64,000 nucleotides of DNA, taken from positions 302,720 through 366,719 of the forward strand of contig CANMPD010000002.1 in NCBI GenBank assembly GCA_947499635.1, in the 5' to 3' direction. Shown piece by piece: positions 1-64,000 of this stretch (within the stretch, counting starts at the first letter, position 1; every line of letters starts with the position of its first letter). Source of the DNA: an uncultured Paracoccaceae bacterium (GTDB taxonomy: Bacteria > Pseudomonadota > Alphaproteobacteria > Rhodobacterales > Rhodobacteraceae). Below the pieces are notes generated by a model. The model was not told the DNA's origin. It worked only from the letters and a program-made list of their open reading frames with translations, and did no database searches. A program made the translations under genes and the position numbers.

Positions 1-73
1 TCTCTCATCACGAAAAACCGATTAAATCCTGAATGCACAAAGATGCAAGGGTATCTGTGAAAGGTGTGATAAT

Positions 74-847
74 TCAGCCTCGTTTTGCATCTCCGATACG
101 GTGACGCACCCTACTTAATATGTCGTCATAAGGTTGATCCGCCTCAATCGCTATGCGCCGTATCGCAAAGTGCACATGCGCCATATCCTGATAATATCCC
201 GAATAGAGATAATTCAAGCCACCGCCCGCCACCGCACCTGCAATAGGCACCATCGCAGCTGCAACCTTTGGGCCAAACGCCGTTGCAAGACGCGGGGCCG
301 CAAGCGCAATTAAAGGATCTAATCCACCCGCGGCAAGACCAATGCGTTGTGCAAAAAACGCTGTCTCTGTACCGTCATCTTGATCTAGCGGCCCCGCTGA
401 TGAAAACACCTCAAGGACATCAAATTGCAGCGTTGGAGCGGTCGGATCGAACCCATATTCAGCAGCAACACCTTGAATGACACGCAGCAACATCGTTGTG
501 GTAATTGGCAACTCGATCAACACACCAGCCAGTCCCGTAGCTCCGCCAAACGCACCTAATCCTGCACTGATAACGCGGTTTACATGATGTGGCTGATCTG
601 GCCAAAAACGACGCGAAAGGGTTGCCCCTTGTATTGCGCGACGCAAAGCTTGCGTTGTCGCGCGTTCAAGTTGCGTTTGCATCGATGCGGGTAAGGCCTG
701 CATAGCTGTCTCAGCCTGCGTGCCTAATGCATTTAACATCTTTAGGCTGTAACCATTTGCCTGTTGATGACGTGCTGCGATTTTATCTAACTCGGCGTCG
801 ATATCCTGTGCGCTCAGCATAGGTCTTGGTTCTAAAATTTCGACCAT
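74..847 (-). CDS. EcsC family protein
   Basis: Complete ORF; Gly/Ala-rich hydrophobic centre (GAFGGATGLAGVLIELPITTTMLLRVIQGVAAEYGFDP) typical of EcsC-like proteins. Confidence 0.8.
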   Translation of the reverse strand: MVEILEPRPMLSAQDIDAELDKIAARHQQANGYSLKMLNALGTQAETAMQALPASMQTQLERATTQALRRAIQGATLSRRFWPDQPHHVNRVISAGLGAFGGATGLAGVLIELPITTTMLLRVIQGVAAEYGFDPTAPTLQFDVLEVFSSAGPLDQDDGTETAFFAQRIGLAAGGLDPLIALAAPRLATAFGPKVAAAMVPIAGAVAGGGLNYLYSGYYQDMAHVHFAIRRIAIEADQPYDDILSRVRHRIGDAKRG

Positions 848-894
848 GTGTACCTCCTGCTAAAGTTTACAGCTTATGGACACGTCCCGTTTCG

Positions 895-1416
895 TCAAGC
901 CTGCTCGTCTGTATCGGAAATGGGCAACATCTTTGTCCATCGCGTAACGTCCCCCGTCACGCCCGTCCACGCATCCCCAGCCAATGACAGCCCTAAAATA
1001 CGCTCAGGGTTTGTCGGTGCTGGCATGTGCACATTGTGTAAACGATCAAAACCAAAACGGCGATAATAAGGTAAGTCACCCACTAAGATCACACGTTTCC
1101 AACCACTGTTACGGGCGCTGTCCAAGCTCCCCTGGATGAGCATGCCACCCAACCCCTCGCCTTGTCGTGTTGGGTGAACGGCCACGGGTCCTAAAAGTAA
1201 CGCATCCCATTTTCCAACATGGACTGGCCAAAATCGAATCGCACCAGCCAGTATGCTCTCACTGTCACGCGCAATCTGGCTAAGTCCTTGCACAGGCGCA
1301 ACATTGTCACGCAATCGATACGACGACAGAGCCGTTCGCCCTGGGGTAAAGCAAAGATCATAAAGCGCCTCAACCTCCCAGTTGTCGGTTTGCTCCTCAG
1401 GTTGAATAGTGATCAC
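895..1416 (-). CDS. GNAT family N-acetyltransferase
   Basis: GNAT-like core LLLGPVAVHPTRQGEGLGGMLIQGSLDSARNSGWKRVILVGDLPYYRRFGF. Confidence 0.85.
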   Translation of the reverse strand: MITIQPEEQTDNWEVEALYDLCFTPGRTALSSYRLRDNVAPVQGLSQIARDSESILAGAIRFWPVHVGKWDALLLGPVAVHPTRQGEGLGGMLIQGSLDSARNSGWKRVILVGDLPYYRRFGFDRLHNVHMPAPTNPERILGLSLAGDAWTGVTGDVTRWTKMLPISDTDEQA

Positions 1417-1511
1417 GGTTTCTTTGGCTCATTTTAGGCAAGACATCCCACAAGGGCTGGAATTGCCCCTACCATGCACGTAGGTTCAGATCAAACCTTA
1501 GGAGATGCAAT

Positions 1512-2117
1512 TTGTTTTATACCCCCGACGCTGGCCATAACTTGCCACACAATCCTTTTTCAGCAATTGTCAGCCCGCGCCCGATTGGCTGGATCTCAAG
1601 TCGATCAAAAGACGGCGTGGATAACCTGGCCCCCTACTCTTTCTTTAACGCCGTAGCCTATGAACCACCTCAGGTTATGTTTGCTTCGACCTCTGCCAAG
1701 CCTGATCAAGATGGCACCAAAGACACGATGAACAACATCCGGGAAACCGGTGTTTTTTGCGTCAATATCGTCGCCTATGACATGCGAGACGCAATGAACA
1801 AAAGCGCAGCGCCTGCCGACAAATCTGTGGACGAATTCGCCCTAGCAGAAGTCGCCAGTGAGACTTGTGAGACGATTAACTGCCTGCGTGTCGCGAAAGC
1901 GCCAGCAGCGCTTGAATGCAAATTAACCAAGATTGTCGCAATCGAAGGGACTGCCAACCTAGTCGCTTTCGGCCAAGTAACCGGAGTGCACTTACAAGAT
2001 GACCTCATTGTCGATGGCCATCTTGACGTCACCCGCTATCATCCTCTCGCGCGACTAGGATATCAGGATTATACCAAAATCGAGACGCTCTTTAGCTTGG
2101 AACGCCCGACCTCATAA
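1512..2117 (+). CDS. Flavin reductase family protein (FMN-binding)
   Basis: PRPIGWISSRSKDGVDNLAPYSFFNAVAYEPP motif of flavin reductase-like FMN-binding proteins. Confidence 0.85.
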   Translation: MFYTPDAGHNLPHNPFSAIVSPRPIGWISSRSKDGVDNLAPYSFFNAVAYEPPQVMFASTSAKPDQDGTKDTMNNIRETGVFCVNIVAYDMRDAMNKSAAPADKSVDEFALAEVASETCETINCLRVAKAPAALECKLTKIVAIEGTANLVAFGQVTGVHLQDDLIVDGHLDVTRYHPLARLGYQDYTKIETLFSLERPTS

Positions 2118-2148
2118 TCTCGGATATTTTCTAGACATTCCACAAAAA

Positions 2149-2178
2149 AGCCGCGCCCCTAATCTAGGGACGCGGCCG
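2149..2178 (-). terminator. Rho-independent terminator downstream of the sulP-type gene
   Basis: GC-rich hairpin gccgcgcccct/aggg-acgcggc; read on the minus strand it is followed by TTTTTT. Confidence 0.7.
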
Positions 2179-2204
2179 TTTAACAGCACAGACATACGCT
2201 TATG

Positions 2205-3833
2205 TTAGTGCCCGCCTAAAATTCCTGTTTTGACAGAATAATCTACAGCCAAACCGTATTCCGGATCATCATCTTGCTCGACAACCAGATGGCCTGCGCG
2301 CGACAGGATCTGATGGCAATCTTTGCTTAGATGACGCAGCTGCACAGATTTTCCAGCCGCCTCATACTTTCCTGCCATAACCTCGATCGCCTGAAGCGCG
2401 GATTGGTCCACCACCCGAGATGCCGCGAAATCTATGATCACCTGATCGGGATCGCCCGCCACGTCAAACAGCTCAATAAACCCATCAGTAGACCCAAAGA
2501 ACAGTGGACCCTGAATTTCATAAACTTTCGCGCCAGCTTCTGTCGTGCTGTCACGCGTCACCGCGTGAATGCGACGTGCATTGTTCCACGCATAGGCCAA
2601 GGCCGAAACAATAACACCGACAACCACCGCCATCGCAAGGTCACTCATCACCGTAACAACAGTCACCAACACAATCACAAAAGCGTCCATCAAAGGCACT
2701 TTGGTCATGACCTTAAAGCTGTTCCAAGCAAAGGTGCCAATCACAACCATAAACATCACCCCAACGAGGGCCGCCAATGGGATCTGTTCGATCAAAGGTG
2801 AGGCTGCAACGATAAACAAGAGCAAGAACAGCGCCGCGGCAATCCCTGCGATGCGGGTTCGGCCACCGGATTTCACATTGATCATCGACTGACCAATCAT
2901 GGCGCAACCACCCATACCGCCAAAGAACCCAGTCACAATGTTAGACGCGCCCTGAGCAATACATTCTTGACTTGCACCACCGCGCTTACCCGTGATCTCA
3001 CCAACAAGATTGAGTGTCAGTAAACTCTCAATCAAGCCAATCGCCGCCAAAATCACCGAATAGGGCAAAATGATCTGAATAGTCTCCCAATTCAACGGCA
3101 CCAGAGGCATATGAAACATTGGCAAGCCCCCTTCAATCGAGGCCATGTTGCCAACGCGCGGGACATCCAAACCAAATACAATGACGATCAACGCAACAAT
3201 ACCAATGCCCGCCAAAGGTGCAGGAATTGCTTTGGTCACCTTAGGTGTAGCCCAAATAATGGCCATGGTTAGCCCCACGAGCCCAAGCATCAACGCCAAT
3301 TGCGGGCCAGCCAACCATTGAGCACCACCATGACCGGACGCATCAGCAGAACCAGGAATTTTAAACTGCGTCAGCTGTGCGAGGAAGATCACAATTGCCA
3401 AGCCATTCACAAAGCCCAACATCACAGGATGTGGCACCAAACGGATGAACTTCCCCCAGTGCATCGCACCCGCGATTACTTGCAAAATCCCCATCAACAC
3501 AACCGTAGCAAACAAATACTCAACACCATGCTGAGAGACGAGCGCGACCATAACAACAGCCAAGGCACCCGTCGCGCCAGAAATCATACCGGGGCGCCCA
3601 CCAAATACAGCCGTAATAAGACCCACCATGAAAGCGGCATAAAGCCCAACAAGAGGATGCACCCCTGCCACAAAAGCAAAAGCCACAGCTTCGGGCACTA
3701 GGGCCAAAGCGACCGTCAAGCCTGAGAGGATTTCGGTGCGCACCCGCGCAACGCTAAAGCCCTCGTCTTGCATAATGGAAAGATTAGGCGGAGAAATTTG
3801 ACTGGCCAAAAGGCCCAGTACACCACGTGACAT
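2205..3833 (-). CDS. SulP family inorganic anion transporter with C-terminal STAS domain
   Basis: Multi-TM protein (EILSGLTVALALVPEAVAFAFVAGVHPLVGLYAAF) with STAS-like C-terminus; start placed at internal Met (MSRGVLG). Confidence 0.9.
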   Translation of the reverse strand: MSRGVLGLLASQISPPNLSIMQDEGFSVARVRTEILSGLTVALALVPEAVAFAFVAGVHPLVGLYAAFMVGLITAVFGGRPGMISGATGALAVVMVALVSQHGVEYLFATVVLMGILQVIAGAMHWGKFIRLVPHPVMLGFVNGLAIVIFLAQLTQFKIPGSADASGHGGAQWLAGPQLALMLGLVGLTMAIIWATPKVTKAIPAPLAGIGIVALIVIVFGLDVPRVGNMASIEGGLPMFHMPLVPLNWETIQIILPYSVILAAIGLIESLLTLNLVGEITGKRGGASQECIAQGASNIVTGFFGGMGGCAMIGQSMINVKSGGRTRIAGIAAALFLLLFIVAASPLIEQIPLAALVGVMFMVVIGTFAWNSFKVMTKVPLMDAFVIVLVTVVTVMSDLAMAVVVGVIVSALAYAWNNARRIHAVTRDSTTEAGAKVYEIQGPLFFGSTDGFIELFDVAGDPDQVIIDFAASRVVDQSALQAIEVMAGKYEAAGKSVQLRHLSKDCHQILSRAGHLVVEQDDDPEYGLAVDYSVKTGILGGH

Positions 3834-4116
3834 ATAGGTACCCTGTGATCGCAAAGAAAGGAGAGTTCATTCTCCGATACCGGTAAAGTGCGTGCGATAC
3901 AAGGACGCACAGAGGATAGGCTTGAAATACAGCACATCTTCAAGGCACCCTTGTCGTTGCGAGCGGCATATTCACAACATATGTCGTTGCCGGCTCTACT
4001 ATTTCTTGCGTTTTACACATCCGATTTGACAGGCCCTTAGCAATCTCGCTTAATATTATTTTGTAAACATACTGGTGCGAATTGTTAAAATTCGAACATT
4101 TTAGAGGTGTGCGTGT

Positions 4117-4992
4117 ATGCAAGAGACTATGATTGCCGTGATTGGCGGCTCTGGCATTTATGATATAGACGGCCTCGAAAACTCAGCTTGGGTCACTGTT
4201 GAGACGCCCTGGGGTCCACCATCCGACCAGATTTTGACCGGGCAATTAGGCGGCGTAAAAATGGCCTTTTTACCCCGACACCGCCGCGGGCATGTTCTGT
4301 CACCGACCGATATCCCACATAAAGCCAATATTGATGCTTTAAAACGTTTAGGAGTGACGGATGTGGTCGCTGTCTCCGCCTGTGGTTCATTTCGTGAAGA
4401 ATACGCCCCTGGTGATTTCGTTATCGTAGATCAGTTCATTGATAGGTCCTTTGACCGTGACAGGAGTTTTTTCGGAACCGGCTGCGTCGCCCATGTGTCA
4501 CTTGCACACCCAACCTGCTCACGCTTGTCAAAAGCTTGCATCACCGCCGCACAAAGCACAGGAATTACCGTACACCGTGGCGGCACATATATGTGCATGG
4601 AAGGTCCGCAATTCTCGACCCTAGCGGAATCGAAACTTTACCGAGATGTTTGGGGATGCGATGTGATCGGCATGACAAACATGCCCGAAGCAAAATTGGC
4701 GCGCGAAGCTGAGCTCTGCTATGCCTCTATCGCAATGGTTAGCGACTATGACAGCTGGCACCCAGATCACGGCGACGTTGAAGTTTCAGATATCATCTCA
4801 ACACTTTGGGCAAACGCATCCAAAGGGCGCGCACTTATTACGGCACTGCCAGCGTTGCTGGGATCACAGCGCGTGGCATGTGAACAAAAATGTGACCGTG
4901 CGCTCGACAATGCGATTATGACAGCACCAAACAACCGTGACGCAGGCCTATTGGCCAAACTTGACGCGGTCGCCGGACGCGTTTTACCCTAA
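4117..4992 (+). CDS. mtnP: S-methyl-5'-thioadenosine phosphorylase
   Basis: IGGSGIYDIDGLE, FLPRHRRGHVLSPTDIPHKANIDALKRLGV, GGTYMCMEGPQFSTLAES, GMTNMPEAKLAREAELCYA. Confidence 0.92.
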   Translation: MQETMIAVIGGSGIYDIDGLENSAWVTVETPWGPPSDQILTGQLGGVKMAFLPRHRRGHVLSPTDIPHKANIDALKRLGVTDVVAVSACGSFREEYAPGDFVIVDQFIDRSFDRDRSFFGTGCVAHVSLAHPTCSRLSKACITAAQSTGITVHRGGTYMCMEGPQFSTLAESKLYRDVWGCDVIGMTNMPEAKLAREAELCYASIAMVSDYDSWHPDHGDVEVSDIISTLWANASKGRALITALPALLGSQRVACEQKCDRALDNAIMTAPNNRDAGLLAKLDAVAGRVLP

Positions 4993-5090
4993 AACAGCAT
5001 CAGGAAGCGTCATTTAAAATACTCACATCAGGGCAGAAATATGCATTAGCGGCCCAATACCCTCTGACCAACATCGCCCTGATCAAAGTT

Positions 5091-5270
5091 TTAATGATCT
5101 CTGTGTTTCTTCACAAAATGACGGATAAATCCACGAATTTCTCGGGCTGCACTTGTGTCGAGCTCTTTGCATAACTCAACAAATTCATCCCTCTCGACCT
5201 TACCCAAGCGCAGAATCAATTGGCTGTCTTTCTTTTTATTATTCTCAGTATTTTTGATTTTCTTAGTCAC
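5091..5270 (-). CDS. Small putative ribbon-helix-helix-like protein (59 aa), absent from the ORF track
   Basis: My translation from GTG: VTKKIKNTENNKKKDSQLILRLGKVERDEFVELCKELDTSAAREIRGFIRHFVKKHRDH*; AAGG about 11 nt upstream of the GTG; RHH-like pattern is a judgement by eye. Confidence 0.55.
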   Translation of the reverse strand: MTKKIKNTENNKKKDSQLILRLGKVERDEFVELCKELDTSAAREIRGFIRHFVKKHRDH

Positions 5271-5558
5271 GATTGACTGAACCTTATTGGCATACGTTAC
5301 TTGTATATACCTTCGAAATACAATCGAGATACATTTCTGTACGTAGTATTTTTCAATTTATGAAGAAACCTCATCATAAACCCATTTGTTGTGCGAACGC
5401 CCGGACACACGGCCATTAAGCCCAGTTCCATAATCTTTGCCGGGATAAATCTTCGCTTGCAACGGCCTGCGTGATCAGCCACATGGCAATCGCCTACTGT
5501 GACGTCGTATTCATGCAAAATCACAGTGATCGTTGCCAGTCTAATCAGGTGTCCCACT

Positions 5559-6110
5559 ATGACCAAGTCTCAGAACCATACAAAAACCGTCAAAGACTAC
5601 ATTCGGACCATTGTTGATTTCCCCCATGAAGGCATTATGTTTCGCGATGTTACGACATTGTTTTCAGATCCGTGCGGGTTTCGCATGGCCGTTGATCAGA
5701 TGTTGCACCCTTATGCTGGAATACAAATCGACAAAGTCGCCGGACTTGAAGCACGTGGCTTTATCTTAGGCGGAGCCATAGCACACCAATTGGGTGCAGG
5801 CTTTGTCCCGATTCGTAAAAAAGGCAAGCTCCCCGGAGAAACCATCGAACAAGATTATAAGCTTGAATATGGCGAAGCAACGATCGAGCTGCATAAGGAC
5901 GCAATACAACCAGGTGAAAGGATCTTGCTGGTTGATGACCTTCTCGCAACCGGAGGGACAGCAGATGCCGGGATCAAACTCATCCACCGTTTAGGTGGCG
6001 ATATCTTAGCCTGTTCGTTTATTATCGACTTACCAGAACTGGGCGGCCGCAAGTTGCTGGAAAGCAAAGGTATGAATATCGATATCTTATGCGAATTTGA
6101 CGGCCTCTGA
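5559..6110 (+). CDS. apt: Adenine phosphoribosyltransferase
   Basis: [47 protein letters not shown] motif [17 protein letters not shown]; start at internal Met (MTKSQ). Confidence 0.93.
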
Positions 6111-6154
6111 TATCGCCTTTTAGACGTTGATAGCGACCGCCACGCTCGTCCACG

Positions 6155-7570
6155 TTACGACAACACAGCGCCCGGATTCATAATGCCATTTGGATCAAGG
6201 GCGTTTTTGATGGCACGCATGGCTGCCAATTTGGTCGGGTCACCGTATGTCTTGAGATCCTCTACCTTAAGGCGTCCTATCCCATGTTCGGCACTCATCG
6301 ATCCATTATATTCATGGACGAGATCATGAATAACCCGCTTCACCTCTTTGCGCAGAGCATCGTATTCCTGTCGTGATCGACCTTCAGCGGGAAAGACATT
6401 GTAATGTAAGTTACCATCACCCAAATGCCCAAAACAGTTGACCCGCAATTCTGGGTCCAAAGCTGCGATGGCTGCCCATCCTGCCGGAATAAAGTCAGGT
6501 ATACGTGAAATCGGGATCGAAATATCGTGGCTAGAGACCGACCCAATCAGTCTGTTAGCCTCCGGAATGTTTTCACGCACAGCCCATAATTCCTGCCGCT
6601 GGTTCTCAGACTGTGCAATTACACCATCGTCACACAGACCTGCCTCAAGTGCTGCACAAAAGAGCGCTTCCAGCTGCCCTTCAGCCCCGTCTGCCGCTTG
6701 TGCCACCCCCAAGTCAATAAGAACACACCATTCAGGTAAGGTCTCAAAGGGTTTGCGCACCTGAGGCATCATTTCAGCCAAAAAGGCAAGACCTTGACGA
6801 TGGATCAATTCAAAAGCGCTCACACCTTCTCCCACCATCTGTCGCGCCATCGATAACAAATCAATCGCCGCCTGCACGTCTCTCACGGTAAAGATTGCGG
6901 TTCCTTCACTCGCGGGCACCGGCGACAATTTCAGGGCCGCAGCTGTGATAATGCCCAATGTGCCTTCGGCACCGATCAATAGGTTTTTCAGGTCGTAGCC
7001 CGTGTTGTCCTTACGTAGCCTCGATAATCCATGCCAAATTTCACCATTGGGCAGGACGGCCTCTAAACCTAAACATAAATCGCGTGCATTGCCGTAACGT
7101 AATACATTAACACCGCCAGCGTTGGTCGCTAGATTTCCGCCAATCCGTGCTGTGCCCTCCGCTGCTAAAGACAGCGGAAACAAACGCTCAACTTGTGTAG
7201 CAGCTGCCTGAACATTTGCCAGTATCGCACCGGCCTCAACCACAAGCACATTCTCATCAGGATAAACTGCCCGAATGGCTGTCATACGCTCTAACGACAA
7301 AATCAAGGGTGCTGGTCCATCAGACAGTAATTGTCCCGCCACCAGGCCAGTCCCCCCCCCATAGGGTACCACACCCACACGGGCTGCCTGCGCGGCCTGG
7401 ACAATCGTGGCTACCTCCTCGACAGTGCGGGGCCGCGCCACCGCCGCTGCTGTACCATGGTAGCGCCCGCGCGGCTCTTCTAAATATGTAGATGTCGCAG
7501 GTCCCAATGTGCCGTCTGGCAAGCGACCTGCCAGAGCTTCAAGAAAAGCCTCATCCGCGACATTCAACAT
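6155..7570 (-). CDS. FAD-binding oxidoreductase (GlcD/D-lactate dehydrogenase-like)
   Basis: VVPYGGGTGLVAGQ FAD-binding motif; CFGHLGDGNLHYNVFP; SAEHGIGRLK. Confidence 0.88.
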   Translation of the reverse strand: MLNVADEAFLEALAGRLPDGTLGPATSTYLEEPRGRYHGTAAAVARPRTVEEVATIVQAAQAARVGVVPYGGGTGLVAGQLLSDGPAPLILSLERMTAIRAVYPDENVLVVEAGAILANVQAAATQVERLFPLSLAAEGTARIGGNLATNAGGVNVLRYGNARDLCLGLEAVLPNGEIWHGLSRLRKDNTGYDLKNLLIGAEGTLGIITAAALKLSPVPASEGTAIFTVRDVQAAIDLLSMARQMVGEGVSAFELIHRQGLAFLAEMMPQVRKPFETLPEWCVLIDLGVAQAADGAEGQLEALFCAALEAGLCDDGVIAQSENQRQELWAVRENIPEANRLIGSVSSHDISIPISRIPDFIPAGWAAIAALDPELRVNCFGHLGDGNLHYNVFPAEGRSRQEYDALRKEVKRVIHDLVHEYNGSMSAEHGIGRLKVEDLKTYGDPTKLAAMRAIKNALDPNGIMNPGAVLS

Positions 7571-7620
7571 TTCATTTCCTCAATTTTGTAGATGATATGC
7601 GCACACAACTATAACAGACC

Positions 7621-8205
7621 CTATCTGGCTTTCGCACGTCCCCTACGATCATTACGCAGTGCCGCATATAACACATGTGTTCGCCAACGACCGTCGATTT
7701 GCAAATAAGACTGTGCCACACCTTCGTATTTAAAGCCCGCCCCTTCGAGCAATCCTCGCGATGGTGCGTTTTCAGGAAGACAAGCGGCCTCAATCCGACT
7801 GAGATCCAGACGGATAAAAGCATGGTGCACAACGGCATCGATTGCTTCGCGCATGTAGCCTTCGCGTGTATACCCTCGTCCAGTCCAATAGCCGATCGTA
7901 CCTGCCATCGCAGGACCACGGCGGATATTATCCATTGTCACAGCCCCTACCAGCCGTTGATCTTCGCGGCGGAATAAAAACAATGGCAGTGCCGTGCCTT
8001 GGGAAATTGATCGTTGTGCCCAATAAACTCGATTGGTGAAACTCTTGCGGGTCAAATGTTCTGCAGACCAGCTTGGCTCCCACGGAACAAGGTGATCTTG
8101 GCTATGTTGTCGCAACGTAGCCCAAGATCGAAAATCACCATGAACCGGGGGACGCAAAACCAATCGCTCAGTGTCCAGCCGAAGTTTCCGACGGGAAAGT
8201 AGCAT
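7621..8205 (-). CDS. GNAT family N-acetyltransferase (RimJ/RimL-like)
   Basis: LDTERLVLRPPVHGDFRSWATLR N-terminus and GTIGYWTGRGYTREGYMREAIDAVVHHAF. Confidence 0.87.
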   Translation of the reverse strand: MLLSRRKLRLDTERLVLRPPVHGDFRSWATLRQHSQDHLVPWEPSWSAEHLTRKSFTNRVYWAQRSISQGTALPLFLFRREDQRLVGAVTMDNIRRGPAMAGTIGYWTGRGYTREGYMREAIDAVVHHAFIRLDLSRIEAACLPENAPSRGLLEGAGFKYEGVAQSYLQIDGRWRTHVLYAALRNDRRGRAKAR

Positions 8206-9467
8206 CAGCTCACGCGCCTGCCTTGAAGATCTCCAAGTCGTGGCGCGGCACCCATTGGCCCATATAAGGCCAACGCCATCGGCGCCTGTCTCGCCACCTG
8301 CGCCGCCATTGCCCGTACATCCGCCGTGGTAACTGCGTCGATCTTGGCAACCGTTGCTTCAAGCGTCGGAACAGTGTCCCAGATCTGCACCAGACGCGCC
8401 AAACGTTCCGCACGATTTGACGGGCTTTCTAACCCCATCAACATACCAGCCTTCATCTGCACACGGGCCCGTTCTACTTCGGAATCCGACATATCATCTG
8501 CTGCGCGGCACATTTCGTCCATGGTGATTTCGGCCAGTTCAGTCAGCTGCTCACCTGAAGTGCCCGCGTAAACCGTTGTCACGCCACTGTCTTCATGTGC
8601 GCCTGCCTGGGCAAAAATCGTATAACACAACCCACGCTTTTCCCGCACTTCCTGGAAAAGACGTGAAGACATGCCCCCACCCATTGCTGCGGTATAAATT
8701 TGCGCTGCGTAAATTGCATCGTCACGATAGCTTGGACTTTCAAACGCGAGGGCAAAATGCGCTTGTTCCAGCGATTTGTCTTGACGCACTTCACCACCAA
8801 CAAATCGTGCAACCTCGGGCGTGCTTAATGGTTTTGGTGCCATATCACCAAACATGTCCTGCGCCATTTTAACAAGCAGATCATGATCCACAGCGCCCGC
8901 CGCGGACAAGGTCATCTGCCCGGGGCCATAGTGTTGCGCAACGAACCCCTGCAGATCTTCACGGCAGAATGCCTGCACCCGCTCTGCCGGACCCAATATA
9001 GAACGACCAATAGCCTGTTCAGGATAACATTTCTCCTGAAGCCAATCGAAAATAATATCATCTGGTGTGTCCAGAGATTGGCCAATTTCTTGCAAAATCA
9101 CGCCACGCTCGGTCTCGATTTCGCGGGTATCAAACACAGGATTACGCACAATGTCGCCAATGACATCCAACGCCAAAGCCACATCATCCTTGAGGACCCG
9201 CGCGTAATAGGCCGTAACCTCGCGACTGGTGTAGGCGTTGATATACCCCCCCACATCCTCAATAGCCTCGGCGATTTCCAAGGCGCTGCGACGTTTGGTA
9301 CCTTTGAAGGCCATGTGCTCAAGAAAGTGGGCGATACCGTTTTGTTCGGGGCGTTCATGACGTCCACCCGCAGCAACCCATATCCCAATTGAGGCCGATT
9401 GCAGCCCCGGCATATATTCCGTGACAATGCGAAACCCATTGTCGAGCGTATCTTGTCTAACGGTCAA
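8205..9467 (-). CDS. M16 family metallopeptidase
   Basis: Inverted zinc motif HFLEHMAFKGT; overlaps the thrC stop by 4 nt. Confidence 0.92.
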   Translation of the reverse strand: MTVRQDTLDNGFRIVTEYMPGLQSASIGIWVAAGGRHERPEQNGIAHFLEHMAFKGTKRRSALEIAEAIEDVGGYINAYTSREVTAYYARVLKDDVALALDVIGDIVRNPVFDTREIETERGVILQEIGQSLDTPDDIIFDWLQEKCYPEQAIGRSILGPAERVQAFCREDLQGFVAQHYGPGQMTLSAAGAVDHDLLVKMAQDMFGDMAPKPLSTPEVARFVGGEVRQDKSLEQAHFALAFESPSYRDDAIYAAQIYTAAMGGGMSSRLFQEVREKRGLCYTIFAQAGAHEDSGVTTVYAGTSGEQLTELAEITMDEMCRAADDMSDSEVERARVQMKAGMLMGLESPSNRAERLARLVQIWDTVPTLEATVAKIDAVTTADVRAMAAQVARQAPMALALYGPMGAAPRLGDLQGRRVS

Positions 9468-10852
9468 TTGGCACGCGTCTTTCTTATATGATCCTCAAGC
9501 ACCGCAAGATCATTGTCGATCCGGGTCACTCGTTCGGGTCTGTCATACAGATCAGACATACGCGGGGGAAGAGGGGGATGCACATCTGCAGCTTTTTCCA
9601 CCGCTGCCGGGAATTTGGCAGGGTGTGCCGTAGCCAACGTGACCATAGGGACATCTGGCTTTATATGCTCATTCGCGACCTTAACGCCAACCGCACCATG
9701 AGGGCACAGAAGCTCGCCCGAAGTTGATAGTTCGGATTTGATTGTCGCAAGCGTTTCATCTTCGGAACAACGACCCGAGATATACGTCTCACTCAGGGCC
9801 TGCATTGCCCCTTGTGATACATTGAAACCACCCTCTTTCAATTCCTCCATCAGTGCAGCAACCGGCGCGCCCTCTTGGCCGTAGGCGTAAAACAACGCCC
9901 GTTCAAAGTTGGATGAGACTTGAATATCCATCGACGGAGAAATCGACGGTTTGGTTTCACCTTTAAAGTACCCCTGACCGGACAGGCAGCGGTGTAGAAT
10001 ATCGTTTTGGTTCGTCGCAACCACCAATTCATCAATCGGCAGCCCCATTTTCTTGGCAATAAAGCCCGCAAAAATATCTCCAAAATTGCCTGTTGGCACG
10101 GTGAACGACACTTTGCGGTGTGGTGCGCCCAGCGAAACAGCCGAGGTAAAGTAATACACGACCTGCGCCAGGACACGCGCAAAGTTAATAGAATTGACCC
10201 CTGCGAGTTTAACTTCGTCGCGGAAATCAAAGTCGTTGAACATATCTTTGACACGTGCTTGGCAATCGTCGAAATCGCCATCCACAGCCAAGGCATGCAC
10301 GTTATTGTCTTGCGGTGTCGTCATCTGACGACGTTGAACTTCGGACACGCGTCCATGCGGGTAGAGAACGAATACGTTTACCGCATCTAACCCTCGAAAG
10401 GCTTCGATCGCAGCTGACCCTGTATCACCCGAGGTTGCACCAACAATCGTCACGCTCTCGTTGCGCCGCTTGAGCGCGACTTGGAACAGCTGACCAATCA
10501 GCTGCATCGCGAAATCTTTAAACGCCAACGTCGGGCCGTGAAATAGCTCAAGCAAATAGTGGTTTGCACTTAGCTGTTTCAACGGCGCACGGGCCGCGTG
10601 TTCAAACCCGGCATAGGCACGCGCGATGATTTGCTTGAACTCGTCCTCGGAAAATGAATCAGACACATAAGGCCACATCACCCGAAACGCGACATCCTCA
10701 TAGGGCAGTCCGGATAAGGCCGCGATTTCGTCATGGCCCATTTTGGGAATTTCAGACGGCACATACAGGCCCCCATCGCGCGCCAGCCCTGTTAGCATGG
10801 CTTCCTCAAAGGTCAGTTCCGGCGCTTGGCCACGGGTCGAGATATATTTCAT
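9464..10852 (-). CDS. thrC: Threonine synthase
   Basis: MKYISTRGQAPELTFEEAMLTGLARDGGLYVP; FHGPTLAFKDFAMQLIGQL PLP site; VGATSGDTGSAAIEA. Confidence 0.93.
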   Translation of the reverse strand: MKYISTRGQAPELTFEEAMLTGLARDGGLYVPSEIPKMGHDEIAALSGLPYEDVAFRVMWPYVSDSFSEDEFKQIIARAYAGFEHAARAPLKQLSANHYLLELFHGPTLAFKDFAMQLIGQLFQVALKRRNESVTIVGATSGDTGSAAIEAFRGLDAVNVFVLYPHGRVSEVQRRQMTTPQDNNVHALAVDGDFDDCQARVKDMFNDFDFRDEVKLAGVNSINFARVLAQVVYYFTSAVSLGAPHRKVSFTVPTGNFGDIFAGFIAKKMGLPIDELVVATNQNDILHRCLSGQGYFKGETKPSISPSMDIQVSSNFERALFYAYGQEGAPVAALMEELKEGGFNVSQGAMQALSETYISGRCSEDETLATIKSELSTSGELLCPHGAVGVKVANEHIKPDVPMVTLATAHPAKFPAAVEKAADVHPPLPPRMSDLYDRPERVTRIDNDLAVLEDHIRKTRAN

Positions 10853-10871
10853 GTGCTTTGGCTCTTTTGGG

Positions 10872-11555
10872 TTACGCGCGGCCAGACGAACGGCTGCGCA
10901 GCACGAATAGACCAGTCATCCCCCCCCACACAAGAGCCAGTGCCACCCAAGTGACCATGTATTGCAGATGATTGTTCGGGATCAGGGCGGTTGAAACCGG
11001 CATGGGGAGGAATTCATCACCAGAATTTTGAATAGACCCTTCACGTACAACCGCTAAAATCGGTTCTGCCATAAGCAGCTTTGACATGGCGGCAACATCA
11101 CGCGCATACCAGAGATTACCATCAAGATCCGGCGGTGGCGTCATTGAATTCGCCTCATCCGGCCAAAGCAAATTACCTATGATCTGCGCCTCCCCAGCAG
11201 ACCGCGTCTTGGTCTTATCATTTGCACGGATATAACCACGGTCAACTAACACCACACGCCCCTTTAGAGTTTCCAACGCTGAAATCACCCGATAACCCGG
11301 TCCTAACCGCTCGTGCACTGTGTAAACGTGTAATTCTTGGGGACGAAAGCGACCATCGAGATGAACCGTCAAATAAGCATCACGCGCGGGGTCAGGTTTG
11401 CTGGGCAGGGCAACAGCAGGTTGGTGGATGCGGGTTTCAATGACCTCAAGCACCCCTTCTTTCCACAACAGTCGTTGATATTGCCACACGGCAAGTGACA
11501 TTAAAATGGAAACCCCGAGTCCACCAATCACGATTGCGAACATCAGCCGTTTCAT
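10872..11555 (-). CDS. SURF1 family cytochrome oxidase biogenesis protein
   Basis: Two terminal TMs, WQYQRLLWKEGVL, VLVDRGYI, HLQYMVTW; located in cox cluster. Confidence 0.88.
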   Translation of the reverse strand: MKRLMFAIVIGGLGVSILMSLAVWQYQRLLWKEGVLEVIETRIHQPAVALPSKPDPARDAYLTVHLDGRFRPQELHVYTVHERLGPGYRVISALETLKGRVVLVDRGYIRANDKTKTRSAGEAQIIGNLLWPDEANSMTPPPDLDGNLWYARDVAAMSKLLMAEPILAVVREGSIQNSGDEFLPMPVSTALIPNNHLQYMVTWVALALVWGGMTGLFVLRSRSSGRA

Positions 11556-11648
11556 ATTAATATCTGCCTTTGAGAAGAGCGAAAGAACCGTAGGCCTTTT
11601 TATGCTGGCCGCGTCTTGTTGCTCGCGGCCAGGTTCCTTGTGATGGTG

Positions 11649-12464
11649 TTAACTCAGCGAAGAGCCGCCCCAAATGTACACAGCAAAAAACAAGAACAAC
11701 CACACGACATCGACAAAATGCCAATACCATGCTGCCATTTCAAATCCCGCATGTTGTTGCGGTGTAAAGTCGCCCTTTATTGCGCGGATTAAGCAAACCG
11801 TCAAAAAGATCGTACCTAAGATCACATGAAATCCATGAAACCCTGTAGCCATAAAAAAGTTGGAATAAAATTCATCTCCGCCGAATTCCCAACCGTGATG
11901 CAGTAGCAATTCCGCATATTCATACCCCTGTAAAAAGGTAAAAAATAGGCCAAACCCAATCCCAATCGCCAAACCTTTGATCAACCCCTGACGGTCATTT
12001 TCATGCACCAACGCATGGTGTGCCCATGTTACCGAGCACCCCGAGAGCAGCAGCACCAATGTATTTATCAAGGGAAGCCCAAAGGGATCCACTTCAAAAA
12101 TAGAAGGCGCTTGGTATTCAGTCCCGACATAGTGCTCCATCGGATAAATCGCGTGTTTAAAGAACGACCAGAACCACGCAAAAAAGAACATAACTTCGGA
12201 CATAACAAACAGGATAAACCCATAACGCAACCCGATCATAACAACGGGCGCATGGTCACCAGCTTTGTTTTCCGCAATCGTATCTGCCCACCAACAAAAA
12301 GCGGCATACAGCACAACAACCAGCCCGATCCAGAACCCCCACGCCGCTAACCCTTTCATCCAGAGCACTGCGCCAAAGAGCATAACAAATGTCCCGACAG
12401 ATGTTATAAATGGCCAGATCGACGGCGGTAGAATGTGAAAATCATGGTCCTTTGCGTGCGCCAT
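11649..12464 (-). CDS. ctaE: Cytochrome c oxidase subunit III
   Basis: [68 protein letters not shown]. Confidence 0.95.
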
Positions 12465-12515
12465 TGCGTGTATCCCTCACCTATTTGTGCCTAAGCGGTT
12501 CAAAGCCGCATCAGT

Positions 12516-13115
12516 TCAATTCAGTTCTGTATCTACCCGTGATGTCATCGTCCCAGCCTCCTCGCTGGAGAGCACCACATAGTCCTCGGGTAGGTCGATC
12601 TCGTAAAACGTGTATGATAATGTTATTCTATGCACATATTTGGCATCAGAGTCGTGAATAATTTCTGGATCAACAAAAAACGTCACTGGCATCTGCACCC
12701 GTTCGCCCGGTTCAAGCACCTGTTCCTCGAAGCAGAAGCACTGTATTTTGTCAAAATACCCTCCCGCAGAATAAGGCGTCACATTATAAGACGCCTGTCC
12801 CGCAATCGGTCGATCTGTTGGGTTATAAGCCTCAAAGAAAGCAAGTCCAGTTTCGCCAATACGCAATTCCATTTCGCGTACAACCGGTTTGAAATCCCAA
12901 AGCATGTCACGATCCAGAGAGGCATCAAATCGAACTTTGATGGTTTGATCGAGAATTTCGTCGGATTGAGTTTCTGCCACGCCGGGTTGCCCACCAAAGC
13001 CGGTGACGCGGCAAAACCAATCATAAAATGGCACTGACGCCCAAGACAATCCCCCCATGACCAAGACCACAGTAACCAATTGAATAACGGTTTTCTTTGG
13101 TCCTGTAAGTGCCAT
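12516..13115 (-). CDS. ctaG: Cytochrome c oxidase assembly protein CtaG/Cox11
   Basis: VPFYDWFCRVTGFGGQ; CFCFEEQVLEPGERVQMPVTFFVDPEI. Confidence 0.93.
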   Translation of the reverse strand: MALTGPKKTVIQLVTVVLVMGGLSWASVPFYDWFCRVTGFGGQPGVAETQSDEILDQTIKVRFDASLDRDMLWDFKPVVREMELRIGETGLAFFEAYNPTDRPIAGQASYNVTPYSAGGYFDKIQCFCFEEQVLEPGERVQMPVTFFVDPEIIHDSDAKYVHRITLSYTFYEIDLPEDYVVLSSEEAGTMTSRVDTELN

Positions 13116-13120
13116 GAGGT

Positions 13121-13318
13121 TTACTCCTGCTCAGTTGGTGGGCTGAGGTTTTCAGGAAACTCAAACCCATTTGAGGTGACCTTGACCATTGTCAGTACCA
13201 GAACCAGAACAACGAAACCTGCAAGTGACAGCCCAAGCCCTATATTCAGGGATTTTCTGCGTCGGTGTAGGTCGTGTTCTTTACTCAAAGACATAGTCTT
13301 ACCACCCTCCAAGGCCAT
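13121..13318 (-). CDS. Small single-TM protein in cox cluster (CoxF-like position)
   Basis: 65 aa, one hydrophobic segment LGLSLAGFVVLVLVLTMV; sits between ctaB and ctaG. Confidence 0.65.
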   Translation of the reverse strand: MALEGGKTMSLSKEHDLHRRRKSLNIGLGLSLAGFVVLVLVLTMVKVTSNGFEFPENLSPPTEQE

Positions 13319-14255
13319 AAGGTTTTAGCAATGCTTCAGCCATGATCGCGCCAAAGTGCAGAAAGAGATATAGCAATGACAGGCGAAAAAAGCTGCGCTC
13401 AGCTTTAAAGTTATCACGTTCGGATGCGTCTTCATCACGACGCCAAATCTTGATTGCGCCTATGACGAACAAGATATTCAACACGACAGCGACGCTCAGA
13501 TAAATGAGGCCTCCAACGGCTGTGAACCCAGTCCCAACCGCTAAGATAGCGAGCAACAACGTATAAACGAGAATATGCACCCGCGTTGTACGACGGCCGT
13601 GTGTTACAGTTAACATCGGAACTTTAGCATCGTCGTAATCATTGCGCATGAACAGCGCCAGAGCCCAAAAATGTGGAGGTGTCCACATGAAGATCAGCGC
13701 AAACATCAAAATCGGCTCAAGCGTTAATGACCCCGTCGCGGCCACCCATCCAATAGCCGGTGGAAACGCGCCTGACGCACCGCCGATAACAATGTTTTGT
13801 GGTGTCGCACGTTTCAACCACATGGTGTAAATCACCACATAGAAGAAAATGGTAAAGGCGAGAAACGCACCTGCGTATAAATTCGTGGCCAATCCCAGCA
13901 TGATCACCGACAGCGCCGACAAGGCGATGCCAAGGTTCATTGCCTCAGGCTCTTCGACTTTTCCCGCGGGTATTGGCCGCGATTGTGTGCGTTTCATAAT
14001 GCGATCGATATCAGCATCCCACCACATATTTAGCGCACCAGAGGCCCCGCCCCCGATTGCGATAAACAAAACCGCACAAAAGCCAACAACCGGATGCACA
14101 GCCACAGGCGCTGCCACCAGCCCGACAAAAGCCGTAAACACCACCAAAGACATCACTCGGGGTTTCAGCAGTGCGAAATAATCACCAAAAGACGCATCAT
14201 TGTCGCGCGCTATACTGGTTGGAATACTGGCGTCACTCATTCTTGTCTCGTTCAT
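13299..14255 (-). CDS. ctaB: Heme o synthase (protoheme IX farnesyltransferase)
   Basis: ALLKPRVMSLVVFTAFVGL; NMWWDADIDRIMKRTQSRPIP; TPPHFWALALF. Confidence 0.94.
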   Translation of the reverse strand: MNETRMSDASIPTSIARDNDASFGDYFALLKPRVMSLVVFTAFVGLVAAPVAVHPVVGFCAVLFIAIGGGASGALNMWWDADIDRIMKRTQSRPIPAGKVEEPEAMNLGIALSALSVIMLGLATNLYAGAFLAFTIFFYVVIYTMWLKRATPQNIVIGGASGAFPPAIGWVAATGSLTLEPILMFALIFMWTPPHFWALALFMRNDYDDAKVPMLTVTHGRRTTRVHILVYTLLLAILAVGTGFTAVGGLIYLSVAVVLNILFVIGAIKIWRRDEDASERDNFKAERSFFRLSLLYLFLHFGAIMAEALLKPYGLGGW

Positions 14256-14341
14256 TTGGATTTGACAGGCGCAGAGGTCGCACTGCCATAGTCATATAAT
14301 GCTGTCCGTCTTTCACTTGCGGACAGTTGCGCTGTGCCGCC

Positions 14342-15187
14342 TTAATTCAAAGCGACCTTATAATCCAGCGGTTTACCGGCATATTCATCAATAGCGCCTG
14401 CCAGCCATGCATCATAGGCTTCTTGCGTTACAACCTTAACAGTAATCGGCATATAGGCGTGATCTTTACCGCAAAGTTCAGAGCATTGACCAAAGTAGAT
14501 CCCCTCCTTGCCTTCATCAACTTCGAACCATAATTCAGCCAAACGCCCTGGAACCGCGTCTTGCTTTACTCCAAAGGCTGGCATCGCCCAGGAATGTATC
14601 ACATCCGCACCGGTAACTTGCATAACGACGGTCTTACCTGACGGCACAACAACCGCGGTATCCGTGGCAAGAAGATACTCATCGGGATTATAGCCATATT
14701 CGGCAAGATCTTCTCTCTCCAGCAAGAAACTCTCGTAACCAAATTCATGATCGACGTAATCATAGCCCCAATACCATTGATAGCCTGTTACCTTAATGGT
14801 TATGTCCGCCTCAGGGATTTCTTGCTGTCGAAACAGCTGAGGCAAAGAAAACGACCCGATAACAATCAAAATCAGAATGGGCACAACCGTCCACGCCACT
14901 TCGAGAACCGAATGATGGGTAAAAGATGCGGGTTCAGGGTTCGCCTTACGATTGAATTTGAAAATCGCATAAAGCAACAAACCCGCGACAAATACACACA
15001 CCAAGGTAATGATAACTAAGATCATACCATCCAATTGATGGATACCTGTAGCAAGTTCTGTCGCAGCCGGTTGGAAACCTATGCCGCCGTTTGTCGGCTT
15101 GCCAATAGTTTCCAAACCTTCTTGCGCTGTAGCTGGAAGGGCGGAGAGGGCTGCGATAAAGCCCGAGAGAGTCAAAGCATTTTTCAT
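14342..15187 (-). CDS. ctaC: Cytochrome c oxidase subunit II
   Basis: VTGYQWYWGYDY; VIHSWAMPAFGVKQDAVPGR; GQCSELCGKDHAYMPI CuA motif. Confidence 0.95.
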   Translation of the reverse strand: MKNALTLSGFIAALSALPATAQEGLETIGKPTNGGIGFQPAATELATGIHQLDGMILVIITLVCVFVAGLLLYAIFKFNRKANPEPASFTHHSVLEVAWTVVPILILIVIGSFSLPQLFRQQEIPEADITIKVTGYQWYWGYDYVDHEFGYESFLLEREDLAEYGYNPDEYLLATDTAVVVPSGKTVVMQVTGADVIHSWAMPAFGVKQDAVPGRLAELWFEVDEGKEGIYFGQCSELCGKDHAYMPITVKVVTQEAYDAWLAGAIDEYAGKPLDYKVALN

Positions 15188-15349
15188 GTCAGTCCCTGAT
15201 CGGTAATCGTTACTTATTAGATTAGTCTAACCTGATTTGTTCAAAAAACCACCTAGATACCGTTGTATTTGTAGATTTAGGAAATCATATTCCACTTAAC
15301 AAATAAAGGCCTGCGCCTGTGCCTCGACCTGTGTCATAGCGCCGCGTCT

Positions 15350-15363
15350 TTGATCTAAATCAA
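15350..15363. promoter_or_regulatory. Perfect FNR-type box TTGAT-CTAA-ATCAA in the ctaC/tldD divergent intergenic region
   Basis: Exact match to TTGAT-N4-ATCAA dyad. Confidence 0.6.
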
Positions 15364-15380
15364 AAAATGAGGCTTTTCTT

Positions 15381-16802
15381 ATGGATTCTGCAGACTTTCG
15401 TCCCTTTGACACAACACTACCAGAAGATGAATCTCTGGCGGTTTTACGAGGTGCCTTGGCTGGTGCAGACGACGGAGAGATCTTTGTTGAACGGCGAAAG
15501 TCAGAATCACTCGTATTTGACGATGGGCGGTTAAAAACAGCCAGCTACGATGCGGCCGAAGGCTTTGGCCTGCGCGCCGTCCGCGGCGAAGTCGCCGGAT
15601 ATGCTCATTCGACAACCCTATCAATCAATGCCTTAAAACGCGCGGCTGAAACGGCGCGTTTGGCCGTCGGCGACGGTGGCGGCACAATGGCGCCTGCTCC
15701 GCGTGCAACGAACCAGAAGCTGTATACCGATCAAGACCCTATTGCGGCGCAAAGCTTTCCAGTCAAAGTCGACACCCTACGCGACATTGATGCCTTTGCC
15801 CGTGGCCTTGATTCTCGGGTCGTGCAGGTATCGGCCAGCTTAGCTGCTTCTATACAGGAAATCGAAATCCTGCGCGCCGATGGCGTACGCGTACGTGATG
15901 TCCGCCCAATGACACGTGTAAACGTCTCCATCATCGTCGACGATGCCGGGCGCCGCGAAAGTGGCACCGCTAGTGGCGGCGGTCGTGTAGGGCTAGATGG
16001 ATTGATCGCACCTGCCGATTGGCAGGCTAAAGCACGCGAAGCTCTAAGAATCGCTTTGGTCAACCTAGAAGCCGTTCCTGCCCCAGCCGGTGAAATGGAC
16101 GTGGTGCTTGGCCCTGGATGGCCTGGAATTTTGTTACACGAAGCAATCGGGCATGGTCTCGAGGGGGATTTCAATCGTAAAGGGTCTTCAGCTTTTGCAG
16201 GCCTAATGGGACAACGTATCGCCTCTCCCGGTGTTACCGTTTTAGACGACGGGACGATCCCAGATCGGCGTGGGTCGATCACTGTGGATGACGAAGGGAC
16301 ACCTAGCCAGAAAACCACCTTAATCGAAGACGGTGTGCTCGTAGGTTATATGCAAGACCGTCAAAACGCGCGCTTGATGGGAGTAGAGACAACCGGGAAT
16401 GGACGCCGCCAAAGCTATGCTCACGCCCCAATGCCGCGTATGACCAACACGTATATGTTAGGTGGCGATGCAGCCCCTGAAGATTTGGTCAAAGATATTA
16501 AAGACGGCATTTGGGCCGTCGGATTTGGCGGTGGCCAAGTTGACATCACCAACGGAAAATTCGTCTTTTCCTGCACCGAAGCTTATCATGTTAAAAACGG
16601 CAAAGTTGGTTCCCCTGTAAAAGGTGCGACGTTGATTGGCGATGGTGCAACTGCATTGAACCAAATCCGCGGCATGGGAAATGACATGGCACTTGACCCT
16701 GGCATGGGCAATTGTGGCAAGCAAGGACAATGGGTGCCAGTAGGCGTTGGTCAACCTAGCGTATTGATGGGTGGGCTGACTGTCGGAGGATCTGCGACCT
16801 AA
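15381..16802 (+). CDS. tldD: Metalloprotease TldD
   Basis: GWPGILLHEAIGHGLEGDFNRKGSSAF (HExxxH); SYAHAPMPRMTNTYM. Confidence 0.94.
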   Translation: MDSADFRPFDTTLPEDESLAVLRGALAGADDGEIFVERRKSESLVFDDGRLKTASYDAAEGFGLRAVRGEVAGYAHSTTLSINALKRAAETARLAVGDGGGTMAPAPRATNQKLYTDQDPIAAQSFPVKVDTLRDIDAFARGLDSRVVQVSASLAASIQEIEILRADGVRVRDVRPMTRVNVSIIVDDAGRRESGTASGGGRVGLDGLIAPADWQAKAREALRIALVNLEAVPAPAGEMDVVLGPGWPGILLHEAIGHGLEGDFNRKGSSAFAGLMGQRIASPGVTVLDDGTIPDRRGSITVDDEGTPSQKTTLIEDGVLVGYMQDRQNARLMGVETTGNGRRQSYAHAPMPRMTNTYMLGGDAAPEDLVKDIKDGIWAVGFGGGQVDITNGKFVFSCTEAYHVKNGKVGSPVKGATLIGDGATALNQIRGMGNDMALDPGMGNCGKQGQWVPVGVGQPSVLMGGLTVGGSAT

Positions 16803-17117
16803 ACTCACCCGGATTGCGATGCGATTTTGTGAATATCAAATCCTTTTGATTCCCGGAAAACGTTTCCTGAACTTGAGTAATCTTAATGCAGCCTCTGAAA
16901 AGGACAAATCATGCAAAAGCGCGATTTGTTATCGGAATGTGCATTACATTCAATAGAGTAGGAATAAATCTCTCTCATCTGACGAAGCAGACATTCGTAA
17001 TGATCCACAAATATGATCAACGAATTTAGCGAAAAATCGTAATAAACTGTATAGATCTTCACGACCTGTTAACCAGTTTAGAAGTATCCCTGTAGCTGCA
17101 GCAGGACGGAGTTAAGG

Positions 17118-18266
17118 ATGACCGGAGAAGCACATTCTTCCAATCACCCCCCACTCCCACCCACCACGGAAGATCAAAGGTATTCCTGGCTTCGTCTGTT
17201 GCGCTCCCGAAGAATCGGGATAGCAACCTTTTATCGGCTTCTGGCCGAATTTGGTTCAGCACAGAATGTGCTGAGTGCGCTGCCAGAATGTGCAGCTGCA
17301 GCAGGCGTCAAAGGGTATAAAATATACCCAACTCACTTGCTTGACGCCGAAATTAATGTCGCAAAAGCCGCCGGTGCGCGGCTTTTGTGCTTTGGAGATA
17401 CCAATTATCCGACACAGCTGATGCAACTCAAAACTGCACCGCCTGTCTTATGGGCATTGGGAGACATATCATTACTGTCGCGCCCTATCATCGCACTGGT
17501 CGGAGCACGAAATGCCTCATCCTTGGGAATGCGCATGGCCGCAACACTTGCGCACGACTTAGGGCGTAAAAATCAGGTTATCGTTTCGGGTTTAGCGCGT
17601 GGGATCGACACCGCCGCCCATCAAGCAGCTCTAGACAGCGGTACCATTGCCGTTGTCGCGGGTGGCGTCGACACGATCTATCCTGCCGAAAACAAGGCGT
17701 TAACGCAAAGCATCGCTCAAACCGGTTTAATCCTGTCGGAACACCCGATGGGCATGACACCGCAAGCCCGACATTTTCCTGCACGCAATCGCATTATCGC
17801 AGGATTGGGCAGTGCCACCATTGTCGTCGAAGCTGCCGCTAAATCTGGTAGCCTGATAACCGCACGAGATGCCTTGGACCTTGGCCGTGAAGTGTTTGCC
17901 GTGCCGGGGCATCCACTGGATGCGCGCGCCAGTGGATGTAATATACTAATCCGCGATGGGGCACTTTTAGTACGTCATGCTGACGATGTCCTCGCCGCAT
18001 TGCCACCCACAGCAGGACAAGCGAAACCTTTGGTAAGGCCCGCGTTACGAGATCTGCCACAATCACCTGAGCAACGCAATTTACGCGAAACGGCGGCTTT
18101 GCATCAGGAGGTTCTCACACGCCTGTCGCCTTCTCCAACTGACGAGAGTGATCTTATCGAAAAAACCACCAACGAGACACGAAGTGTCATTCGAAGCCTA
18201 ACAGATCTGGAACTAGACGATGAGGTGATCCGCCAACCCGGCGGCGGCATCAGCCGTAACTCGTGA
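17118..18266 (+). CDS. dprA: DNA processing protein DprA
   Basis: IALVGARNASSLGMRMA; SGLARGIDTAAHQAAL; VVAGGVDTIYPAENKAL. Confidence 0.93.
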   Translation: MTGEAHSSNHPPLPPTTEDQRYSWLRLLRSRRIGIATFYRLLAEFGSAQNVLSALPECAAAAGVKGYKIYPTHLLDAEINVAKAAGARLLCFGDTNYPTQLMQLKTAPPVLWALGDISLLSRPIIALVGARNASSLGMRMAATLAHDLGRKNQVIVSGLARGIDTAAHQAALDSGTIAVVAGGVDTIYPAENKALTQSIAQTGLILSEHPMGMTPQARHFPARNRIIAGLGSATIVVEAAAKSGSLITARDALDLGREVFAVPGHPLDARASGCNILIRDGALLVRHADDVLAALPPTAGQAKPLVRPALRDLPQSPEQRNLRETAALHQEVLTRLSPSPTDESDLIEKTTNETRSVIRSLTDLELDDEVIRQPGGGISRNS

Positions 18267-18429
18267 CGCGTTTCATATCACCTTTCTGGCGATCAAAAGC
18301 ACCTAAATGCTATTTAAAGCCAACATTCAATAAGTCGCAATTGCATTTGGAATTGACATTCTCCCCTTGCGCGCCACATTTCCACCACCGTAGAACGTGC
18401 TGAAACTAAACCCGAAGGTCCCTTTATTT

Positions 18430-21111
18430 ATGCCTGTTGTCGTCGTCGAATCCCCGGCCAAAGCCAAAACAATTAATAAATACCTGGGCAAGAACTATAC
18501 AGTTCTCGCATCTTATGGGCACGTGCGGGACCTTCCGGCCAAGAACGGATCCGTCGAACCCGACGACGATTTCGCCATGACATGGGAAATCGGCAATGAC
18601 AGCAAAAAGCACGTTCGCGCGATTGCTGACGCTTTGAAAAATGACGACGCATTGATTCTTGCAACTGACCCTGATCGCGAAGGGGAGGCGATCAGCTGGC
18701 ACTTGCAAGAGGCATTAACCAAACGACGGGCGATCAAAAAATCCACCGCTGTCAGCCGCGTGACCTTTAATGCGATTACCAAAGAGGCCGTAACGGCGGC
18801 GATGAAGCAACCACGCCAAGTGGATATGCCTCTTGTCGAAGCTTATTTGGCGCGGCGTGCATTAGACTATCTTGTGGGTTTCAACCTGTCGCCGGTCTTG
18901 TGGCGGAAACTCCCAGGTGCGCGCTCGGCTGGACGTGTGCAATCTGTCTGCCTACGTCTAATTGTTGAACGCGAGATGGAGATTGAAGCGTTTAATCCGG
19001 TCGAATACTGGTCCGTTAAATCACAAATGAAAACCCCGCGCGGGCAAGAGTTTGAAACGCGTTTGACCGTTTTAGGTGGTGATAAGCTAGATAAATTCTC
19101 GCTTGCCAATTCAACCGCAGCGGAATTAGCAGTTCAGGCAGTTACCTCGCGAACATACACAGCCCTGTCGGTTGAGGCTAAGCCTGCCTCCCGCAATCCA
19201 TCTGCACCGTTCATGACCTCGACCCTACAGCAAGAGGCCAGCCGCAAATTTGGTATGGGCGCACGCCAATGTATGAATGCTGCCCAACGCCTGTATGAAG
19301 CCGGCTTGATCACCTATATGCGAACCGACGGTATAGACATGGCGCCGGAGGCAATGGAAGCTGCCCGTGCCGAAATCGAGACGCGTTATGGCGCCGAATA
19401 CGTGCCGTCTGAGCCACGTATTTATAAAAACAAAGCCAAAAATGCCCAAGAGGCACACGAATGCATTCGTCCGACAGAAATGAACCGCGATGCGGCGAGC
19501 CTCAAGGTGTCAGAAGACGATCAGCGCAAACTGTACGACCTGATCTGGAAACGTACCCTTGCCTGCCAAATGGCCGGCGCACGAATGGAACGCACGACGG
19601 TTGATATAGGTTCTCCAGACAAGCAAATCGTCTTGCGCGCCACAGGACAAGTCATGTTATTTGATGGCTTTATGCGCGTTTATGAAGAAGGCCGCGATGA
19701 TGTGGTCGACGATGATGACAAACGTCTGCCGCAAATTATGCAGGGAGACGTCATTAATTTTGCTGGTGGCCTAGGCCCGCAAGCCGAAAAAGCAGGCACT
19801 GATGCCTGCGTGCTTTCTGATGATGCAGCTGTATTAGCGTTGCAACACCACACTCAACCCCCACCACGCTATACCGAGGCAACTCTGGTTAAACGAATGG
19901 AAGAGTTAGGTATTGGTCGCCCCTCAACATATGCAAGTGTCATTACCACGATCCAAGACCGCGAATATGTGCGCAAAGACAAAAACCGTCTGTACCCCGA
20001 AGATAAAGGCCGGATCGTAACAATCTTTTTGCTGAATTTCTTTCGCAATTACGTCGGCTACGAGTTCACAGCTAATCTAGAAAATAAGCTAGACGATGTC
20101 TCGGCCGGTGAACACGATTACAAAGAGCTCCTTGGTGGGTTTTGGCGCGACTTCTCGGCAGCAATTTCCGAAACTTCAGATTTACGGATCTCCGAAGTAT
20201 TAGATGTATTGGATGACGTGCTGGCTCCGCAGCTTTATCCACCACGTGAAGACGGAACAGACCCACGCGTTTGCCCAAAATGCGGCGTTGGCCAATTGCA
20301 TTTAAAAACCTCGCGCACGGGCGGGTTTGTCGGCTGTGGAAGTTATCCAGAGTGTAACTACACCCGACCTATCGCAGGCGAAGGTGCCGAGGGTGAAGAA
20401 AAGATGCTTGGCCTCGACAATGAGGACGAGATTTGGCTGAAATCAGGTCGTTACGGACCTTACGTACAGCGTGGTGATGTCTCGCCAGACACACCAAAGC
20501 CCAAACGCAGCTCTCTGCCGATGCAACGACATGGCGGTTGGGAAAAAGATCAAACCACACTAGAGCAAGCGGTTGAGCTGTTATCCCTCCCACGACATGT
20601 GGGCGACCACCCCGAAGGTGGGCGGATATCCGCAAACCTAGGACGGTTTGGACCTTACCTCATGCACAAGCTACCGACGGATGAAAAACCAACCTACGTC
20701 AGCTTTAAAAGCTACAAAGATATGTTTGAAGTTGGCATGAATCACGCGGTTGAATTACTGGCTGAAAAACGTGCCAATCCTGGTCGTCGTGGCACGGCGG
20801 CCAAAGCACTCAAGGAATTGGGCGAACATCCAGAAGACGGTGGCGCGGTTCAAATCATGGACGGCAAATACGGACCTTATGTCAAATGGGGCAAAGTAAA
20901 TGCGACACTGGCCGAAGGCACCAAGCCTGAAGATGTGACGATGGAAATGGCCACTGCTTTAATCGCTGAGAAATCCGCAAAGACGGGTAAGAAGAAAGCC
21001 CCAGCAAAAAAAGCAACCGCAAAGAAACCCGCGGCGAAAAAAGCGCCTGCGAAAAAAAAGGCGCCTGCAAAATCTAAAGCTGCGGCGAAGCCCGAACCCT
21101 CTGAAGATTAA
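18430..21111 (+). CDS. topA: DNA topoisomerase I
   Basis: VVVVESPAKAKTINKYLG; ATDPDREGEAISWHL; GLITYMRTDG active site; Lys/Ala-rich C-terminal tail. Confidence 0.96.
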   Translation: MPVVVVESPAKAKTINKYLGKNYTVLASYGHVRDLPAKNGSVEPDDDFAMTWEIGNDSKKHVRAIADALKNDDALILATDPDREGEAISWHLQEALTKRRAIKKSTAVSRVTFNAITKEAVTAAMKQPRQVDMPLVEAYLARRALDYLVGFNLSPVLWRKLPGARSAGRVQSVCLRLIVEREMEIEAFNPVEYWSVKSQMKTPRGQEFETRLTVLGGDKLDKFSLANSTAAELAVQAVTSRTYTALSVEAKPASRNPSAPFMTSTLQQEASRKFGMGARQCMNAAQRLYEAGLITYMRTDGIDMAPEAMEAARAEIETRYGAEYVPSEPRIYKNKAKNAQEAHECIRPTEMNRDAASLKVSEDDQRKLYDLIWKRTLACQMAGARMERTTVDIGSPDKQIVLRATGQVMLFDGFMRVYEEGRDDVVDDDDKRLPQIMQGDVINFAGGLGPQAEKAGTDACVLSDDAAVLALQHHTQPPPRYTEATLVKRMEELGIGRPSTYASVITTIQDREYVRKDKNRLYPEDKGRIVTIFLLNFFRNYVGYEFTANLENKLDDVSAGEHDYKELLGGFWRDFSAAISETSDLRISEVLDVLDDVLAPQLYPPREDGTDPRVCPKCGVGQLHLKTSRTGGFVGCGSYPECNYTRPIAGEGAEGEEKMLGLDNEDEIWLKSGRYGPYVQRGDVSPDTPKPKRSSLPMQRHGGWEKDQTTLEQAVELLSLPRHVGDHPEGGRISANLGRFGPYLMHKLPTDEKPTYVSFKSYKDMFEVGMNHAVELLAEKRANPGRRGTAAKALKELGEHPEDGGAVQIMDGKYGPYVKWGKVNATLAEGTKPEDVTMEMATALIAEKSAKTGKKKAPAKKATAKKPAAKKAPAKKKAPAKSKAAAKPEPSED

Positions 21112-21265
21112 AACGTAAGGGCGGCGCGTTTAACACAGCCGCCTTGCTCTCCCCCTCGTGCCATATGCAATACGCATCGTCGCCAGCTTGCCTTATTAGG
21201 GCCGCGCTTGCATACATAACCGTATAAAGCACATTGCATTTCGGTCTCGGGGAGGAGAACCAAAA

Positions 21266-22102
21266 ATGGATAATCGCTACAGCCTGCATCCTGAACATGT
21301 CAAAACACTGAATACGACCCAATTGCGTGATCATTTTCACGTACCGGCCGTATTCCGTAGCGGAGACCTATCCATGACCTATACCCACGAAGATCGCATG
21401 ATCATCATGGGTATTTGCCCTACAACCAATGCCTTAGAGTTACCCGAGGATGTCAGTGCAGTTACGGGTACCGACTTTATGCTTCAACGCCGAGAGCTGG
21501 GGACAATCAACATCGGTGGGACTGGCCATGTATCCATTGATGGCGAAAGCTATGCAATTGGCACCAACGAAGGTCTATACATAGGCCAAGGTGCCCGACA
21601 TGTGGTGTTTACCTCAGACAACCCCGCGACACCCGCGAAATTCTATGCCAATTCCGCCCCCGCGCACGCGGCCTACCCCCATAAAAAAGTCACGATGGCT
21701 GACAGTTCCCCTGTGGTTTTGGGAGCAACCGAGACAAACAACCAACGAACCATCTACCGATTTTTACACCCAGATGTCATGGCCACCTGCCAGCTGGCCA
21801 TGGGGTTGACGCAACTGGGGGCTGGATCAAACTGGAACACCTTTCCCCCTCACACGCATATGCGCCGGATGGAGACCTATTTTTATTTCGCAATGGATCC
21901 AGATACTGTGGTGTTTCACCTGATGGGAGAGCCCAGCGAAACACGCCATATCGTTATGCGCAACGAAGAAGCTGTGATCTCACCAGCATGGTCCATTCAC
22001 GCAGGCGCGAGCACCGGGCCGTATTGCTTTATCTGGAGCATGGCCGGTGAGAACCAAGTATTTGAAGATATGGACTTTGTTTCGCCCAAGGACATCCTAT
22101 GA
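21266..22102 (+). CDS. kduI: 5-dehydro-4-deoxy-D-glucuronate isomerase
   Basis: LPEDVSAVTGTDFMLQRRELGTINIGG; WNTFPPHTHMRRMETYFYF; ggagg SD upstream. Confidence 0.92.
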   Translation: MDNRYSLHPEHVKTLNTTQLRDHFHVPAVFRSGDLSMTYTHEDRMIIMGICPTTNALELPEDVSAVTGTDFMLQRRELGTINIGGTGHVSIDGESYAIGTNEGLYIGQGARHVVFTSDNPATPAKFYANSAPAHAAYPHKKVTMADSSPVVLGATETNNQRTIYRFLHPDVMATCQLAMGLTQLGAGSNWNTFPPHTHMRRMETYFYFAMDPDTVVFHLMGEPSETRHIVMRNEEAVISPAWSIHAGASTGPYCFIWSMAGENQVFEDMDFVSPKDIL

Positions 22103-22845
22103 TCAATTTGTTCGATTTAACCGGCCAAACCGCCCTTGTCACAGGCGCCCGCACAGGTCTTGGTCAGGGGATCGCCCTCGCGCTTGCGGGCGCAGGCGCC
22201 GACATCGTGGGCCTCGGGTCACGCCCGATGGATGACACAGCGCAAAAGGTGACGTCACTTGGACGTAAATTTAGCTGTCTAGAGATTGACCTTAGTCAAC
22301 CTTTTGACGCAACGCAGGTCATGGTGGATGCAAAACACCCGAACATTCTGGTCAATAACGCAGGTATTATTCGCCGCGCCGATCTGCCTGAGGCGACAAT
22401 GGAAGATTGGGATGATGTTTTAACAGTCAATCTGCGTGCAGCCTATGAATTGTCTCAAGCCTTTGCCAAGGCGCGTATAGAGACCGCCAGACCGGGGCGG
22501 ATCATCAACATCGCATCAATGCTATCCTACCAAGGTGGCATCCGTGTCGCATCTTATACAGCCTCTAAACACGCAATAGTAGGTTTAACACGGGCCCTTG
22601 CAAACGAGTTGGCGCCTTACGGTATTACCGTCAATGCAATTGCTCCGGGGTATATGGACACCGATAACACCGCAGCCCTGCGTGCAGATACACATCGAAA
22701 TGCAGAGATTTTAGGCCGTATTCCTGCAGGCCGTTGGGGACAACCCCAAGATCTTGCCTCTGCAATCTTATTTCTCGCATCGACAGCATCGTCTTATGTA
22801 ACAGCTGTCACCCTTCCCGTGGATGGTGGCTGGCTGTCTCGATAA
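22099..22845 (+). CDS. kduD: 2-dehydro-3-deoxy-D-gluconate 5-dehydrogenase (SDR)
   Basis: SDR fold TGARTGLGQGIALALAGAGAD, NNAGIIRR, YTASKHAIVGLTRALANE; 4-nt overlap with kduI. Confidence 0.9.
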   Translation: MINLFDLTGQTALVTGARTGLGQGIALALAGAGADIVGLGSRPMDDTAQKVTSLGRKFSCLEIDLSQPFDATQVMVDAKHPNILVNNAGIIRRADLPEATMEDWDDVLTVNLRAAYELSQAFAKARIETARPGRIINIASMLSYQGGIRVASYTASKHAIVGLTRALANELAPYGITVNAIAPGYMDTDNTAALRADTHRNAEILGRIPAGRWGQPQDLASAILFLASTASSYVTAVTLPVDGGWLSR

Positions 22846-22854
22846 ACCGTAAAA

Positions 22855-22892
22855 TAACTGCCCTACCTATCAAGAGAGGAATGGGGCAGTTA
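22855..22892. terminator. Bidirectional terminator-like hairpin between convergent kduD and HAD hydrolase
   Basis: TAACTGCCC ... GGGCAGTTA with A-rich and T-rich flanks. Confidence 0.6.
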
Positions 22893-22924
22893 CTATTTTG
22901 TTAGCCGCCCCCATCAAGCATTGC

Positions 22925-23587
22925 TCACAATCCGATCATTGATGGGATTTGCCCCATATCGGATATAATCTCGGCGCCGACTGCAGACAGTTTATCAGCT
23001 CCGCCATGAGGTGCATAACCAATGCACCGGATACCTGCGCGCTGTGCGGCTAATGCGCCGGTTGGGCTATCTTCGACTACGACGCAATCTTGTGGCGCCA
23101 TACCAAAAGCGTTCACTGCCGCGAGAAATAAGCCTGGGTCAGGTTTAGACACCCCAAGCGTATGCGCCGAGAACATCGCCTTGGGATAGAACCGATCCCA
23201 AAGGTCATTCTGGCCAAGTGAGATTTTCATCTTATCTTCACTGCCATTAGAGGCCACACAAAACGGAACTTGCGCAGCATCGAGTAAATCCAAAAGAGCG
23301 GGTATTCCTGACACGACATCAACACCGACACGCAATCGATCATACATTTCGCGATAAATCTCATCAGTCCAGTCATCAGGGAGCTCCGCGCCGTGTTCCA
23401 TCGCGGTTATCTTGGTTCCAGCCATCGTGCCTCCAACAAACAGGTTCATACATTTCTCAAGCGTCAACTCGAGACCAAAGCGAGCGAGGTTCTGAACGAG
23501 GACTTCACAGATCGCTGTTTCCGTGTCGACCAACACGCCGTCGCAGTCAAAAATCACCAATTTAGGAAGTGTCCGTGTTCTGGTCAT
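22925..23587 (-). CDS. HAD family hydrolase
   Basis: VIFDCDGVLVDTE; VSKPDPGLFLAA; VVVEDSPTGALAAQRAG. Confidence 0.92.
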   Translation of the reverse strand: MTRTRTLPKLVIFDCDGVLVDTETAICEVLVQNLARFGLELTLEKCMNLFVGGTMAGTKITAMEHGAELPDDWTDEIYREMYDRLRVGVDVVSGIPALLDLLDAAQVPFCVASNGSEDKMKISLGQNDLWDRFYPKAMFSAHTLGVSKPDPGLFLAAVNAFGMAPQDCVVVEDSPTGALAAQRAGIRCIGYAPHGGADKLSAVGAEIISDMGQIPSMIGL

Positions 23588-23599
23588 AGTTGGATCCTT

Positions 23600-24151
23600 T
23601 TACGTTTTCCACATCAGCGAAATATAAGTATCGCCGTATTTTCGACTATCATGTGCTTCAAACCCTGCCGGCGGAGCCTGAGGCGTGCTCTCTTCCCAAA
23701 CAATCAACGCATCTTTAGCCACCCAGCCGCCAGAAACTGCAAAATCCAGTGCCTTCTCGCCTAAGGTTTTCCCATAGGGTGGATCCATAAAAATTACATC
23801 ATAAGCGGCCTCGGGGTTTTCGCCCAATTTCAGGACATTACGGCGCATAAGATGACTGTGGCTTTGCGCTTTGCAAATCTCGATGTTTTGCGTAATCAAT
23901 CGTTGTGAGACCCGCCCATCGTCGACAAATGTCACATGGTCTGCCCCGCGTGAGAGCGCTTCAAGTCCTAGCGCACCGGTACCTGCAAAAAGATCTAACA
24001 CCCGCGCCCCGGGAATTGCACCTGTATGCATCAAAACATTAAAGAGACTTTCACGCACACGATCGGTTGTCGGACGGAGATGCGCACCCGCATCCCCCTT
24101 GCCCAGCGCAGCCAAGGCCCGACCGCGAAAATCACCTGCGATAATTCTCAT
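23600..24151 (-). CDS. rsmD: 16S rRNA (guanine(966)-N(2))-methyltransferase RsmD
   Basis: MRIIAGDFRGRAL; RPTTDRVRESLFNVL; LDLFAGTGALGLEALSRGA; DVIFMDPPYG. Confidence 0.93.
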   Translation of the reverse strand: MRIIAGDFRGRALAALGKGDAGAHLRPTTDRVRESLFNVLMHTGAIPGARVLDLFAGTGALGLEALSRGADHVTFVDDGRVSQRLITQNIEICKAQSHSHLMRRNVLKLGENPEAAYDVIFMDPPYGKTLGEKALDFAVSGGWVAKDALIVWEESTPQAPPAGFEAHDSRKYGDTYISLMWKT

Positions 24152-25359
24152 GCTTTTAGCAATAGTTTCAAGTCGGCCTCGGCGTCGGCGACAATAGTTT
24201 TATCTGCAGTTTTTCCGGCCTCGATCAACCGCTTTGCAACCATATAAGCCCTTGGGTCATTCATAGCATCAACCGCAACCAATTGCTCGCCGCGATAATA
24301 CCAATACGATGCCACCAGCCCATCGCCCTTACGCACCACTACGTTGTCATATCCTGTGTTCAACCCTGCGATCTGGAGTTTTACATCATATTGATCAGAC
24401 CAGAACCATGGTGTTGCGACATAATCTTTCGTCCCACCCAACATATTTTGCGCCACCACCTCGGCTTGATCGATAGCATTAGGAACACTCTCGAGGCGAA
24501 TACGCTCTCCACGGTACGGAAAAGAAGCACAATCGCCAGCGGCCCACACATCTGGTGCAGAGGTTCGCCCATGGGCGTCGGTTTCAATACCGTTGTCCAA
24601 AGCAATCCCCGCCGCTTCGGCCAGATCAGTCGCAGGAACAATCCCCACACCTGCAATCACAAAATCAACGTCTAATTCACGCCCGTCGCTCAATGTGGCA
24701 GATGTCACTGCACCGGTTTTACCTTGCAAGCTACTCAGCCCGACACCTTCTAGGATATCGACACCCTGTGCGGCATGCAGTTCACGGAAATATGCCGATG
24801 TCTCAGGTGAAGCAACACGCTGTAAAATGCGGTCTGACATTTCAACCAACGTTACAGCTACACCGCGTTTGGCACAAACCGCAGCAGCCTCTAACCCGAT
24901 ATATCCGCCCCCCACGATCAAAGCTTTCGCCCCAGAGACAACATGCGGAGCCATAGCATCTACGTCGGCCAAATCCCGCACCACAAATACATTTTCTAAA
25001 TCACCACCAATCTCAGATGGTAATCGCCGCGGAACCGAACCCGTCGTCAAAGCAAGCTGGTCATACGACAAGGTTTCATCGCCAATTTCAATGCATTTGG
25101 CATCTGTATCGATCCCGTTCACCCACTCTCCCAAACGCAACGTGATCTTTTCGTCGCTATAGAAACTTTCGGGGCGCAGGTAGAGCCGCTCTTTACTCAT
25201 TTCACCTAAGAGATAGGCTTTGGACAACGGTGGGCGCTGATATGGTGGATCTAACTCCCCTCCCACAAGCGTAATTTCTCCGTCAAAACCGTCTTTGCGC
25301 AGCTTGGCAACCAGTGATGCTCCAGCTTGTCCCGCACCAATTACGACGATATGGCTCAT
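24148..25359 (-). CDS. FAD-dependent oxidoreductase (ferredoxin reductase-like)
   Basis: VVIGAGQAGASLVAKLR; ALIVGGGYIGLEAAAV; WAAGDCASFPY. Confidence 0.9.
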   Translation of the reverse strand: MSHIVVIGAGQAGASLVAKLRKDGFDGEITLVGGELDPPYQRPPLSKAYLLGEMSKERLYLRPESFYSDEKITLRLGEWVNGIDTDAKCIEIGDETLSYDQLALTTGSVPRRLPSEIGGDLENVFVVRDLADVDAMAPHVVSGAKALIVGGGYIGLEAAAVCAKRGVAVTLVEMSDRILQRVASPETSAYFRELHAAQGVDILEGVGLSSLQGKTGAVTSATLSDGRELDVDFVIAGVGIVPATDLAEAAGIALDNGIETDAHGRTSAPDVWAAGDCASFPYRGERIRLESVPNAIDQAEVVAQNMLGGTKDYVATPWFWSDQYDVKLQIAGLNTGYDNVVVRKGDGLVASYWYYRGEQLVAVDAMNDPRAYMVAKRLIEAGKTADKTIVADAEADLKLLLKA

Positions 25360-25469
25360 ATGCCTCTTGCCTCCTGCGACAGTTGTTCTACGTTTGCGCA
25401 GACCCTAGAACCATTTAGGGCTGACGAAAACCAAATTGCACAGCCTTGCTCAAAGAAGGAGCCGCGCGT

Positions 25470-25955
25470 ATGATCTCAGTAGGAACCGCCCTGCCAGACG
25501 CCACCCTAATCGAAATGACAGCAGAGGGCCCGGCCCCGGTTGCGCTTTCTGATAAAACCAAAGGCCGCAAAATTGTGATTTTTGCTGTCCCTGGCGCTTT
25601 CACCCCCACGTGCCATGCCGCACATGTGCCAAGTTTTATCCGTACCAAAGACCAGTTTTCCAACAAAGGCATTGATGAAATCATCTGCGTGTCCGCCAAC
25701 GATCCATTTGTCATGGGCGCTTGGGGTGAAGCAACAGGCGCCACCGCAGCAGGCCTCACCATGCTTGCGGATGCCGACAGCAGCTTTACAGACGCGATCG
25801 GTATGCGCTTTGACGCACCCCCTGCAGGTTTGATCGGGCGATCTAAACGTTATGCAATGCTGGTTGAGGATGGTGAGGTAAAAATCCTTCACCTCGAAGA
25901 AAGTCCTGGCACATGCGAAGTGTCTGCTGGCGAAGCGTTGCTGGATGCGCTGTAA
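25470..25955 (+). CDS. Peroxiredoxin (Prx5/AhpE-like)
   Basis: VIFAVPGAFTPTCHAAHVPSF peroxidatic Cys motif; RYAMLVEDGEVKILHLEE. Confidence 0.92.
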   Translation: MISVGTALPDATLIEMTAEGPAPVALSDKTKGRKIVIFAVPGAFTPTCHAAHVPSFIRTKDQFSNKGIDEIICVSANDPFVMGAWGEATGATAAGLTMLADADSSFTDAIGMRFDAPPAGLIGRSKRYAMLVEDGEVKILHLEESPGTCEVSAGEALLDAL

Positions 25956-26003
25956 TCCGTCACGAATCGTGAATATTACAGTGACTTGAGAAGCTTCGTT
26001 CCA

Positions 26004-26873
26004 ATGACAAATGCGCAGACCCCCACGATACATCCTGCTGCTATTATGGCTGCAGTCATGGAGGAAATCCAAAACGCCCGCGCATTTGTCGCGCGGGATG
26101 ATGCGTTTGACAGCGCACAGGAACTGCGTATCGCATTACGGCGTCTTCGTAGCGGGCTAACATTGTTTCGCCCGTTACTTCCGACGGATCAAGGCAAGAC
26201 CCTGCTAGAAGAAGCTCGCTGGCTTAGTGCAGAAGTGACCCGTTTGCGTGATCTCTATCTATTATGGCAAGATACATTGACACCCGCACGTGTTGCTTTG
26301 CCGAATAACGCGGCCTTGGAAGCGCTGGAAAAACGTGTCTTGGACAAGATACAATCCGAACGCAGTGCTCTTTGCGAGCTCTTACAAGGAGATCGTTTCG
26401 CCGCATTTTTCGAGTCCGGGCAGGCCCTGACTGTCTCTGAGAACTGGCGAGACACAACCAATGACGCCTCGCGTCTCCAGACACTTTGCCACGAAACCCT
26501 TACCCTGCGTCTCAATCAGGCGATTAAACATGGCGAGAGCCTCAAACGTTTGGATCCCAAGTCTCGCGACAGTTTCCGTAAAAGCCTGCGCAAGCTGCGA
26601 GCGACGGCAGAATTCACGCAGTCGATGTTTACAAATAAGAAAACCAAAGCGTTTTTAAAACAACTCAAGAAACTGCTGGATTCCATGGTCGCTGCTCGTG
26701 ATGCAACCGCGGTGCGGGCAACATTAGAATGGCTCATCCAAGATATGGATAAAACGTCAGCGGAACACCACATTGCGGTTGAACTGATTAAGGCAAAAGA
26801 AGCTAGCGTGACTTTAGATAACAAACGGTTACAGAAACTGTGGCGTGCGACGATAGCCTTGCCGCCAAGTTAA
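26004..26873 (+). CDS. CHAD domain-containing protein
   Basis: ELRIALRRLRSGLTLFRPLL and SFRKSLRKLRATAEF helical His/Arg/Lys pattern. Confidence 0.82.
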   Translation: MTNAQTPTIHPAAIMAAVMEEIQNARAFVARDDAFDSAQELRIALRRLRSGLTLFRPLLPTDQGKTLLEEARWLSAEVTRLRDLYLLWQDTLTPARVALPNNAALEALEKRVLDKIQSERSALCELLQGDRFAAFFESGQALTVSENWRDTTNDASRLQTLCHETLTLRLNQAIKHGESLKRLDPKSRDSFRKSLRKLRATAEFTQSMFTNKKTKAFLKQLKKLLDSMVAARDATAVRATLEWLIQDMDKTSAEHHIAVELIKAKEASVTLDNKRLQKLWRATIALPPS

Positions 26874-26881
26874 ACAAACGG

Positions 26882-27163
26882 TCAACTCCCCGCCAGATCA
26901 TCCATCTTACGTGCAAGTTTGATATCTAAATCACTTAACCCACCAATATCATGAGTGGTTAGGACAACTTGGACTCGGTTGTAGATGTTACTCCATTCGG
27001 GATGGTGGTTCCATTTCTCGGACCATATCGCAGCCTGCGTCATAAAGCCAAAAGCGGCAACGAAATCCTCAAAGACATATGTCTTTTGGATAGCGTCCCG
27101 CCCCTGTACGCGCGACCACCCGGCATATAATAGCGCCTCTATCTGGTGATTTTGCTCTGTCAT
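26882..27163 (-). CDS. 4a-hydroxytetrahydrobiopterin dehydratase
   Basis: [39 protein letters not shown]. Confidence 0.92.
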
Positions 27164-28347
27164 TCTTGCTCTTCAATTACAACTTTCTTGAACGGACCAT
27201 AGCTGGTTAGGATATCTATTTCGTCATCCACCGCAGCGCGTTCTGCTTTGAGATACTGCTCAATTGCTTCGCGAAACCCGGGATCAGCGACCCAATGTAA
27301 GCTGTGTGTTTGCGTTGGAAGGTATCCACGAGCGAGTTTATGTTCGCCCTGCGCACCGGCTTCAACGCGGCTCAATCCCATGCCAATGGCCAGATCAATA
27401 GCCTGATAGTAACACAACTCAAAATGCAAACAGGGATGGTGTTCCGAGCAGCCCCAGTATCGTCCAAATAACGTCTCGCGCCCTATAAAATTTAGAGCTC
27501 CCGCAATCGCCTGTCCGTCACGTTCCGCCAAAACCAAAGCCACATCATCGGCCATAGTCTCGTGTAGGATATTAAAAAATTCTCTGGTGAGATAAGGGCT
27601 CCCCCACTTACGGGCGCCTGTATCCTGATAAAATTCCCAGAACACATCCCAATGCTCCGGACGCAAGTCCGCCCCTCTATAGGTCCGGATGTCTCCTCCA
27701 AACTCTTGGGCCTGCCGACGCTCTTTACGCATATTTTTGCGTTTACGCGACGACAGCGCATTTAGAAAGCTGTCAAAGCTTTCATACCCCTCATTCAACC
27801 AGTGAAATTGCTGACTGACTCGGGACATCAGGCCCATTTGTCTGCCAATTTCCGTCTCACCCTCGGTGCAAAACGTTACATGAAGCGACGACATATTATT
27901 ATCGCTCGCCAATTGCACCGCCCCTTGCACCAAGGCCGAATGTCCTGTGTTCTCAAACCCTGGACGCACCAAAAAACGTCGGCCTGTGGCCGGTGTAAAA
28001 GGAACAGCCATTTGTAATTTAGGGTAATAATGACCGCCGGCCTGCTCGTAAGCATGTGCCCAGTTATGGTCAAAAATATATTCGCCCTGACTATGCCCCT
28101 TGGCATATAGCGGCGCGCAGGCAATCAGTTGCCCATCTTGATAACAGGTCAGATAATACGCACCCCAACCTGTCCCCGGCCCGATTGATCCACTTTGTTC
28201 AAGCGCCAATAAAAACCGATGCGTGGTAAAAGGATCAAATGGGCGCGTGCCGTCTGCAGCTTCGGGACAGGCGCAGCTGTCCCAATCTTCTGCCCGGATC
28301 TGCGTCAAAGACGGAAGAACCTCAATTTCAACAGTGGCTTGATCCAT
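27160..28347 (-). CDS. GNAT family/peptidogalycan biosynthesis-like protein
   Basis: [55 protein letters not shown]. Confidence 0.85.
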
Positions 28348-28396
28348 CCGTGTCCCTCCGCTTATGTCTCATTATCTGGGAGAACAATCATATAGA

Positions 28397-29161
28397 TCAA
28401 GCAGGAAGCGTACTGAGATACCCTTCAAAGGTCACGTTATCGACATATGGGCGTACTTTTGCTTCTTGATCCAGCGACTTAATTGTCCATGTCAGTACCG
28501 GAACACCGCGCGCTCGTAATTCCTGCACACGTGGATAGGTCACATCTAGGCTCTCGTGACTGATAAAATTAGCAGAACTCGCTTCGAAATCGGAAAGCTC
28601 GCGCAATGCTTTTCGACGCTCTGGTGGCAATATGTCCCAATACTGCGTTGCATATGCAGCGGTTGTTAAGCCACGCGGCACATCCGGAGCCAGATCTGCA
28701 AGCAATGCAACACTATGTGGGTTAAATGACATGACGGCAACCGGGCCGTTATATCCGCGCAAGGCCTTAACCGTGGCCGCCTCAAGAGTGCCAATATCCG
28801 GTCCCATCGCCCCATCTTGATCTTTGAGCTCAATTAACAGAGGAATACGACCCGCTACAAAGGTCAACACCTGCGTCAGCGTTGGGATCGTCTCGCCCTG
28901 TGCCCCGGTCAAACTAATTTGCTGTAATTCAGAGCTGGTGCGTTGTTGTACGGCGCCCGTTTCCTTGGTCAAACGCGCGAGGTCATAATCATGGAAAACC
29001 ATAGCCTCGCCGTCAGAGGACAATTGTAGATCAATTTCCACACCATACCCAGCGTCTATTGCCGCTTTGATTGCAGCAAGGCTGTTTTCAGGACGACCCG
29101 CTGTCACATCATGTAACGCGCGGTGTGCAATCGGAATGCGGCAAAAAACGTCAGGTAGCAT
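28397..29161 (-). CDS. Glycerophosphodiester phosphodiesterase family protein
   Basis: AHRALHDVTAGRPENSLAAIKAAIDAGYGVEIDLQLSSDGEAMVFHDYDLARLT. Confidence 0.92.
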   Translation of the reverse strand: MLPDVFCRIPIAHRALHDVTAGRPENSLAAIKAAIDAGYGVEIDLQLSSDGEAMVFHDYDLARLTKETGAVQQRTSSELQQISLTGAQGETIPTLTQVLTFVAGRIPLLIELKDQDGAMGPDIGTLEAATVKALRGYNGPVAVMSFNPHSVALLADLAPDVPRGLTTAAYATQYWDILPPERRKALRELSDFEASSANFISHESLDVTYPRVQELRARGVPVLTWTIKSLDQEAKVRPYVDNVTFEGYLSTLPA

Positions 29162-29167
29162 AGGAAT

Positions 29168-29629
29168 TTAGTCTTTGATTTCAAACACGCCGTCGATTTC
29201 GACTGCGACGCCGAATGGCAATGATGGAGATGAGACTGCAGAGCGTGCATGACGACCTTTATCGCCCAGGACTTCGACGAACAAATCGGACGCACCATTC
29301 ACAACTTGGGGCTGTTGAAGAAAGTCAGAGGTGGAATTTACAAAAGCGCCCAGTTTTACAACACGAACCAGTTTAGAGAAATCCCCGCCGCAAGCAGACT
29401 TAACCTGTGCCAAGAGAGAAAGAGCACACAAACGCGCAGCCGCTTGACCTGCTTCGACATCCATATCATCGCCCAATGTCCCGACCACAAAACCGTCAGC
29501 ATTCGCTGCGACTTGCCCGGACACGTACAGCATATTCCCGCTGATTACGTAAGAAACGTAATTTGCTGCTGGCGCAGCTTGTTCAGGGAGGGTCAGGCCC
29601 ATTTCGGCGAGTTTGTCTTCAACACTCAT
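29168..29629 (-). CDS. RidA family protein
   Basis: LYVSGQVAANADG; VVKLGAFVNSTSDFLQQPQVVNGASDLFVEVLGDKGRHARSAVSSPSLPFGVAVEIDGVFEI. Confidence 0.92.
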   Translation of the reverse strand: MSVEDKLAEMGLTLPEQAAPAANYVSYVISGNMLYVSGQVAANADGFVVGTLGDDMDVEAGQAAARLCALSLLAQVKSACGGDFSKLVRVVKLGAFVNSTSDFLQQPQVVNGASDLFVEVLGDKGRHARSAVSSPSLPFGVAVEIDGVFEIKD

Positions 29630-29731
29630 AATATAGATTCCGTTTCTTTTGAATTCGGTGCGACTTTATCTTCGCACGCGCGCATCTAAAAGTACAAAGC
29701 CGACACAATTAAGCCCTATATGACCATCAGT

Positions 29732-31057
29732 CTAACTTTCTCGAAACGCCCGCACGAAGTAAGCCATCAAAGGTTGAACCAAATACGAAAGCGGTGAACG
29801 GTCGGCCGTGCGAATAAAGCTTTCGACAGGCATCCCTGGCAACAAGATCACATCTGACGGCAACCGGCTTTGCTCTCCTGGATTGAGTGTAATTTCAACA
29901 CGGTAAAAAGCGGCACCGCTTTGTTCGTCTTGAAATGCATCCGCAGACACCAAAGAAACCGTTCCAACCAATTCAGGCGTGGTGACCTGATCCAAAGCCG
30001 GAAGCCGAACCGCAACATCCTGCCCAATATAGAGATGATTGACATCGGTAATCTCGACTTGTGCCGCAATCACAAGCGGTCGATCCTGAGGCACAAGATA
30101 CAACACAGGGTCGGCAGGCCGGATCACCGAACGCGGCGTTTGAACCGATAAACCGTATACGATCCCCGAAACGGGTGCTCGGATATCAAGACGCTCTAAT
30201 CTCTCGCGCAGGCTTCTACGGGTCTCGCTGAGCTCTAGTTCCTGATAACGCAAATCACGCAGTTGGGTAATCGCTTCTTCTCGTTGCGAGGTTCCAAGTT
30301 TCAACGTTTCAATATCTAGTTCAGTGATGCGTTCGTTTGATTCAGCCTCTGATGCGATCAATTCGCCCAGTGACCCTTGTAGATTGGCCTTTGTGCGACG
30401 CAATGTCAGCACCGTAGACGCCTGCGCAAGACCCCGATCAAGTAGGGATTGCTGGCCCACCAATTCTTGGTCAATCAGCTCAAGCTGTGCACGCATCGAA
30501 GCCTGCTGTGCTTTGATCCCAATAATCTGCTCTTGGATTTGGAGCGCCCGTTTTTGCAACTGTTCAATCTCGCGACTCTGCGATGCCTTACGTGCCAAAA
30601 ACAAACGTTCTTGCCCCGCAATCAAATCAGCAACCTCAGGGCGGCGAGGCGCTAGATCTGATAACTCGGGCGCGAAGTCGATCGTATTGAGCGTATCACG
30701 CTCGGCCTCTAACCGACCGCGACGCGCCATCAGCTCAAACAATTGACCTTCCGTGATGACCAGTTGTGACACGAGTTCAGAGGCATCCAGTTTGATCAAA
30801 GTCTGACCCGCAACAACGGTGTCGCCCTCGTCTATTAAAATTTCATCGACCACACCACCGTCAATATGTTGAACAACCTGCCGGTTCCGATCCACCTCGA
30901 ACTTGCCGCTTGCGACAACAGCCCCAGCAATATTGGAGAGAATTGCCCAAGACCCAAATCCACCAACAAGGACCAACAGTCCTAGTAAACCAACAATGAC
31001 TGCACCCCGTGCCGACCAATTTTGCCCTGAGGGTTGTGATTGCGACGGCCCACTCAT
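29732..31057 (-). CDS. HlyD family type I secretion periplasmic adaptor
   Basis: VQHIDGGVVDEILIDEGDTVVAGQTLIKLD; coiled coil; LDIRAPVSGIVYGL; PGMPVESFIRT; 4-nt overlap with ABC gene. Confidence 0.93.
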   Translation of the reverse strand: MSGPSQSQPSGQNWSARGAVIVGLLGLLVLVGGFGSWAILSNIAGAVVASGKFEVDRNRQVVQHIDGGVVDEILIDEGDTVVAGQTLIKLDASELVSQLVITEGQLFELMARRGRLEAERDTLNTIDFAPELSDLAPRRPEVADLIAGQERLFLARKASQSREIEQLQKRALQIQEQIIGIKAQQASMRAQLELIDQELVGQQSLLDRGLAQASTVLTLRRTKANLQGSLGELIASEAESNERITELDIETLKLGTSQREEAITQLRDLRYQELELSETRRSLRERLERLDIRAPVSGIVYGLSVQTPRSVIRPADPVLYLVPQDRPLVIAAQVEITDVNHLYIGQDVAVRLPALDQVTTPELVGTVSLVSADAFQDEQSGAAFYRVEITLNPGEQSRLPSDVILLPGMPVESFIRTADRSPLSYLVQPLMAYFVRAFRES

Positions 31058-32844
31058 GATTTACCTCCTTGAGGCTTTTGGGGAATTGGGGTCGGTCTGA
31101 CGGATTTCACTGCGCCTGCAGCACCTTTGCGAGCCCCCTTGCCAAGTTGTTCGTGATTGCTGACCATTTCCTTAAGAACTTGATTTTTCGGGCCAAAAGC
31201 CGTCATCGCCCCTTTATCAATCACCAAAAGCGTATCACATTCCTGGATCGCGGCAGGTCGATGCGCCATAATCAATACTGATTTTCCGTCTGCTTTCATT
31301 TGACGAATAGCAATGTTCAACGCAGTTGATCCATCATTATCCAAGTTAGAATTTGGCTCATCCAAAATCAAAATCACCGGATCACCATACAAAGCTCGTG
31401 CCAAACCGATACGTTGCATTTGCCCACCTGACAACGCGCCACCTTTAGCCCCCATATGTGTATCGTACCCTTGTGGCAAACTAACGATCATATCGTGGGC
31501 AGCCGCTTTCTTTGCCGCTTCGACAACCTTGGCCGCATCCGGGTTTTCCGACAGACGTGCGATATTTTGTGCAATCGTCCCTTCAAACAACTGCACCCGC
31601 TGGGGCAAATAGCCAATATGCCGCCCCAACACATCTGGAGCATATTGACTCAACGATGCTCCATCCAAACGGATAGAGCCTGCGGCGCAACTCCAGGCCC
31701 CTGTCAACGCCTTAGCCAAAGTCGACTTACCGGACCCTGAAGGTCCAATCACACCAACGGCTTGCCCTGGCCGGACATGAAACGTCACATTACGCAGCAA
31801 TGCCGTGCTGTCTCCAGGTGCACGAACAGCAAGGGCTTGAACATCGAGCTTAGAAGACGGCGCCGGTAACGGTGTCCGTTCGTCCTCAACGGGAGTTTCG
31901 CTCAAAAGCTCAGCGAGGTTTTGCCACCCCTTGCGCGCACGTTGTACGCTGGGCCATTGCCCAAGTGTCAATTCGATCGGAGCCAATGCCCGCCCCATTA
32001 AAATAGATCCCGCGATAATTGCACCAGCTGAGACGCTTTGGTGTAAAACCAGATAAGCACCCAAGCCCAGCATCGCTGATTGCAAAAATAACCGTAATGT
32101 TTTGGTCGCGATGGTAAAACCGCTCCCTGTGTCTGCTGCTGCAACACTGCTTTCAAGAGCAGAAGATCGGATACTGTTCCAACGCCAGAATGCTGCTTTT
32201 CGCATCCCCATAGCTTGGATCATTTCAGCCTCGGTGCGAATTTCTTCGGACATAATCTGGCTTTGGTGTGTCGCGGCATTCGCGCGCTGCTGTGGTTTTT
32301 GGCTAAAAACCTGGTTCAACAAAGCCAGCGCAACCAGTACGGCACCGCCAACGACGGCCAACAATCCCATCCATGGATGGAATAAGGCAATCCCAGCAAT
32401 AAAAACTGGCGTAAATGGTAAATCATAAATCGCCATGGCAACAGGAGATCCCATCAGCCTCTGTACGGATTCCAGATCACTCAGTCCTGTTTGAGAGATC
32501 GAATCGTTTTTCAAAGCTGATCGGCGAATCATTGCGTCAAAAACACGTTCATCCAAATCAGACTGGAAACGTGCAGCTGCGCGGCGCAAGATACGCCCAC
32601 GAACCGCATCCAACAGGCCCATCATGCCATATAAGAAAACAACTAAAAGTGATAATGCCACCAGCGTCGCTTCTGATCGACTGCCCAGTACGCGATCATA
32701 GACCTGCATCATATACAAAGGCCCAGTAAGCATTAAAAAATTCACAAAAACACTAAAAAGTCCAACAAACCAAAACCAATGTCTGTTTTTACGTCGTGCG
32801 ACCAGAAGCTCTTCGCGACCGTGATGATATAGGTCTTTTTTCAT
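31054..32844 (-). CDS. Type I secretion system permease/ATPase
   Basis: Six-TM region then Walker A GPSGSGKSTLAKAL, signature LSGGQMQRIGLARAL, Walker B VILILDEPNSNLD. Confidence 0.93.
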   Translation of the reverse strand: MKKDLYHHGREELLVARRKNRHWFWFVGLFSVFVNFLMLTGPLYMMQVYDRVLGSRSEATLVALSLLVVFLYGMMGLLDAVRGRILRRAAARFQSDLDERVFDAMIRRSALKNDSISQTGLSDLESVQRLMGSPVAMAIYDLPFTPVFIAGIALFHPWMGLLAVVGGAVLVALALLNQVFSQKPQQRANAATHQSQIMSEEIRTEAEMIQAMGMRKAAFWRWNSIRSSALESSVAAADTGSGFTIATKTLRLFLQSAMLGLGAYLVLHQSVSAGAIIAGSILMGRALAPIELTLGQWPSVQRARKGWQNLAELLSETPVEDERTPLPAPSSKLDVQALAVRAPGDSTALLRNVTFHVRPGQAVGVIGPSGSGKSTLAKALTGAWSCAAGSIRLDGASLSQYAPDVLGRHIGYLPQRVQLFEGTIAQNIARLSENPDAAKVVEAAKKAAAHDMIVSLPQGYDTHMGAKGGALSGGQMQRIGLARALYGDPVILILDEPNSNLDNDGSTALNIAIRQMKADGKSVLIMAHRPAAIQECDTLLVIDKGAMTAFGPKNQVLKEMVSNHEQLGKGARKGAAGAVKSVRPTPIPQKPQGGKS

Positions 32845-33062
32845 TTTCAGCCTAGTAATTCAGAGGAACAGTACCCTTATAAAGCTACCTGATATGTTTT
32901 AAAGAGGGGTAGTTACCTGTTTCAAATCTGCTACATAATTCTGCCAATGCGTTAGATGGACTGGGAACCACTTCTGAGGTTGTTAAGTGAATGCCGATAC
33001 TCACTGAAACACTCAAACGCCGACGTAAACAACATTGCTCTGACTGCCTTGGATATTACAAT

Positions 33063-33824
33063 ATGACAGCCACTTTAAAAACAACCTTACCTGTTATGTT
33101 AATAAGCGTAGCTGCTCTTACATCAGCCTGCGCAAAACAAACACCGTTTGATGCTGCCAATGGTGAGGTCTTTGACCCAAACGAAAAACGCAACCGCGCA
33201 GTACATAAATTCAATTTGGCCGTCGATAGATATGCGTTTCGCCCAGCGTCCAAAGGCTATGTAGCCATTGTTCCGCCCGACATCGTACAAGCGTTTTCAA
33301 ACTTCGCGAATAACCTGTCGATGCCTGCGAACACGGTCAATTACCTATTACAAGGCGATTTACGAGGTGCAGGAAATGCGACACTTCGATTTGCTGTAAA
33401 TACGGTATTTGGCATCGGGGGTTTTGGTGACCCTGCAAGCGATTTTGGTGTCGCGGAGTCAGAAACTGATTTTGGCGAAACCCTACATACTTGGGGAGTA
33501 GGTGAAGGCAGTTATGTCGAGCTTCCTCTTTTGGGGCCTTCTAACGCGCGCGATGCGACCGGGACACTGGTTGATTTCTTCACCAACCCTATTGGGTACC
33601 TAGACAATAACCCTGTTGAGAATATTGATATTTATGCTGAATTCGTAGACCGACTTGGGGATCGCGGGACCTATTCAGATACCGTGGATGCCATTCTTTA
33701 CGACAGCGCCGACAGCTATGCGCAAGCGCGCCTTATCTATTTGCAAAACCGCCGCTTTGAATTGGGCTCCGAGGGTGCAAACTCTCAAATCGATCCATTC
33801 GAGCTGGACACCGGAGGCTTTTAA
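33063..33824 (+). CDS. MlaA (VacJ)-like outer-membrane lipoprotein
   Basis: Lipobox LTSAC; DPNEKRNRAVHKFNLAVDRYAFRPASKGY; SNFANNLSMPANTVNYLLQGD; start moved to MTATLK. Confidence 0.9.
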   Translation: MTATLKTTLPVMLISVAALTSACAKQTPFDAANGEVFDPNEKRNRAVHKFNLAVDRYAFRPASKGYVAIVPPDIVQAFSNFANNLSMPANTVNYLLQGDLRGAGNATLRFAVNTVFGIGGFGDPASDFGVAESETDFGETLHTWGVGEGSYVELPLLGPSNARDATGTLVDFFTNPIGYLDNNPVENIDIYAEFVDRLGDRGTYSDTVDAILYDSADSYAQARLIYLQNRRFELGSEGANSQIDPFELDTGGF

Positions 33825-33826
33825 TC

Positions 33827-34423
33827 ATGCAACGCCGTACTTTCATCACCTCATCCCTAAGCACTGCCGCACTAGGTTTGACTGCAACACCGCTTATGGC
33901 AGCCTTAGACGAAGCATCCGCTACTAAGCTGATCGATGGGCTGGTCGCCGACATCAACAAGGTCATTGCCAGCAACAAAGGTCAGTCGGCAATGTATCGC
34001 GAGTTCGGACGTATTTTTGGACGTTATAGTGACACATCTTACATTGCGGCTTATGCGATGGGCGCAGACGCGCGCCGCGCAACAAATGCGCAAAAAAAGG
34101 CATTCTCTGATGCCTTTGCCAGCTATATCGCCCGCAAGTATGGCAGCCGTTTTCGTGAATTCATCGGAGGTCGTCTCGAAGTTACAGACGTCAAAAAAGT
34201 AAAGCGCTGGTACGAAGTTTCAACCGTTGCCTACTTACGCAACGAATCTCCGTTTGAAGTCACGTTTCTTGTCTCTGACCGCTCGGGTAAAAATCTGTTC
34301 TTCAATATGTTTATCGAAGGCGTTAATCTGTTGCTGACCGAACGTACTGAAATCGGAGCGATCATTGACAGAAATGGCGGCGATATCGACGCTATGATCG
34401 CGGCGGTCAAAGAAGCCAGCTAA
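33827..34423 (+). CDS. MlaC/Ttg2D-like ABC transporter substrate-binding protein
   Basis: RRTFITSS signal; AYAMGADARRATNAQKKAFSDAFASYIARKYGSRF; linked to mlaA. Confidence 0.85.
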   Translation: MQRRTFITSSLSTAALGLTATPLMAALDEASATKLIDGLVADINKVIASNKGQSAMYREFGRIFGRYSDTSYIAAYAMGADARRATNAQKKAFSDAFASYIARKYGSRFREFIGGRLEVTDVKKVKRWYEVSTVAYLRNESPFEVTFLVSDRSGKNLFFNMFIEGVNLLLTERTEIGAIIDRNGGDIDAMIAAVKEAS

Positions 34424-34431
34424 TTCGACCA

Positions 34432-34468
34432 AGCAGACCAACAAAGATATAACAAATGTTGGTCTGTT
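34432..34468. terminator. Long hairpin between convergent mlaC-like gene and smpB
   Basis: 10-bp perfect stem CAGACCAACA/TGTTGGTCTG with 13-nt loop; no clear U tract. Confidence 0.45.
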
Positions 34469-34521
34469 ACCCCTGCCTCATTATCCTCAGATGTATCGTT
34501 TGACTGACGATAAAAGAAAGC

Positions 34522-34998
34522 TCAGCGATTTTCCTTTAACAAACGCTGCTTTTGGCGTGACCAATCACGCTGCGCTTCAGTTGCGCGCTTGTCATGATTT
34601 TTCTTCCCCTTGGCAATGCCCAGCTTTATCTTGGCGCGTCCACGATGGTTAAAGTACATCACAAGCGGAACAAGGGTCATCCCCTTACGCTGTGTCGCGT
34701 TCCACAGATCTGCCAACTCTTTACGAGAAACCAAGAGTTTCCGGCGACGGCGTTCAATATGTTTGAAGGTCTTGGCTTGCTCATAGGGGGCAATATACGA
34801 ATTGACCAACCATAGCTCTCCATCTTCGACAGAAGCATATGAATCTGCAATATTGGTGCCACCGCCACGCAGGGCTTTCACTTCAGACCCTTCCAGCATG
34901 ACACCACATTCGATGTCATCATCAATCGCATAATCAAACCGTGCACGACGGTTCTCTGCAATAATCTTGTAATTCGGGTCTGTCTTCTGCTGGGCCAT
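34522..34998 (-). CDS. smpB: SsrA-binding protein SmpB
   Basis: [55 protein letters not shown]; start at MAQQKTD. Confidence 0.94.
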
Positions 34999-35142
34999 GG
35001 GCCGCAGATGTACGCGTCCACTCGAAAAGGTGCAAGACTGATCCGCACGAGATCCATACAACAGTTGCCGGGAAATGCATCAAGCCCAGCGCGCGCGGTC
35101 TAACAGTGCCATCAAAGCAAGCGTTGCGCGCGCGCATGCAGC

Positions 35143-35727
35143 TTATGTTGCAAACATGAACCTATCCGTTTTTGCATAATGGTGCATGTTCAGAAATCGA
35201 GCCCCGTTAACACCGCTGCGATACCCATGCGGCTGATCCGCAGCAAACCTCATTCCTTGACCAATCAACAATGGCGTCCAACTTCCCTGATGCAACACCT
35301 CCATCTCTCCCTCCAGAACAAAGACCTCTTCGATCATGCCACCTTCGTGCGGTTGCGATTCATGAGTTTGATTTGGCTGTAACTTAATCTGAAATGTTTC
35401 CGCGCCAATCTGTGCGTCAAAGGCAAACACAATTTGAACTGCGATACTACCTGGAAACTGTACAGTGCCACCGCGGTCCGCATGTTGTTGTGGTTCACGT
35501 TCTCGGATTAACGCGCTCAATGGCAAGTGAAAGCCTTTTGCAATCTTCCAAAGCGTTGCAATAGTTGGACTGGAATCACCACGTTCGATCTGTCCAAGCA
35601 TTGCCTTGGACACCCCCGTCATCTGTGCTGCACGCGATAGGCTCACTTCCGCCTTTGCACGGCAATCTCGCAAATTCCTCGCAACATCATCCCGCATCTG
35701 TTGCCAATCATCACGCTGTGCATTCAT
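35143..35727 (-). CDS. XRE family transcriptional regulator with C-terminal cupin domain
   Basis: HTH AEVSLSRAAQMTGVSKAMLGQIERGDSSPTIATLWKIAKGF; cupin EEVFVLEGEMEVLHQG. Confidence 0.92.
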   Translation of the reverse strand: MNAQRDDWQQMRDDVARNLRDCRAKAEVSLSRAAQMTGVSKAMLGQIERGDSSPTIATLWKIAKGFHLPLSALIREREPQQHADRGGTVQFPGSIAVQIVFAFDAQIGAETFQIKLQPNQTHESQPHEGGMIEEVFVLEGEMEVLHQGSWTPLLIGQGMRFAADQPHGYRSGVNGARFLNMHHYAKTDRFMFAT

Positions 35728-35762
35728 CTTAGCATATCTTTCCGTCGAAATTGAGCTTGTAC

Positions 35763-35812
35763 GTTATAACGCACGGTGCCATACAGCACCAGTGCGGATG
35801 TTATAACGCACG
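35763..35812. promoter_or_regulatory. Pair of exact 13-bp direct repeats GTTATAACGCACG, likely operator
   Basis: Copies at 35763-35775 and 35800-35812; core GTTATAAC is palindromic; lies between XRE-cupin gene and divergent transporter. Confidence 0.6.
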
Positions 35813-35842
35813 AAACACACACCCTCTCATCAGGCGTTATCA

Positions 35843-37006
35843 ATGATACGTACCAAGTTAAAGCTCTCGCATGTGACTGCTGCACTCGTTGCAGTTTTGG
35901 TTGGCTACACCAGCTCCGTAGCGATCATTTTGCAAGCCATAGAAGCCCTTGGTGCAACAACTTTGCAAGCCACAAGCTGGCTGATTGCACTTGGTATTGG
36001 GATGGGTATCAGCAGTTTGGCATTATCACTGTGGTATCGTATGCCCATCCTGACGGCCTGGTCCACGCCCGGCGCTGCGTTGATTGCTACAAGTGCAGAG
36101 ATTGTCACCCTGCCCCAAGCCATCGGCGCCTTCTTATTTTGTGCAGCACTGCTAACACTCACCGGTCTTTCTGGCTGGTTCGAGCGACTTTCTGCGTTTA
36201 TTCCCAACACTATAGCCAATGCTCTTTTGGCCGGGATTCTCTTTCAGTTCGGCCTCGCAACCTTTACCGCATTAGGTCAGGATACCGCACTCGTTACGAT
36301 TATGGCCCTGACCTATCTCGCCGGGCGACTTTGGTTTGTCCGATATACTGTCCCTGCCACGTTGGTTGTGGGAATAATCTGGACAGGATTTACCGGCACA
36401 TTTTCTGGGTTACCAATGCCCTCATTCTCGGTCCCTTCTCTGGTCATAATTACGCCAGAATATTCCTTATCTGCTCTGATAGGATTAGGTTTGCCCCTTT
36501 ATATTGTGACGATGTGTTCACAAAATGTCCCCGGCGTTCTCACGTTACGGGCAGCAGGGTATGCACCTCCGGTCTCCGCTGGCATCACGGTCACAGGCTT
36601 AACCGGTCTAATTCTCGCTCCCTTTGGTGGGTACGCCTTTAATTTCGCAGCCATTACTGCCGCCATTTGCGCCAATCCAGACGCCGACCACGACCCTAAC
36701 ACCCGCTATATAGCTAGCGCGCTCGCTGGGGGGATTTACTGTCTCGTCGGACTTGCTGGCGCTGCACTTCTCGGTTTCTTGGCACTAGCCCCACCCGCAT
36801 TAATTGCAACGATTGCAGGGCTCGCACTCTTACCCACCATTGGGAATTCTCTCTCGCAGGCCCTATCAGAGCCACAGGCCCGAGATCCTGCGTTGATTAC
36901 CTTTTTAACAACCGTCTCCGGTCTCAGCTTTTTTGGGATTGGGGCCGCATTTTGGGGGCTCATACTCGGTGTGATTGCACATCTTGCCCTTATAAAACGC
37001 TGCTAA
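35843..37006 (+). CDS. BenE family (benzoate/H+ symporter-like) transporter
   Basis: Multi-TM; AWSTPGAALIATS; VTMCSQNVPGVLTLRAAGY. Confidence 0.88.
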   Translation: MIRTKLKLSHVTAALVAVLVGYTSSVAIILQAIEALGATTLQATSWLIALGIGMGISSLALSLWYRMPILTAWSTPGAALIATSAEIVTLPQAIGAFLFCAALLTLTGLSGWFERLSAFIPNTIANALLAGILFQFGLATFTALGQDTALVTIMALTYLAGRLWFVRYTVPATLVVGIIWTGFTGTFSGLPMPSFSVPSLVIITPEYSLSALIGLGLPLYIVTMCSQNVPGVLTLRAAGYAPPVSAGITVTGLTGLILAPFGGYAFNFAAITAAICANPDADHDPNTRYIASALAGGIYCLVGLAGAALLGFLALAPPALIATIAGLALLPTIGNSLSQALSEPQARDPALITFLTTVSGLSFFGIGAAFWGLILGVIAHLALIKRC

Positions 37007-37086
37007 TATCACATCACAACACCGCACAGATCTTGCCTTTCACGCAAGAATCATGTCCCTGAAGGCAAAATAAGGGAAATAGCCAA

Positions 37087-38931
37087 ATGCCAATGTACCG
37101 ATCCAGAACATCTACCCATGGCCGCAACATGGCCGGTGCCCGAGGGCTATGGCGTGCCACCGGCATGACCGATAGCGATTTCGGAAAGCCGATCATTGCC
37201 ATCGTGAACTCGTTTACCCAGTTCGTTCCTGGCCACGTCCATCTTAAGGATCTCGGGCAGATGGTCGCGCGCGAAGTCGAAGCTGCAGGCGGTGTTGCCA
37301 AGGAATTCAACACAATCGCCGTAGACGATGGGATTGCGATGGGCCATGATGGCATGCTTTATTCCCTTCCCTCACGCGAGGTCATCGCTGACAGTGTTGA
37401 ATATATGGTCAACGCACATTGCGCCGATGCAATGGTCTGTATCTCCAACTGTGATAAGATCACTCCTGGAATGATGATGGCCGCTATGCGCCTGAACATT
37501 CCAGTGATCTTTGTTTCCGGCGGCCCCATGGAAGCAGGTAAAATCGACATCGCCGACTTGGATATGACCAAGATCGATCTCGTCGATGCAATGGTTGCAG
37601 CGGCAAATGACAAATTTACCGACGAGCAAGTACAACACATCGAAGAAAACGCGTGCCCGACCTGTGGTTCCTGTTCTGGTATGTTCACAGCCAACTCGAT
37701 GAATTGCCTCGCCGAGGCACTTGGTCTTGCCCTGCCCGGAAATGGTTCAACACTGGCGACGCACGCAGACCGTAAGCATCTGTTCCTAGAGGCCGGTCGC
37801 AAAATCGTCGAAATCACCAAACGCCACTATGAGCAAAATGAAAAAGGTCTTTTGCCGCGCCAGATCGCTACATTTGAAGCATTTGAAAACGCGATGAGCC
37901 TTGATATCGCGATGGGAGGCTCAACCAACACTGTTCTGCACCTGCTTGCAATTGCTTATGAAGGTAAGGTGAACTTCACCATGCAGGATATTGACCGGCT
38001 CAGCCGCAAAGTACCCTGCCTATGTAAAGTCGCGCCAAATACCGAAAATGTTCATATGGAAGATGTTCACCGCGCGGGCGGCATTTTCTCGATCCTCGGG
38101 GAACTCAGCCGCGCAGGCCTGTTGCATACAGAACTGCCCACCGTACACTCTAACACCATGGGCGAAGCCATTGCCAAATGGGACGTTACGGTCGCAAATA
38201 ATCCCGAAGCAGAATCCCTGTTCAAGGCCGCTCCAGGTGGCGTGCGTACAACCGAAGCATTCTCAACCGAAAACCGCTACAAAGAACTGGATACAGATCG
38301 CAAAGGCGGCATAATCCGCTCCAAAGAACATGCCTTTAGCCAAGATGGCGGGTTGGCTGTCCTATTTGGCAATATCGCACTCGACGGCTGTATCGTCAAA
38401 ACTGCGGGTGTTGACGCATCGATCCTACAATTCACAGGCAACGCCTATGTTTGTGAAAGCCAAGACCAAGCGGTCAGTGATGTTCTGACAGGTAAGGTCA
38501 AAGCTGGTGATGTGGTTGTCATCCGCTATGAAGGCCCGCGCGGTGGTCCTGGCATGCAAGAAATGCTCTATCCAACGTCATATTTGAAATCCAAAGGTTT
38601 GGGCAAAGACTGTGCCTTGCTGACCGATGGCCGTTTCTCGGGTGGGACTTCTGGCTTATCGATCGGCCATGCTTCGCCCGAAGCCGCAGAAGGCGGAACA
38701 ATTGGATTGGTTGAGATGGGTGACAAAATCGAAATCGATATCCCCAACCGATCCATCCACCTTGCCGTTTCGGATGAAATCCTCGCTGAGCGGCGCAAAA
38801 TTCAGGACGAAAAGGGTTGGAAGCCTGCAGCCCCCCGCAAGCGCAAAGTATCTACTGCGCTCAAAGCCTATGCGATGCTGGCAACCTCTGCCGCCAAAGG
38901 CGCAGTCCGCCAATTACCGGACGAAGATTGA
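37087..38931 (+). CDS. ilvD: Dihydroxy-acid dehydratase
   Basis: [76 protein letters not shown]. Confidence 0.96.
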
Positions 38932-38965
38932 GTCTGTGGCACCCGCCATATTATGAAACGCTAGC

Positions 38966-38985
38966 CGCCGGGCAACAGCCCGGCG
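38966..38985. terminator. GC-rich hairpin between convergent ilvD and sulfotransferase gene
   Basis: CGCCGGGC-aaca-GCCCGGCG perfect 8-bp stem; no strong U tract. Confidence 0.5.
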
Positions 38986-39009
38986 CATTCTCCAAGTCGT
39001 GATCAGGCT

Positions 39010-39852
39010 TTATTCACCTAGCTTGGCATGCACTTCAGCGAGATCGATCTCTGCAATTGGCAACTTATTGGCTGGGTTTTCAAAATCATATTTGAAAACT
39101 TCAAAATCTCTCTTGTAGATTTCATATACCAAATGCATCGATAAATCGTCAAAGTAGTCTTCGACTGGATGTGCCCGCTTAGGGCCGTGCCCTTCGCTTT
39201 CATTAAACCGCGGGATGCTGTTTAGATCGACGGCATGCGGAGTTTCCACCGCATCCAATACACCTTGCATCCCTTCGTTAAACTTTTCAGTCCAGATAAT
39301 TTTATTGTAACGCCCACCATTACAAATAAATGTCGATACATGCCCTGATGTTGCGGACCAGTGAATGTCCGGGTCCATCGGGCGACGATAGCGAATGGTG
39401 TCACGAGCAAATAATAGAAAACGGCGAAAGCTCTTGATTTGGTCGAACTCTTGCTTCCCGTCGTCCCCGCCAACTTCGATACCATATTCATACATCAGTT
39501 TAGGTACTAAGTTGCCTCGGTAGCGATTACCGTTACGCTGGATACCACAAATCTTGTCGAAAAATGAGCTGAGAATGCGCGTGTAAGGATTTCTCACACA
39601 GGTAAAGGCGTATGACTGTTGTCCGGCGACATTGTTTTCAATAACGGGCTTACTCGCTTCGTGTGCCCATTTATGCATACCATCTTTTGCATCATGGATA
39701 TCACCGTCAAAAAACCGACCGTGGTCTGAATAGTACATAATTTGACCGATGGTCGAACACGCGCACTTTGGCACAACACGATACACTACGCTTTCGCTCT
39801 CTGTCATCCATGTTCCTGGGAAACCCATATCCGCTTGCCTCTCGTTGTGCAT
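39010..39852 (-). CDS. Sulfotransferase family 2-like protein (carbohydrate-type)
   Basis: 5' PAPS-loop-like PKCACSTIGQIM and 3' phosphate-like CVRNPYTRILSSFFDK motifs. Confidence 0.82.
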   Translation of the reverse strand: MHNERQADMGFPGTWMTESESVVYRVVPKCACSTIGQIMYYSDHGRFFDGDIHDAKDGMHKWAHEASKPVIENNVAGQQSYAFTCVRNPYTRILSSFFDKICGIQRNGNRYRGNLVPKLMYEYGIEVGGDDGKQEFDQIKSFRRFLLFARDTIRYRRPMDPDIHWSATSGHVSTFICNGGRYNKIIWTEKFNEGMQGVLDAVETPHAVDLNSIPRFNESEGHGPKRAHPVEDYFDDLSMHLVYEIYKRDFEVFKYDFENPANKLPIAEIDLAEVHAKLGE

Positions 39853-39964
39853 ACCCTGAACATAATGTCAGTTTTCGCGTGTTTATCAAACAATCTGGTT
39901 TATTCAGACCTTAAACGGCTTTATCAAGGCAACAATTTGAAAAACAGCGCGGTGTTCCCAAACA

Positions 39965-41542
39965 ATGGCAAAAATCGCCTACATATTGCTTTGCCACAAA
40001 GACCCTGCAGCGATTATCGCACAAGCCAGACAACTGACTGCGACTGGCGACTGTATAACAATTCATTTCGACAAAAGCGCCAAAGCCAGCGATTACGCAG
40101 CTTTACACACAGAATTAGGTGACAATCCAAATGTCGCCTTTGCGCATAAACGCATTAAATGTGGTTGGGGTGAATGGTCTTTGGTCCGTGCAACTCTCAA
40201 TGCCGTGGAAACGGCAATTGAAGCCTTTCCACGTGCTACGCATTTTTACATGCTGTCCGGTGATTGCATGGCCATCAAGACAGCCGAATACGCCAGCCAG
40301 TACCTTGATACACATGATTGCGACTTCATCGAAAGTTATGATTTCTTCGAAAGCAATTGGATCAAAACAGGTATGAAAGAAGACCGCCTGATCTACCGCC
40401 ATTTCTTTAACGAACGCACTCAGTCGACACTGTTTTACAAAAGTCTGGAATTACAACAAAAATTTGGCTTAACTCGCGATGTTCCTCACGACATTCAGGT
40501 CCAAATCGGCAGCCAGTGGTGGTGTTTGCGCCGTCAGACAATTGAGGCAATCTTGGACTTTACCAAGAAACGCCGTGATGTCATGCGGTTCTTCGCGACA
40601 ACCTGGATACCTGACGAGACGTTCTTTCAAACTCTTGTCCGCCATCTCATTCCCAAAACGGAAATCAACTGCCGCACGTTAACATTTTTGATGTTTAGTG
40701 ATTACGGCATGCCGGTGATTTTTCACAATGACCATTATGATCTTTTGCTCAACCAAGATTTTTTATTTGCCCGAAAGATCAGCCCTGATGCAAAGGCCTT
40801 AAAATCCCGTCTTGGTGCTTTATACGCAGCGACAGGGATCGATTTTCAAATATCAAATGAAGGGCGGAGCCTATTTAGTTTTCTGACCCAACGTGGCCGC
40901 TACGGGCGCCGTTTTACTCAGAGGTTTTGGGAGACTGAGGCCACTTTAGGGCGAGAACGGAAACTTCTGATCATTTCTTGTAAAAAATGGCATGTGGCAA
41001 AGCGTTTGGTGGAACAAATCCGCGCGCAAACGGATTGCCCTGCAATTGAATATGTCTTTCACGAAGAAGATACCCCCCTCCCCGACCTAGGAGGGCTGCA
41101 AAACACGCTGACAAAGCGCACTCGGCATCGGCGTGCTTTGTTACGCTTGCTGTTTGACTATTATGAACGCGATCAAATGATCTTTTGCCTTGATCCTTCA
41201 TCAATTGATCTCGTCCAAGATTTCGCCGCAGACAACAATCACACACGCTTGCTGCGTATTGATTGCGAATTCAGTGATGACTATCTCTCGGGCCACGCCA
41301 AACGTGTTGGATTAATGAGTGAAAGCTCATCCGAGACGACGATGCAAAACCTTCTTCCCACTATTCGCAACGATTTCCATAACGAAATCGATTTACTCAA
41401 AGACATCAAACTCGACGTACACAGTGCCATTTACGAAACAGCAAATGAAACCGAGAACGCCGCAGCAATTGCAGCGTTCCTTGACGTGTCTACTGATGTT
41501 GCACATGAAATCGCGCGCACACCGTATTTATTTACGGACTGA
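39965..41542 (+). CDS. GT14-like beta-1,6-N-acetylglucosaminyltransferase family protein with extra C-terminal domain
   Basis: AYILLCHKDP; LSGDCMAI; QIGSQWWCLRRQTIEAIL; WIPDETFFQTL, typical of core-2/I-branching-like enzymes; about 220-aa C-terminal extension. Confidence 0.82.
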   Translation: MAKIAYILLCHKDPAAIIAQARQLTATGDCITIHFDKSAKASDYAALHTELGDNPNVAFAHKRIKCGWGEWSLVRATLNAVETAIEAFPRATHFYMLSGDCMAIKTAEYASQYLDTHDCDFIESYDFFESNWIKTGMKEDRLIYRHFFNERTQSTLFYKSLELQQKFGLTRDVPHDIQVQIGSQWWCLRRQTIEAILDFTKKRRDVMRFFATTWIPDETFFQTLVRHLIPKTEINCRTLTFLMFSDYGMPVIFHNDHYDLLLNQDFLFARKISPDAKALKSRLGALYAATGIDFQISNEGRSLFSFLTQRGRYGRRFTQRFWETEATLGRERKLLIISCKKWHVAKRLVEQIRAQTDCPAIEYVFHEEDTPLPDLGGLQNTLTKRTRHRRALLRLLFDYYERDQMIFCLDPSSIDLVQDFAADNNHTRLLRIDCEFSDDYLSGHAKRVGLMSESSSETTMQNLLPTIRNDFHNEIDLLKDIKLDVHSAIYETANETENAAAIAAFLDVSTDVAHEIARTPYLFTD

Positions 41543-41589
41543 CACCATCCTCAGCGTTGCGGCAGAGAAAAAATGAGCCTTATGAACAG

Positions 41590-42252
41590 CTATTTTTTAA
41601 ACCAACGGCCTATTTTTCTGACACGTTCACTAATTTCATCGCCAAACGAATAAAACCCATCCTCGACTGTCTCGACCAATGGATCAATCCGGCGACGACG
41701 GAATCGCAGCCAACGCACATAGATAGCCCAAAACACAGCAGCCAAGGCTGTCAAAATTGCAATGCTCACCCAATTGATAGGTTGATCATCAACATTGGAT
41801 GTCGGGCGAATTGCGATCGCATTTGGGAACACCGATAAAACCGGAATACGCCAACCATAATGTTTGACCAGAACCCATTCGGGTGCATCTTTGGTTGAGA
41901 TAGCGTCGTTTGCCTGTGTGTATAAATCTGCTGTGTCAAATTTAAAATACGGCGGCCAGCTCCATCCGGTATCTTCGTTACGATAAACAATAGATTCACC
42001 GTCGGGTCGCACACCTTGCACAAATTGCACATCCCGCGATGCCAGGTTTTCGCTCTGCTGATCAGGGCGTGACCAAAAAATGCGTGTCCAATCCCCTAGA
42101 TCCTGACGTTCTTCATAGGTGTTCACAATGCGAACGGTGTCATATTGTGGCAAGCTATAATTTAACATTGCACCGACGCAGAGCCAAAACGTCAACACAA
42201 CCACCCATTTCACATATACCATCCCAAGGACCTCTCCGGCGCGCAAAGGCAA
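41590..42252 (-). CDS. DUF1523-like membrane protein
   Basis: N-terminal TM, YGWRIPVLSVFPNAIAIRP, C-terminal TM; family name from memory. Confidence 0.7.
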   Translation of the reverse strand: MPLRAGEVLGMVYVKWVVVLTFWLCVGAMLNYSLPQYDTVRIVNTYEERQDLGDWTRIFWSRPDQQSENLASRDVQFVQGVRPDGESIVYRNEDTGWSWPPYFKFDTADLYTQANDAISTKDAPEWVLVKHYGWRIPVLSVFPNAIAIRPTSNVDDQPINWVSIAILTALAAVFWAIYVRWLRFRRRRIDPLVETVEDGFYSFGDEISERVRKIGRWFKK

Positions 42253-42399
42253 CCATACTCTCGCATTTGTACTCTTATTGATGGATGGGGTCTGCAGCCG
42301 CTATGGTCAAGAGCTAGAGATCACAGACACACCTGAAAATGAAATGGCTGCCCTATAGAGCAGCCACCCGAAGTGTTTTAATTAGGGCGTGAAGCCTAT

Positions 42400-42684
42400 T
42401 TATCCCTCGGGGCGGTGCTTCCAGCCTGTCAAAATACCAGCAAGCATTGCAACTTCTTGGTCACATTCCAGCTTACCTGCCTCCAGATCTCCACCCAACA
42501 TGTTATAGAGGTCTGCAATCGTCACGTCGTGTTTCCAAACCAAGCGCGCTACATCTAATAAGATCGCTTCGCGTTTGTCATATCGCACCTGGCGCTCTGA
42601 GCTTTTATGAACCTCAACGGTCTTCGCTTCTACGCGGTTCTCTACACGCGTCAATGGGACGGCACCGGTAACAGATGTATTCAT
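42400..42684 (-). CDS. Hypothetical protein (94 aa)
   Basis: Complete ORF in a gap with no competing frame. Confidence 0.6.
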   Translation of the reverse strand: MNTSVTGAVPLTRVENRVEAKTVEVHKSSERQVRYDKREAILLDVARLVWKHDVTIADLYNMLGGDLEAGKLECDQEVAMLAGILTGWKHRPEG

Positions 42685-42856
42685 TTATTAATTTCCCAAA
42701 CTCGATTTATCTGGTCACCAAAATATCACTTACCGATTCGCATGCCAATCAAATTCATTAACAAAGCGTTAACTCAAATAATTTTTTACGACATTACCCG
42801 TCTTCGTACTTGTCCATCAACTGCGGTTACTTCCGATATGAAACTTACCTGAGGGC

Positions 42857-43456
42857 CTAACCGTACAACAAGGACGAGACCAAAGGTGGCAGAGACGTAT
42901 AATGCACATCTCGTGCGGCCTCATAAGTGGTTTCACCAAAAACTGTCATTTGACAAATCTCGGTTGATAGAAAAAACTGTGTTGCACCAAGGCACTGGCA
43001 TACAACTGTCATGGCTTCAGCAGCGGAACAATCCTGCCAACGTCGCGTCGCTTGTGTTTGAACAACTAATGCTTCAAATAAATGCTGAAGCCCACTGTCG
43101 CCCTGAGACAATTTGCAATCCATGGCCTCCCGTATAATCAACTGCAGCCGATCAGGATCCTCCAAGCCGTAACCACACAAGCTGATCCAAAAGGCTTCAA
43201 GCTGCTCTTCTGCAGAGCCGCCCTGCTCTGTTGCAGCCACCAAAAGCGCTTGAACTTCGGCAACCAGAGAAGAGACTGCAGCCAAATAAATACGGTCTTT
43301 ACTGCCAAAGTGATGCAACAACGCTTGTTTGCTTAGCTCAAGCTCATCGGCGATATTTGCGATACTTGCACCATAGTATCCACGTGCAGCAAAAAGCCGC
43401 GTTGCCGCTATCAAAAAGCGTTCACGCGTATCTGATTGAATATCCAACGTTCTCAA
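42857..43456 (-). CDS. TetR/AcrR family transcriptional regulator
   Basis: RERFLIAATRLFAARGYYGASIANIADELELSKQALLHHFGSKDRIY HTH. Confidence 0.92.
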   Translation of the reverse strand: MRTLDIQSDTRERFLIAATRLFAARGYYGASIANIADELELSKQALLHHFGSKDRIYLAAVSSLVAEVQALLVAATEQGGSAEEQLEAFWISLCGYGLEDPDRLQLIIREAMDCKLSQGDSGLQHLFEALVVQTQATRRWQDCSAAEAMTVVCQCLGATQFFLSTEICQMTVFGETTYEAARDVHYTSLPPLVSSLLYG

Positions 43457-43551
43457 CCTTTACTTTGCAGACAATCTTTAACTGCCCAATTAACCATAAA
43501 GGTCAGTATAGAGCAAAACCCCCTACCGAGTGGTGAATTCAGCACCAAATA

Positions 43552-43581
43552 CCCCCTTGGATCAGCTCCAAGGAGGTTTTT
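43552..43581. terminator. Terminator-like hairpin between hsp20 and tetR genes
   Basis: CCCCCTTGGA-tcagc-TCCAAGGAGG-TTTTT; U tract is better on the plus strand although both flanking genes are minus. Confidence 0.4.
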
Positions 43582-43604
43582 GCGATAAATTATCGCAACT
43601 TACG

Positions 43605-44105
43605 CTAATTCGTCTGTTTCAAGACCCGCTCTGCGTCAATCGCTCGCGATACACCAGCTGACACAGACTGTGATGCCGTCGAAATCTCGATCCGGCGAGG
43701 TTTGAGCGCTTCAGGTATTTCACGCTGCAAATCAATATGTAGCATCCCGTTCTCATGCGACGCACCCGTTACACGAACATGGTCTGCTAAAGTAAAACGA
43801 CGCTCAAATGCACGTGTTGCAATACCTCGATGCAGATAGCTGCGTTGTGGCGTATCTGAGGCAGAATTCACCTTTTGTCCCACAACAACCAGAGCGTTTT
43901 CCTTTAGTTCTACATTCAAATCATCCGCGGAAAACCCTGCAACGGCAATCGAGATACGATAGCTGTCTGCATCAATTTTCTCAATGTTATACGGTGGGTA
44001 GCTTGATTGTGGCGTATCTGCAGACAAAGTGCGATCCAACAGATCTGCGATCTGGTCAAACCCAATGGTGGCACGGTGCAGCGGTGTAAAATCAAAAGTA
44101 CGCAT
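43605..44105 (-). CDS. Hsp20 family small heat-shock protein
   Basis: MRTFDFTPLHRATIGFDQIADLL; YRISIAVAGFSADDLNVELKENALVVVGQK; RRFTLADHVRVTGA; start set at MRTFDF. Confidence 0.93.
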   Translation of the reverse strand: MRTFDFTPLHRATIGFDQIADLLDRTLSADTPQSSYPPYNIEKIDADSYRISIAVAGFSADDLNVELKENALVVVGQKVNSASDTPQRSYLHRGIATRAFERRFTLADHVRVTGASHENGMLHIDLQREIPEALKPRRIEISTASQSVSAGVSRAIDAERVLKQTN

Positions 44106-44187
44106 AGTCATCCTCATTCATGAGCAATTGTGAAATGTTACCTTCCCATCAGGACAGGCAGCTTAATATCAAGCCCCGCTTAGCGGC
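44106..44187 (-). promoter_or_regulatory. ROSE-like RNA thermometer in hsp20 5' UTR
   Basis: SD-sequestering hairpin AUU(G)CUC-AUGAAU-GAGGAU (44110-44128) plus two upstream hairpins (44140-44159; 44173-44187). Confidence 0.65.
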
Positions 44188-44234
44188 GACCCAACAATAT
44201 ACACATGGGACGTTGCTCTCTCATTTCAAGAGAG

Positions 44235-45083
44235 TCAGTTACGGATGAATTTGGCACCTGTTTGACCACGCGGTTGTCCAACCTGCACGCGGCCAACGCC
44301 TGATGGCAATCGCACGCCCCCCTTGGACTGAGAAGCCAGCGCGGCCTGTAACATAGGCAAAGCATCCGAAACGGGAACACCCAGTGAAACATCTTTGGAC
44401 TTAGATCGCGCAGAGGCTGAAATCACGGAAACGATCTCGGGGATACCATTATTCATAGCAAACACCGGAGCACCTGAAGACCCATAATCCACCTCGCACG
44501 ACAACACCAAAGCGCCTCCTTGGCGGGAGAGCACTGTACAGGCGTCTTGTAATGAGGGGGCGTCCTTGCGGTCATATGCGTAAGAAACCACCGTAACATC
44601 TGCCCCTTTCAAGATACGGCGCCCGGTCGCAAATGCTGTTAATGACGGCGTACGAATAGGGCGTTGCAGTTGCAGTAACGCCAGATCGTATCGAACACGT
44701 TCAGCCGACACGATGCCATCAAATACATAAGCAGGATGCACAACTGCATGTTTTACCTGCCGGTAGGCAGAGGCGCGCCCGTTTCGCCATCCGGCTTGAA
44801 ACTCGATGGAGGATGCGTCGATCTGTGTGTTGGTTCTACGATTAAACAAGCAATGCGCCGCAGTTAACACGAGGTCAGGTGCAATTAAGGCCCCCGTGCA
44901 AAACGCGGCTTCTTGACGATACAAGCGCCCAACGCTGTCCCACTGTCGCCCAGACTGAAGCGAATTCAATTGGCGCAACGTGCTACCTTGCGAATCCTCT
45001 GCAACAGCCAAATCAAAGGTTGAGCTGTAAAGAAACATGAACCCAACGGTAAATATCGCTCGCGCAATCCTTAGCATACTCAC
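44235..45083 (-). CDS. Trypsin-like serine protease (S1 family), secreted
   Basis: Signal peptide; LTAAHCLF; YDLALLQLQRP; CEVDYGSSGAPVFA. Confidence 0.9.
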   Translation of the reverse strand: MSMLRIARAIFTVGFMFLYSSTFDLAVAEDSQGSTLRQLNSLQSGRQWDSVGRLYRQEAAFCTGALIAPDLVLTAAHCLFNRRTNTQIDASSIEFQAGWRNGRASAYRQVKHAVVHPAYVFDGIVSAERVRYDLALLQLQRPIRTPSLTAFATGRRILKGADVTVVSYAYDRKDAPSLQDACTVLSRQGGALVLSCEVDYGSSGAPVFAMNNGIPEIVSVISASARSKSKDVSLGVPVSDALPMLQAALASQSKGGVRLPSGVGRVQVGQPRGQTGAKFIRN

Positions 45084-45269
45084 CCTTTTCGTTTTCGAAG
45101 AATATTATTGAAGGTTTTCAACAAAATTTAAGTTATTCTCAATAATTTAATGTACATGCACGCCCAGCACGGACAAAACAAGCTGTGGTTAGCAAATGAG
45201 ACTTGCAGCGTGAGTGTTTGCGCGCGTTCCAACGCAGCCATACGGCAACAATTAGGGGATGTCTCAATC

Positions 45270-45977
45270 ATGACAGTCAGCGATCGAATTCATTTATTCT
45301 CGACATTAGACTTTCTTGCACTGGCATTTTTCGTTCTGTCTTGGTTGTGGATTGGCTGGCGTATAGAACATCCCCCAAAATCTAAGCCTTCCGTTTCTTT
45401 GTTGATGGCGGACCACCGTCGTGAATGGATGACTCAAATGCTATACCGAACGCCTCGGGTTGCAGATTCGCAAATCATCGGATCTTTGCGTCAGGCTACT
45501 GCATTTTTTACATCAGCCAGCATGCTTGCCCTAGGCGGCGGCATTGCCCTGGTCGGCAATACAGACCAGCTCGCCAATGTCGCAAAAGATCTTGCTCTGG
45601 AACGTCCACCTCACGTGGTTTGGGAAATCAAACTCATCGCGACATTACTAATGCTGACCAATGCCTTCTTAGTTTTTGTTTGGTCACATAGGCTCTTTGG
45701 TTATTGTTCCGTTTTAATGGCCGCTGTGCCCAACAGTCCGGACGAGCCCGGAGCCCACGCACGTGCACGCCAAGCCGGAGAAATCAACATAACCGCCGCA
45801 CGCAGTTTTAATCGCGGATTGCGATCCACCTACTTCGCATTGGCTGGGTTAACATGGCTTGCAGGCCCTCTGCCTATGATTTTTGCAACGATGGTCACAA
45901 CAGGCGTGCTATATCGCAGAGAATTTGCGTCCACCTCTCGGAAAATTTTGCTTTCGACAGTGATTAAAGATACATAA
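45270..45977 (+). CDS. DUF599 family membrane protein
   Basis: REWMTQMLYRTPRVADSQIIGSLRQATAFFTSASMLALGGGIAL; start at MTVSDR. Confidence 0.8.
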   Translation: MTVSDRIHLFSTLDFLALAFFVLSWLWIGWRIEHPPKSKPSVSLLMADHRREWMTQMLYRTPRVADSQIIGSLRQATAFFTSASMLALGGGIALVGNTDQLANVAKDLALERPPHVVWEIKLIATLLMLTNAFLVFVWSHRLFGYCSVLMAAVPNSPDEPGAHARARQAGEINITAARSFNRGLRSTYFALAGLTWLAGPLPMIFATMVTTGVLYRREFASTSRKILLSTVIKDT

Positions 45978-46030
45978 GCGAACCCATAGATATTATGGGT
46001 ATAAATATTATAAGATAGTGCGTGGTTCGT

Positions 46031-46399
46031 ATGAGAAAAGAAATTTATTTAACTATGGGTTTGGCTTTAGGCCTGTCAACACAGGTTGCACAAGCGGATG
46101 AACCGGTTATCGAAGCGGTTCATTTCCACAAAAGTGGCGAGACATGGAGTATTTCAGTTACCATGTCGCACTCAGATACGGGTTGGAGTGACTATGCCGA
46201 CGGTTGGCGTGTCTTGGCACCCGACGGCAGCGAAATTGCCGTGCGCGTGTTGTACCACCCACATGTAAATGAACAACCATTTACCCGTTCGCTACACGAT
46301 GTCGCCATCCCAGAAGGTATAGGGCATGTGTTGATCCAAGCCCGTAGCAGTACCGAAGGCTGGGCCGAGCACACAGCAAAAGTTATGTTGCCGAATTAG
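46031..46399 (+). CDS. Hypothetical secreted/periplasmic protein
   Basis: Signal peptide MRKEIYLTMGLALGLSTQVAQA; no family recognised with certainty. Confidence 0.7.
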   Translation: MRKEIYLTMGLALGLSTQVAQADEPVIEAVHFHKSGETWSISVTMSHSDTGWSDYADGWRVLAPDGSEIAVRVLYHPHVNEQPFTRSLHDVAIPEGIGHVLIQARSSTEGWAEHTAKVMLPN

Positions 46400-46410
46400 C
46401 CTGCACATAT

Positions 46411-46566
46411 TTACCGCCAAAACGACAAAGCGAACCGCGCGCGATCTAATAGGCCGCGGCTTCCCGAGAGTTTTTGATCATGAGGCCGCATAAAGTCTGG
46501 CGTTTGTCGTACGATGTGAAACAATTTCTGCCGACGCATGGCGAGTTCTTGTTTGGTCAGTGTCAT
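46411..46566 (-). CDS. Putative 51-aa small protein, absent from the ORF track
   Basis: My translation: MTLTKQELAMRRQKLFHIVRQTPDFMRPHDQKLSGSRGLLDRARFALSFWR*; GGAAGAG SD 5 nt before ATG. Confidence 0.4.
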   Translation of the reverse strand: MTLTKQELAMRRQKLFHIVRQTPDFMRPHDQKLSGSRGLLDRARFALSFWR

Positions 46567-46704
46567 GGTGCTCTTCCGTTCTGGACGCTGTGTCGTCGGG
46601 ATAGGTTCCCGCTGCGTCCTAACATACCAGTGGATCAGGCTAAAATGAGACCATGTGGCGACAGTTTCATATTGCGCACGCCACAGGTCTAAAGGAAGAG
46701 TTAA

Positions 46705-47175
46705 TCACGCCCTGTGATACGGGCTCCCGGACAAAATCGTCGCAGCCCGATAGACCTGTTCAGCCAGCATCAAACGCACCATCATATGGGGCCAGACCAT
46801 TTTCCCGAATGATATTGAAAAGTCCGCTTCTGCACGCAGGCTAGGATCGATCCCGTCAGCACCGCCAATGATCAACGCCAAATCCTGGCGTCCGTTGTCC
46901 CGCCAGCCAGATATTTTTTTGGAAAAATCAGGAGAAGACAAAACCTGTCCACGCTCGTCCAAAGTACATATCACAGCACCTTTGGGCAAAGCTTTACGCA
47001 ACAAATCCGCCTCAGCTTTCATGCCAGCGTTTTTCTTGTCTTCAACTTCGGTGACACTGATCGGCCCAAGACTCAGACCACGTCCAACCTTGTTAAAACG
47101 GCTGATATAGTCATCAATTAATGTCTTTTCCGGTCCGGCGCGCAACCGCCCTACCGCACAGATATGCACACGCAT
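46705..47175 (-). CDS. rlmH: 23S rRNA (pseudouridine(1915)-N(3))-methyltransferase RlmH
   Basis: CTLDERGQVLSSPDFSKKI; FSISFGKMVWPHMMVRLMLAEQVYRAATILSGSPYHR. Confidence 0.95.
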   Translation of the reverse strand: MRVHICAVGRLRAGPEKTLIDDYISRFNKVGRGLSLGPISVTEVEDKKNAGMKAEADLLRKALPKGAVICTLDERGQVLSSPDFSKKISGWRDNGRQDLALIIGGADGIDPSLRAEADFSISFGKMVWPHMMVRLMLAEQVYRAATILSGSPYHRA

Positions 47176-47241
47176 ATATTTATCTCACCGGACATAAGCC
47201 CAGCGCCTCGTAAACCTAATCACGCGTATGCGCAGCTGATC

Positions 47242-47601
47242 TTAGCTGTTGCCTGCGTTTGGCAGCCACATCTTTTCGATTTGGTAGAACTCACGAACTT
47301 CTGGACGGAACAAATGTACAATCACATCACCCGTATCAATCAGCACCCAATCGCCTGTGTCTTTGCCTTCGACTTTACAAATCAAACCATAGTCGTGCTT
47401 GAGTTTTTCCATCAACTTTTCAGACATCGCCGCGACCTGACGGGTCGAACGACCTGTCGCTACGATCATATAATCGCCAATAGCCGTCTTACCGCGCAAA
47501 TCGATCTGCGTGATATCTTCGGCTTTGTCTTCATCAAGAGAAGACATGATACGTGCCAACAGCTCTTCACTGGTGGGCTGGGGAAGCGCAGCAACGGCCA
47601 T
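47242..47601 (-). CDS. rsfS: Ribosome silencing factor RsfS
   Basis: DEDKAEDITQIDLRGKTAIGDYMIVATGRSTRQVAAMSEKL; KDTGDWVLIDTGDVIVHLFRPEVREFY; start tentatively at MAVAALP. Confidence 0.9.
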   Translation of the reverse strand: MAVAALPQPTSEELLARIMSSLDEDKAEDITQIDLRGKTAIGDYMIVATGRSTRQVAAMSEKLMEKLKHDYGLICKVEGKDTGDWVLIDTGDVIVHLFRPEVREFYQIEKMWLPNAGNS

Positions 47602-48079
47602 CACAGCTGCTCTGGCAGGGGCGGCAACTGCCGCTTGAGGTTGGGCTGACAGGACATTGTCCTCCTTATTTAGCGTCGTCTGTCCCCCGACGCTGGGGTC
47701 AGATGAATAATAACAACGCCAGTCTCTCATTTCAATGAAACCGGGCCCGAGAAGGTCAAATTTGACGCAACTGTTGCACAGTCAAACAAGCAGTTGCCAC
47801 TAGACCTGTTTCGCTCTTGATACAAGACCTTTCCATATATCGCCTAAAATGAATCCAATAGCTATCTTGCGAGAGATCGCCTTGTCCTGTAATGGAAGCG
47901 AATGGAACGTATCTTTGACATCGCAGACCGGGCTTGGTTGCCCTGGCGTTTTCACGGAGCCTCGCGCTCGGTACTCGCCCGCCTATAAGCGGGGTTCGTT
48001 GCTGTGGCGCATGCTTTTGCTATGCCTACATGCATATTGCTAAGCTACCTATATTTTTTGACATCCACGGGAGAGCGAA

Positions 48080-49489
48080 ATGACCGCCCCGAAGACACTC
48101 TATGATAAAATCTGGGATGCGCATGTTGCGCATGAGGCCGAAGACGGCACCTGCCTGTTATACATTGATCGCCACTTGGTTCACGAAGTGACCTCCCCGC
48201 AAGCCTTTGAAGGTTTGCGCATGGCAGGTCGTAAGGTGCATGCCCCAGACAAAACGATTGCCGTGCCAGATCACAATGTTCCAACCACGTTGGATCGCGC
48301 CAATCCTGAAACCATGACCCAAGACAGCCGCATCCAGGTCGACGCATTGGACAAAAATGCCCGCGAATTCGGTGTGCACTATTATCCTGTATCGGACATC
48401 CGTCAGGGGATCGTGCATATCGTTGGACCCGAAAACGGTTGGACCCTCCCCGGCATGACCGTTGTGTGCGGCGACAGCCACACCGCCACCCATGGTGCCT
48501 TTGGATCCTTGGCTCATGGTATCGGCACATCTGAGGTTGAACATGTTTTGGCAACGCAAACGTTGATCCAAAAGAAATCCAAAAACATGAAAGTCGAAGT
48601 AACTGGCAAACTTGCGCCAGGTGTTACGCCTAAAGATGTGGTCTTGGCCATCATTGGCGAGACAGGCACCGGCGGTGGGACAGGCTATGTTATTGAATAT
48701 TGCGGCCAGGTATTCCGCGACATGTCAATGGAGGGCCGTATGACCGTCTGTAACATGGCGATCGAAGGCGGCGCCCGTGCAGGGTTAGTGGCCCCAGACG
48801 AGACGACTTTTAACTACGTCAAAGGTCGCACACATGCGCCTAAAGGCGCGCAATGGGAAGCGGCGCTGAACTGGTGGAAAACACTTTATACCGACGATGA
48901 CGCATATTTCGATAAGGTTGTCACCCTCAAGGGCGAAGACATCCAACCCGTCGTGACTTGGGGCACATCGCCCGAAGATGTATTACCAATCACTGCTGTT
49001 GTACCGCACCCCGATGACTTTGAGGGCGGCAAAATCGAAGCTGCCAAGCGCGCGATTGAATATATGGGCCTGACTCCGGGGCAGAAATTGACCGATATTG
49101 AAATCGATACGGTCTTTATTGGTTCCTGCACCAATGGTCGCATCGAAGATTTGCGTGCCGTCGCAGATGTCGTGAAAGGCAAAAAGATCAAAGATGGCAT
49201 GCGTGCCATGATCGTGCCTGGCTCTGGTCTCGTGCGGGCTCAGGCAGAAGAAGAAGGCCTAGCAGCAATTTTTGCCGAAGCTGGATTCGAGTGGCGCCTC
49301 GCAGGATGTTCGATGTGTTTGGCGATGAACCCGGACCAACTGTCCGAAGGTGAACGCTGTGCCGCGACATCGAACCGGAACTTTGAAGGTCGCCAAGGCT
49401 ACAAAGGCCGCACCCACTTGGTTTCCCCCGCAATGGCAGCAGCCGCTGCTTTGACTGGAAGACTGACCGACGTGCGTGAGCTTGCATAA
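48080..49489 (+). CDS. leuC: 3-isopropylmalate dehydratase large subunit
   Basis: [68 protein letters not shown]. Confidence 0.96.
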
Positions 49490-49566
49490 AAGTATCGGGC
49501 GGGGCTTTGCCCTACTCGGCTTTCAGCTTATTGCCTGCAAATTTTCCGCTCCTAGAGGAGAGTGAC

Positions 49567-50172
49567 ATGAAAAAATTCGAAACTTTTACCGGTGTCGCAG
49601 CCCCTATGCCGCTTGTGAACATCGACACAGACATGATTATCCCCAAAATCTTTCTGAAAACCATCAAGCGTTCTGGCTTGGGTGTGCATGCTTTTGATGA
49701 GATGCGTTTTGACCGTCAAGGCAACGAAATTCCTGATTTTGTTCTGAACAAACCCGCATACCGCAAAAGTGAGATTATCGTTGCCGGCGATAACTTTGGC
49801 TGTGGCTCATCACGTGAACACGCCCCTTGGGCGTTAGCCGATTTCGGCATCAAAGTGGTACTCTCAACATCTTTTGCCGATATCTTTTTCAACAACTGCT
49901 TTAAGAATGGTATGCTGCCGATTGTTCTACCTCAGGAGCAAATCGACCTGCTTATGCAAGATGCTGAAAAAGGCGAAAACGCGCGGATGACCGTGGACCT
50001 TGAAGCCCAAGAGATCACAACATCTGATGGCGACGTGATCAAATTCAACGTCGATAGTTTCAAAAAGCACTGTCTGCTGAATGGGCTGGATGACATCGGT
50101 CTAACACTAGAAAAGTCCGGCGCAATTAAGAGTTTTGAAGAAAACGCAGCGCAGTCTCGCCCATGGGTCTAA
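49567..50172 (+). CDS. leuD: 3-isopropylmalate dehydratase small subunit
   Basis: [37 protein letters not shown]. Confidence 0.95.
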
Positions 50173-50204
50173 CAGACCATTAACAAGGCGAAACCTATGC
50201 GAGA

Positions 50205-50234
50205 AAACCGCCCCTTCAAAAAGGGCGGTTTTTT
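50205..50234 (+). terminator. Rho-independent terminator after leuD
   Basis: AAAACCGCCCCTTCAAAAAGGGCGGTTTTTT. Confidence 0.85.
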
Positions 50235-50546
50235 ATGACCACACCTTTTGCAAATCGCCCGCCCTCATTTCTGCCACATTCACCCTAGGTGAATATAGAT
50301 TCTAAAATACGTCCTCTCCTGTGTCATGTCTGGTCGCAAACGAACCTAACACTCTGAAATTTCAAGCAGGATTGATGCAAGCGTGCACCATTCTCAACTT
50401 TGCACGCGTAAAAATCAAAATAAAACACTCGGCTCGCTTGAGACATCTACTCGAATTCTGCAACAATGGGGCAAAATTGAGGCAATCTGTTCTCATTTAG
50501 AGGACACTCCATATTGGTACCGCGCATTATAAGCGCTGACCTTTAG

Positions 50547-51395
50547 GTGAAGGGATTTGACGTGCTTGCAGGCATGGGTGGCGCAGCTTTGCGTGGAATA
50601 ATGGTTGTTGGACTAGTGGCGTTACCGTCGCTCATCCTGCCATCGTCGACTTGGCAATCTGCCGAGCTGGTTGTGCTTGCAACCCTGCTATGTGGTGGGT
50701 TCACCTTTATGGAATACTATGCCGCATCGCCGTCCTGTATTGAATTTCGCGACGCTGCACCTGTAAATCGCATTCGTTTTAGCTGTTTACTGCTGTGCGT
50801 TTTACTGGTTGCGATCACATTACAATTTCACACTCATACGACACCCTTAAATACGCTGATGTATCATGGGGGACTCATGCTTGGAAATCTTCTGGACTTT
50901 CCACTATCGCCTGTGCGTTTGATCCAAAAGTTGTTACCTCCGGCAGTTACAACGACACATGTGAACTTGATCCGCAGCGTCTGTTCAGTCGCTTATTTCA
51001 TCTCACTTGGTGCGATAGTGTTCTATGCCCTTATATTGCGTGCAACCCAGTGGCCATTGCACAAGGGTCCGTTCAATGTCTGGGTCAACTTACCCTTGTT
51101 TGATCCAACCGCGGGCGGCGATGTTGTAGCTCGTCTACGCCGAGATGCGCGACTACACTTTCTCTGTGGTTTCACTTTGCCTTTCCTGTTGCCAATCTTT
51201 TTGCTGCAAGCCAGCCATAACGTCATTATTCTACATATGTTGGAGACCCCGCAACTTTTGGCATGGGTCACTACGGGCTGGGCCATGATACCCGCAATGA
51301 TGGTCATGCGCGCAATTACACGGTTGCGAGTGGCGGAATTAATTACGCAAAAACGTCGCAGCTTTGCGCAAGCACAAGACTTTCAGACAGTATGA
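50547..51395 (+). CDS. Hypothetical polytopic membrane protein
   Basis: 282 aa, several hydrophobic segments; GTG start; alternative starts exist. Confidence 0.7.
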   Translation: MKGFDVLAGMGGAALRGIMVVGLVALPSLILPSSTWQSAELVVLATLLCGGFTFMEYYAASPSCIEFRDAAPVNRIRFSCLLLCVLLVAITLQFHTHTTPLNTLMYHGGLMLGNLLDFPLSPVRLIQKLLPPAVTTTHVNLIRSVCSVAYFISLGAIVFYALILRATQWPLHKGPFNVWVNLPLFDPTAGGDVVARLRRDARLHFLCGFTLPFLLPIFLLQASHNVIILHMLETPQLLAWVTTGWAMIPAMMVMRAITRLRVAELITQKRRSFAQAQDFQTV

Positions 51396-52402
51396 CAACA
51401 CGCTGGATCACAGGGCTGCTCTGTGTACTGGCTTATCTAACCCTAGGTGGTGTTACGGCGCTGAAAGCAGAAACTTTGCGTATTGCAAATTTTCATACCG
51501 ACTTATCTCGTGATGGCCCAGGAATGTTACTGCGCGATCTGACCCGCAGTACAGAACCCGATATAAAAGCCGTCATTGCAACAATATTAGCATCGGATGC
51601 GGATATTATTACCCTGCAAGGGGTGGACTGGGATTTTGAGCAACGCACCGCACGAGCCCTTAAGGCGCAGTTGGCGCAACGATACCCGTTTCACTTTACC
51701 TCAAAACCCAACGCAGGCCAGCCCAGTGGATTAGACATGGATGGCGATGGTCAAATTGGGCGAGCGGGTGACAGCCTAGGATGGGGCCAATTCAGTGGCC
51801 AAAATGGATTGTTAATTCTGTCTCAACACCCGATTATTACGCCACAGGTGATAGACCTTACCCCAATGTTATGGCGAGATTTACCTGCACATCAAATGCC
51901 CCGCTATGATAACGGCCTGCCTTTTCCTTCCGAGGCTGTGCAATATGTACAACCCTTGTCGTCGACCAACCATTGGGCTGTTCCTATCAATATTGGCGCA
52001 GACTCTCCGCTGTGGATTATCGCTTTCCATGCAACCCCACCCGTCTTTGACGGGCCCGAAGATCGCAATGGTCGGCGCAATGCTGACGAACTCCGCCTCG
52101 CCCAACGCCTGATTGACAAAGTATACCCTGCGCCATTTGTCCTTACAGGGGCTGCGAATTTAGACCCTCATCGTGGCGACGGACAGCACGAAGCCATCAC
52201 CCAATTGCTCGCAGATCCGCGCCTACAAGACCCCACGCCAAGCGACACACAAAACCAAACGCACACGGTCGAGTGGCCACAAACCGGCCCGATGCGGGTT
52301 GATTATGTCCTACCTGCGCGCAGTTTGTCAGTGATTGGCGCAGGCCTGCTGCGCGACACGGGCAGCCGCCACAGCCTTGTTTGGGTGGATATCATGCCTT
52401 AA
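51392..52402 (+). CDS. Secreted endonuclease/exonuclease/phosphatase family protein
   Basis: Signal peptide; ETLRIANFHTDLSRDGPGMLLRDL; QNGLLILSQHPI; VDYVLPARSL; ATGA overlap with upstream ORF. Confidence 0.85.
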   Translation: MTTRWITGLLCVLAYLTLGGVTALKAETLRIANFHTDLSRDGPGMLLRDLTRSTEPDIKAVIATILASDADIITLQGVDWDFEQRTARALKAQLAQRYPFHFTSKPNAGQPSGLDMDGDGQIGRAGDSLGWGQFSGQNGLLILSQHPIITPQVIDLTPMLWRDLPAHQMPRYDNGLPFPSEAVQYVQPLSSTNHWAVPINIGADSPLWIIAFHATPPVFDGPEDRNGRRNADELRLAQRLIDKVYPAPFVLTGAANLDPHRGDGQHEAITQLLADPRLQDPTPSDTQNQTHTVEWPQTGPMRVDYVLPARSLSVIGAGLLRDTGSRHSLVWVDIMP

Positions 52403-52505
52403 CCTGTATTCCTGTGCGAGGTTTAGCCTTAAATCCACCGGCAGTTATTGACGCTCTGCAGCTTGGCCGCTACGCCCATGCGCAACACTTTTGAGGAGCT
52501 TACGC

Positions 52506-53615
52506 ATGACCAACCCATCGATTCTCATCCTTCCCGGCGACGGTATCGGCCCAGAAGTCATGGCCGAAGTCCGCAAGGTCATCAGCTGGTTTGGTGACAA
52601 ACGTGACATCGCCTTTGACGTGAGTGAAGATCTCGTGGGTGGCGCAGCTTATGACGCACATGGAACCCCCTTGCATGACGACACAATGGCTAAAGCCCAA
52701 GAAGTCGACGCAGTCCTGCTGGGTGCTGTTGGGGGGCCAAAGTACGATGTCTTGGACTTTTCAGTAAAACCTGAACGTGGTCTTCTACGTTTACGTAAAG
52801 AAATGGATTTGTTTTCCAACCTACGCCCAGCACAATGCTTTGATGCGCTCGCAGATTTCTCATCTTTGAAAAAAGATGTGGTTGCCGGGCTGGACATAAT
52901 GATCGTTCGCGAGCTCACATCAGGTATCTATTTTGGCGAGCCGCGCGGCATCTTTACAGAAGGCAATGAACGGGTTGGTGTAAACACCCAGCGCTATACC
53001 GAAAGCGAGATTAACCGTGTCGCACGGTCGGCATTTGAACTGGCAATGCGTCGTGACAAAAAACTGTGCTCGATGGAAAAAGCCAACGTCATGGAAAGTG
53101 GTATCCTGTGGAGAGAAGTCGTAACTGAGGTTGCTAAAGACTATCCCGAGGTTGAACTCTCGCATATGTACGCCGATGCAGGCGCAATGCAACTGTGCCG
53201 TTGGCCAAAGCAATTCGACGTCATCGTGACGGATAACTTGTTTGGCGATCTGCTATCTGATGCGGCCGCGATGCTGACTGGCTCACTGGGCATGTTGCCT
53301 TCTGCGAGTCTGGGAGCCCCTATGGAGAATGGTCGCCCCAAAGCGCTGTACGAACCGGTACATGGCTCTGCACCAGACATTGCAGGTCAAGGCAAGGCAA
53401 ACCCGATCGCCTGTATCCTTAGCTTTGCAATGGCGCTGCGTTACAGCTTTGATCTGGGATCTGAGGCTGACCTTCTAGAGGCTGCTGTTGAAAAAATTCT
53501 TGCCGATGGTGTGCGCACTGCCGACCTATTGGGTGAAGAAGGCAAGAGCCCCGTTTCAACATCGCAAATGGGCGATGCCGTTATTGCGGCACTGGACGCA
53601 AGCCTGGCCACTTAA
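52506..53615 (+). CDS. leuB: 3-isopropylmalate dehydrogenase
   Basis: [70 protein letters not shown]. Confidence 0.96.
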
Positions 53616-53640
53616 GGCGACCAGATATAATATATGCATC

Positions 53641-53671
53641 AAAAGCCTCAGCTTCGCGCTGAGGCTTTTTT
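53641..53671 (+). terminator. Rho-independent terminator after leuB
   Basis: AAAAGCCTCAGCTTCGCGCTGAGGCTTTTTT. Confidence 0.88.
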
Positions 53672-53841
53672 ACTCTCAGATGCTATAATCTCATGCCAAT
53701 ACGTCACAATTCATACCTCTTTCATATGAGAATGTAATTTCTGAAGATATCCTGCTTGCCCCTGCCCCCAAAGCAGCGTTAGCGCTAGAGAGGCATCTCT
53801 TAGCCAACAGAAGGTTCAGCGCACAAAAGCGAGGGAATGAT

Positions 53842-54786
53842 ATGAACATTAAGGCAGTGCTCATGGCTCTCTTGGCCTATGGTTTATTTTCGACCCATGA
53901 TGTTGTGGTCAAATTTGTCAGTGTTAATTTGACCGCGTTCCAAATCGTATTCTTCAGTGCGCTTTTGTCCTTTCCCCTACTCACGCTCATGCTCGTACGC
54001 GATACGACGCTGGGAAATCTGCGTCCAAAACACCCACGTTGGACTGCGCTTCGTTCTGTCGTTGTTGCAATCATTCCTGCCTGCGCATTTTATGCGTTTT
54101 CAGTGCTACCCATGGCGCAGGTTTACGCATTGTTGTTTGCGACGCCCTTGTTGGTGACTTTGTTGTCTATTCCAATTCTCGGTGAAAAGGTGGGTTTGCC
54201 GCGTATGACAGCCGTTTTGATCGGCTTTATCGGTGTGATGGTCGTTCTGCGCCCCGGTTCAACCGAATTGGGCCTTGGCCATGCAGCGGCCCTGGTTTCA
54301 GCCTTTGGAGGTGCAACCCAATCTGTCATTTTACGCAAGATAAGCGCAGATGAGCGGCGCAGCGTTTTAATGCTGTTCCCCATGTTGGCCACCGTGATGA
54401 TTATGGGCGCAATAATGCCATTTGTTTATGTTCCCATGAGCTCAGCAGAATTCGGCGGCGTCGCTATTATCGCTTTGCTTGGCTTTTGCGCAATGCTGTG
54501 TCTCGTGCAGGCCTATACTGTCGGCGAAGCGCCTGTTGTCGCACCTATGCAATATTCACAAATCATTTGGGCAACTTTATTTGGCGCATTAATTTTTGGT
54601 GAAAGCGTCGACCAGATGACGCTCCTGGGAGCCGCGATCATCATTGCAAGCGGCGTTATGATCGTTATCCGCGAGGCAAAAGGTGGGCGGTCTCATAACA
54701 CCCCCGTTATTCGTACTCGAAGCCGCCCTTTGACACCTGCAGGAATGAACGTTTCCATTCTTTTGAAACGCCCGACGAAGGAATAA
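53842..54786 (+). CDS. DMT superfamily transporter (EamA family)
   Basis: Ten-TM pattern; LLFATPLLVTLLSIPILGEKVGLPRMTAVLIGFIGVMVVLRPG; IIWATLFGALIFGE. Confidence 0.9.
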   Translation: MNIKAVLMALLAYGLFSTHDVVVKFVSVNLTAFQIVFFSALLSFPLLTLMLVRDTTLGNLRPKHPRWTALRSVVVAIIPACAFYAFSVLPMAQVYALLFATPLLVTLLSIPILGEKVGLPRMTAVLIGFIGVMVVLRPGSTELGLGHAAALVSAFGGATQSVILRKISADERRSVLMLFPMLATVMIMGAIMPFVYVPMSSAEFGGVAIIALLGFCAMLCLVQAYTVGEAPVVAPMQYSQIIWATLFGALIFGESVDQMTLLGAAIIIASGVMIVIREAKGGRSHNTPVIRTRSRPLTPAGMNVSILLKRPTKE

Positions 54787-55276
54787 CCCTTCGCCTAAAG
54801 CCATAGGTGGAACAAAGCCAAGCTTATCTGTCTTAAGCATAGCACCAAAAGCAAACACACCGCGTTTTGGGGATGACTGTTATGGTTACGGTGATCCAAG
54901 GCCCAAGGGGTAGGTAAAAACCAACACCTGAGGGAAATATCATCGCGATAACGAGCCCAGTACTGCGTGTCCAAGCTTTGAAAACCAGTTCTTTTATCAG
55001 AGTAACTAAGCCAAAGCCTATGTTTCGTCATCATCCACATATCGCTCTTGATGCATAACGTATTTACGCCTGATTTTGCATCTGTTGATGTCCAGCCTTA
55101 TCCGCCTTTACGTATCGTTCTGGACTTAGCGCATGCGTCCTAATAGCGTTTACGTAAGGTATATGTTGGGTAAGGATACTCTAAACGCCTAAGATAAAAT
55201 TTATTTCAGAAAATGCTCAGAGTAAGTCTCTGAGCGAGCTTAAAATTCGATACGACCTCATATTCAGGAGAACATC

Positions 55277-57079
55277 ATGTTTCAACGAAACAGTCTCATA
55301 ATTGCTGGTATTGCAGCGATGATATCGACGCCCTCTACCGCCCAAACCGCTGCAGACGCGGTTGCACCTGAAGCCGAGACCTCTCTGACAACGACATTCT
55401 CGGATATCAGCCCAGCAGCACAAGCCGCTTTGGCCGCGAAAAATGCCGGCACCCCTGTCGTGGCTGATGACTGGATGATCGCTGCAGCAAATCCTTTGGC
55501 GGTCGAAGCCGGGGCCGATATTTTACGAAACGGAGGCACCGCTGCAGATGCAATGGTCGCGGTGCAGTCTGTTCTTGGTCTGGTCGAGCCACAGTCTTCA
55601 GGCCTTGGTGGTGGTGCATTCTTGGTGTGGTATGATGCTGAAAGCCACGCGTTAACAACATTAGACGGCCGTGAAACCGCGCCAATGGCTGTGACACCAA
55701 CTGTTTTTCAAGATGACAATGGTGAACCTCTCAAATTTTTCGACGCGGTCGTGGGGGGACTTTCGGTTGGAACGCCCGGGACACCACGTCTGATGGAAGA
55801 AGCACATCGCCGTTGGGGGCGCGCCAACTGGGGGGATCTGTTCCAGTCGGCAATTCATCTCGCGGAAGAAGGGTTCTCTGTATCGGAACGAATGGCATCA
55901 TCCATCGCAGCGGATGCCGACCGTTTAGGGCGATTTGCCTCGACCGCAGATTATTTTATACCGGATGGCACCCCCCTTGCCACTGGAACGATACTCACAA
56001 ATCAGGACTACGCAGATGTTTTACGACAGGTCGCGTTTAAAGGGGCCGACGCCATCTACACGGGACCAATTGCAGCGGATATCGTGCGCGCCGTGCAATC
56101 AGCTGATGGGAACCCAGGTCTTTTGGCTATGGAAGATCTCGAAAAATATCGTGTAATTGAAAGGCCTGCGGTCTGTGTTACGTATCACAAGTCTGAGGTT
56201 TGTGGCATGGGGCCGCCATCTTCGGGCGCTTTAACGGTTGGGCAAATCCTCGGTATTGCAGGAGAGTTCAATCTAACGGATCTGGGCACCGAACACCCCG
56301 ACAGTTGGCGTATTATTGGCGATGCCTCTCGTCTCGCCTTTGCCGACCGCGGTCGCTATATGGCCGATAGCGACTTTGTGCCGATGCCAACCAAAGGGTT
56401 GCTTGACCCTTTGTATCTCCAAAATCGTGCACACCAAATCCAAGCAACAGATAAGGTGCTTGAAACAATCGAACCAGGCCAGCCGGCTTGGGACCACGCG
56501 ATGTTACTCTCCGATGACCAGTCGATTGAGTTCCCTTCAACCAGCCATATCTCAATCGTTGACAGTTACGGCAACGCGCTTTCGATGACGACCACAATCG
56601 AAAATGGTTTTGGCAGTCGTCTCTTTGTGCGCGGATTTCTATTAAACAATGAACTGACCGATTTCAGCTTCCGAACACATGTTGATGGCGCACCTATAGC
56701 GAACCGAATTGAGCCGGGCAAGCGGCCCAGATCCTCAATGGCGCCGACAATTGTGATGCAAGATGGTGCCCCTGTACTGGTGATTGGCAGTCCAGGCGGT
56801 AGCCGTATAATCGGGTATGTAGCTCAGGCAATTATCGCTCATTTAGATTGGGGGATGGATGTACAACAAGCCGTTTCAATGCCGCATTTGGTCAATCGTT
56901 TTGGCACATATGATGTGGAACAGGGGACACGCGCCGAAGCTCTGATCGAACCGCTCTCTGCATTCGGCTTTGAGGTAAACCCACGCGGCTTAAACTCTGG
57001 CCTGCATGCAATTTCAATTGGTGACAAGCTACTCGGAGGAGCTGACCCACGTCGAGAAGGTATCGCGTTAGGAGAATAA
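55277..57079 (+). CDS. ggt: Gamma-glutamyltransferase
   Basis: DILRNGGTAADAMVAVQSVLGLVEPQSSGLGGGAFLVWYDA; autoprocessing-type region STSHISIVDSYGNALSMTTTIENGFGS. Confidence 0.94.
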   Translation: MFQRNSLIIAGIAAMISTPSTAQTAADAVAPEAETSLTTTFSDISPAAQAALAAKNAGTPVVADDWMIAAANPLAVEAGADILRNGGTAADAMVAVQSVLGLVEPQSSGLGGGAFLVWYDAESHALTTLDGRETAPMAVTPTVFQDDNGEPLKFFDAVVGGLSVGTPGTPRLMEEAHRRWGRANWGDLFQSAIHLAEEGFSVSERMASSIAADADRLGRFASTADYFIPDGTPLATGTILTNQDYADVLRQVAFKGADAIYTGPIAADIVRAVQSADGNPGLLAMEDLEKYRVIERPAVCVTYHKSEVCGMGPPSSGALTVGQILGIAGEFNLTDLGTEHPDSWRIIGDASRLAFADRGRYMADSDFVPMPTKGLLDPLYLQNRAHQIQATDKVLETIEPGQPAWDHAMLLSDDQSIEFPSTSHISIVDSYGNALSMTTTIENGFGSRLFVRGFLLNNELTDFSFRTHVDGAPIANRIEPGKRPRSSMAPTIVMQDGAPVLVIGSPGGSRIIGYVAQAIIAHLDWGMDVQQAVSMPHLVNRFGTYDVEQGTRAEALIEPLSAFGFEVNPRGLNSGLHAISIGDKLLGGADPRREGIALGE

Positions 57080-57116
57080 ACTAACGGAGCTACTCTCTAG
57101 GTGCCTCCAATCCTTA

Positions 57117-57630
57117 TATCTCAGAATCGTATCCGATCTCCTTTGTGGCAAAATACCAAGTCAAAGGAGTGGAACAATTCCGCGAAAGGGCCAATCCAGT
57201 GACTGGCAAGCGCGTCTCATAGCTCAACCCGGAAGACTGCTGGATCACACATGACCTCCTTGTGCTCCGGATCATTGACGCCAAGCTTTGGGAAACAGCC
57301 AAAACCCGTCAGAAGACCCTGGATAAGACAGGCAAATCGTTCTGGACCAAACAACATCCCGGTACTTGTTGTATGGCCTTTCCAAATGCGGGTGCTGTGG
57401 CGGTGGGTTTCTCGATGATTTCACAAAGCACATGAACAAGCTTCGGCGCGAACACGATGCGGCGACGGATCACTACCGTTGCGTGTTGACCTCGACGCGC
57501 AAAAAACTAGGCCAGATGGTCGATGCCATCGCCGAGGGCGCACCTGTCGCCCCGATAAAAGATAAAATGCATACGCTGGAAGACCAACGCATCGAATTAG
57601 AGAGGTTGTTGGAAGATGTGCAGGAGGCGA
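57117..57630 (+). pseudogene. Degraded serine recombinase C-terminal region (recombinase + zinc ribbon + coiled coil)
   Basis: NPVTGKRVS*LNPEDCWITHDLLVLRIIDAKLWETAKTRQKTLDKTG with in-frame TAG; then frame change to LLYGLSKCGCCGGGF and FTKHMNKLRREHDAA. Confidence 0.8.
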
Positions 57631-57637
57631 CAAGTAT

Positions 57638-59941
57638 TTGTTCTCACTGTCGCTGAACCCGCCACAGGATGCGGAAGTCTCTGTAGACGACTTTGAAGAG
57701 ACTATTGTTGCGGCCGAGAAGCGCCTTGGTCTCACTGGCCAGCCTCGCGCCATTGTCTTTCATGAAAAGAACGGACGGCGGCATGCGCATGCGGTCTGGT
57801 CCCGCATTGATGGGCAGGAACTGAAGGCCATCAACCTGCCGCACTACAAGCGAAAGCTTGGGGGGCTCGCTCGCGAGCTTTACCGCAGCCATGATTGGGA
57901 GATGCCACAAGGCTTTGTGGACGCGGAAAAGCGCGACCCGCTGAACTACACGCGGCAAGAGATGCGCGCGCGACTGGGGGCCGAGATGGATCTACCCTCC
58001 GCGCAGGATGTCGCGGATCAGTTGCACGATCTTCCCGTGCAACCGATTGATGCGCGCAATAAAGCTTTCGAAGTGCGACGGGCAAAACTGATTGAAACGC
58101 AGCGCAAGGAACGCGCGACGTTTCTCAAGCGGCAAGAAGAGCTGCGCATCGCAGAGATCAAAGCGCGGCAAGCCAGCCTGCCTAGGGGTTTGCGCGGTCT
58201 CTTGTCTCGCGCGACGGGGCAATATCAGGCGAAACTCCAAAAAATCGAAACCGATGCCACGGCCGCAGAACACCGCGACCGCGCAGCGCAGCAAACACTG
58301 GTGATCAAACATCTCGCGAAACGACAAGCGCTCACGCGTGACGGCCAAAATCAGGGTCTGTCCACTGCTTTCCATACCAAGGCGCAAACGGATCCAAATC
58401 AAGCACTGGTTCTGCGCGATGACGAACTTCCCCATTCCGCAGCGCAACTGACCAAGTCGCCGGAGCTGGTGCTGGATCATATCTCGCAGACCAAGACCTC
58501 ATTCAAACGGGTCGATGTATTGCGGAAGATCGACGATCCACTGGCATTGCAGAAGGCAGCGGACACGGCGATGACGACATCGCAACTGGTGCGTCTGACG
58601 GATGACAGCAGCACGCCTGTCTTCACGACAACGGACTATCAAAACGCCGAACGGGATTTGGATGGTGCTGCGCGATCTATGACGCGTACGGGTGGATTTG
58701 GCGTCGCATCCGTGAACACCACGGACGTGATCAAAGAACAAAACGCCAAAATGCGCCGGGCCTTTAGCGGCAAGTTGAGCGCCGAACAGCAAGACGCTTT
58801 GCATCATGTTTTGGGCGACAAACAACTTTCTTCCGTGGTTGGTCTTGCGGGCGCGGGTAAAAGCACCTTGCTTGCCACCGCGCAGGAGGCCTGGGTTAAA
58901 CAGGGCTTCACTGTGCGCGCGGCTCTGGCGGGAAAAGCCGCCGAGGAACTGCAAAGCGCATCGGGAATCGCAAGCCGCACACTCGCATCCTTGGAGTTGT
59001 CATGGAAGAACGGCTACGAGCCCATCGCAAATGGCGATGTCCTTGTCATCGACGAAGCGGGTATGATCGGGACGCGACAATTGTCGCGCGTTACCAGCAA
59101 GATGAACGAGATCGGCGCGAAACTGGTTCTGGTGGACGATCCGGACCAGTTACAACCTATCGAAGCAGGCACACCGTTCCGTCAGGTCGTCAAGACCCAC
59201 AGTGCGGCACGCCTCACCGAAATCCACCGGCAAAAGTCAGAGTGGCAGAAACAGGCGTCGAGGGATCTCGCGGCGGGTGACATGTCGAAATCTGTGGATC
59301 AGTACCGCAAACGCGATGCGGTCACCGAGGTCGATCATCGCGGCGGCGCCATAGATGTTCTGGTCGAAACCTACGCCATGGATATCGCCGTCAACGGCAG
59401 AACAAAATCCCGCCTCGCTTTTGCACACAAACGCAAAGACGTGCACGCGCTCAATCAAGCCATTCGATCCGCATTGCGGTCAGACCCGGACGCACCACCT
59501 GAAACGATGTTCACCACAGACACTGGCAAACGCGCTTTTGCAGCCGACGACCGCATTGTCTTCACCCGTAACGACAAGGACATCGGTGTGAAGAACGGCA
59601 TGCTGGGCACGGTCGTAACGGCACAGGATGGTGAGATTGCCGTCGCGCTCGACGGCGACACAGATCGACTTGTCCGCTTCGACCCACGCGCGTTCAAAGC
59701 CTTCGTTCACGGCTACGCCGTCACCATCCACAAATCCCAAGGCGCGACAGTCGACCAATCCTACGTGCTTGCCTCCCGTTCCATGGATCGGCATTTGGCC
59801 TACGTCGCCATGACACGGCATCGCGACGACATGCGCCTCGTCATCAACAATCGCGACCGACCGACTTGGGCAGCGGATCAAAAGCATCGGCACTACCAAC
59901 AAGGGCAAACACGATCACACGCCGGGCCATCAATGGGTTAG
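57638..59941 (+). pseudogene. N-terminally truncated relaxase fused to TraA-like helicase
   Basis: KYLFSLSLNPPQDAEVSVDDFEE and NGRRHAHAVWSRIDG relaxase motifs with no N-terminal catalytic region; track start is TTG inside KYLFSLSL; helicase Walker A GLAGAGKST, Walker B VIDEAGM. Confidence 0.82.
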
Positions 59942-60109
59942 CCACATCTTGGAAGCCACAGCAGACCTTGGTGGATCGCGCAGAGAAGGGCGGGACAGAG
60001 CCCAAAGTGACGAATTCTGCATGTTGCGTAAATGTCAGCTTTGAGCCCATTTTAACGTATTGTGCGACTGGAGAAATTCGGTCATCCTTAACGAGAAAAT
60101 TAAGGAGAC

Positions 60110-60754
60110 ATGCTCATGGAGTTGTCGGAAATCGTCGCATTTGCATTTGTCGCAAGTCTGCTCGTGATGTCACCCGGACCGAATGGGGTTTTGATTGCTA
60201 AGACGGTGCCGACATCCGGGCGGGCGGCAGGGTTTGCCAATGTTGCAGGGTTCGTCACTGGCTTCTACCTTCACGGAGCGATGGCAATACTTGGCCTCTC
60301 GATCATACTGGTCCAGTCGGCAACCGCATTTGCCATCGTGAAGTATCTTGGCGCGGCCTATCTGTGTTGGATCGGTGTCAAAGCACTGATATCCGCTTGG
60401 CAAGGCATTGAAACCACTGGCGAAGTGAAACCTGCCGACAGAAGGCGGACGTTGTCCAAGGCATATATTGAAGGCTTACTGACCAATGCGCTTAATCCGA
60501 AGGTTTCGATGTTTTACCTGGCTGCATTCCCGCAATTTATCACGTTAGGCGAGACGACCGCGACCGCATCATTCATGCTGGTCTTCATCCATTCGATGAT
60601 CAATGCGATTTGGTTCGGGGCGATGGTCCTTTTGATGTCTCGCCTGACTTCAATCGCCAGAAGCGGTAATTTTCAGCGGTGGCTTAAGGGCACTACTGGC
60701 GTTGTTTTTATCGGGTTCGGCGCGAAGCTGGCAACCTACAAGCCTAACATCTGA
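60110..60754 (+). CDS. LysE family translocator
   Basis: FVASLLVMSPGPNGVLIAKT; YLGAAYLCWIGVKAL; GLLTNALNPKVSMFYLAAFPQF. Confidence 0.92.
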   Translation: MLMELSEIVAFAFVASLLVMSPGPNGVLIAKTVPTSGRAAGFANVAGFVTGFYLHGAMAILGLSIILVQSATAFAIVKYLGAAYLCWIGVKALISAWQGIETTGEVKPADRRRTLSKAYIEGLLTNALNPKVSMFYLAAFPQFITLGETTATASFMLVFIHSMINAIWFGAMVLLMSRLTSIARSGNFQRWLKGTTGVVFIGFGAKLATYKPNI

Positions 60755-61118
60755 TACGTTCAAACAGGCGGCGGCTTCGTCCGCGATGTAGTCATCGGGC
60801 CTCCCATTGTTTCCGCGGCGGCGAATGACTGCTAAGCGGGCAAAGTGCAGAATCCTGCTTTGATGACCAACGGTGGCCAAGGGCCGTGAGCGACCAACTA
60901 GTTTGTGTTGCCTCAACGCGATGCTGCAAAGCGGAGAACTGCTGCTGTGCGCCCCAATTTGCCGAATGCTGCGCTTAGCACGAATGTCCGTTCTAGAGAG
61001 AACGACCAAAAACCTTCAACAACTGCTTTAGATCTGAACGAGGTTTTTGACAGCGTCAATCGTGGTGGTTTGAGCATGTTCCAAAACTGAGGACCTACGG
61101 TGTACTCTTAAATGGTTT

Positions 61119-62150
61119 CTATTCGTCAATCTGTTTGAGGAACTGTGAGACCGCCTCCACGGCATCCTGAGCGATTGGCAAGCCTGGATCCGCATAGGTA
61201 GCGAGGTTGGCGGCTGTGTCATCGGATGAAACAGCCTTCAATACGTGGTTAACGTCCGGGAGTAGAGAAAGGGTAGCATCTGGCGCGGAATCCGCGAGCC
61301 TGCGAGCATCCGCCTCGCCCACCTGAAGGTCACGCATACCCTGAATGACAAGGATGGGAACACGGGTTTCCATCACCAGTATGGCAGGATCGTAGGAGAA
61401 TGCGTCGATTAGAAAGCCCTGCACTTCCGGTGCGAACAAAGCTTGTAAGGCAGGGTTCAACGCGTTTGTATCTACCTGTTCACCGCGCTCCAAGGTCATG
61501 ATCGCTTCATCTGCTTCATTCAGGATCGGGGCGTTGGCTGGATTGGCGTGCAACTGGTCGCGCAACACAGTTCCAAGCGGACGGCCTGGAGTGCTCACCA
61601 AGATCAGGCCGCACGGTTTAGGTAGGCGCGCTATGGCCGCAAGCGCGACCAGACCGCCCTCACTGTGCCCTAGCGGCACGACGCAACGGGTGCCGCCGCC
61701 AGCCGTTGGCAATTGCTTCCTGATGGCCCGCGCCCAAGCGAGTATATCATCGCCATAGGCCGTGATTGTTACATCATTGGGGTCGGGGACCGCGTCCGCC
61801 GAGCCAAACATGCCACGCTTGTCGATGCGCAACGAAGGGATCCCGCTCTCGGCCAATGCCTCCGCAAGCAAAGCATAGGGCGTCGCCGAGATGCCGAGGG
61901 GTGAATTGCCGTCGCGGTCAGTCGGTCCCGATCCAGGCACAATCAATACGACAGGCGTTCCATCGGGAATTACGCTGTCGCCAGCTGGCAAGGTCAGGAT
62001 TCCCGCGAGAGAGCCTTCAGGGCCGGGTGCGCTCAGCTCCTGCTGGACGGCCAACCCATCGCCCTCGTGTTTATCATCCATCTGAGCGACCACGGAAGAC
62101 GCCGAAATCATACCGAAAGCCAAAACTAGTTTATAGGTGATGGAACCCAT
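61119..62150 (-). CDS. Secreted alpha/beta hydrolase
   Basis: Signal peptide MGSITYKLVLAFGMISASSVVAQ; VVLIVPGSGPTDRDGNSPLG; PLGHSEGG nucleophile elbow; ORF extension upstream judged spurious. Confidence 0.85.
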   Translation of the reverse strand: MGSITYKLVLAFGMISASSVVAQMDDKHEGDGLAVQQELSAPGPEGSLAGILTLPAGDSVIPDGTPVVLIVPGSGPTDRDGNSPLGISATPYALLAEALAESGIPSLRIDKRGMFGSADAVPDPNDVTITAYGDDILAWARAIRKQLPTAGGGTRCVVPLGHSEGGLVALAAIARLPKPCGLILVSTPGRPLGTVLRDQLHANPANAPILNEADEAIMTLERGEQVDTNALNPALQALFAPEVQGFLIDAFSYDPAILVMETRVPILVIQGMRDLQVGEADARRLADSAPDATLSLLPDVNHVLKAVSSDDTAANLATYADPGLPIAQDAVEAVSQFLKQIDE

Positions 62151-62384
62151 AGATAATTTCACAATCGCTTCTTTCGACTCACTACCGAGAGTGAACATTC
62201 CATCCCTTAAAATATTGTTCAAGGTGCCTGTCAGGAACGTAGTGAATTTATGCTCATTCAAACCTGCCCAAAACGACCATTTGTTGAACGGATCGCTGAA
62301 ATTGCCATTGGCGCAGTCGCAGCGAAAGCTCATTTCGTCCGCGCAACGGAAGTTTGAGCATCGCGCAGCTAAGGTCCGATTCGG

Positions 62385-63926
62385 GCCGATTCCGTTGAAA
62401 AACTCTTTCTTGATCGGGCCGGTAACTGCTGTTTCAATTCTCCCGACGAGCGGGAGGGTTTGCGATGATGGGACCGAAGCAGGAAGCGCAGGCGGCCTTG
62501 TTTTACGAGTTCTCGCTGGAGGAACATGTTCGGCAGGATCACCTGCTTCGGTCGATTGATCGTTTCGTCGATCTAAGCAGCATCCGGGGACACCTTGCGG
62601 ATTTCTACCGCCACACGGGTCGCCCATCAGTCGATCCTGAATTGTTGATCCGGATGCTATTGGTTGGGTATTGTTTCGGCATCCGGTCGGAGCGACGGCT
62701 CTGTGAAGAAGTGCGCCTCAATCTGGCATACCGCTGGTTTTGCCGCCTCGACCTGACAGATCGCATCCCGGACCATTCGACCTTTTCAAAGAACCGCCAT
62801 GGCCGCTTTCGCGAGAGCGACTTGTTGCGCCATGTGTTCGAGACGAGGGTTGCGCGTTGCATGAAGGAAAGGTTGATCGGAGGCCATGGCTTTGCGGTCG
62901 ACGCCAGTTTGATCAGCGCCGATGTTCAAGAACAAAACTCCAGCAATCCCGAGGATTGGACCGCTCGCGAGATTGATCCCGCTGATGCACCTCGTGCAGT
63001 GCGCGAATATCTCGATACGTTGGACGACGAAGCCTTCGGCGCGGCGACCAGCGCAAAGCCCAAGTTTACAGCGCATGCTGACCCCGCCAGCCAATGGACT
63101 GCGGCGCGCAAAGGTCCCGCTTTCTTTGCATATTCCGACAACTATCTGATCGACACGGACCACGGCGTTATCATGGATGTAGACGCAAGCCGATCGAACA
63201 AGACCGCCGAAGTTGGTGCAATGCGTAAGATGATCGACCGCACGGAAGAGCGCTTTGGTGTGACGCCTGATTGGATCGCCGCAGATACGGCCTACGGATC
63301 ATCCGACAATCTGGTCTGGCTGGCTCTAAAGCGTCAGATCCTCCCCTTCATTCCCGTCTTTGACAAAGGCGAACGGACCGATGGAACCTTCTCGCGATCC
63401 GACTTCAAATGGGATGACGAGAACGACCGGTACGTCTGCCCGGGCGGCAAAGAGATGCGACATACATGGCGGACCTATTCTGATCTAAAACGGAATGCCT
63501 CGGCTTGGAAATCCAGAAACTATCGCGCACTGAAATCAGACTGCACAGGATGCGAGTTGAAGGCAAAGTGTTGCCCAACGCTGACACGCGTTCAGTCCAT
63601 CGCGACAAACATGAGATCGTCAGAGATTTTGCCCGCCAATGCACCGCATCGGAGTTCAATCCCAAAGCCCAAGCGCGACGCAAGAAGGTCGAAATGTTCT
63701 TCGCCCATCTCAAACGCATCCTCGGACTGGGCCGCCTCCGATTACGGGGACCAAGATGAATTTACCCTCGCCGCCACCGCCCAGAACCTCCGGAATCTCG
63801 CAAAACTCAGGCCAATGGTGCCCGCTTCAAGATGAAAAACCGGGCAGATCCTCGACATCTAAAAGAAATCAAACCGATAGCTTGAAGAAAGACGCTCAAA
63901 CCAAAGAGTTTTTCAACAAAATCAGC
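62385..63926 (+). mobile_element. IS1182-family-like insertion sequence
   Basis: Terminal inverted repeats sharing exact core GTTGAAAAACTCTTT (62394-62408) and its complement AAAGAGTTTTTCAAC (63903-63917) flanking the transposase. Confidence 0.8.
62465..63835 (+). pseudogene. IS1182-like DDE transposase with two compensating frame lesions
   Basis: N-terminus ALFYEFSLEEHVRQDHLLRSIDRFVDL in frame; expected segment NADTRSVHRDKHEIVRDFARQ...KKVEMFFAHLKRILGLGRLRLRGP lies in another frame; then DEFTLAATAQNLRNLAKLRPM back in the original frame. Confidence 0.8.
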
Positions 63927-64000
63927 CCATTCTACCGGATGCTGCGGCATCGACGAATGACTGTCTAGATGCGACAAGTTTAGCGACTTCAAACCAGAGG

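Follow-up and report, generated by a model that had tools for sequence, protein, structure and literature searches.

A probable ROSE-type RNA thermometer upstream of a Rhodobacteraceae ibpA gene

The ibpA gene and its upstream region

The window, a 64,000-nucleotide stretch of contig CANMPD010000002.1 from an uncultured Paracoccaceae bacterium, carries an ibpA-type small heat-shock gene on its minus strand, directly preceded by a three-hairpin element of the ROSE type that spans 44196-44100 and ends at the ibpA start codon (Table 1). An earlier note, made from the DNA letters alone, had called this gene hsp20, and the assignment held: the 166-residue protein matches the Pfam HSP20 family with an E value of 4.3e-18, is 51% identical to E. 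coli IbpA and, judged by these matches, is an IbpA-type Hsp20. Homologues open with the same short N-terminal motif, which indicates that the start at 44105 is correct.

The motif CTTGAA-N14-TCCCATGT upstream of the leader resembles the heat-shock sigma-32 promoter consensus. Of 110 homologous leaders, 73-76 carry a similar CTTG-N14/15-box with the same spacing, as compared with 0 of 110 control stretches further upstream. Because the end of the box lies 97 nt from the ibpA start codon, transcription would begin at about 44197, immediately ahead of hairpin 1 and upstream of all three hairpins, and would probably use sigma-32. The earlier note had reasoned that a transcript starting downstream of 44128 would undermine its reading; the sequence suggests no such start.

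Table 1 Features of the ibpA locus (positions in the window)
Feature	Position	Strand	Sequence, structure and basis
RpoH (sigma-32)-type promoter, putative	44203-44230	minus	CTTGAA-N14-TCCCATGT; consensus match; recurs in homologous leaders
Hairpin 1	44167-44196	minus	bulged G44187, loop 44182-44180; covarying helix in 110 and in 18 out-of-family leaders
Hairpin 2	44140-44159	minus	GCCU(G)UCC-UGAUG-GGAAGGU; bulged G44155; covarying helix
Hairpin 3, thermosensing candidate	44110-44128	minus	AUU(G)CUCA-UGAA-UGAGGAU; motif in 110/110 leaders; SD/anti-SD compensation C-G / U-A
Shine-Dalgarno (SD), within hairpin 3	44111-44115	minus	GAGGA; from sequence; AGGA-type SD in every homologous ibpA leader
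ibpA-type small heat-shock gene	43605-44105	minus	166 aa; start ATG 44105-44103

Three hairpins with bulged Gs

The leader ends in ...ACAAUUGCUCAUGAAUGAGGAUGACU-AUG, exactly as first read. In hairpin 3, the outer pairs A44128-U44110, U44127-A44111 and U44126.G44112 are followed by the bulged G44125 and then by the inner pairs C44124-G44113, U44123-A44114, C44122-G44115 and A44121-U44116, so that the UUGCU strand at 44127-44123 lies opposite the SD. The pairing that buries the SD and the unpaired G had both been described in the earlier note and were borne out, but the AUGAAU loop that it drew closes to UGAA through the A44121-U44116 pair. The two upstream hairpins that it proposed are also present, in altered form. 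For hairpin 2, a stem with a 5-nt loop and a bulge at G44155 is a better drawing than one with a mismatch, and hairpin 1 is longer than proposed and contains its own bulged G; placing the start of the element at 44187 clipped this hairpin, which begins at about 44196. The multi-hairpin ROSE architecture as such was confirmed, with three conserved and covarying helices.

By the published definition (PMC3669281, PMC11342760), ROSE elements lie in the 5′ leaders of small heat-shock genes and have two to four hairpins, of which the 3′-proximal one holds a U(U/C)GCU strand in imperfect pairing against the SD, with a bulged or non-canonical G in the anti-SD strand; on warming, the SD becomes accessible and translation increases. 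The leader in the window adjoins a conserved HSP20 start, has three covarying helices, sets UUGCU against GAGGA and has a predicted unpaired G at 44125; homology with a proven member, E. coli ibpA ROSE, emerged from the model searches below.

Conservation and covariation in Rhodobacteraceae

A protein search over 298 genomes of the family gave a match in 295, and we took 110 leaders, one per genome. In all 110 ibpA leaders, an SD comes after U(C/U)GCU. The anti-SD strand is UCGCU in 107 and UUGCU in three, including the window. In these 107 relatives the strand contributes a C-G pair at the position of 44126 (minus strand), whereas the window has a U.G wobble beside the bulge, which might lower the melting temperature of its leader.

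The covariance support in homologous hsp20 leaders on which the earlier note had staked its reading was found. When the 110 leaders were aligned by sequence only with MAFFT, the three helices had 87% paired cells, and 18 of their 25 pairs were changed on both sides. Double changes occupied 226 cells, as compared with 94 in shuffled alignments, and the covariation score was 0.225, as compared with 0.136 for shuffles, which do not correct for the relatedness of the leaders, and 0.100-0.112 when the helices were slid by one column, a control that keeps it. None of 500 shuffles reached the covariation of the helices. The SD helix is the least variable of the three, although its outer SD base varies. 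Covariation support is weaker in hairpin 3 than in hairpins 1 and 2, because three of the seven hairpin-3 pairs are invariant in the alignment. Taking the leaders of ibpA and of its paralogue hspD together, the anti-SD/SD pair was C-G in 96, U-G in 11, U-A in 30 and another combination in three, with no case of C-A. By these comparisons, the predicted SD-sequestering pairing is conserved and compensated across homologues.

The paralogue is a second hsp20 gene, of the hspD type, which lies outside the window in the same genome (G000:C2:280261-280671, minus strand) and starts with GTG. Its leader is ROSE-like but shorter, with two hairpins and UCGCUU opposite AAGGA, and lacks hairpin 2. Among 30 relatives, the hspD SD pair was U-A in 25 and U-G in three.

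An ibpA 80% identical to that of the window, preceded by a Roseobacter-type leader, came from record JAHVJD010000004.1, which is titled Nocardioides marinus, probably through mislabelling or contamination.

Model searches within and beyond the family

An HMM trained on the 109 leaders other than that of the window had this element as its sole match (E 2.3e-12). We also built a covariance model, R1, solely from Rhodobacteraceae ibpA leaders. In the genome of the window, whose leader belongs to the training set, R1 gave one significant match, at 60.2 bits and E 5.8e-9; its weaker matches elsewhere had E values of 1.4-7.9, and this search of the genome did not find the hspD leader. R1 recovered all 79 named relatives searched, some of them also in the training set, each at the ibpA start. 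Of 143 genomes drawn from across the class, 42 had a match with an E value no higher than 0.1, and the out-of-family loci that we fetched all stood directly before an IbpA-like reading frame (18/18). Covariation in these 18 leaders was 0.648, as compared with 0.245 when shuffled, in an alignment fitted to the R1 model. On a 10-kb stretch of E. coli K-12, R1 recovered the ibpA ROSE element (38 bits, E 5.5e-7) and, more weakly, the ibpB leader (E 0.00065), with no further matches in that stretch.

Apart from the ibpA leader, the motif pattern occurs once in the window, as UUGCU...AGGAG at 25446-25472 on the plus strand, before a peroxiredoxin-like gene. It is absent in 29 relatives, and we attribute it to chance.

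No Rfam family matched the window at its curated cut-off. The best match to the element was ROSE_2 (RF01832), which fell on the right strand and at the right start codon and aligned its first hairpin with hairpin 2, with the same bulge in both, but scored 20.0 bits against a gathering cut-off of 65; the same model scored 100.4 bits on the E. coli control and exceeded its cut-off in 0 of 81 genomes of the family. RF00435 (ROSE; cut-off 45 bits) matched neither the element nor any place in 101 Rhodobacteraceae genomes, and its best match in the class reached 41.9 bits. As no control genome reached the RF00435 cut-off either, we treated this silence as weak evidence and used the coincidence of matches instead: 15 of 23 weak RF00435 matches in the class fell at places found by R1. 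We read these results as indicating that the Rfam ROSE models are too narrow, rather than that the element in the window is something else. Separately, the locus of a relative has a strong match to the Rfam family Ruegeria Cis2_sRNA (103 bits; L020:456-608, minus strand), about 900 bases past its ibpA 3′ end.

Folding energetics

The minimum free energy of the leader was ordinary relative to shuffles (z -0.26, in a fold that included the promoter sequence). Over the 110 leaders, the mean unpaired fraction of the SD was 0.19-0.21, as compared with 0.40-0.44 when the upstream part was shuffled, and the SD was more paired than in these controls in 79-83% of leaders; for the leader in the window the difference was small. 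Between 20 and 42 °C, its SD went from 0.29 to 0.37 unpaired in a nearest-neighbour model. ROSE contains unusual pairs, according to the NMR structure as described in PMC11342760, and this model omits them, so the melting prediction speaks neither for nor against thermosensing. Hairpin 3 in isolation folds ambiguously in silico. Given no excess stability, little melting and this ambiguity, we did not count free-energy folding of the leader in the window as support.

A folding energy no lower than that of shuffles, together with the unconserved second occurrence of the motif, would also fit a hairpin that arose by chance in a leader without structure, but the covariation and the recovery of ibpA starts by R1 already refute this explanation, to which we assign next to no probability.

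With the bulged G removed in silico, the energy of hairpin 3 at 20 °C fell from -5.0 to -8.4 kcal/mol, and published ROSE mutants are in line with such stabilisation (PMC3669281, PMC11342760). This bears on whether hairpin 3 is a static structure that lowers translation at all temperatures, with heat induction coming solely from the sigma-32 promoter. The promoter-like box and the weak melting in silico would fit such an arrangement, but a static block would not need a bulged G that destabilises the hairpin, and this G is kept in 110/110 leaders; together with the homology to E. coli ibpA ROSE, this makes a static hairpin very improbable.

Bulged Gs and the residues for IbpA self-repression

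A near-invariant bulged G sits in the 5′ arm of every hairpin (44187, 44155 and 44125, minus strand), flanked by pairs that covary. The G is unpaired in 106/106 ungapped rows for hairpin 1, 107/110 for hairpin 2 and 110/110 for hairpin 3 in the family, and in 18/18 out-of-family leaders for each hairpin in the model-fitted alignment. The published ROSE discussion of a bulged G that we found concerns the hairpin-3 G alone. Conservation of the other two, as an alignment pattern, suggests a role beyond melting.

One possible explanation is binding by IbpA itself. In E. coli, IbpA acts as a repressor of its own translation by binding the ibpA leader; R93 is essential for this and Y34 must be aromatic (PMC10474464). 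The same study describes the roles of Y34, R93, R97 and K98 in self-repression, and its authors remarked on the conservation of R93 in alphaproteobacteria. At these positions the protein in the window has Y36, R98, R102 and R103, and the first two sites, Y34 and R93, are conserved in the ibpA (79/79) and hspD (30/30) products of the family; hspD proteins lack a charge at position 98.

Together with the near-invariant bulged Gs of hairpins 1 and 2, these residues would be compatible with a mainly autoregulatory leader, in which bound IbpA keeps its own synthesis down until it is titrated away by aggregates, and melting is minor. We consider this very improbable as the main mechanism, as in related ROSE elements the SD hairpin by itself responds to heat (PMC3669281); autoregulation, if present, is expected to act on top of thermosensing, most likely adding to it and not replacing it. 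A broader and rather doubtful extension is that hairpins 1 and 2 of alphaproteobacterial ibpA leaders are not mere scaffolding, and that their bulged Gs form a code for recognition by IbpA, or else for a tertiary fold, through which the leader would integrate temperature with aggregate load.

Interpretation

The anatomy, conservation, covariation, SD pairing and relation to the E. coli element lead us to conclude that the ibpA leader is very probably a ROSE-type RNA thermometer. The central proposal of the earlier note, a ROSE-like thermometer masking the hsp20 SD, is thereby supported by the motif in 110/110 leaders, by covariation and by E. coli ROSE homology, and from these we infer melting and translational induction by heat. 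In this scheme, a heat-shock sigma-32 promoter at 44230-44203 would drive ibpA transcription, and hairpins 1 and 2 would stay folded in a leader of about 92 nt. At low temperature, hairpin 3 would pair UUGCU with the SD around the bulged G and block ribosomes; heat would melt this weak hairpin, allowing IbpA to be made.

ROSE control of ibpA thus appears near-universal in Rhodobacteraceae, one of the major marine and environmental groups, and is missed by the Rfam cut-offs in the genomes searched; the two Rfam ROSE families could be extended, or bridged, with the help of the 110 aligned leaders. The bulged Gs and the kept RNA-binding residues of IbpA also make it directly testable, outside the gammaproteobacteria, how autoregulation by a small heat-shock protein and thermosensing would share one leader.

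Relation to known ROSE elements

The element belongs to an already known kind: a 2011 paper (PMC3230580) reports ROSE-like motifs in Nautella sp. R11, of the Roseobacter clade and so of the same bacterial group, where they precede the same two genes, ibpA and hspD. The passage of that account dealing with these genes states that typical motifs are recognisable, and gives no structure, covariation or test (PMC3230580). The details that we add are the bulged G in each hairpin, the two-hairpin hspD version with its compensated SD pairing and the self-repression residues kept in IbpA.

Among characterised elements, E. coli ibpA ROSE (RF01832) shares the gene, the alignment at the start codon, a hairpin with a bulged G and UYGCU against the SD; its strand reads UCGCU, whereas that of the window reads UUGCU and forms a U.G pair. 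RF00435, exemplified by Bradyrhizobium ROSE1, is likewise the leader of an hsp20 gene, with several hairpins over 94 model positions. The short ROSE-like thermometers of Pseudomonas ibpA also set U(U/C)GCU against the SD; their two-hairpin form resembles the hspD leader, whereas the ibpA leader in the window is longer and has three hairpins.
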